Positions 1-32,673 of a DNA stretch of 32,673 bases are shown here, in pieces. The notes under the pieces were generated by a model. It saw only the letters and a list, made by a program, of their open reading frames with translations, searched no databases and was not told where the DNA came from. This stretch comes from Verrucomicrobiota bacterium (GTDB lineage: Bacteria > Verrucomicrobiota > Verrucomicrobiia > Limisphaerales > JADLHS01), in NCBI GenBank assembly GCA_025350905.1, contig JANXWY010000353.1, forward strand, positions 1-32,673, in the 5' to 3' direction. How positions within the stretch are numbered: the stretch's first letter is position 1; every line of letters begins with the position of its first letter. Both the position numbers and the translations under genes were made by a program.

Positions 1-50
1 AGCACCAGGAGCAGCAGCGCCACGGGTTGCGTCGCCCAGCCGGTTCTCAC
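1..50 (-). CDS. possible start of an exported or membrane protein, cut by window edge
   Basis: Reading leftward on the minus strand, a GTG at 50-48 opens a frame of 16 codons (VRTGWATQPVALLLLV) that runs off the window. An AAGG lies a few bases upstream and could be a ribosome binding site. The hydrophobic run after a short basic N-terminus resembles the start of a signal peptide. The fragment is too short for a function to be given and may be chance. Confidence 0.2.
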   Translation of the reverse strand, partial: MRTGWATQPVALLLLV

Positions 51-123
51 GCGCCTTGTTATCGTCGGCGGGCAGTTGGTTCTGACCAGAGCGCTTTGTG
101 ATTTCACGGAGTTTCTCAAGGTT

Positions 124-144
124 ACTTGGGAATGTTGCCCAAGT
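124..144 (-). terminator. hairpin after the beta-helix gene remnant
   Basis: ACTTGGG and CCCAAGT form a perfect 7-bp stem around a 7-nt loop. The hairpin begins one base after the TAG that ends the C-terminal remnant on the minus strand. There is no T-run, so factor-independent termination is only a possibility. Confidence 0.3.
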
Positions 145-234
145 CTATGGCGAGCGGAGGTGGTAAAATCGACCGGGATAATTCGTCCACTGCGGATCAC
201 TGAAATAGGACAAGCCGCCGGTGAGGGGGTTAGT
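145..234 (-). pseudogene. C-terminal remnant of a Verrucomicrobia exported protein
   Basis: In the -1 frame relative to the beta-helix gene, the minus strand reads from about codon 234 to a TAG at 147-145. It encodes a tail with the segment YFSDPQWTNYPGRFYHLRSP. This resembles the Asn/Thr-rich C-termini ending in FYRLR that are common in exported Verrucomicrobia proteins. It overlaps the last codons of the upstream frame, so it looks like the true end of the same gene after an internal deletion or frameshift. That relation is inferred from position and style, not from an alignment. Confidence 0.5.
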
Positions 235-730
235 TCAGATCGGCGACCAAACCGTCGCCGTAGCCGCCGGTGTTGCCGCTCACGGCGCAACCGGCCAACG
301 TTTGCGCGCTGGAATTGTAAATGCCGCCGCCGCTCTCACCATCGCTGCCGGCGGTCATGCCGTCGGGTGCGTGGCCATCGCGGATGGTGAGGTTGGAGAT
401 GGTGACGGTGGCGTTCGATCCGATCTCGAAAACGCGGCTGTTGGTGTTGCCACTGATGGCGAGGCCCGCTGCACCCGGGCCGACAATAACCAGATCGGCG
501 GCGACGAGCAGTTCGCCGGTGGTGAGTGTGATGCTGCCCGTGACCGAGAAGTTGATCGTGTCCCCGGCAGCAGCGTCTTGGATGGCCTGGCGCAGCGAGC
601 CACTTCCGCCATCGTTGGTATTGCTGACGGTGATTGTGGCCGCGCTCAGTTGGATCGGCAGTTCACCCACGATAGCGACGAACACGAGGATGTTCAGCGC
701 CAATCTTGAGCAACAAGCGATGTTTTTCAT
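230..730 (-). CDS. truncated exported beta-helix protein
   Basis: The start is taken as the ATG at 730-728 because an upstream TTG at 745 only adds five residues before a normal signal peptide (basic start, hydrophobic core NILVFVAIVGELPIQLSA). The mature part begins with ITVSNTNDGGSGSLRQAIQDA, the entry segment of CSLREA-type/polymorphic outer membrane right-handed beta-helix proteins. It continues with short repeats such as VTISNLTIRDG and GGGIYN. Only about 166 residues remain, whereas such proteins usually have several hundred, and the frame ends just after a GNTGG segment. A likely C-terminal remnant lies in the next frame (145-234), so the gene is probably decayed. A copy of the shared promoter-like motif lies 44 nt upstream. 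Confidence 0.65.
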   Translation of the reverse strand: MKNIACCSRLALNILVFVAIVGELPIQLSAATITVSNTNDGGSGSLRQAIQDAAAGDTINFSVTGSITLTTGELLVAADLVIVGPGAAGLAISGNTNSRVFEIGSNATVTISNLTIRDGHAPDGMTAGSDGESGGGIYNSSAQTLAGCAVSGNTGGYGDGLVADLN

Positions 731-773
731 AAATGGTGTCAGCAATTTTCACTCAGCTTTGGCTGATACCCCT

Positions 774-801
774 TACAACAGGAAAACTGGGAAAACCTTA
801 C
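774..801 (-). promoter_or_regulatory. bipartite promoter-like motif, copy A (beta-helix gene)
   Basis: On the minus strand GTAAGGTTT begins at 801 and TTGTA ends at 774, with TTCC before the second box. The two boxes are 17 bp apart (GTAAGG to TTGTA), exactly as in copies B and C. It lies between the preceding gene's stop (824) and the beta-helix start (730). An ECF sigma promoter is the favoured reading, by inference. Confidence 0.6.
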
Positions 802-823
802 ATGTAAGAGAAGTGAAGCGCCG

Positions 824-1345
824 TCACTTCTTCCCTTTGTCGGTAACTTCCACATGTCCCTTCATTTTCCAGGTTGCCTTGCCTGCAGAGGCGGCAGTGA
901 ACATGGCCGCTCCCCTAATCTCGGCCTCACCGCGCGCGGCCACGTATTGGCCTGAGCCACCTGTGAACGCCACGTGGTATTGGAAGTTGAGGAAACTCGG
1001 ATTGGCTGGATCAGGTGTTGCAGTGCCTTCGACCGCGGCCTTTAGAGTCGTAGCCCCGTCAGCAGTGGTGATGGTGAAGGAACCCTTTAGGATGGGGGGC
1101 TGGCCGGGGCTGGCCGGGAACCGCGCCACGACATCGGCATGAACCGTGCAGTTGCCCAGAAACGAAACTTGGGCGATGCCATCGATAGTGTGCGTGAACA
1201 CGGTCGGATCGGTGGTGGGCATGAAGTCAAAGGTCGTCCCCGCATTGACGCGGATTTCTGCCGCGCTGATGGAGCTGCTCGTGAGGATTAGGGCTGAGCA
1301 GCCGAGCGCGAGGCCGAGATGTTTGAACAGACTGAATCTTATCAT
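824..1345 (-). CDS. small exported protein of unknown function
   Basis: This encodes 173 residues with a clear signal peptide (LGLALGCSALILTSSSISAA) and a predicted mature protein starting near AEIRVNAG. The ATG at 1345 was chosen over a GTG at 1423 because it places the signal peptide at the N-terminus and has AAAGGG as a ribosome binding site about 8 nt upstream. The mature part is rich in beta-strand-like stretches. It contains GGSGQYVAARGEAEIRGAA, reminiscent of the GGTGRFAGATG turn in small secreted beta-barrel (allene-oxide-cyclase-like) proteins, but the match is weak and I do not assign a family. It lies between the kinase and the beta-helix gene on the same strand, and has its own copy of the promoter-like motif 83 nt upstream, so it may be co-regulated with the kinase. 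Confidence 0.75.
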   Translation of the reverse strand: MIRFSLFKHLGLALGCSALILTSSSISAAEIRVNAGTTFDFMPTTDPTVFTHTIDGIAQVSFLGNCTVHADVVARFPASPGQPPILKGSFTITTADGATTLKAAVEGTATPDPANPSFLNFQYHVAFTGGSGQYVAARGEAEIRGAAMFTAASAGKATWKMKGHVEVTDKGKK

Positions 1346-1427
1346 ATTGTTTTCCCTTTCATGTTTCGGAGGACAGGCTTCCGAAGTGGTTGTTTGTATT
1401 GGCCACTCTGTCTTGGCCGTCACTCTC

Positions 1428-1455
1428 TACAACCGGAAAAACTGGGAAACCTTAC
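1428..1455 (-). promoter_or_regulatory. bipartite promoter-like motif, copy B (small exported protein)
   Basis: GTAAGGTTT begins at 1455 and TTGTA ends at 1428 on the minus strand, with TTCC in the same relative place as in copies A and C. It is nearest in sequence to copy A, including the spacer, and lies between the kinase stop (1501) and the 1345 start. Confidence 0.6.
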
Positions 1456-1500
1456 AGGCGAAGAAAAGCGATGCGTCACGGGCGATCGCTTATCCTCTTT

Positions 1501-4500
1501 TCAAGGCAGTCGGCTGTGGCCGTCCGGACTAGCGGCTGTGTCAGTCTCCACGAAGCTGGGCGCGGTCCAAAGCCGCATCGTCTGGTCAACACAGATTGTC
1601 GCGAAAGTTTTGTCATCTGGTGAAAAAGCGAGGCCACAAACGATGGTGTCGTGAGCTTTGAGCGTCATGATTTCGCGACATGTGGCAACATTCCAAAATT
1701 TGACCGCTCCATCGTGACTGCCAACGGCGAGCGTTTTGCCATCGTGTGAGAAAGCTAAGCACCAGACCGAACCTGCTTCACCGTGCAGTTGCCGCACGTT
1801 TCCGGTTGCTACGTCCCACAGCCGAATCACGGTGTCTCTGCCACCTGTGGCCAGCCACCTACCATCAGGGGAGAAAGCCAGACTTAGGTAATCTTGTTTC
1901 GGAACTGGAAATAACCGCCACGTTGACCAGTCACCTGCGTCCCACAGCCGTATGTCGCCCCGGGCGGAGCTTGTCGTAAAAAGCTTTCCGTCCGGCGAAA
2001 ACATATAATTCTGGATGTTATCACGGGGCGCGGCAGCTACCCCGATCTTCGTTACTTCGATCCACTCGTCCGTGCGCCAGAGCGTAATGGAGTTCGACTG
2101 ATTGCGAACAGCCAGCAAACGGCCATCTGGCGACCAGCAAGGTTGTTCATTGAGTTTGAGCTTAATTCGCGCGGGGATCGTGCGAACAAGCTTAGGTTCA
2201 GTCCCTACCATACTCCAAATTTCACCGCTTGCTTCACGCACGCACGCAAGCAACTTGGAGTCTGGAGAAAACGCGGAGCCGGACGCTGGAATAGTTGCGA
2301 CTTTGGCTTGCGTCGCGGCGGTCCACAACGTGACTTCATCAGCAGCGTTTCGAATCAACCATCGACCATCCGGTGAAAAAGCGACCGAAGCGTAGACCCC
2401 GCGGTGGCGGTCGAACACGACGGACTTACCTCGCCGTGGCACTGGCCACACCTTGGCGGTGCCATCGAGGCTGCCGGTGGCCATTTGTTGGCCATCTCGA
2501 GAGAAACTTACGCTGAAGACGCGTCCGGAATGACCTTTCAACGTTGTAACTTCCCGCGCTTCTTCCACGTCCCAAAGCTTTGCCGTATGATCAAGACTTC
2601 CAGATGCCAGGCGCTTTCCATCGGGAGCAAAAGCAACAGAGAACACCGGGCCGGCATGTTCGCCGAGCACTGTGGTCATTTGGCCTTTGGCCTGGTTCCA
2701 AAGACGGACGGTGCCATCTTTTCCGCCGCTCGCGATCAGCTTTCCATCCGGTGAGAACGCAACGGAAATGACCAAGCCGTGATGACTGCCCATTGATCTT
2801 ATGACTTGGCGAGAGTGAATGTCCCACAAAAGGATCGTGCCGTCACCCATTGGCGAGGCGAGGGTGGAACCGTCCGGGGAGAAGGCCACGTATCCGACGG
2901 AAGACCGATGGCCCACCAGTTGGGCACGTTGCTTCATGGAGGCAACGTCCCAAATGAAAATTTCGCCAGGATCATTCGTCGCATAAGCCCAGCCAGCGAC
3001 CGAAGCAAGTGACTGGCCGTCCGGGCTGAAGGCGACGCTCGGCACACCTTTCGAATGTCCGCGCAGCAGCCCCTTGACTTGATGGGTTTGGACATTCCAT
3101 ACGTGAATGGGAGTCATTCCGTCGTTGCTCGGCGTCACGAGGGTTTGCCCGTCGGGAGAAAAGGCAAGAGAGTACACAATGCCGCTACCGCAAGTGAGGC
3201 TTGCCACTTCCTGTCGTGTTTGCAAATCCCAGAGCAGCACTTTCCCGTCTTCGCCTCCGGCCGCGAACATACGACCATCCGGGGAAATGGCACTTCCCCA
3301 GATCTCGAGCGACTTGCTCTGTAGCGTGAACAACTCCTGGGAGCGCGTGATTCCGTGCAAGTAACGCCACTCGAAGCTCCGAAGATCCGTTTGGCCACTC
3401 ATCGGCCTCTGTTGCTCGAGCAGCACGCGAGCGCGACTCGCGTTGCCTGATTCCCACGCCTGGAAAGAAAGGCCCACGTCCGCGACATAAAGGTTTTGCC
3501 GCAATGTTTCTGCCGCAATCCTGGCCCGTTCTCCCTCGCTTTTGGCCAAGCGTCCTTCCCTTTCAGCTCGAACCGCTTGCCATATACTAACCACCATCCC
3601 GAGCACAAGCACCGCCACGACCGCCGTGCCAGCCGATACCAAGCCCTTGTTGCGACGAACCAGTTTTTGGAATCGATAGACATTGCTCGGCGGACTGGCG
3701 ATCACCGGTTCGTTATGTAAGTGCCGCTCAACATCACTCGCCAATCCATTCGCCGTTTCATAGCGGCGGGCCCGCTCTTTCTCCAGGCATTTCATCACGA
3801 TCCAATCCAAGTCGCCACGCACCAGGTGGATGAGTTCCTTGAGCCGATGAGGGTTGAGAGTCGAGGGTGTTGTGGTAGGGCGCGTCACTCCGAGGTCTTG
3901 GGTGAGGCGCGTGCTGGGTTTCGGCGGCTCTTTCTCCAGAATTGTGCGCCGCATCGTATCAATCCCCGCTCCCAGCAACTCTTTTGCGTCGAAAGGAGTC
4001 TTGCTGGTCAGCAACTCGTAGAGCAGTACGCCGAGGCTGTAGATGTCGCTGCGGGTGTCCACATCCAGTCCGCCCAACTGCGCTTGCTCCGGGCTCATGT
4101 AAGCCGGCGTACCGATGAATTGTTCGAAGGCCGTGAAGAGCGTTTGGTCCGTCAAACGTCCTTGTGTGGCTTTGGCGATGCCGAAGTCAATCACCTTCGG
4201 CACCGGCACGCCGTCGTGCGTCGCCACGAGGACGTTCGAGGGTTTTATGTCGCGGTGGATGATGCCCTTCTGGTGCGCGTGCTGGATCGCGCGGCAGACT
4301 TGGACAAAGAGGTCTAGCCTTTGGCGCGTCGTGAGATTATTCTGCTCGCAGTAGTCGGTGATTTTGACTCCACCCACAAGTTCCATCACGAAATACGGCC
4401 GGCCAGCCGATACCGTAGCGGCAGGCATCTTGCCTGCCGTAGAGGGCGGCATCCTGCCGCCCGGACTGGCTGCCGAGTCAGCAATGGCCTCCGATTTTTC

Positions 4501-4986
4501 CAAGCGACCCGAGTTTCGAACGCTTCTTCCGCCGGGCTGGAAGCCCGGCTCTACGGCTGGCAGGATGCCCGCCGCTACGGGAGCTTCCGTCATCCCCGCG
4601 TCGTAAATCTTCGCAATGTTGGGATGGTCCATCAGGGCCAGTGCCTGGCGTTCGGCTTCGAAGCGGGCGACCACTTGTTTCGTGTCCATGCCCAGCTTGA
4701 TGACCTTGAGCGCGACTTTGCGGCGGACCGGCTCTTCCTGTTCCGCCATGTAAACCACTCCGCAACCGCCGTGGCCGATCTCCTGGAGCAGACGATAGCG
4801 GCCAATCCAGTCGCCGGGTTTCTCGGTCACCAGTCCTGACTCTTCCTGCGCCTGACTTTGGACTTTAGACTTTAGACTTTGGCCTTCACGGAGACCCAAG
4901 CCCAGCAAACATTGGGCGCAGAATCCCCCCGGGCTATCAGCTGAAATGGCCGTGCCGCATTCTCTGCACTTGTCGCCAGCATTCAT
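1501..4986 (-). CDS. membrane Ser/Thr protein kinase with zinc ribbon and 14 WD40 repeats
   Basis: The 1161-residue product starts at the ATG at 4986 (MNAGDKCRECG); a TTG 13 codons earlier lies in repeat-like DNA. Residues 7-26 form a CxxC...CxxC zinc ribbon. The kinase domain spans about 64-425, with glycine loop GHGGCGVVY (71-79), Lys94, catalytic HRDIKPSN (Asp246), DFG (Asp267) and the GTPAYMSPEQ activation segment, so it should be active. One membrane helix lies at about 449-471, after which about 14 WD40 repeats (…FSPDG…LWD…) fill the C-terminal half, enough for two seven-bladed propellers. The topology suggests a cytoplasmic kinase and an exported propeller that senses or binds a partner. 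Residues 135-194 are an unusual insert between the N-lobe and the hinge, encoded by tandem palindromes. It follows an ECF sigma gene, as is common in Planctomycetes and Verrucomicrobia, where such kinases may control the sigma factor; that link is inferred here. Confidence 0.92.
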   Translation of the reverse strand: MNAGDKCRECGTAISADSPGGFCAQCLLGLGLREGQSLKSKVQSQAQEESGLVTEKPGDWIGRYRLLQEIGHGGCGVVYMAEQEEPVRRKVALKVIKLGMDTKQVVARFEAERQALALMDHPNIAKIYDAGMTEAPVAAGILPAVEPGFQPGGRSVRNSGRLEKSEAIADSAASPGGRMPPSTAGKMPAATVSAGRPYFVMELVGGVKITDYCEQNNLTTRQRLDLFVQVCRAIQHAHQKGIIHRDIKPSNVLVATHDGVPVPKVIDFGIAKATQGRLTDQTLFTAFEQFIGTPAYMSPEQAQLGGLDVDTRSDIYSLGVLLYELLTSKTPFDAKELLGAGIDTMRRTILEKEPPKPSTRLTQDLGVTRPTTTPSTLNPHRLKELIHLVRGDLDWIVMKCLEKERARRYETANGLASDVERHLHNEPVIASPPSNVYRFQKLVRRNKGLVSAGTAVVAVLVLGMVVSIWQAVRAEREGRLAKSEGERARIAAETLRQNLYVADVGLSFQAWESGNASRARVLLEQQRPMSGQTDLRSFEWRYLHGITRSQELFTLQSKSLEIWGSAISPDGRMFAAGGEDGKVLLWDLQTRQEVASLTCGSGIVYSLAFSPDGQTLVTPSNDGMTPIHVWNVQTHQVKGLLRGHSKGVPSVAFSPDGQSLASVAGWAYATNDPGEIFIWDVASMKQRAQLVGHRSSVGYVAFSPDGSTLASPMGDGTILLWDIHSRQVIRSMGSHHGLVISVAFSPDGKLIASGGKDGTVRLWNQAKGQMTTVLGEHAGPVFSVAFAPDGKRLASGSLDHTAKLWDVEEAREVTTLKGHSGRVFSVSFSRDGQQMATGSLDGTAKVWPVPRRGKSVVFDRHRGVYASVAFSPDGRWLIRNAADEVTLWTAATQAKVATIPASGSAFSPDSKLLACVREASGEIWSMVGTEPKLVRTIPARIKLKLNEQPCWSPDGRLLAVRNQSNSITLWRTDEWIEVTKIGVAAAPRDNIQNYMFSPDGKLFTTSSARGDIRLWDAGDWSTWRLFPVPKQDYLSLAFSPDGRWLATGGRDTVIRLWDVATGNVRQLHGEAGSVWCLAFSHDGKTLAVGSHDGAVKFWNVATCREIMTLKAHDTIVCGLAFSPDDKTFATICVDQTMRLWTAPSFVETDTAASPDGHSRLP
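4405..4584. repeat. array of short GC-rich palindromes inserted in frame in the kinase gene
   Basis: Three perfect hairpins with 8- or 9-bp stems and 3-nt loops lie at 4419-4439 (GGCAGGCA/TGCCTGCC), 4444-4462 (GGGCGGCA/TGCCGCCC) and 4531-4549 (GCCGGGCT/AGCCCGGC). A fourth, imperfect one lies at about 4560-4574. The block encodes about 60 residues of low-complexity peptide (AAGILPAVEPG, GGRMPPSTAGKMPAAT) between kinase strands that normally adjoin. It looks like a dispersed palindromic element that entered the gene without breaking the frame. Confidence 0.7.
4854..4881. repeat. 7-bp tandem repeat, four units, in the kinase coding region
   Basis: On the plus strand GACTTTG, GACTTTA, GACTTTA and GACTTTG follow each other without gaps. 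The repeat encodes residues 36-44 of the kinase, in the linker between the zinc ribbon and the catalytic domain. Because the unit is not a multiple of three, loss or gain of one copy would shift the frame upstream of the kinase domain. Confidence 0.8.
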
Positions 4987-5010
4987 CCAAAAATCGGCAG
5001 TTAACGCAAA

Positions 5011-5139
5011 GGCGCCAAGGGGCAATGGCGCAAGGGAAACGGAGGGTGAAGTAAAGCCGGGTTTAGTTGACTCATCCGGTGGCTGACGGCCCGAGCCAAC
5101 TCATCTCGTTGCGTCTTTGCGCCTTTGCACCTTGGCGTT
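5011..5139. repeat. imperfect inverted repeat in the kinase leader
   Basis: The 25-nt arms at 5011-5035 and 5115-5139 are complementary at about 20 of 25 positions and carry CGCCAAGG and GGCGCAA segments. The 79-nt region between them shows no gene. The pair lies between the promoter-like motif at 5176-5203 and the kinase ATG, so it would be in the mRNA leader. Arms built from CGCAAAGGCGC words resemble dispersed intergenic repeats. Confidence 0.5.
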
Positions 5140-5175
5140 GCTTCGGCTGCGTTGTCAAAGTTCATAGCCATTTGT

Positions 5176-5203
5176 TACAAACGGAATCGCGCGAAAACCT
5201 TAC
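5176..5203 (-). promoter_or_regulatory. bipartite promoter-like motif, copy C (kinase gene)
   Basis: GTAAGGTTT begins at 5203 and TTGTA ends at 5176 on the minus strand, with the TTCC element conserved. The spacer is otherwise different from copies A and B (GCGCGA instead of CCAGTT), so the boxes are conserved and not simply part of a recent duplication. It begins 12 bp after the sigma gene's stop and gives a leader of about 180 nt before the kinase ATG. Confidence 0.6.
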
Positions 5204-5215
5204 TAGAAACTTTAG

Positions 5216-5998
5216 TCACCCGCTGAGCACCGAGATGAGGTAACGGATCTCTTCCTCCACCTCAGCCTCGGATGAAACCGTCTGGGCGACTTGCTCCCGC
5301 AGTAGTGCGCCGAAGCGCAAACGCAAACGGTGAATCGCCACATCAATGGCGCCCATAGTGACGCCGCGTTTAGCTGCCAGTTCCACTCGGGAAACACTGC
5401 CTTGGCCGCAGGGAAGAAAGCCTTGTAGCGCCTCGAAGAGGTCACTCTTTCCACCCCCGGCATATTCGTGCCGCAACTCGGTGATGGTTCGCTCGATCAC
5501 GGCGAAGGCCCAGCGCCGTTCAAATACCGCTTCGGGTGTGCGGTTGTCGGCGGGTTCCAGCGAGAAGCGTGTCTCGGCATCACGGCTGTCCAGGGAAATG
5601 AGCGGTTGGCCACCGCCCCGGCGTCGAGCGTTGGCCCGTTCGCGTTCGTTGGCCAGAAAGTTCTTCAAGCAGATCAGAAGGAACGAACGGAACTTGCCGG
5701 CCGATGGCCGCACGTTAACGAGCGGATTCTTTTCCAGGAAATGACAGAAGAAGCCCTGCGTGAGGTCTTCGGCCTCATGAGGGCTTGAGCCTTGGCGCCG
5801 GATGAAAGCGTAGAGCGGAAACCAGTAAGTCGTGCACAATCTGCCAAGCGCCTCGTGGGCAGTCGCGCCGTTTTTTTCCCGCGCCGCCAGCACGACCGTC
5901 CAGTGGGTGGTATGAAATCCCATTCCCGCTGTGGGCAGGTCCGAACTCGTTGAGGCAACCCCGGACATCAGCGAAAGATTAATGCGATGGATTACCAT
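5216..5998 (-). CDS. ECF-type RNA polymerase sigma factor
   Basis: The product is 260 residues if the ATG at 5998 is used; ATGs at 5968 and 5923 are alternatives, and none has a strong ribosome binding site. The TTHWTVVLAA start and the sigma region 2 segment (WFPLYAFIRRQG, AEDLTQGFFCHFLEK, GKFRSFLLICLKNFLANERE) match the large PVC-specific ECF group that sits beside Ser/Thr kinases. Region 4 is at about 170-240, with a helix-turn-helix around VSRVELAAKRGVTMGAIDVA and IHRLRLRFGALLREQV. No anti-sigma factor gene is adjacent; the WD40 kinase just downstream is the likely partner. The promoter-like motif repeated in front of the next three genes is a candidate target, although the sigma gene itself lacks it. 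Confidence 0.9.
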   Translation of the reverse strand: MVIHRINLSLMSGVASTSSDLPTAGMGFHTTHWTVVLAAREKNGATAHEALGRLCTTYWFPLYAFIRRQGSSPHEAEDLTQGFFCHFLEKNPLVNVRPSAGKFRSFLLICLKNFLANERERANARRRGGGQPLISLDSRDAETRFSLEPADNRTPEAVFERRWAFAVIERTITELRHEYAGGGKSDLFEALQGFLPCGQGSVSRVELAAKRGVTMGAIDVAIHRLRLRFGALLREQVAQTVSSEAEVEEEIRYLISVLSG

Positions 5999-6419
5999 TT
6001 ATCAAGCGCTAGCAGTCCATCAATCCTGGCGCAAAAGCATTATGACACACCGCTCGCGGAGCGCCGGCCTCCGACCCGGCTGGGTTGAGGGTCACCCGGA
6101 AACGCGCCGAAGCGGCGTTCCGTGCTCCGCCAGCAAACGATAGGTGGGCGCATTGTCACGCCGGGCCCTGGTTGCCCCGCGTTCAGGTAGCGTTTGGGTT
6201 GAGTGCTTCCGGCATCGTTCCGGGGTTGCTCATTTCTCGGCGAAGCGGCGTCGCGACGTAAACGTGAGTGTTACCCGGCAGAGCGAGCAGTAAGACTTGT
6301 GTTCCCCATTTCGGACGCGCTAAAGTTCTCGAAAATATTTCCCGGCTTAATATTGTCTTAATTGTCCGGGACGTAAGCTTCACCTTGGAAAACAGAAAAC
6401 CAGAACAGAACATATAAAA
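5999..6419. other. intergenic region with GC-rich inverted repeats
   Basis: No convincing gene is seen in 421 bp between the divergent sigma and cytochrome genes. GCGGAGC at 6056-6062 and GCTCCGC at 6124-6130 are inverted around GC-rich sequence that resembles a dispersed intergenic repeat. Nearer the cytochrome gene, TCCCGG (6340-6345) and CCGGGA (6366-6371) flank an AT-rich stretch that may hold its promoter, but no clear -35/-10 pair stands out. Confidence 0.4.
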
Positions 6420-6980
6420 ATGAAAATTATCAATCCATCGGCAGCCATACTTTGCGGGCTGGCAATTGGCGCGGGTTCGCTGAGCGCCGGCGACAAATGG
6501 GACATCAAAAAAGTTGACGTCAGCAAACTGCCACCCGCAGCTGACAAAAAAGCGATCACGTATGCCAAGGACATCCGACCGCTGTTCGAAGCCTCCTGCA
6601 TTCGTTGCCATGGCAATGAAAAAGCGAAAGGGGATTTGCGACTCGATAGTCTGGAGGCGGTACTCAAAGGTGGTGAAGACGGCAAGGTGGTCGTTGCTGG
6701 TGACAGCAAGCAAAGCCTGCTGGTCGCCGCTGCCGCCCAGATTGACAACGAAATTGCCATGCCGCCCAAACGCGGTCCCGGTGGACCGGGCGGTCCGGGC
6801 AACCGACCTGGTGGACCTGGGGGGCCCGGTGGCGGCAATCCGCCTCCGGCTGGGCCAGGCGGGCCGGGCGGCCCCGGGGGACCGGGAGGTCCTCGCGGTC
6901 CGGGCGGACCTCCGCCAAAGCCCTTGACCGCCGAGCAAGTGGGATTGGTTCGCGCTTGGATCGATCAAGGAGCAAAGTAG
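6420..6980 (+). CDS. planctomycete-type cytochrome c (PSCyt1) protein with collagen-like insert
   Basis: The 186-residue product has a signal peptide (to about SLSAG, residue 24) and a c-type haem motif CIRCH at residues 60-64 within YAKDIRPLFEASC, the usual start of the PSCyt1 domain. The domain ends with AMPPK and then LTAEQVGLVRAWIDQGA, which in most homologues are nearly adjacent. Here they are split by about 48 residues (119-166) of Gly-Pro repeats of the GPGGPGG type. It lacks the DUF1549/DUF1553 modules with which this domain is often fused, so it is a small stand-alone exported haem protein, probably periplasmic. Upstream of the ATG there is only A-rich sequence without a Shine-Dalgarno site. 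Confidence 0.85.
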   Translation: MKIINPSAAILCGLAIGAGSLSAGDKWDIKKVDVSKLPPAADKKAITYAKDIRPLFEASCIRCHGNEKAKGDLRLDSLEAVLKGGEDGKVVVAGDSKQSLLVAAAAQIDNEIAMPPKRGPGGPGGPGNRPGGPGGPGGGNPPPAGPGGPGGPGGPGGPRGPGGPPPKPLTAEQVGLVRAWIDQGAK

Positions 6981-7503
6981 TAACCCGCCCGCCAGCGGGG
7001 CAAGCCCTTGCGGGCGTGAGCTTGAGTTGATCGGCGCCGGCAAATCGCAAGGCAAAGTTTGCGGTGAGGCGTATGCGCAACGGTCAACGGCCCTAGACTT
7101 CTGAAATCACGGCGTCCACGCTCACTTCGTGGACGCCGTGAAGCATTACATGTTGCGTCAGCGGAGTCGCCGGCGGTTGTTTTCCCGGTCTGGCGACTTC
7201 ATCGAGCTCGAATTTGTTCGAATTCCGAACAGGTTTGTCTGAAGTTTCAACAGCCAGCCCTCCTGCCTCCACAGGGAAGATTAGTGAAAAAATCGCCTGG
7301 CAACCTTTTTCTACTTCAGTTTGACAACGTTCGAATCTCGACGAATGGTTGGCCCACAATTTGCGATCACTTAAATTTAACGGCTGCAGCCTAAGATTCT
7401 CTACCAGCAACGTCAAAAATATCTCAAACCTGATGGCACGCGTCCGAGTCGGTCTTAGCGCCTCAGATTTTCCCAGCCCCAAAAATTGCCAAGGATGTAA
7501 AAA
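6981..7503. other. 523-bp intergenic region with a long perfect hairpin
   Basis: No plus-strand gene is visible. CACGGCGTCCACG (7108-7120) and its exact complement (7128-7140) form a 13-bp stem with a 7-nt loop. A minus-strand frame runs through 7093-7623 but overlaps the start of the DUF1800 gene and has no recognisable domain, so I do not call it. The bases before 7504 are AT-rich, but no confident promoter was found. Confidence 0.4.
6986..7016 (+). terminator. GC-rich hairpin after the cytochrome gene
   Basis: CGCCCGC (6986-6992) and GCGGGCG (7010-7016) form a 7-bp stem a few bases after the stop codon. No T-run follows, so its role as a terminator is uncertain. Confidence 0.35.
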
Positions 7504-10500
7504 ATGAAATCGCCTATATTTTTTGTGGGGATCGTTGGGTCGAGCCTGGTAGCGAGCCTCACTTTGCTCGCGGTCGATCCGCCACTCCCGATGCTGGATC
7601 CAGTCATCGTGAACGCCAACCAAAAGAGTTTACGGTTTGAGCCGTATCCCGGAGCGCAGAGCTACACGCTATACAGTGGGACCAACCCTGCCGCTTTGAC
7701 GGTCGATACAAATTTTTTCCTCGCACCTTACATCACCAGTTATACGGTCATCACCAATGTCACCAGCAACGGCCCGGTGGTGATTACGGTGACGAATCTC
7801 GCGTACGAATGGCGGCTGACCAACGACCTGGCGCCGGCTGCGTTTTATCGTGTGGGCGTCACCCCGGTGTCAAGCAACGTTGCCCTGGCGGCCCATGTGT
7901 TGAACCGGCTGGCTTATGGGCCGACGCCGGACGAATTGGAACGCGTCACGAGCATGGGAGCGCCCGCGTACATTGACGAACAGTTGAACATGGACGGGGT
8001 GCCAGAGGGGATCCCCAACTCCTCCTACAACCTCCAGGCGACCAACGCCATTCCTGCGGATCCCGCCACCAACTGGGTCTCCATCAGCATGACCGGCACG
8101 GTGGCGTCGACGACTTTTTACCTATTCACGACCCAACCGGGAGATGGATTTGTGGATGATATCGAGCTACGCCCTTACATCTTCATGAAACAGATCGTCA
8201 CGAACGTGGTCAGCGGCACCAACCAGATCGTGACCAATTCGGTTTTCTCGCACCTCGGCACCAACGTGCTAATCAACGGTGGATTTGAAGCGGGCTATGC
8301 CTCGTGGACGAATGCGGGCGGAGCGAGCGGCTCGGTGGTGGACAGCAGCCAGGCGCACAGCGGGAGCAGTTCGCTCCACCTGATCTCCACAACCGGCGCC
8401 ACCACGCCGGGCAGCAGTTATGTGCGGCAGGGATTTCCGATTACCTACGTCACGACGAACACCCTCGGGGACTGGTTGACAAATTCTTTTGCTACCACCA
8501 ACCCGGTCATTCTGACTTACTGGTATCTGCCGAGTGCGAATTCGTCCAAGTTGCGGCTGCAATTGGGCAGCGGTTTGAACAGCACGCCGGGCGGCATTCC
8601 GGCAACGCCCACGTGGGTTTATGCCCAGGCGACCGGCAAGGCCACGGGTATTTCGCAATTCTATCTCTATTTGAACGGCGCCGGCGATTGTTATGTGGAT
8701 GATGTCAAGCTGGTGGCTGGCGCCGATCCGAACAGTGGTCCGAATCTGTTGCAGAACGGTGACTTTGAATCTCCGCTGGCGGGGACCTGGACCAATTCCA
8801 CTGACTTTACGAACTCAACACTGAGTTCGACGATTGCGCATTCCGGCAACCACAGTTTGCACCTGGTGGCGTCGAATGCCGGTGCCGGCGCCAACGATTC
8901 GGTTCAACAGAACATCACCCCGGCGCTGGTAAGTAATCAGACCTACACGGTCAGCTATTGGTATTTGCCGTCTTCTCCCGGTCGCAACCTGACGGTGAGG
9001 CTGAGCGGCAGCCTGCTGGTCAGCGCTCCGGACCTGGAGCTACCTGGCCTGAATCGGAAGCTGGACACTTCGCTGGCCAGCCTGAGCGATTACCGGGCCT
9101 GGTTCTGTTTGCACGCGGTGCTGTCGCAGCGGCAGCTTTTTGAAGTGCTTTCCCAGTTTTGGGAAAACCATTTTGTGACCCAGCAATCCAAGAGTGTGGA
9201 TTACTTGAGCGGCCAGGGCTACGACGGTACGACGGCTGGGTTGCTCGCCACCGACTGGGAGTTCCGCGAAATGAACCGTTGGCGAACGGCCATGCTGAAC
9301 TCCAACTGCACCTTTTACGACCTGCTCAAAATTAGTGCAGAAAGCCCGGCCATGATTGTCTATCTCGATTCCGTAATCAGCAAGGGCAGCGGTGGTAACG
9401 TCGCCAACGAGAATTATGCGCGCGAACTGCTGGAGCTCTTCACGATGGGGGTGGATAACGGATACGATCAGAATGACATCGTGCTCATGTCCCGCACGTG
9501 GACGGGCTGGTCGGTGGAAATCGTGGACGCGGTCAATGCGAATAATCCTTTTGCCGCGCAGTCCGTCACGCTAGTTCCCGGCGCCAACAGCACCTCGCGG
9601 GCGAGTACGGTCGGCACCTGGGCCTTCAACTTCAAGTCTGTCAATCATGGTACGAACCGGGGCGCGATTTTTGGCGGCAAGGTCGTGCCGGCGCGGTTCG
9701 GCCCTCCGTGGGCGGGAATGTCCTATCAAATTGCTCTCCCGGCGCGCGGAGCGGTTACCAATGGGATCCAGGACGGCTACGATGTGATCACCAGCCTCGC
9801 CAATTTACCCTTCACGTCCGAGTACATCAGCGTGAAGCTTTGTCGATTGTTTGTGCATGATGATTTCCCGAATCCGACGTCGATGGCTGACCAACCGGCC
9901 TACGCTTTTTATGATTATACGAATCCGAACCATTCCCCGGAGGCGGAATTGGTGCATCAATGCATGCTGGCGTGGGAGAATAGTAATCCCAAGGGAAACC
10001 TCCGCGCCGTCCTGAGCACCATTTTCAACTCGGACTTATTCCGCAGCCACACTGCCGTCGCCCAGAAGATCAAGACGCCGCTCGAATTCGTCACCAGCAG
10101 CCTACGCGCACTGCGTTCTGTTAATGTGGATGGATCGGCCACCGTTACCACGGACGGCCTTGCCCCCTCTTTCTCGGATCCAATGAACCGCATGGGGGGG
10201 ATGCTGCTGTTCGATCGCGCCGCGCCCGACGGCTATCCGGAAAGCGGCGCGCCGTGGATCAGCGCCGGCACGCTGGTGGAGCGCATCCGCTTTATTCAGG
10301 CGTTCCTCAACCCGTTCGCTGCCACGCGAAGCACCGACGCCGGCAACAACATTTGCGATCCAGTGGCATTGCTGAAAAAGAAGCTGCCTTCCGGAAGCTG
10401 GAACACCGCGGGCGACGTGGCGGATTATTTCCTTGGAATCCTTTATCCGGGTGAAGGCCAGGGAAACCTCACCCTCTACCGCAGCGCCGCGGTCAATTTC

Positions 10501-10632
10501 CTCAACACCGCGGACGATGGTGTGACCCCCTCGGCCTTCGCCAATCAGGCGAACACCGGGACGACCTACGATACGCGGGTACGCGGCATGGTTAGCATGC
10601 TGATGGCCTTTCAAAGATTCCAAGAGCAATAA
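7504..10632 (+). CDS. exported DUF1800 protein with inserted carbohydrate-binding-like domains
   Basis: The 1042-residue product has a signal peptide (MKSPIFFVGIVGSSLVASLTLLA) followed by a fibronectin-like Thr/Asn-rich part to about residue 120. The DUF1800 domain starts at about 127 (HVLNRLAYGPTPDELERV) and is then interrupted. Residues 255-405 and 413-515 look like two jelly-roll modules, each beginning NxLxNGxFE and containing AHSGxxSLHL, typical of CBM4/9-like folds. DUF1800 resumes near 515 and continues to the end (QFWENHFVTQ, NENYARELLELFTMGV, LCRLFVHDDFP). DUF1800 has no established activity; the gene is usually paired with a DUF1501 gene, as here, four bases downstream. The inserted modules suggest polysaccharide or surface binding, which is inference. 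Confidence 0.88.
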   Translation: MKSPIFFVGIVGSSLVASLTLLAVDPPLPMLDPVIVNANQKSLRFEPYPGAQSYTLYSGTNPAALTVDTNFFLAPYITSYTVITNVTSNGPVVITVTNLAYEWRLTNDLAPAAFYRVGVTPVSSNVALAAHVLNRLAYGPTPDELERVTSMGAPAYIDEQLNMDGVPEGIPNSSYNLQATNAIPADPATNWVSISMTGTVASTTFYLFTTQPGDGFVDDIELRPYIFMKQIVTNVVSGTNQIVTNSVFSHLGTNVLINGGFEAGYASWTNAGGASGSVVDSSQAHSGSSSLHLISTTGATTPGSSYVRQGFPITYVTTNTLGDWLTNSFATTNPVILTYWYLPSANSSKLRLQLGSGLNSTPGGIPATPTWVYAQATGKATGISQFYLYLNGAGDCYVDDVKLVAGADPNSGPNLLQNGDFESPLAGTWTNSTDFTNSTLSSTIAHSGNHSLHLVASNAGAGANDSVQQNITPALVSNQTYTVSYWYLPSSPGRNLTVRLSGSLLVSAPDLELPGLNRKLDTSLASLSDYRAWFCLHAVLSQRQLFEVLSQFWENHFVTQQSKSVDYLSGQGYDGTTAGLLATDWEFREMNRWRTAMLNSNCTFYDLLKISAESPAMIVYLDSVISKGSGGNVANENYARELLELFTMGVDNGYDQNDIVLMSRTWTGWSVEIVDAVNANNPFAAQSVTLVPGANSTSRASTVGTWAFNFKSVNHGTNRGAIFGGKVVPARFGPPWAGMSYQIALPARGAVTNGIQDGYDVITSLANLPFTSEYISVKLCRLFVHDDFPNPTSMADQPAYAFYDYTNPNHSPEAELVHQCMLAWENSNPKGNLRAVLSTIFNSDLFRSHTAVAQKIKTPLEFVTSSLRALRSVNVDGSATVTTDGLAPSFSDPMNRMGGMLLFDRAAPDGYPESGAPWISAGTLVERIRFIQAFLNPFAATRSTDAGNNICDPVALLKKKLPSGSWNTAGDVADYFLGILYPGEGQGNLTLYRSAAVNFLNTADDGVTPSAFANQANTGTTYDTRVRGMVSMLMAFQRFQEQ

Positions 10633-10636
10633 ATAT

Positions 10637-12304
10637 ATGCACACCTTCAACGTCCTTTCCCGCCGGTCCTTTCTCGACCGTTCGCTTAAGACGAGCCTCG
10701 CCGTTGCGCTGTCAACTTTGGTGGACATTCCCTTCGTGGTGAAACGCGCCCTGGCCGAAGGCAACATTGGTCTCAACGGAAAGAAAGTCCTCTTCGTCTG
10801 GCTCCGGTTCGGCAACGATGGACTGAACAATATCATCCCCATCCAGGATCCGGAATACACCGCGATCCGGTCGACGATCGAGATTCAGAAGGATTTAATC
10901 GACCCGAACTATTACTCCGCGCTGGGCCCATGCGATTACCCGATCAGCTCCCCGACGGTCGGAGATCCGGCTTTCAACACCTTTTGGTATGACAAAGGTA
11001 TCCGGCTTGGAAATGGATTTGCCGCGCTGCATCCCGCCCTGAAATTTCTGGCGCCGGTGTACAACGCCGGCGACCTAGCGCTTATTCACCGGGTGGCTTA
11101 TCCGAAGCAATCGCGGTCACATTTCGACTCGCAAAACTATTGGGAGAACGGAAACCCTAACAACAACCTGTCCAAGGACGGTATTTTTTACCGCACCATC
11201 ATCGAATCCGGCCTGGCCAATACGTCGCCGCTCACGGGCATTTCCATTCAATCGGCCTTGCCGTTGCTCCTCCGGGGCTCCCAAGCGGCCATGACGAATC
11301 TGACCAGCCCGTCCAAGTATGACTTGAGTGGGGTCCCAAGCCTCAACGCAGTTGGCGACAATAAGGCGTTCAATGCGATGGCGAGTGGCAATTACTATCC
11401 GTTCGCCCCAAAGCGCAATCGCGATTTACTTGAATTGCAGTATCAAAATATGAGCAATACTTTGCGCATTTTTGGCGGCCTTGATTTCAACGAAACCGGT
11501 AATACGTTCCACGACAACGTGAGTACGGACGGCGACACCGCGCCGTATTATCTGTTCCCCACCACCAATGCAAAGAACGGCGGCTATCCATTCCATAACA
11601 ACAACGTCAACAAATATGTCGTCCCGCCGAGCCAGTACGGGTTCTTCAACAATCTCAAGGCCGCCGCGATGATCTTGAACAAGACCGATGCTGTTATTGC
11701 GGGTACCGAACTCGGTGGTTTCGATACGCACCAAACTCAGGGTGGGGCGACGGGCAGTCACGCCAATTTGCTGCAGACTGTCGGCTGGTCCCTGTATGCC
11801 CTGCAGAAATACTTTACGCAATACGCTGAGAAAGCCCTTTGGAAGGACGTGGTGGTGGTAACGTTCTCGGAATTCGGCCGCACGGCCGTCGAGAACTCCA
11901 ACGCCGGCACCGACCATGCCGAGGCAGGGGTGATGTACGTTGCTGGTGGCGGCATCAAAGGTTATGGCCGAGGCAACCTGTCCGGCGTATTCGGGTGCAG
12001 CCCCAACGACAGTATTCCGTGGGTTACCGGGACGCGCGCAAGCAGCTTGTCGTCCTGTAATACGATGTACGCCGCCGGCTTGCCCCTGACTAACAATGGC
12101 CTACCGGCGGCCGCCGGCTATCTTCGCCGCTCAATCGACTACCGATCGGTGCTCGGCGAAGTCATCCGCAAACATCTCGGGGCAACGCAGAATCAGTTGA
12201 ACCGTATCATTCCAGGTTACGGTAATCCCGGCGAGAGCCTGCTCGCGGGCGGGCCGTCGAGCATAGATGGGGTTCAAATCCGAGGTGAGCTCGGCATTTT
12301 GTAA
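10637..12304 (+). CDS. Tat-exported DUF1501 protein
   Basis: The 555-residue product begins with a twin-arginine signal (SRRSFLDRSLKTSLAVALS). DUF1501 features follow: VLFVWLRFGNDGLNNIIP, ALHPALKFLAPVYNAGDLALIHRV, SRSHFDSQNYWENG, FDTHQTQ and VVVTFSEFGRTAVEN...DHAEAGVMYVAGGG. This order of Asp/His-containing segments is like that of sulfatase/alkaline-phosphatase-fold proteins, to which DUF1501 is distantly related; the reaction is unknown. It starts four bases after the DUF1800 stop, so the two are almost certainly co-transcribed and are a recurrent pair in Planctomycetes and Verrucomicrobia. Confidence 0.92.
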   Translation: MHTFNVLSRRSFLDRSLKTSLAVALSTLVDIPFVVKRALAEGNIGLNGKKVLFVWLRFGNDGLNNIIPIQDPEYTAIRSTIEIQKDLIDPNYYSALGPCDYPISSPTVGDPAFNTFWYDKGIRLGNGFAALHPALKFLAPVYNAGDLALIHRVAYPKQSRSHFDSQNYWENGNPNNNLSKDGIFYRTIIESGLANTSPLTGISIQSALPLLLRGSQAAMTNLTSPSKYDLSGVPSLNAVGDNKAFNAMASGNYYPFAPKRNRDLLELQYQNMSNTLRIFGGLDFNETGNTFHDNVSTDGDTAPYYLFPTTNAKNGGYPFHNNNVNKYVVPPSQYGFFNNLKAAAMILNKTDAVIAGTELGGFDTHQTQGGATGSHANLLQTVGWSLYALQKYFTQYAEKALWKDVVVVTFSEFGRTAVENSNAGTDHAEAGVMYVAGGGIKGYGRGNLSGVFGCSPNDSIPWVTGTRASSLSSCNTMYAAGLPLTNNGLPAAAGYLRRSIDYRSVLGEVIRKHLGATQNQLNRIIPGYGNPGESLLAGGPSSIDGVQIRGELGIL

Positions 12305-12321
12305 GGCCGGCCCGTGCCGAG
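12290..12321 (+). other. hairpin spanning the DUF1501 stop codon
   Basis: CTCGGCA (12290-12296) and TGCCGAG (12315-12321) form a 7-bp stem around an 18-nt loop that holds the stop codon. It sits 17 bp before the next gene's start and might tune read-through or mRNA decay within the operon; no T-run is present. Confidence 0.3.
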
Positions 12322-12337
12322 TTGCTGAAGCGGGATA

Positions 12338-13261
12338 ATGTCAAGTCGTTTGGAACTTATCGCAAAGCTCATTCTGCTGGTCGGGCTCAGTCTCAGCGCG
12401 ACGCCGGCGAACGCGGTCTGGCTTACGAACCTGTGCACGGCGGATACTTCCCTCATCGAAGTTGCTCCCTCCAACAATAACGGTGGTCAAGCCTGGGTAT
12501 TGTCCGGACGAACCCAGAACGGCCCTCGCAATCGTGGGCTGTACAAGTTTGACCTGGCCAACCTTTCCTCCAATGCAATTGTTCAGGCTGGCACCTTGGT
12601 TCTCGAAGTGACGGGCGTACCCGCTGAACCGCCGGTCTTCTCCGCATTTGGTCTGCGTCGCATCTTACGACCGTGGGGCGAAGGGGACAAAGCGGCCACG
12701 GGATCGAATCCCCCCGGACGCGGGCTGCTCGCTGACGCAGGCCAGGCCACCTGGCTCTATGCAAATTTTCCCACCAATGCCTGGTCCGCTCCGGGCGGTG
12801 CGGCGGGCGTGGATTTCTCCAGCGTTGAAAGCTCGTTTCAATTCATTTACGGCCTTGATGTTTATCGCTTTGAATCCACGCCGGAAATGGTGGCAGACCT
12901 GCAGGAATGGGTGAATCATCCCGAAGCCAATTTCGGCTGGCTGCTCCTTTGTAGTGCTGAAGACTCGATTTTCACCGCCCGCCGGTTCGGCTCGCGGGAG
13001 GACGGAAGCGCGCCTCCGCGATTAGAGCTCCAGTTTTTCGTCCCGCCCCGGATTGAGTCCGCGCAAATCGTCGGGAGCGAATTCCAACTCAGTTTCACCA
13101 CCTGGCCCGGTCAGAATTATGCCGTGGAATTTCGCAGCGAGCTCGCCTTCGGCTCCTGGCAGTCCCTGACCAACATCGGCTTCGCAACGAACGCAGCGAA
13201 GTTGGTGGTGGTCGACGCCGTCGCTGCGCCGCAGCATTTTTATCGCGTTGTCGCTTTCTGA
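12338..13261 (+). CDS. exported DNRLRE-type protein
   Basis: The 307-residue product has a signal peptide ending near ATPANAV. The body has the features of the DNRLRE/CBM96-like fold: a start of ADTSLIEVAPSNNNGG, RGLYKFDLANL, AGTLVLEVTGV, RILRPWGEGD and a late VADLQEWVNHPEANFGWLL before RFGSRE. The last 70 residues form a separate Verrucomicrobia-type C-terminal module (FQLSFTTWPGQNYAVEFRSELAFGSWQSL...HFYRVVAF). It starts 33 bp after the DUF1501 stop, so it likely belongs to the same operon and may act with it at the cell surface. Confidence 0.8.
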   Translation: MSSRLELIAKLILLVGLSLSATPANAVWLTNLCTADTSLIEVAPSNNNGGQAWVLSGRTQNGPRNRGLYKFDLANLSSNAIVQAGTLVLEVTGVPAEPPVFSAFGLRRILRPWGEGDKAATGSNPPGRGLLADAGQATWLYANFPTNAWSAPGGAAGVDFSSVESSFQFIYGLDVYRFESTPEMVADLQEWVNHPEANFGWLLLCSAEDSIFTARRFGSREDGSAPPRLELQFFVPPRIESAQIVGSEFQLSFTTWPGQNYAVEFRSELAFGSWQSLTNIGFATNAAKLVVVDAVAAPQHFYRVVAF

Positions 13262-13485
13262 GGGACGGCCGTCCCGCAGCGACGATGGTTAGGGGTGCTG
13301 CAGTACTCTTGTCCCCGCACCGTGGAAGCGAGGGAACGAATCCCGCACAAGGCGAGTCATGGCCCGCTGGACCGCTCACCCGGCGATCTGTACCTGCCGC
13401 TTGGGTTGAGCGACCAAGTTCTGGTGCGGGCTGAATGGGCTTGCGTTTGTTCGCGGTCGGCCAAAACTTGTCAACGGAAACGGAG

Positions 13486-13848
13486 ATGGCGAATGAATTA
13501 AGAAAATTGGCGACGGACATGGGCTTGGAAACGTTCAAGCGCCATATCTTTCTTTGTGCCGACCAGACGGAAGCCAAGTGTTGCTCCAAGGCCCAAGGCC
13601 TGGCGTCCTGGGAATTCTTGAAGCGACGCTTGAAGGAACTGGGCCTTGCCGGACCCCAAGCGTTGGTTTTCCGCACCAAGGCCAACTGCCTCCGGGTCTG
13701 CGTCGGTGGCCCCATTGCCTTGGTCTATCCCGAAGGCATCTGGTACCACTCGTGCACCCCGCAAGTTTTGGAACGCATTATTCAGGAACATCTCATCGCC
13801 GGTTTGGTGGTTGCGCCCTTCGCCTTCGCCCGCAACCCGCTCACTTGA
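13486..13848 (+). CDS. thioredoxin-like [2Fe-2S] ferredoxin
   Basis: The ATG at 13486 gives 120 residues and a start ([28 protein letters not shown]) of the length usual for this family; an ATG at 13435 would add 17 residues without family likeness. Cluster ligands are expected among Cys24, Cys32/33 (KCCSK) and the later cysteines in [10 protein letters not shown] and WYHSC, giving the shethna-type/NuoE-like thioredoxin-fold ferredoxin pattern. The end ([13 protein letters not shown]) is also typical. It is probably a small cytoplasmic electron carrier. It lies 76 bp before the FHA gene on the same strand, but no specific redox partner is nearby. Confidence 0.85.
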
Positions 13849-13923
13849 AATCGGCGTGTTTGCTCCTCGACAGGCTGGCATTCAGCTGCTAGAAACTCCT
13901 TGTCCCAAGGCACAAGGCAGTTC

Positions 13924-14523
13924 ATGGCACGGCTCCTCAAAAAAAACGGGGCGGGTGAGTCCGAGATTTTGGAACTGAATCTCGGACTTAATTGCTTTGG
14001 CCGCGACCCGGAAAACCACTTTCCAATCAATCACTCAACGGTCTCCGCGCATCATTGTGATATCACCCTCACCGCCGATGGGATACTGCTACGGGATTGC
14101 AATTCGACCAACGGCACCTTTCTTAACGGGGAGCCTGTCCAACAAGCCGTCCTGACCGCCGGACAAGTTCTACGCCTGGGAGATGTCGAACTCTTGGTCG
14201 AGACCACCGAGGTCAAGATTGCCATCCCGGAGATCATCCGCCCGCGCCCGGCCCCGCCCGTGGTGCTGCCCAACGGCGCCATGCTCTGTCCGCGTCACGC
14301 CGAATCCCCCGTCACCCACCGCTGTACGCATTGTCATTCGGTTCTGTGCGACACCTGCGTGACCCGCTTGCGCCGCAAAGGCGGCAAGACCCTCAAGCTT
14401 TGTGCCCTCTGCAGCCACGCCGTCGAAATGATCGCGGCTGAAAAGCCAAAGAAGAAATCGTTTTTCGCCAAGCTTACCGCCACCATCAAGCTTCCGTTCG
14501 TCCGCTCGAAGCGCGATGAATAA
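13924..14523 (+). CDS. FHA-domain protein with a zinc-binding B-box-like segment
   Basis: The ATG at 13924 is chosen over a TTG at 13900, giving 199 residues. The FHA domain (about 1-95) shows FGRDPENHF, HSTVSAHHCDI and CNSTNGTFLNG, which are the phosphothreonine-binding loop features. After a Pro-rich linker, residues at about 120-160 read CPRHAESPVTHRCTHC, LCDTC and LCALC, an eight-ligand Cys/His cluster like a B-box zinc finger. The C-terminus is Lys/Arg-rich. No membrane helix is seen. It probably binds phosphorylated partners of Ser/Thr kinases, possibly including the WD40 kinase at 1501-4986, but no direct link is visible. Confidence 0.85.
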   Translation: MARLLKKNGAGESEILELNLGLNCFGRDPENHFPINHSTVSAHHCDITLTADGILLRDCNSTNGTFLNGEPVQQAVLTAGQVLRLGDVELLVETTEVKIAIPEIIRPRPAPPVVLPNGAMLCPRHAESPVTHRCTHCHSVLCDTCVTRLRRKGGKTLKLCALCSHAVEMIAAEKPKKKSFFAKLTATIKLPFVRSKRDE

Positions 14524-14681
14524 TCAAACAGGCCCGGATCATCGCGCTTTGCCAAGTCACGCCGTTCGCTTGCTAAATAAACATTCCACGATTCAGCTCC
14601 AGGTGGTGTTCCAACCAAGATCAATGCCGGACACTTGAAATCACCTTGATCCCGCACGGTCACATCCCGGGCTTTGGATTC

Positions 14682-15608
14682 TCAAGCGAGGTCCCGCAAC
14701 GCCACGCGCATGTCTGCGAATTGAAACTGAAACCCGGCCGCGAGCAATCGCCCCGGCACAACCCGGCGGCTCTTGAGGATCAGTTCCGTTTCCGTTCGCA
14801 AAAACACCGCACCGACCTCGAGCATCCATTCCGTGGCGGGCAGCCCCAACGGCGCACCCACCGCTTCGCGCATCAGCCGCATCATCTCTGCATTCGGCAG
14901 CGGATTCGGCGCCGCGAGATTCACCGGCCCGCTGAAATTCTCCTGCGCCAGCAACCATTCGACCGCCCGGAGAAAATCCTCGAGGTGAAGCCACGACACG
15001 AACTGCCGACCGCTGCCCATCCGCCCGCCCAGTCCGAACTGCGCGAGCCGGCGCAATACCGGAAACACGCCGCCCGCCGCGCCGAACACCATCGTGATGC
15101 GCAGGGCGACCTTCCGCGTCGCCGGCGTCTGGGCCTCGCCCAATGCCCGTTCCCATTGGCGGATGACTTCGATAGAAAACTCATCCTTCGCCTCGGACGT
15201 CGCTCCCGTTTCGCCCGCCTCATCCATCGGCGAGGTGAATGTGTGTTTGTAGATCGTCGCCGAACTGGAATTGAGCCACACCCGGGGCGGCTTCGCGCAA
15301 CCGGCAATCGCTTCGCCCAAGACGCGGGTCGAATCCACCCGCGACGCGATAATCGCGCGACGGTTCGCCGTCGTATAACGGCAATCCACCGAGCGTCCGG
15401 TCAAATTGATCACCGCGTCCGCGCCCTCCACAAGCCTCACCCATTCACCCAAGGACTTCGCGTCCCAGGCTATTTCCTCCACGCCATCCATCTGCGCTCG
15501 TGGTGTGCGCGTGAGAACCACGACCTCACAGTTGCGCTCGCAAAAGCGTTTTGCCAAGGCACGTCCAAGAAATCCGCTGCCGCCGGCGAGAATGATGCGT
15601 TTGCTCAT
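14682..15608 (-). CDS. TIGR01777-family NAD(P)-dependent epimerase/oxidoreductase
   Basis: The 308-residue product starts at the ATG at 15608, which overlaps the upstream gene's stop as ATGA. It begins with an NAD(P)-binding motif (RIILAGGSGFLGRALAKRF), followed by DAVINLTGRSVDCRYT, the family signature, NSSSATIYKHT, and the C-terminal DUF1731 part (PLGLPATEWMLEVGAVFLRTETELILKSRRVVPGRL). This is the YfcH-like family; the substrate is unknown. The translational overlap implies coupling to the SRPBCC protein, and the same pair often occurs near other lipid or stress genes. It is the last gene of the likely operon that starts with the regulator at 19416. Confidence 0.9.
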   Translation of the reverse strand: MSKRIILAGGSGFLGRALAKRFCERNCEVVVLTRTPRAQMDGVEEIAWDAKSLGEWVRLVEGADAVINLTGRSVDCRYTTANRRAIIASRVDSTRVLGEAIAGCAKPPRVWLNSSSATIYKHTFTSPMDEAGETGATSEAKDEFSIEVIRQWERALGEAQTPATRKVALRITMVFGAAGGVFPVLRRLAQFGLGGRMGSGRQFVSWLHLEDFLRAVEWLLAQENFSGPVNLAAPNPLPNAEMMRLMREAVGAPLGLPATEWMLEVGAVFLRTETELILKSRRVVPGRLLAAGFQFQFADMRVALRDLA

Positions 15609-16996
15609 GGGCCAGTCCTTTCCGACAGTTGCTTCACGTGATCCAGCACACGGGGATGAATGGTGTGGATGATGTAATCCGACCAGAGTTGCCAATATTT
15701 TGAGGGCCAGAGCCGGTGATAATACCAGGTGGTGCCTTCGAGCAACGTGCGGCCGCCATCCAGCGGCACAAGTTGGAATTGGCCGGCGCGGGATTCGAGG
15801 TAGCCATCGAGATGCACGGGATGGACTTCCCGATACGGGGTCCACTCTTGCATGGGCTCGGGGTTGTGCGTGACCGAAAATTTTAACCGGCGTGGCTCGT
15901 CCCAAACTTCAATCGGCTCGACAAATGGCCCCGTGGAAAAGTTGCAGTGCCGCACCGCTCCCACACCGCAACCAAAAATTTCCGCCCGGATCGGATACGC
16001 AATACCCAGTTGGAAAATCATTTCCTTGGGCGGCGGCAGTTCAGAAAACGACACGACGTTGCGCCAGACGTTTTCCGGTGAAGCGTTGACAACGACCGAG
16101 GATTTGACTTCCAGCAGCGGCAAGGTGGGTGGCACGGCGTGTTCCAATCCCATCACGAGCGGCAGAAGCACGATGATTGAGCAGAACAACCTCGGCGATT
16201 CGCTACGCCACCGAAAGGTTTTCTGTACCGCGTAACCCAGCGCACCACCGATGGATGCGATGATGAAGGCAATCGGCGCGGCCATGATGAGGCAGACCAC
16301 CCCTTCGATGGCAAACAGGATCAAGCCCGCGCCCACCAGCAATACGGTGGCATTGGCCACCGCAATGCAACGTCTCAGACTCTGCTCCTCCCGCAGGCTG
16401 TGAATAAGCGATGACAGGAAACCCATACAGAACGGCAAGCCCACAAATATCGCCCAGCCGTAGTCCCTAAACACCCGTGCGCCCGCCCAAGCGGCCAAGC
16501 CCGCGAGGGCCGCAGTCAGGCAGACGGCCACCAACGCGCTGCCAAAAGTACTGGCGGGTAGGATCCGTTCAATTCGGCTTCCCCAGCGTCCCGGTCGGAC
16601 CGGGTGTTGGTGGTCGTCCTTTGAAGGCAGCAAGCTGAGGACAGCAAAGAAAATAAATTTCACCACCGGCACGAAAAACAGCAACACCCAGAATGGCTGG
16701 CAGCCGAGCGACCGCAACCGCCGCAAGGTCAACACCGTTCCTGCCCAGAGGAAAGGCAACGACACGACCAGCAGTGTGAGGAAGTATGGTTTTTCCGTTT
16801 CTTTCAGTGGCGATTGCCAGAGATAAAACTTCAGCGTCTCCGGATCGAAAATCGTCCGGCCACCGCCAAACCAAACGGCGGAGATCAAGCGGTCGAGGTT
16901 GAACTTGATGACCGCCAGCAATACTCCCCAAAAGATAAATGTTCTGCGGCCAAGTTCACCACTCCAGCGCCAAAGGTCAGAGAGTTCGGGTTTCAT
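15605..16996 (-). CDS. membrane protein with DUF805-like part and C-terminal SRPBCC domain
   Basis: The 463-residue product has about seven hydrophobic helices in its first 290 residues. The first four, with the RRLRSLG turn after the second pair, resemble DUF805. From about 300 (LEVKSSVVVNASPENVWRNVVSF) it has the start of an SRPBCC/polyketide-cyclase fold, which continues through TLLEGTTWYYHRLWPSKYWQLWSD. SRPBCC domains bind hydrophobic ligands. The fusion ties such a pocket to the membrane, in keeping with a lipid-related operon, though the ligand is unknown. Its stop overlaps the epimerase start. Confidence 0.75.
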   Translation of the reverse strand: MKPELSDLWRWSGELGRRTFIFWGVLLAVIKFNLDRLISAVWFGGGRTIFDPETLKFYLWQSPLKETEKPYFLTLLVVSLPFLWAGTVLTLRRLRSLGCQPFWVLLFFVPVVKFIFFAVLSLLPSKDDHQHPVRPGRWGSRIERILPASTFGSALVAVCLTAALAGLAAWAGARVFRDYGWAIFVGLPFCMGFLSSLIHSLREEQSLRRCIAVANATVLLVGAGLILFAIEGVVCLIMAAPIAFIIASIGGALGYAVQKTFRWRSESPRLFCSIIVLLPLVMGLEHAVPPTLPLLEVKSSVVVNASPENVWRNVVSFSELPPPKEMIFQLGIAYPIRAEIFGCGVGAVRHCNFSTGPFVEPIEVWDEPRRLKFSVTHNPEPMQEWTPYREVHPVHLDGYLESRAGQFQLVPLDGGRTLLEGTTWYYHRLWPSKYWQLWSDYIIHTIHPRVLDHVKQLSERTGP

Positions 16997-17132
16997 GGCA
17001 GTTCAAAAAATGCACTGTGACGATGCTTCGTCGGCACGCCTTTCTGAATTTTTATTTTTCCTTGAGGCACGGAACAATGGAGGATTTGTTTCAACCAGTT
17101 GCACCACGCCGAAAGTTTTAGTTGGGTAGTGC

Positions 17133-17555
17133 TCAAGGCCTCCCCCCTTTCCAGGCCGCCCACGCATAAACGATGGGCAGATAGGCGAAAACTATGTTGA
17201 TTGCGTGATAACCAATCCTTCGAAAGGTGTTCGTCAGGTAAGGCCGCATGTCAAAAACAAATGTTGCGGCAATCAATCGTACCGTCCAAAACACTGCGAG
17301 GAAGGCGCACAAGGCGCGCGCCAGGTTACTGCCCGCTGCAAGCGTAGCGGCGAACGCAATAGTGATGATGCAAAAGCTGACAAGGCATAACGCGATGAAT
17401 GCGTAATATACCCAAAACAATTGACGGATGAAGTGCGGTAGCGCCGCGAGGTGCAAACGCATGTTGACGACTCGTGGCATGAGCAAGCCCGCGCACATCA
17501 AACCCAGATGAAACAGACCAGCGATTTGCAGTGCCAGGGTAAGATTGAGTTTCAT
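17133..17555 (-). CDS. small four-helix membrane protein
   Basis: The ATG at 17555 gives 140 residues, 8 bp after the stop of the wax-synthase-like gene. It has about four hydrophobic segments (IAGLFHLGLMCAGLLM, FWVYYAFIALCLVSF, ALCAFLAVFWTVRLIAA, IVFAYLPIVYAWA) and short polar ends. I do not recognise a family. Tight spacing with the gene upstream suggests the two proteins work together, perhaps as a membrane partner of the acyltransferase. Confidence 0.75.
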   Translation of the reverse strand: MKLNLTLALQIAGLFHLGLMCAGLLMPRVVNMRLHLAALPHFIRQLFWVYYAFIALCLVSFCIITIAFAATLAAGSNLARALCAFLAVFWTVRLIAATFVFDMRPYLTNTFRRIGYHAINIVFAYLPIVYAWAAWKGGRP

Positions 17556-17563
17556 ATTCTGAT

Positions 17564-18859
17564 TCAGGTTGCACCGATGGCGTGGAGCATCGGCAGGATG
17601 ACGCCGCGGATAAATGACGGATGGAAAAGCCAGAACGCCGGTGCGATGGTGACCAACATCGTGAACAGCCAACCGCACCAAGAATGACCGAGACCGAGGC
17701 GCCGACCGAGGGGCGAGTGTTCGGCCGCTATGCCCAGACCTTGGATCACAAAATATCCGGTCGGCAAACCATAGCCACCGCTCGCCGGAAGCGAGATAAC
17801 AAGTTCATGCACCAGGCCTGACAAAAAGAAAGCAAAGAGCGTCGCCTCCACTGCCCCGAACCGTCGAGCCATGGGGCGGAAGGTGAAGCGATGCACAAGT
17901 TCATGAAACGCTGTATTCCAGCGCGTGCCCCAAAACTCCGCCAGAGAAGCTGCGCGAAGCGGGTTTTGCATGAGCGGCGGGGCGTCTACCCCAGCTGTGC
18001 GCCACGCGAGGGAAAGCAATTGAAACAAACCAAAGTGCAGCAGGAGGATTACTCCAACCATCGCTATCCAACCGGTGAGTATTTCGTTGTCTTGAGGGAT
18101 GCACCGCGCAACAAACCAAACAAGCACTGCACCGAACAAAGTTTTCAGAGTAGCAAACAACCACTCGTTTGCACACGGCAACCTCACAGAGGCATCCGCA
18201 TCAAGAAAATGCTTCGCGTCCATGCCGACCCAGGCCAGTAGATAGCCTGCGGTGCGCCATGGAGTCGCGCATGCTCTTTGCTCAACAGCTTCGCGATAGG
18301 TGAGCCATTTGCAGCCAGCATAAAGCGCGAACGCCATCGCCCACATAAACAGCCAAGCCGGCAATCTGTTGTGAAGGACGAATGCCGCCGCCACCAAAAC
18401 CATCAGCGGCAGCCATGAAAGGAGGGGATTGTGCCTTGGCATACGACACGCGTCACTAATGCAGTAGCGATTACGTGCCACCCAACGGTAACCGATCCCG
18501 CCAAGCCACCGGCCCCCGGGCAGACCGAGCAATGCGCCTAACGGCCAAAGCCACCAGACCGAACGGAACAACACCGCCCACGCGTCCACGCCCCCGACGA
18601 TGCGTCCGTCGGCGTGCAACAGTTTCATTTCTTCGCGCAATGCGGCTTCGTTCATGCCCAATCGCACCGCCGTGCCGGACGTTTGCAGCGGCAACCAGTG
18701 AAAGCCGCGTCGCGCAAAAAGGCCGCCCCAACGGGTTGCTCCGCGAACACAGAACCGACATTCACCGTCATAGAAAACCCAGCCACTTCGGCGGCTACCG
18801 TCCCTAGATGCGGGCGTTTCCCGGGCTAAGGCCTTACCTTTTGTATCGTCCGTATTCAT
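17564..18859 (-). CDS. DCC1-type thiol-oxidoreductase domain fused to wax-synthase-like acyltransferase
   Basis: The ATG at 18859 (MNTDDTKGKAL) gives 431 residues; GGAGG lies about 13 nt upstream. Residues 25-140 are a DCC1/DUF393 domain with YDGECRFC (Cys34, Cys37), a thioredoxin-like redox motif. From about 150 on there are six to eight hydrophobic helices, then FWGTRWNTAFHELV (309) and FFLSGLVHEL (His351), the conserved Asn/His region of the MBOAT-type wax synthase family. Such enzymes join fatty acyl-CoA to alcohols. The fusion suggests acyl-transfer tied to a thiol-redox step, but this is inference. It follows the regulator gene by 23 bp, and the small membrane protein follows it by 8 bp. 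Confidence 0.85.
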   Translation of the reverse strand: MNTDDTKGKALARETPASRDGSRRSGWVFYDGECRFCVRGATRWGGLFARRGFHWLPLQTSGTAVRLGMNEAALREEMKLLHADGRIVGGVDAWAVLFRSVWWLWPLGALLGLPGGRWLGGIGYRWVARNRYCISDACRMPRHNPLLSWLPLMVLVAAAFVLHNRLPAWLFMWAMAFALYAGCKWLTYREAVEQRACATPWRTAGYLLAWVGMDAKHFLDADASVRLPCANEWLFATLKTLFGAVLVWFVARCIPQDNEILTGWIAMVGVILLLHFGLFQLLSLAWRTAGVDAPPLMQNPLRAASLAEFWGTRWNTAFHELVHRFTFRPMARRFGAVEATLFAFFLSGLVHELVISLPASGGYGLPTGYFVIQGLGIAAEHSPLGRRLGLGHSWCGWLFTMLVTIAPAFWLFHPSFIRGVILPMLHAIGAT

Positions 18860-18882
18860 CGTCAACGGCTCTCCTCCAGCAA

Positions 18883-19416
18883 TCAACCACCCAGACCCAG
18901 CACTTTGAGAACCTTGTCCCCGAGCTTCACGAACTTGACCATGGCGCTGGTCGGCCATTGCCGCACCTGGATGTACCAGGCGGTGGTGGTATCGAAGAAG
19001 TTGTGCAAGTCACGGAGTCGCTGCTCGGTGTATTCGTCCGTATCCTTGTCTTTTTCGGCTTCGACAATGCACTCCCGCAACATGCGCATCGTGGGATCAA
19101 TCTCGCGCTTCTTCCGCTCGTCCAACACCACGCGGAACATCTCCCAGACATCCTTCATGCTCTCGAAATGATCGCGCGAATCCCCCAGGACATGGATCCG
19201 CTTCACAATGCCCCAGCCTTGCAGCTCCTTGAGACTGTTGCTGACGTTCGACCGTGCCACCGCCAGGGTGTCGGCAATTTCCTCTGCATGCAGTGGCCGG
19301 GGCGACATGTAAAGCAAGGCGTGGATCTGGGCCACGGTGCGGTTGATGCCCCAACGCGTGCCCATCTCGCCCCAGTGGAGGATGAACTTCTGTTGGACTG
19401 AACTTAGTTTTGCCAT
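18883..19416 (-). CDS. GbsR/MarR-family transcriptional regulator
   Basis: The 177-residue product begins at an ATG with AAGGA five bases upstream. It starts with SSVQQKFILHWGEMGTRWGINRTVAQIHALLYMSPRPLHAEEIADTLAVARSNVSNSLKELQGWGIVKR, the winged-helix of the GbsR group, with the recognition helix around SNVSNSLKEL. No CxxC redox pair is seen. It is first in the likely operon with the DCC1/wax-synthase and SRPBCC genes and diverges from citramalate synthase. A 20-bp palindrome at 19426-19445, 10 bp before the start codon, fits an autoregulatory operator. The inducer is unknown. Confidence 0.9.
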   Translation of the reverse strand: MAKLSSVQQKFILHWGEMGTRWGINRTVAQIHALLYMSPRPLHAEEIADTLAVARSNVSNSLKELQGWGIVKRIHVLGDSRDHFESMKDVWEMFRVVLDERKKREIDPTMRMLRECIVEAEKDKDTDEYTEQRLRDLHNFFDTTTAWYIQVRQWPTSAMVKFVKLGDKVLKVLGLGG

Positions 19417-19425
19417 AATTCCTTT

Positions 19426-19445
19426 ATTTCTGTCTGTTCAGAAAT
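19426..19445. promoter_or_regulatory. 20-bp palindromic operator candidate
   Basis: ATTTCTG and CAGAAAT are exact 7-bp inverted arms around TCTGTT. The palindrome shares four bases with the -10 box of the regulator's promoter and is 10 bp from its ATG, so a bound repressor would block transcription. MarR-type regulators often bind such sites. Confidence 0.55.
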
Positions 19446-19469
19446 TAACGTCAGAACGGCTATAGTCAA
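19442..19469 (-). promoter_or_regulatory. sigma-70-like promoter of the regulator operon
   Basis: On the minus strand TTGACT (19469-19464) and TAATTT (19447-19442) are 16 bp apart. This is the best housekeeping-type promoter match in the intergenic region, and it lies 26 nt from the regulator's start. Confidence 0.5.
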
Positions 19470-19525
19470 AGTTATTTTTTGGGACGGCAAAAGCCACTCG
19501 ACGCATTGGTTCACGGGTTTGAGCT

Positions 19526-19553
19526 TTGCTTCCCCTGCCTTTTCGCGTATTAA
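19526..19553 (+). promoter_or_regulatory. possible promoter of citramalate synthase
   Basis: TTGCTT (19526-19531) and TATTAA (19548-19553) are 16 bp apart and end 25 nt before the ATG. The match is moderate, and no leader peptide or leucine/isoleucine attenuator was seen. Confidence 0.4.
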
Positions 19554-19578
19554 GTCTCCCCGCTTAGAGCGGAATTTA

Positions 19579-21141
19579 ATGAAACCCAAAGTGGAAATCT
19601 ACGACACCACTCTGCGCGACGGCGCGCAGGGCGAAGGCATCAATTTCTCGGCCATGGACAAGCTCCGGATTGCGGAGAAGCTGGATGCCTTCGGGGTTCA
19701 TTATATTGAAGGTGGCTGGCCCGGCAGCAATCCCAAGGACATGGAGTTCTTTCAACAGGCCGCCCGGCGCCAATGGAAGCACGCCCAAATCGCCGCGTTC
19801 AGCATGACGCGGCGCAAAGGCGTGGCCGTGGAGAACGACGAACTAATGCGCCTGATCCTCGCCGCGAAAACCCCGGTCGTCACCATCGTGGGCAAAACGT
19901 GGTTATTGCACGTCACGGAGGTGTTGCGCGCCAAACCGAACGAAAACCTCGGCATGATCGGCGACACGATCCGCTATCTCAAAGATCATGGTAAGACGGT
20001 CATTTATGACGCCGAGCACAGTTTTGACGGTTACGCCGACGAGCCGGAGTACGCCCTGGCCACCTGGCAGGCGGCCGAAAAAGCGGGCGCCGATTGCGTG
20101 GTGCTGTGCGATACCAATGGCGGACGATTGCCGGCTGAAATCGCCCGGATCACAGCGTTGGCCAAATCCAAGCTGACGTGTGCGGTGGGGATTCACACGC
20201 ACAACGACTGTGGCTTCGGCGTCGCGAATGCCATGGCCGGGATTGAAGCGGGCGCCACCCAGGTGCAAGGCACGATCAACGGTTACGGGGAGCGCACCGG
20301 TAATTGCAACCTGATCAGCGTCATCCCGACGTTGGAATTGAAGCTGGGCTTGCGGTGTCTGCCCGCCAAATCCCTCGCCAAATTAAAGGAACTGTCCGAG
20401 TTTGTTGACGAAGTTGCCAATGTCCGGCATGACGTCCGCGCGCCGTGGGTGGGACAGACGGCGTTTGCCCACAAGGGCGGCATGCACGTCCATGCCATCG
20501 AACGGGTCTCGCGCAGCTACGAGCACATAAACCCCGAAGCCGTCGGCAATTTTCGCCGCGTGCTCGTGAGCGACATGTCCGGCCGCACCAACATCCTGAT
20601 GAAGGCCAAGGAGCTGGGCTTCAAGCTCGCCGTCGACGCGCCCGAGACGCGCGAAATAACGGCCAAGGTCAAGGAACTGGAAAGTTCCGGCTACGAATAT
20701 GAAGCCGCCGAGGCGTCCCTCGCGCTACTCATCCGCGGCATCATCGATCACAACCCGGCATTGCTCTTCACCGTTGAGACGTATCACATCTCAATGCGCC
20801 GCGATAAAAAGGAATCCATTTGCGAGGCCACCGTGCGCGTCCGGGTCGGGGAGGAGATCGCCCACACGGTGGCCGAGGGCGATGGTCCCGTAAATGCGCT
20901 GGACGGCGCCTTGCGCCGCGCGTTGGTAAAGTTCTTTCCCAAGCTCCAGGCGGTGGAACTCACCGACTACAAAGTGCGCATCATCAATGGGGCCAAAGGC
21001 ACGGCCGCCAAGACCCGCGTGCTCATCACTTCCACCGACGGTAAACGCGAGTGGGGCACGGTCGGCGTGAGCGAGAACATCATCGAAGCCAGCCTGCAGG
21101 CGCTGGTGGATTCGATGGAATACGCCTTGTTGCGGAAATAA
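19579..21141 (+). CDS. cimA: (R)-citramalate synthase
   Basis: The ATG at 19579 gives 520 residues; a TTG at 19519 would add 20 residues unlike the family. The start VEIYDTTLRDGAQGEG, the EGGWPGSNPKD segment, HTHNDCGFGVANAMAG and GYGERTGNCNL are DRE-TIM HMGL-like metal and substrate motifs, and HKGGMHVHAIER is also typical. The last 140 residues form a LeuA-type allosteric dimer domain (GPVNALDGALRRAL...TRVLITSTDG). GGWPGSNPKD favours the CimA/AksA-like type over 2-isopropylmalate synthase. It makes citramalate from pyruvate and acetyl-CoA for isoleucine synthesis. No other isoleucine or leucine genes lie nearby. Confidence 0.9.
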   Translation: MKPKVEIYDTTLRDGAQGEGINFSAMDKLRIAEKLDAFGVHYIEGGWPGSNPKDMEFFQQAARRQWKHAQIAAFSMTRRKGVAVENDELMRLILAAKTPVVTIVGKTWLLHVTEVLRAKPNENLGMIGDTIRYLKDHGKTVIYDAEHSFDGYADEPEYALATWQAAEKAGADCVVLCDTNGGRLPAEIARITALAKSKLTCAVGIHTHNDCGFGVANAMAGIEAGATQVQGTINGYGERTGNCNLISVIPTLELKLGLRCLPAKSLAKLKELSEFVDEVANVRHDVRAPWVGQTAFAHKGGMHVHAIERVSRSYEHINPEAVGNFRRVLVSDMSGRTNILMKAKELGFKLAVDAPETREITAKVKELESSGYEYEAAEASLALLIRGIIDHNPALLFTVETYHISMRRDKKESICEATVRVRVGEEIAHTVAEGDGPVNALDGALRRALVKFFPKLQAVELTDYKVRIINGAKGTAAKTRVLITSTDGKREWGTVGVSENIIEASLQALVDSMEYALLRK

Positions 21142-21470
21142 TTCACGTCCGAATGGACCTGGGATTCGGGCCGCTGGGCTGGCTCCCTTTGCCCCGTGGG
21201 CCTTCGATTGCTTGCCTGAGCAGGTACTCCGGGATCCGCTTTATCATGGCTGGGTTGACCGGTGTTGTCAGGTCGATCAACCTGATGAGAGGCACGCCTT
21301 TGCCAAATCCGTGGCGATTGGCGTTCAGCCCGCTTCCATTTTGACCCGCTGGGCCGCCGCACGATTATTCTGGTCATTGAGTGATGGCGGGTCGTCCCGG
21401 CCGGTCGGCGAAACGGGAGCGCATTGAAAGATGACTTGTAATGCGTCCCGCTTCTGACTAAAAACAGCCC
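21142..21470. other. 329-bp intergenic region
   Basis: No gene with family likeness was seen. TCAGGT (21268-21273) and ACCTGA (21280-21285) form a small inverted repeat. No T-run terminator follows the citramalate synthase stop, and no clear promoter was found before 21471. Confidence 0.4.
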
Positions 21471-22820
21471 ATGAACCGCCGTCAATTCCTCCGCCGGAGC
21501 GCCGCCGCGCTGGTCCTATCCACTCTCCCCAGTTACGCCGTTGATTTTGGTGACGTGAAGAAGCGTGTCGGCCTGATTGGCTGCGGCTGGTATGGCAAGA
21601 TCGATCTCCTCCGCCTGATCCAGGTGGCGCCGGTCGAGGTGGTCTCGCTCTGCGACGTCGACCAGACCATGCTGAGCGACGCGGCGGACCTGGTCGCCAC
21701 GCGCCAACTCTCGAAACGGAAGCCGCGAACCTATCCGGACTACCGCGCCATGCTCAAGGAAAAGGATCTCGATTTGGTACTCATCGCCACGCCGGATCAC
21801 TGGCACGCCTTGCCGATGATTGAAGCCTGCCGAACCGGAGTGGACATTTATTGCCAGAAGCCCATCGGAGTGGATGTGGTCGAGTGCCAGGCGATGCTGG
21901 CGGCGGCCCGGAAATACCAACGCGTGGTTCAGATCGGCACGCAGCGCCGCAGCACGCCGCATTTGATCGAAGCCCGCGACCGCGTCATCAAGGAGGGCAA
22001 GTTGGGGACGATTGCCCGCGTGGAAATTTGCTGCTATTACCACATGCGCGCTTCCGGCAATCCGCCGGATACCGCGCCGCCGGCGAATCTCGATTACGAA
22101 ATGTGGACCGGCCCGGCCCCGCTGCGGCCGTACAATCAATGGGTACATCCCCGCGGCTGGCGGGCGTTCATGGAATACAGCAATGGCATCGTGGGCGACA
22201 TGTGTGTGCATATGTTCGACATGGTGCGCTGGATGATGGAGCTCGGTTGGCCCAAAACCATCAGCTCCGCAGGCGGCATTCTGGTGGACAAAGCCAGCAA
22301 GGCGAACACTTCCGACACGCAGAGCGTCACCTTCGACTACGGTAATCTTCAGGTCATCTGGTCGCATCGCACCTGGGGCGACGCCCCCGACCTCAAATAT
22401 CCGTGGGCGGCGATTTTTTACGGTGACAAAGGCACGCTCAAAGCCGGGGTCAACGGCTATGATTTTTACCCGGCCGGAAAGTCGGAGGCGACGCTCACGG
22501 GCGAACCGCTTTTCGAATACGAAAAATATCCCGAGGACAAAACTGAAAAGGATCTCGAACGGCACGTCGCTTCTGCGGTGCGCGGCCACATGCGGGATCT
22601 CCTGGCGAACATCACCACACGCGGGCGGCCGGTCGCCGACATCGAAGAAGGCTGCATTTCGAGCGCGGCCTGCATCCTGGCCAATGTCTCGCGGCAGCTG
22701 GGCCGCAAACTCACGTGGGATGCGACGCAAGGCCGCGTGGTGGAGGATGAGGAAGCCAACCGCCTGCTGCGCCGCCCGTATCGCGCCCCGTGGGTGCATC
22801 CGGAACCCGGCCAAGTGTGA
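21471..22820 (+). CDS. Tat-exported Gfo/Idh/MocA-family oxidoreductase
   Basis: The 449-residue product begins MNRRQFLRRSAAALVLSTLP, a twin-arginine signal, so it is folded before export. The NAD(P)-binding part has VGLIGCGWYGK, VVSLCDVD and LVLIATPDHWHALPMIEACRTG. The catalytic lysine region reads YCQKPIG (usual form EKP). The C-terminal part has WTGPAPLRPYNQW, HPRGWRAFMEYSNGIVGDMCVHMFDMVRWMM and DKGTLK, typical of the PVC exported group of this family. These proteins act on sugars, but the substrate cannot be told. The FG-GAP protein 136 bp downstream, on the same strand, may belong to the same unit. Confidence 0.9.
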   Translation: MNRRQFLRRSAAALVLSTLPSYAVDFGDVKKRVGLIGCGWYGKIDLLRLIQVAPVEVVSLCDVDQTMLSDAADLVATRQLSKRKPRTYPDYRAMLKEKDLDLVLIATPDHWHALPMIEACRTGVDIYCQKPIGVDVVECQAMLAAARKYQRVVQIGTQRRSTPHLIEARDRVIKEGKLGTIARVEICCYYHMRASGNPPDTAPPANLDYEMWTGPAPLRPYNQWVHPRGWRAFMEYSNGIVGDMCVHMFDMVRWMMELGWPKTISSAGGILVDKASKANTSDTQSVTFDYGNLQVIWSHRTWGDAPDLKYPWAAIFYGDKGTLKAGVNGYDFYPAGKSEATLTGEPLFEYEKYPEDKTEKDLERHVASAVRGHMRDLLANITTRGRPVADIEEGCISSAACILANVSRQLGRKLTWDATQGRVVEDEEANRLLRRPYRAPWVHPEPGQV

Positions 22821-22956
22821 TTTCATGTCGTCCTTTGGCTCTCCTGGTGGGGGCCAAGCCCGTCCGGGCAAGAGCCACGGACAACGCCGTGCGGGAAGCG
22901 CAGCGGAATTATCACGCCTTGACCCGTCCGTCGAGAAATGCCAGACATACTCGCAT

Positions 22957-24234
22957 ATGAAACGTTATTTGATTTTAGTTGTGCTCGGGGCGTCGACCCT
23001 TTGGACTCCAGCAAAAGACGAGGCCGGCCGCTCGTTTACGAAACGCCAACTCACGGATCAATTTTGGAGCGAAGGGGCCGCCATTGGCGATTTCAATCAC
23101 GACGGCAAGATGGACGTGGTCGCCGGACCATTTTGGTACGAAGGGCCGGAGTTTAAGCAACGGCACGAGTATTATCCCGCCACCGAAAAATTCACCCGCA
23201 AGCGAGCTGATGGGACGGATGAAGCCATTCCCGGCTACGAGGGTGCGCTGGGCACCAACAACACTTATTCCAAGAACTTCATCGCCTTTACCTACGATTT
23301 TAACGGCGACGGCTGGACGGATATTCTGATCCTTGGGTTTCCGGGGGAGGAATCCTGGTGGTTTGAAAATCCCAAAGGCAAAGCGGGGCACTGGCTCCGG
23401 CACACCGCGCTCGACGTTACCGACAATGAATCGCCCACGTTTGGCGACCTCACTGGCGATGGCAAGCCGGAGATTATTTGTTCGTCCAAAGGCTTCCTTG
23501 GTTATGCGGCCCCCGATTGGCAACACCCGGAGAACCAATGGACTTGGCACAACATATCGCCCGACAAGAAGTATCAGCGGTTCACCCATGGCTTGGGTTT
23601 TGGGGATGTGAACGGGGATGGGCGCAAAGATATTCTGGAAAAAGATGGCTGGTGGGAACAGCCGGCCAGCCTCGTTGGCGATCCGATCTGGAATTTTCAC
23701 GCGTTTCAATTCTCGGCCCCGGGCGGTTCGCAAATGTACGCCTATGACGTGAATGGCGACGGCTTGCCCGACGTAATCACGGCACTGGCGGCGCACGGTT
23801 ACGGCCTGGCCTGGTATGAGCAACTGCGCCAGAAAGATGACAAAGGCGAAATTCAATTCCAGCAGCATCTGATCCTCAATCCCGAAGCCAAACCCAACGC
23901 GGACGGTCTTTCTTGGTCCCAACTGCACGCGGTTGACCTGGTGGATATGGACGGGGATGGGTTGAAAGACATTGTGACCGGAAAACGGTTTTGGGCGCAC
24001 GGTAACCATGGCGATCCCGAACCGAACGCCCCAGCGGTGCTTTACTGGTTCCAGTTAGTTCGCGGCTCGGATAAAGGCGTCACCTTTGTTCCGCACGAGA
24101 TTGACAACGACTCGGGTATTGGCACCCAGGTCGTGGCTGGCGATATCAACGGCGACAATCTACCGGATGTCGTGGTGGGAAACAAAAAGGGGACGTTCAT
24201 TCATCTGCAAAAAAAGCTGAACCGACAACCTTGA
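22957..24234 (+). CDS. exported FG-GAP/VCBS repeat protein
   Basis: The ATG at 22957 (MKRYLILVVLGASTLWTPA) gives 425 residues and a signal peptide; the open frame upstream is only continuation of the previous gene's other frame. The body holds repeats of the form GDFNHDGKMDVV, FNGDGWTDILIL, GDVNGDGRKDIL, DVNGDGLPDVIT, DMDGDGLKDIV and DINGDNLPDVVV. These are Ca-binding-like Asp loops of FG-GAP beta-propellers, so it probably forms a seven-bladed propeller. It may bind a sugar or protein outside the cell. No enzyme motif is seen. Confidence 0.88.
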   Translation: MKRYLILVVLGASTLWTPAKDEAGRSFTKRQLTDQFWSEGAAIGDFNHDGKMDVVAGPFWYEGPEFKQRHEYYPATEKFTRKRADGTDEAIPGYEGALGTNNTYSKNFIAFTYDFNGDGWTDILILGFPGEESWWFENPKGKAGHWLRHTALDVTDNESPTFGDLTGDGKPEIICSSKGFLGYAAPDWQHPENQWTWHNISPDKKYQRFTHGLGFGDVNGDGRKDILEKDGWWEQPASLVGDPIWNFHAFQFSAPGGSQMYAYDVNGDGLPDVITALAAHGYGLAWYEQLRQKDDKGEIQFQQHLILNPEAKPNADGLSWSQLHAVDLVDMDGDGLKDIVTGKRFWAHGNHGDPEPNAPAVLYWFQLVRGSDKGVTFVPHEIDNDSGIGTQVVAGDINGDNLPDVVVGNKKGTFIHLQKKLNRQP

Positions 24235-24449
24235 GGGCCGGGCGTGTTCGTCGTGGTCGATCGCGTCAAGCGACCGAGTCGGCGTCACAGAGATTCGCCT
24301 ATTGCCCCGGATTACCGCGGCGGCCAGGGGCTCGAGGATAGTGAAAAAGTATGCGAAATCGCTGGCTTTTCGCTTGGCGCGGCGCTCCGGAATGGTTTTA
24401 ATGGGGTGGTCGACAACAACAATACAAACTGAAACGCACAAAACGAAAT

Positions 24450-24737
24450 ATGGCAAAAGCACTATCCAAATCACAAATCGCCGCGGAACTCGCGGAGAAG
24501 AGCGGTCTCACCAAGAAAGCGGCCGCGGAGATTCTCGAATTCATCGCGCAGCTCGCGTACAAGAACGCGAAGAACACCTTCACCCTGCCTGGCCTCGGCA
24601 AATTGGTGTTGGTTAATCGCAAGGCGCGCATGGGGCGCAACCCCGCCACGGGCGAAGCCATTCAGATCAAGGCCAAGCGCGTCGTTAAGTTCCGCGTGGC
24701 CAAGGCCGCCAAGGATGCGATCTTGGGCGCCAAGTAG
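24450..24737 (+). CDS. HU-family DNA-binding protein
   Basis: The 95-residue product is the usual length. It has SKSQIAAELAEKSGLTKKAAAEILEFIAQLA, the helical dimer part, then GLGKLVLVNRKARMGRNPATGEAIQIKAKRVVKFRVAKAAKDAI, the arm and signature. It will act as a dimer that bends DNA. It is monocistronic: a strong terminator follows 16 bp after the stop, and 215 bp without a gene precede it. Confidence 0.95.
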   Translation: MAKALSKSQIAAELAEKSGLTKKAAAEILEFIAQLAYKNAKNTFTLPGLGKLVLVNRKARMGRNPATGEAIQIKAKRVVKFRVAKAAKDAILGAK

Positions 24738-24753
24738 GCTGACCTTTGGTTCC

Positions 24754-24785
24754 AAGGCACTCTGATTTTTCAGAGTGCCTTTTTT
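24754..24785 (+). terminator. rho-independent terminator of the HU gene
   Basis: AAGGCACTCTGA (24754-24765) and TCAGAGTGCCTT (24770-24781) form a perfect 12-bp stem with a TTTT loop, followed by a T-run (TTTTTT across the stem end and beyond). No T-run exists on the opposite strand, so it serves the HU gene. Confidence 0.92.
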
Positions 24786-24906
24786 GTTGCCCGGATAGCT
24801 ACTCCGGTCCGACCCCATTTTGTTCGCGCGCGCGGACTTCTTTTTCCGAGGCTTCCGGCTGCAGTGCGCTTCCGGCTGCGGCGCCGCTTGAGTCGTCGCC
24901 GGCGAG

Positions 24907-25728
24907 TCAGGCCGCCGCGCGCTGTCGGGTTGCTTCGTAGAGGAACACTGCGGTGGCGGCGGCCACGTTCAGCGAATTCATGTAGGACGGCATGGGAATT
25001 TCCACCGTGTCGTCGCACGCGGCCAGAGCGGCCGCGGACAAACCCGGCCCTTCCGCCCCGAACACGAGGCAGCAGTCGCCTCGCAAATCCGCGGCGGCCA
25101 GTTTCTTGGCGCCGAGCCGCGGATGCGCCGCCCAACACCGGACGCCGCGGGCGCGCAAGGCCTGCAATTTTTCCACCAGGCAGGTCACCTGCACCACGGG
25201 TTGCTCGAAGATGGAACCCATGGACCCGGAAACCGCACGCCGCTGGTACGGACTGCCGCAGGTCTCGCCGACCAGAAGGAAATGCGCACCAAACGCCGCA
25301 CAGCTCCGGACCACGGCGCCCAGATTTTCCGCACTGGCAATGCCCTCCACGGCGGCGAGCAAGCAGGGACGCGGCGAATGGGTGAAGAGCGATTCGAAGC
25401 TCGGTGGAGTTGGAATTTTGGCGACGGCCAGCACGCCTTGGTGAAGTTGGTAACCGGTGATTGTTTCCATTAGTGGCCGATCGGCCACGTAAACACAAAT
25501 GTCCTCTGGGCGGGCGCGGAGTTGCGGGCCAAGTCGCTCCAGCCAGGCGGGCGTGAGCAACGCGGAGACCACGGCGAACCGGCTCACCAACAGGCTCTGC
25601 ACCACTTTCGCGTTCGTGGCTACCAACACCCCGGCGCGTTCATGTTCCGCGACACGCCGGAGCGTCAAATACCATGTCAGCTCCGGAGCATCGAGAGCCT
25701 GAACTGGTTTGATCTGCAGTTTTCCCAC
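24907..25728 (-). CDS. TrmH (SpoU)-family RNA methyltransferase
   Basis: The product is 273 residues if translation starts at the GTG at 25728; no ATG precedes the conserved part. The C-terminal SpoU methyltransferase motifs are clear: NLGAVVRSCAAFGAHFLLVG (motif 1), LVFGAEGPGLS (motif 2) and IPMPSYMNSLNVAAATAVFLYE (motif 3), the trefoil-knot SAM site. The N-terminal part looks like a substrate-binding domain. It probably 2'-O-methylates rRNA or tRNA ribose, but the target nucleotide is not known. It is convergent with the HU gene. Confidence 0.88.
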   Translation of the reverse strand: MGKLQIKPVQALDAPELTWYLTLRRVAEHERAGVLVATNAKVVQSLLVSRFAVVSALLTPAWLERLGPQLRARPEDICVYVADRPLMETITGYQLHQGVLAVAKIPTPPSFESLFTHSPRPCLLAAVEGIASAENLGAVVRSCAAFGAHFLLVGETCGSPYQRRAVSGSMGSIFEQPVVQVTCLVEKLQALRARGVRCWAAHPRLGAKKLAAADLRGDCCLVFGAEGPGLSAAALAACDDTVEIPMPSYMNSLNVAAATAVFLYEATRQRAAA

Positions 25729-25873
25729 CAGCAGATTAAACCCCGCTGCTGGTTCAATGAAAAGGGCGGAAGTCCGGGGGAAGAAATTAATGACGTCAGG
25801 CCACCGCTCCCCGGCCCTGACTCACGGTAGCCAAGCCCCCGATGGGGCTGCCGAATCGGGTTCGCGGAACTCC

Positions 25874-28204
25874 TCATGGCTGCCACACGGCGCGCCAAAA
25901 TTTCTGCGCCGGGGTGGCAGCCATTACATTCGTGACGTTGAGCGTCCCGGAAATCAATGTGTTGGTGAGGACGGAGACCCAATTCGTCAGGTTGTTTGAA
26001 CTTTGAATCACATAACGCACCTCCGGCTGGCCCTGCAGTTGAAACACGAATTGACCGCCGGGCGCGGGCAAAATCGCAGTCAGCCGCGGCGGGTCGGGCA
26101 CCAGGGTAAGCAAGGTCATTGAATACGGCGGGAAGCTAAAGACAAAGTTTGCGCCGGCGTACGCGATGCCGTTCACGCTGATGTCTTGGTCGGCGGCCGG
26201 GCCGTTCGTGCGGGCCGCCTCGTCGTTCGGGATCCCGAAGGAACGGATCGTAGCCGCGGCACTTGGGGTGAAGCCGTTCAGAACGAGCTGCGCGTTTTGG
26301 TTGGTGGTGTTAGCTTTATTCAGCACCAACAAACTGATGGCGCCGTTGGCACGGCGGGCTGCATAAACGGCAAGCCAGGCGTAGTCACTGGTCGCGTTAA
26401 GAATCTTGTCCCCGGGCCGAGCGAACCATTGCATCAATTTGGCGGCATAGAAACTCGGATGGCGGGTGTTCAAGCCGTTGATCATTCCCAAGTCGCCGTA
26501 ATCGCGCCAACCAAAGATCGAGTCAGCGAAGTTGCCGCCACGGTCGGTGCTGTTGCGGAGATCCCACCAGACGAATCCTCGGAACTCGGTTTTGAGCAAT
26601 TGGCTGAGGCTGTCAGCGTAGTACAGGCCGTTAACCAGGCTGGTGGATTGTTTGCCTTGGGCGCCGGAATCGCTGTTGTTCTCGGTGCAGACGAGTTCGA
26701 TGTTGGTTCCGGTCGGGCCGAAATAATCGGCAATTTGTTGGCGCAGGTCCGCCGCGTCTTTTTCCCAGTTGGCGGAGGACTGCAGCAGCGTCGTATCGTT
26801 ATCCGGCGAGGTGGCGGGACTCAGCGCGTCCGTCCACTGCGGATAAACATGGTGAACGAGGAAATCGGGTCTCGTGCCGAGCTGCTTGAGCGTGGTCAAC
26901 AGGATGGGTGTCCAACCAAAATTCGTCAGCGCCGTTCGCGGGTTGACGGCGGGATGGTCGGTGTAACCGTTGGCGTAGGCGTTCTCCCCCGGAACCCCGA
27001 CCACGCCCACCTTGATGCTGGGGTCCACCGCCCGCATGCGCGCCATGAAATTAGTGGCCCGCACGGCGTAAGTGTAGGCGTGGTTCGGGCTGGTGTTGGT
27101 ATCCCTTTCCCATGTGCCGTAACACTCGTTGCCGATTTCCCAATTCTTAATTCCCAAGGGTGCGCTGCGGCCGAGGGCGAGAAAGTCGAATTGATGATCC
27201 GGGTTGGATGCAGCCGTCAGCGTGCGCAAGCGCGCCCAGTAACCCACCGTGCGCCAGTCACGGCCCCCGGAATCGACTCCGAGGGCGGGGTCATTCACCG
27301 AGCCGTAGAGGGCGGCATCGCCATTCGCGTAGGCCACCCAGGCGGCTGCCTCCTGCGGGCTCCCGCTGCCGTAATTTACGGTCACGAATACTTGTGCGCC
27401 AATGTTAGTGGCCACCCGCATGAAATCCGGAAAGGAGGTCGGCCATTGCCAGGTGTTGGTCCAACTTGTGTTGGAGGCCCAATGATATTCGTCCGACGTA
27501 GAGCCGCCCGGGAGGCGGACGGCGAGGCAACCCATCTCGCTCAACAGTGAAGCGGTGGTAGCATCGTTGGGCGAGTCATAGTAGCCGTCCCAGATGGCCA
27601 GGTTGACACCGAAGTGACGCGCATCCACGGTGCGGAGCGCTTGCGTGGCGTTCACGCTGACATTGACCATTACCGGGGGCGGTTTTGCGCCAAGTTGCAC
27701 GGAATCCAGGTAAAAGGTGCCGGTGGTGCCGTCGGGACGCAGCTGGATGTTGAGGCGGGAAAGATTCGGTTTGTTTGCCACGCCTAACGCGCTGAGGGAG
27801 ACGGTGGCTTGCTGCCAGCTATTGGCAGTCAGTGGCGCCGGCAGCACGAAGACAGGCTGCGGTACCCCACTGAGTTCCGCGTAAATTTGCAAGCGCTGCC
27901 CGCCGTTGGTACCACCGTGCGCCCAGAAGGAGAAATCCTGGTACGCGCTCGTGTCCATATCCGCGTGATGAAACGAGATTCCCTCCCACACGGCGGCGCT
28001 GACACTTATGGATCGGGCGCCGTCATGGGTTGGCGAAGGATTGGCGGAATTATGCAAGGCCCAACTCCAATCGGTGAAGCCGTTGACGAAGTCATCAGTG
28101 TAGACGGGCAAAGAAGTTTGGGCCGAGACAACCTGGGCTGAAAAAAGCAACAGTGCGGCATTGTGTGCCAGGGACAACCGAACGGAGGCAGTTGTAATTG
28201 TCAT
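25874..28204 (-). CDS. exported GH51-like glycoside hydrolase with N-terminal binding module
   Basis: The 776-residue product has a signal peptide (to about SAQ, residue 29). Residues 33-172 look like a jelly-roll carbohydrate-binding module (FVNGFTDWSW...GTFYLDSVQL). A TIM-barrel follows from about 190 (RHFGVNLAIWDG, AVRLPGGSTSDEYHW). The likely acid/base is Glu360 in NWEIGNECYG and the nucleophile Glu508 in ELVCTENNSD, the NE and TE pair of clan GH-A, most like alpha-L-arabinofuranosidases of GH51 or near families. The last 60 residues carry the Verrucomicrobia-type tail (RYVIQSSNNLTNWVSVLT). It should act on arabinose- or xylose-bearing polysaccharides outside the cell; the exact substrate is inferred. 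Confidence 0.8.
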   Translation of the reverse strand: MTITTASVRLSLAHNAALLLFSAQVVSAQTSLPVYTDDFVNGFTDWSWALHNSANPSPTHDGARSISVSAAVWEGISFHHADMDTSAYQDFSFWAHGGTNGGQRLQIYAELSGVPQPVFVLPAPLTANSWQQATVSLSALGVANKPNLSRLNIQLRPDGTTGTFYLDSVQLGAKPPPVMVNVSVNATQALRTVDARHFGVNLAIWDGYYDSPNDATTASLLSEMGCLAVRLPGGSTSDEYHWASNTSWTNTWQWPTSFPDFMRVATNIGAQVFVTVNYGSGSPQEAAAWVAYANGDAALYGSVNDPALGVDSGGRDWRTVGYWARLRTLTAASNPDHQFDFLALGRSAPLGIKNWEIGNECYGTWERDTNTSPNHAYTYAVRATNFMARMRAVDPSIKVGVVGVPGENAYANGYTDHPAVNPRTALTNFGWTPILLTTLKQLGTRPDFLVHHVYPQWTDALSPATSPDNDTTLLQSSANWEKDAADLRQQIADYFGPTGTNIELVCTENNSDSGAQGKQSTSLVNGLYYADSLSQLLKTEFRGFVWWDLRNSTDRGGNFADSIFGWRDYGDLGMINGLNTRHPSFYAAKLMQWFARPGDKILNATSDYAWLAVYAARRANGAISLLVLNKANTTNQNAQLVLNGFTPSAAATIRSFGIPNDEAARTNGPAADQDISVNGIAYAGANFVFSFPPYSMTLLTLVPDPPRLTAILPAPGGQFVFQLQGQPEVRYVIQSSNNLTNWVSVLTNTLISGTLNVTNVMAATPAQKFWRAVWQP

Positions 28205-28366
28205 GCTTGGAATCCAGATTGTTCAGCTCCTCGTGTGAAACCCATGCCGCGGGCGAAGGATACAAGAACTGCAATCGGAACCCGGGCGAAGGCCGCCAGC
28301 ACCGGAACCGCCGGAACCCGCCACCGCTCGGGTGTAGTTATAGGGTTTGCTTTTAGCAGCGTGTTT

Positions 28367-28395
28367 GAATTAATTCTTTCATTTGAAGATTTCAA
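28367..28395 (-). promoter_or_regulatory. possible promoter of the glycoside hydrolase gene
   Basis: On the minus strand TTGAAA (28395-28390) and TAATTC (28372-28367) are 17 bp apart in a marked AT-rich stretch. The start codon lies about 160 nt downstream. The match is moderate. Confidence 0.35.
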
Positions 28396-28663
28396 TACTT
28401 TTTCTGATATTGGTACTGAGTCTCACTTTGTTCTTCTGAATTGGTCTAGCTAGGATAATCGACGCGCCAGATATCCGCATGTCGTGAAAACAGATGACAA
28501 CAGCTTGTTTAGCCTGCCGACACCAGCAAGTCCACCGTTCGTCCATGATGCACTAACTTGTGCTTTAGGTAGAAGCCACTGCGCCCAATCATCGCGCTGG
28601 AGACGGGGACGATTGGGAAAGCTATGCTTCCAAGCTGGCGGGCCTGAACCAGGAGAGAGTGGG

Positions 28664-28699
28664 GTGAATAACAAAGCGCCGCCCCTTTTGGGGCGGCGC
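28664..28699 (-). terminator. rho-independent-like terminator of the 539-residue protein gene
   Basis: GCGCCGCCCC (28676-28685) and GGGGCGGCGC (28690-28699) form a perfect 10-bp stem with a 4-nt loop. On the minus strand it is followed by TTTGTTATT, and it lies 20 bp after the stop of the gene at 28720. Confidence 0.8.
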
Positions 28700-28719
28700 C
28701 CTGATGATTCGCACGCGGA

Positions 28720-30339
28720 TTACGGCGTATTCGTGCCGTATAATCGCAAATGGACCGAGCGTGGGAAGTTGGCCAGGACATTGGTGTCAACGAACGATCC
28801 AGTGCGGGCGCCAAGATCAAGTGTCGTCAATCCTGAGTCTACCCAGCCGGAGGTGACGTTGGATGAAATTCCGATGAATGAGTAAAAACCATCGGGTTTG
28901 TTCCAGCTGAACCAGTAGCCGGCGTCTTGGTCCACGACCTTGTACGCAACGGCATCGGCTGCCTGGAAGGCAGTAACCCAGAGGTTCGCGTCCAGATCCG
29001 GTCCGGGGAACGTGTCATCCACCACCGTTGTGGCCCCGTTCTGGATTTTGAGCCGGGTGTAAACCCCGCGATTTCCGATATTGGCCGCGCCGCCGGGCTG
29101 AAAACCGAAGTAAGTTTGCATCAGGGGCGTGGTCGTTTGGAAAAACGCGGCGGCGTCCGCGCCCATGTCAAAGTTGGTGCCGCCGCCGCTCGGCCCCACT
29201 ACAGTGACATGGCTGTTGTTGGTGAACGTCACACTCCACGTGCCGAGCACGCCGCTGGGATTGATCAGTTGCCCGAGCAAACCCGTGCCGTACAATACGC
29301 CGTTGGAGGTGGGCGCGTTTGTCTTGAAGCGGAAGTTGCAGGTGCCTTCCCCATTGCCATTCACGGACGTTTCCACCACAATGCAGTTCGCATTATCCCA
29401 ATCGGGCGTTTTGTTGCCATTCCCATCGGGAGCCAAGAACAATGTACCGAAGTACCCGGGCGCCTCTGCGCGGCTGGGGAAGCCACCTATGGTCCACGAA
29501 TAAGTGACCGGGTTGGCGTTTCCAAACCATTGTACGGTCTCCGCGGCGATCGAACGAACCGACTCCCGCTGATACTGGTCCCCGGACTTCGCGGCGGTGA
29601 TGTTCAAGCCTTTCACGGCGTGTTCAAACCTCCCAGTGGGCTTGGGAATGACCTGATTGGTGTTGTAGTTAAACTTGATATTGTCCACATAAAACACGGA
29701 GACTTGGCCGGCCATATTAGTGGCCCCTGCGTTGTCGTTGGGTCGCCACTTTTTAAACAGCATCCCGGGAATGTTTGGCCACCCAATATCGATCGGGATG
29801 GTGAAATGCTCCCAAGAACCGTTCCCGACGAGAACCGGCTGGTTGGCAGCCGGCACCCACGTCTGGCCCCATTGGGTCGCGACAAAATTAACGCCGAAAC
29901 CGGCGGGATCGCCGCCGGCCTGATGGTCGACCACACTTGCAGTTGAAGCATTGGTATCCCAGAGAATATCCATTTCCATGTTGGTGTAGCTGATGGCTGG
30001 CAAGCTGACCGCTATATCACCACCGCCGCTAATGCCGGATAGCGACATGCCAACGGCGTACTGAAAATCGCCTTGCCCGGCCGGGTTAGGCCACGTGATG
30101 GTGAATTTGACGGAGCCAGAAGTTGGGTCATTGGCGACGTCGTTCGTCGCGAACTCCTGGACCGTTGAGCATCCACCCCACCACTTATATGTGGCGGCAC
30201 CGGTGTTGGTGGACCAGATGGAGTTCGTAGCGAAGTCTAGTACAAAGTTCTGCCCGCGGCCGGTGAGTGCGGACGTAACAAGCGCGCAGCCCAAGACCAA
30301 CGAATTAAGCCATGGCTGGATGGTACGATGATATTTCAT
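28720..30339 (-). CDS. large exported protein of unknown function
   Basis: The 539-residue product has a signal peptide (LVLGCALVTSALTGRGQ). The mature part is rich in aromatic residues, Asn, Thr and Gly. Residues up to about 220 resemble a carbohydrate-binding jelly roll (FTITWPNPAGQGDFQYAVGMSL, GSWEHFTIPIDIGWPN, SVFYVDNIKFNYN). A second beta-rich half follows, with DDTFPGPDLDANLWVTAF near 430, similar to the start of LamG/concanavalin-like modules. No catalytic pair was found. It precedes the glycoside hydrolase on the same strand but is cut off from it by a terminator, so they may share a role in polysaccharide handling without sharing an mRNA. Confidence 0.75.
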   Translation of the reverse strand: MKYHRTIQPWLNSLVLGCALVTSALTGRGQNFVLDFATNSIWSTNTGAATYKWWGGCSTVQEFATNDVANDPTSGSVKFTITWPNPAGQGDFQYAVGMSLSGISGGGDIAVSLPAISYTNMEMDILWDTNASTASVVDHQAGGDPAGFGVNFVATQWGQTWVPAANQPVLVGNGSWEHFTIPIDIGWPNIPGMLFKKWRPNDNAGATNMAGQVSVFYVDNIKFNYNTNQVIPKPTGRFEHAVKGLNITAAKSGDQYQRESVRSIAAETVQWFGNANPVTYSWTIGGFPSRAEAPGYFGTLFLAPDGNGNKTPDWDNANCIVVETSVNGNGEGTCNFRFKTNAPTSNGVLYGTGLLGQLINPSGVLGTWSVTFTNNSHVTVVGPSGGGTNFDMGADAAAFFQTTTPLMQTYFGFQPGGAANIGNRGVYTRLKIQNGATTVVDDTFPGPDLDANLWVTAFQAADAVAYKVVDQDAGYWFSWNKPDGFYSFIGISSNVTSGWVDSGLTTLDLGARTGSFVDTNVLANFPRSVHLRLYGTNTP

Positions 30340-30841
30340 AGTTTTTTGTGCGGTTCTAATTTAAATAACCATATCGACTCGGCGTCAGTTTGCACGTCAT
30401 CAAAAATGATTACAAACTGGCCCAGCTGGTTGTTTGTCAACGTCGCCTGCATCCATATGCTTCGGGCCCTTCGTCGTCGGCACCCCTTATGGTTTTGATG
30501 ATTTTCTCCAAACCCGAAAGCTTCACCAACGTGAAAACGATTGCTGACTTCTGATGAAAGGTCTTTCGAAAAGCCGCTGTTGCCGTGCCCAGCCTGAATT
30601 CCTTCAACCCTCTGGCAAGAGCCCCAACCACCCCGACCAAATGAAGTGAATTGCCTCGAACGGAACGTCAGAAAAGGGCTATGCAAATCTTCACCCTCCC
30701 ACAAGACAGCATCCCCACCAAGCCTTCTCTATTACCCTGATAATCCTTCCGATCGCAAACGATCTTGCCGGCGGGGGTATTTGGCCCCGCGGGGGAACTT
30801 GATAATCTCGGCCCAAAAGGTTACAACACGGCTTCAATCAA
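30340..30841. other. 502-bp region between divergent genes
   Basis: No gene was recognised. On the minus strand a TTGACA at 30440-30435 is a good -35 box, but the best -10 (TGTAAT) lies 20 bp away, so the promoter of the 28720-30339 gene is unsure. CCCCGCGGGG at 30785-30794 is a small palindrome upstream of the propeller gene. Confidence 0.35.
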
Positions 30842-32554
30842 ATGCCTTGTTCCAGCTTCAAGCACCACCTGTCGGCGGGGTTATTCGCCGCGGTGTCCGG
30901 GCTGGCACAGCTCGCCCCGATCGCCGGCGGCGCGACGGATTTGAACGGGGAATTTGCGATCAAAACCTTGACAACGGACGACGGACTGCCGCACGACTCG
31001 GTCACGGCGCTCCTCCAAACCCGTCAGGGCTACATTTGGGCCGGCACGTATAACGGCATCGCGCAATGGGACGGAAACCACTTTAGGGTTTTTGACGCCT
31101 CCAACACGAAGGGCCTAAACGACAGCCGCATCACGGCCTTGTATGAGGATGCCGAGGGAGCGGTCTGGATCGGGCACGATCGGGGCGAGGTTACTCGCTG
31201 CGTGGACGGGCAGTTTGCGCCGGTGGTCTTGGACCCGCGGGTCTGGGGAAACGCCACCATCGTCTCGTTCGGGAACGACGAGCACGGCGACCTTTGGGTG
31301 CTGAATTTGCTTGGCGCAGCCCTGCGGTTGCGGGACTCGTTGCGGCTCGAGCCGCTGCTGCAAATGGCGGCGGAACCAACGGTCAGGCCGGCACTCGCGA
31401 CGGATACGGATCACCATATTTACGTGTTACGCAACGGGAACGCCGCCCGCATCACTCCGAGTGGGTATCAGGCGGAGAATTTCGGCAGTGAGTATTACGC
31501 CCAATTGACGCGCGCCAGCGCCGGCGGTTTTTGGGTGGCGGGGGTAACTCGGGTGAGACAATGGAATGGAAGCAAATGGGTCAAGGATCTCGGGCCGTTT
31601 CCGTGGGGCGATTCATTCGTGACCACCATGCTCGAAACCGCCCATCATCGGGTGCTGGTTGGTACGTTGCTCAGTGGTTTATACGTGATGGACGAATCGG
31701 GCAACAGCTATCGCCTCAGTCGCACCAATGGTTTGCCGCAAGACTGGATTCGCTGCCTGGCGGAGGATCACGAACACAACCTCTGGGTTGGCACCAGCGG
31801 CGGGCTGGTGCTGTTGCGGGAGCGCAAGATCGTCATGCTGTCCCCGCCGGACCATTGGGACGGCTGGCCGGTGAGGAGTATCACGCGAGCCCACGACGGG
31901 GCCATTTGGGCCGCGACCGAAGGCGCCGGTGTTTACCGTTTGGCTGGCGACCAGTGGACCCACTTCGGTACGAGCGCCGGCCTGGCCAATCTCTTCGTGT
32001 GGTCCGTTCTGGAAGACAGCCAACATCGGCTCTGGGCCGGCACTTGGGGCGGTGGTTTGTTCCGGCTCGAAGGCGAAAAATTCGTACGTCAATTCGACCT
32101 CGCGGAATTGTCGGCGCCCGTGACCGCGCTTCATGAGTCGCCGCCCGGCACGCTTTGGATCGGCACCGGCGCCGGGTTGATGCGCTATGCGAGCAACCAT
32201 CTGGAACGCCTCGCGCATTTTGGAAATGCTGCCGCCGGCGCCGTGCGCGCCATCGAATCCGGCGCGCCCGGGGAGCTCTGGTTTGGCACTCAGGGTTCCG
32301 GTTTGGGTCACCTCCAGGCCGGTAAATTCAAGCCCTACGGCCAGGCGGAAGGCTTCGCCCACAACTCCATCCTCGCCTTGCACTACGATGCCGACGGAGT
32401 CTTGTGGATCGGAACGAGTGAGCATGGGATCGTTCGCTTTAAGGAAGGCCGGTTCACCACGCTCGCCACCCAGCAAGGTTTGCCAAATAACATCATTGAC
32501 CACATCGAGGAAGATGGGCTGGGGTATTTATGGTTTAGGGAAACGCTGATTTAA
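30842..32554 (+). CDS. sensor-type propeller protein, truncated by an IS element
   Basis: The frame has 570 residues. After a signal peptide ([20 protein letters not shown]), the rest is made of two-component-regulator propeller repeats such as [74 protein letters not shown] and [13 protein letters not shown], as in hybrid two-component or GGDEF sensors. The native sequence ends at GLGYLWF; the last residues (RETLI) come from the left end of an IS5-like element. The usual end of the propeller, a Y_Y_Y domain and the membrane and output domains are missing, so this is a disrupted gene. Its output type cannot be known from this window. Confidence 0.85.
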
Positions 32555-32673
32555 TCCGCATGGATTTCTTTTGAACGAGGAGGCTGATTTTCTCGTCTGT
32601 GTTGCATGACCCACCAGACCAGTTTCACGCACGCCGAGTTTGCCGCCAAAAAGAAGACCACACGCCGCGAGAA
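32539..32673 (+). mobile_element. left end of an IS5-family insertion sequence (runs past window end)
   Basis: The break in the propeller gene is followed by GGAAACGCTGATTTAATCC, a plausible terminal inverted repeat, then about 50 nt of leader and a transposase start. The preceding TTAG (32535-32538) fits the YTAR target typical of the IS5 group. The right end and the second target copy lie outside the window. Confidence 0.65.
32606..32673 (+). CDS. start of an IS5-family transposase
   Basis: The ATG at 32606 opens 22 codons before the window ends. The peptide begins [20 protein letters not shown] and continues RE, close in style to the N-termini of IS5-group transposases (…QTTFxxAEFAxKKKxTRRE). 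The DDE catalytic part is beyond the window. A GAGGAGG lies about 28 nt upstream, too far to be a normal ribosome binding site. Confidence 0.75.

Follow-up and report, generated by a model that had tools for sequence, protein, structure and literature searches.

The 28-bp motif GTAAGGTTT-N8-TTCC-N2-TTGTA is very probably a promoter recognised by the neighbouring ECF sigma factor (gene at 5998-5216, minus strand), which would transcribe a Ser/Thr kinase gene and a few exported-protein genes from it. The window, the whole stretch of DNA analysed (32,673 nt), was one entire contig of a 6.27-Mb MAG consisting of 489 contigs. Scanning of the window showed that the exact pattern occurred three times on the minus strand, at 801-774 (copy 1), 1455-1428 (copy 2) and 5203-5176 (copy 3). 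As the earlier note had claimed, all three copies were intergenic, had the same orientation and kept one 28-bp layout. With up to three mismatches allowed, the window contained zero sites beyond these three, and a site was found in 0 of 100 dinucleotide shuffles of the window. The spacers were TCCCAGTT-like, CCCAGTTT-like and TCGCGCGA, respectively; their comparison bore out the divergence of the third. The claim that there was no further copy held for the window and failed for the genome, in which a fourth exact copy was located at C93:3815-3842, upstream of an exported BNR-repeat protein gene. About 5e-5 exact sites were expected by chance in the 6.27-Mb genome, versus four observed. At three mismatches the genome scan yielded only two additional sites, not above the reversed-pattern control.

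The leader just 3' of the motif was alike in copies 1 and 2 and in the C93 copy (AGGGGTAACAGCCAA / GAGAGTGACGGCCAA). Because this likeness extends beyond the motif, these copies are probably related in part by duplication and not fully independent. The C93 contig might be a continuation of the window gene cluster. The gene region past the beta-helix gene (window 140-250) ended with the sequence YFSDPQWTNYPGRFY(H/R)LRSP, as did the gene 5' of the C93 motif (L001, about 1540-1640).

On the minus strand, the order was the sigma gene, copy 3, the kinase gene, copy 2, a small exported protein gene, copy 1 and a beta-helix-type exported protein gene. The reading frames and Pfam analysis agreed with the earlier placement of the copies ahead of the beta-helix, small exported and WD40-kinase genes. 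The sigma gene, the proposed reader of the motif, was a frame of 260 aa (5216-5998, exact start uncertain). Copy 3 lay at the sigma-kinase junction, its first base 12 nt past the sigma stop codon, with the -35 block GTAAGGTTT at 5203-5195, TTCC at 5186-5183 and the -10 block GTTTGTA (motif positions 22-28) at 5182-5176. Copy 2 was 82 nt 5' of the ATG of the small exported protein gene (824-1345), a putative target encoding a signal peptide. Copy 1 was 43 nt 5' of the ATG of the beta-helix-type exported protein gene (230-730), also a putative target; its frame stopped short of YFSDPQWTNYPGRFY(H/R)LRSP, so the gene may be truncated. The kinase gene (1501-4986) encoded Pfam Pkinase and WD40 domains forming WD40 propellers, an N-terminal zinc ribbon and a single hydrophobic, transmembrane stretch (residues 461-481 of the 1501-5025 frame). 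The sigma and kinase genes had no other regulator gene between them, and no anti-sigma gene was evident, in the window and the orthologues. In both, the Ser/Thr kinase gene was directly 3' of the sigma gene, as in kinase-linked ECF groups. Unlike many autoregulated ECF genes, the window sigma gene had no motif copy upstream of itself, which suggests that the kinase is the autoregulated partner.

Although the open frame of the kinase begins with TTG at 5025, its start is probably the ATG at 4986, judging from the orthologues in L019 and L021. A palindromic 174-bp insert with inverted repeats (4987-5160) was located between copy 3 and this start, and was flanked by ATGAA (5165-5161 and 4986-4982). 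For comparison, only about 10 nt separated the motif from the kinase ATG in L019 and L021. Parts of the insert were found again at other places in the genome. The insert apparently split the ancestral kinase start, and the right-hand ATGAA, an apparent duplication, would restore the ATG; the window kinase would thus now have a leader of about 190 nt.

The AlphaFold model of the window sigma had a pLDDT of 81. Residues 30-125 fitted sigmaE region 2 on -10 DNA (2map; rmsd 1.9 over 88, Z 8.2), and residues 163-238 fitted sigmaE region 4 on -35 DNA (2h27; rmsd 2.4 over 69, Z 6.3). The sequence matches were weak, namely Pfam Sigma70_r2 and profile matches to ECF chains. The predicted model thus contained sigma2 and sigma4 folds alone, as expected of an ECF (group 4) factor, and the claim of an ECF sigma gene just before the third copy was confirmed at 5998-5216. 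Instead of the ECF Lys/Arg reader with a facing -35 C, the window clade had D219 with G, which is a specificity change inside the ECF fold, with the fold retained. The acidic motif of region 2.2 was present (EAEDLTQ, residues 75-81), and the replacement of DAED by phosphorylatable residues that marks ECF43 was not seen in the window sigma. This one genome contained 12 relatives. The two-block rigid spacing of ECF promoters (near 16-17 nt) was found in all window copies and orthologues as GTAAGGT-N16-TTGTA; SigH activity is highest with a 17-bp spacer (PMC6411747). The -35 core was AAG in the window clade, and the ECF-type AAC at most related junctions.

Conservation was investigated in 293 genomes of the order, with motif presence defined as up to one mismatch. 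Sigma orthologues had identities of 64-76% in six genomes, and a seventh (G142, L096) had a fragment with 77%. The sigma identities among the 293 genomes showed a clear gap, with none above 55% below the orthologues. The motif was found in 7/8 genomes with an orthologue (at least 64% identity) versus 1/285 without one (Fisher P 2e-12). The positive orthologue genomes were the window genome, G011, G160, G142, G061, G188 and G035; in the eighth, G199, the sites carried two mismatches. The match in G123 (L111) was rejected as a real site and attributed to chance, as it had neither an available orthologue nor an exported gene behind it. The earlier note had proposed a motif search at orthologous sigma-kinase junctions and across the genome. 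The motif was present at these junctions, and its genome-wide placement was non-random, all four copies preceding kinase or exported-protein genes. A recognisable copy separated the sigma stop codon from the start of the kinase gene in all eight orthologue genomes, which belong to several families. Exact copies were those of the window, G011, G160 and G142; about two mismatches were present in G061, G035 and G188, and the G199 copy was degenerate. The G188 copy was 386 nt from the sigma stop, displaced by inserted sequence. In the orthologues, the kinase ATG was 9-12 nt 3' of the motif.

Among the clade copies outside the junctions, 12/13 preceded genes with a signal-type N terminus (the hydrophobicity of the twelve was computed); the thirteenth site was G188 C280:13994. 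The twelve exported-protein targets, which included those of copies 1 and 2 and of the C93 copy, spanned about seven unrelated families. The G011 copy preceded a Tat-type Cys-rich mini-protein gene, and the gene behind the G160 copy (L021) was orthologous to the small exported protein gene of the window. One Tat-type protein family lay behind copies in G061, in G035 and twice in G199, and the G188 copies preceded two short secreted proteins and one Kelch-like protein. In G199 (L155), a related promoter was found before a homologue sharing the N-terminal repeat of the beta-helix protein. This placement supports a regulon without proving it, since exported-protein genes may be a large share of these genomes.

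The leaders of the exported genes shared RRGGGTRAMRGCCAAdRC (window 730-774 and 1345-1428; L001, L116-L119, L151, L153 and L157). A small hairpin was common in them (GGCCAAT/ATTGGCC, CAGC/GCTG or GGCA/TGCC), with weak statistics; it is not claimed, the mean z being only -0.9. Sites of a paralogous class, GTAACCTTT-N8-TTCC-N2-TTGTA, also preceded exported proteins in L149, L155 (G199) and L152 (G160), so exported targets may be family-wide. One site of this class was directly behind a truncated sigma gene.

Covariation between sigma residues and motif bases was investigated by a scan of 7560 residue-base pairs across sigma relatives and their junction sites. Among the strongest pairs were those linking D219 to positions 5 and 6, V220 to position 3, both N117 and R119 to position 22, N113 to position 24, and A100 to position 25. 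Each of these pairs scored above every one of 2000 simulations run on a tree of the sigmas, a tree that was weakly supported, with 10/56 inner branches starred. The clade markers F229 and R126 also correlated with position 5, but only at P about 0.01 on the tree. Where residue 219 was Lys or Arg, position 5 was C in 46/48 cases of the training set; Asp was paired with G (8/8) and Gly or Ala with T (3/3). At position 6, C prevailed with Lys, and Arg had either A or G. Residue 220 was paired with position 3 as Val-A, Met-T and Gln-C, and residues 117 and 119 with position 22 as Asn+Trp-T, Asp-C, Lys-G and Asn+Arg-G. Residue 113 went with position 24 and residue 100 with position 25. Within the window clade, L123 had an Arg-to-Trp change at residue 119 paired with a G-to-T change at position 22. 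The D-for-K change was one event in one clade. Tree-based independent pairs were nearly all in the expected direction, with 2-3 per test on supported branches; these were too few for significance, so the tree simulation was used instead.

For an out-of-sample test, a phylum sample supplied 22 additional sigma genes, and clear sites were present at 11 of their junctions. At these 11 new junctions the code was correct at position 3 (11/11), position 5 (11/11), position 6 (11/11; C in the six Lys cases, A or G in the five Arg cases) and position 22 (9/11). In the window, the codons concerned were those of the sigma4 recognition helix (residues 215-224, MGAIDVAIHR; 5327-5356, minus strand), with D219 covarying with positions 5 and 6 and V220 with position 3, and those of sigma2 residues 113-119 (NFLANER; 5642-5662, minus strand), covarying with positions 22 and 24. 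In the SigW-DNA crystal, K170 contacts G'-31, the base opposite C-31 (PMC6713349). D219/V220 aligned with SigW K170/T171, and motif position 5 aligned with -31 (PMC6713349). In the open complex of SigH, consecutive -10 bases are read by N92, N88 and the specificity loop (PMC6411747), and the covarying sigma2 residues were collinear with this reading order, within one base. Covariation of sigma4 with the -35 half and of sigma2 with the -10 half ties the motif to this very sigma. It is likely that residues 219, 220, 117 and 119 and bases 3, 5, 6 and 22 form a recognition code in hundreds of uncharacterised kinase-linked ECFs of Verrucomicrobia, Planctomycetes and relatives, so that paralogue regulons would be predictable, and that the window clade switched from Lys/Arg to Asp together with a -35 C-to-G change.

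Unseeded motif discovery was carried out on 107 distinct 3' junctions of sigma relatives, with the sequence cut before the kinase coding sequence. An initial run locked onto the kinase zinc-ribbon codons and was repeated with those codons excluded. The motif TGTAACcTTt-N8-tTTgC-tT.tGtAA was returned at about 58 of the 107 junctions, the window junction site included, with a log-likelihood of 530 versus 115-126 in four dinucleotide shuffles. The discovered sites came from Verrucomicrobia, Planctomycetes and Lentisphaerae. A previous scan, of 79 loci, gave 13 matches to the general pattern, 10 of which fell in the junction, about 1% of the searched strands. Judged by these sequences, the window motif is one clade's form of a putative promoter architecture that recurs, across at least three phyla, in many pairs of an ECF sigma and a kinase. 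The -35 block overlapped the sigma stop codon (TG-TAA-C) in many planctomycete pairs (L041, L044, L047, L049, L051, L055, L056, L059, L073 and L075), so that the 3' end of the sigma gene would itself be part of the promoter. A paralogous sigma-kinase pair of the window genome (L011) had its own site, GTAACCTTTTCCCGTTTTCGTTGTA, at G000:C183:16390-16414, three bases shorter; no second copy was found in the genome, the site being at its own junction only.

In the proposed mechanism, the recognition helix of sigma4 would read GTAAGGTTT as the -35 element, and sigma2 would read motif positions 22-28 (GT/TG/GG + TTGTA) as the -10 element, with TTCC in a conserved spacer. Transcription would start a few nt 3' of the motif. 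The kinase ATG is 9-12 nt past the motif in the orthologues, and presumably was in the window before the insertion, so the kinase transcript would be nearly leaderless. Besides a few exported-protein genes, the active sigma would transcribe the kinase gene downstream, and its presumed regulator would thereby be subject to positive feedback. The gene order suggests that the membrane kinase controls the sigma, with the outer WD40 part perhaps sensing a signal; the Thr right after the acidic motif (EAEDLT) is a candidate phosphosite only. The clade's change of -35 core from AAC to AAG would have accompanied that from Lys/Arg to Asp (D219) in the base-contacting residue, and this pairing would insulate the system from roughly ten same-genome paralogues. 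The earlier reading as a sigma-specific promoter defining a local regulon stands for the promoter, on covariation and conservation; a wholly local regulon is contradicted by the C93 copy and the distant copies in G199 and G188.

Other explanations were considered. The motif might be the operator of another DNA-binding regulator, or the promoter of another sigma, that merely co-occurs with the pair. The conservation of the spacer (TTCC or TTGC), which exceeds that of many ECF promoters, would fit this, and binding by the adjacent sigma is deduced from sequence. However, both halves track the adjacent sigma, the -35 half its recognition helix and the -10 half its sigma2 residues, the covariation order and one contact agree with ECF structures, and the same-genome paralogue L011 has a different site at its own junction only; this explanation is therefore considered improbable.

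A dispersed or recently duplicated repeat, moved with gene duplication and having no promoter role, is a highly improbable reading of the motif. Orthologous junctions in different genera preserve the motif layout despite divergent spacers and flanks, the gene families behind the copies are unrelated, each genome has only 1 to 5 copies, and the motif bases covary with sigma residues. These points outweigh the leader sequence shared past the motif by copies 1, 2 and C93, and the other repeats in the neighbourhood. An action in RNA, as a leader element or a kinase translation signal, would agree with the short distance to the kinase ATG (9-12 nt in orthologues) and with the small hairpins possible in the exported-gene leaders. 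However, the exported-gene copies sit at least 40 nt before the start codons, hairpins were significant (P <= 0.02) in only 3/13 leaders, and the bases covary with a DNA-reading helix, which leaves this explanation a negligible probability.

As a promoter of the adjacent sigma, the motif resembles those of SigW, E. coli sigmaE and M. tuberculosis SigH in its rigid spacing and in the assignment of -35 to the sigma4 helix and -10 to sigma2. It differs from canonical ECF promoters in having AAG rather than AAC in the -35 core, with Asp instead of Lys/Arg, in its extra TTCC spacer block, and in its location, which is past the sigma gene and ahead of the kinase gene instead of in front of the sigma gene. 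The pair resembles the ECF43 systems EcfP-PknT (Vibrio parahaemolyticus) and EcfK-PknS (Xanthomonas citri), in which an ECF sigma lies beside a Hanks-type kinase. EcfP is without the acidic DAED motif and gains charge through phosphorylation (PMC8999054). The window sigma, unlike EcfP, retains this motif as EAED, so the phospho-activation of EcfP cannot apply unchanged. Besides ECF43, the kinase-linked groups are ECF59, ECF61, ECF62, ECF217 and ECF283 (PMC8999054). The window pair is like these five groups in having the sigma gene beside a Ser/Thr kinase gene with no anti-sigma gene evident; they have members in Planctomycetes and keep an acidic DAED-type motif. Neither a regulon nor a residue-to-base code for them was found in the literature searched, and a search for the promoter string gave unrelated matches only. 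ECF promoters are a known kind of element. In the papers searched, which lay outside the 2021 ECF reclassification, no description was found of the AAG/Asp variant, of the targets or of a code for this kinase-linked class.

Kinase-linked ECF sigmas are numerous in these phyla, and in the literature searched targets were given only for ECF43. One such sigma now gains a putative promoter, a candidate regulon and a base code upheld on new sequences. The code predicts the promoters of paralogues and suggests how a dozen similar sigmas in one cell may stay separate.
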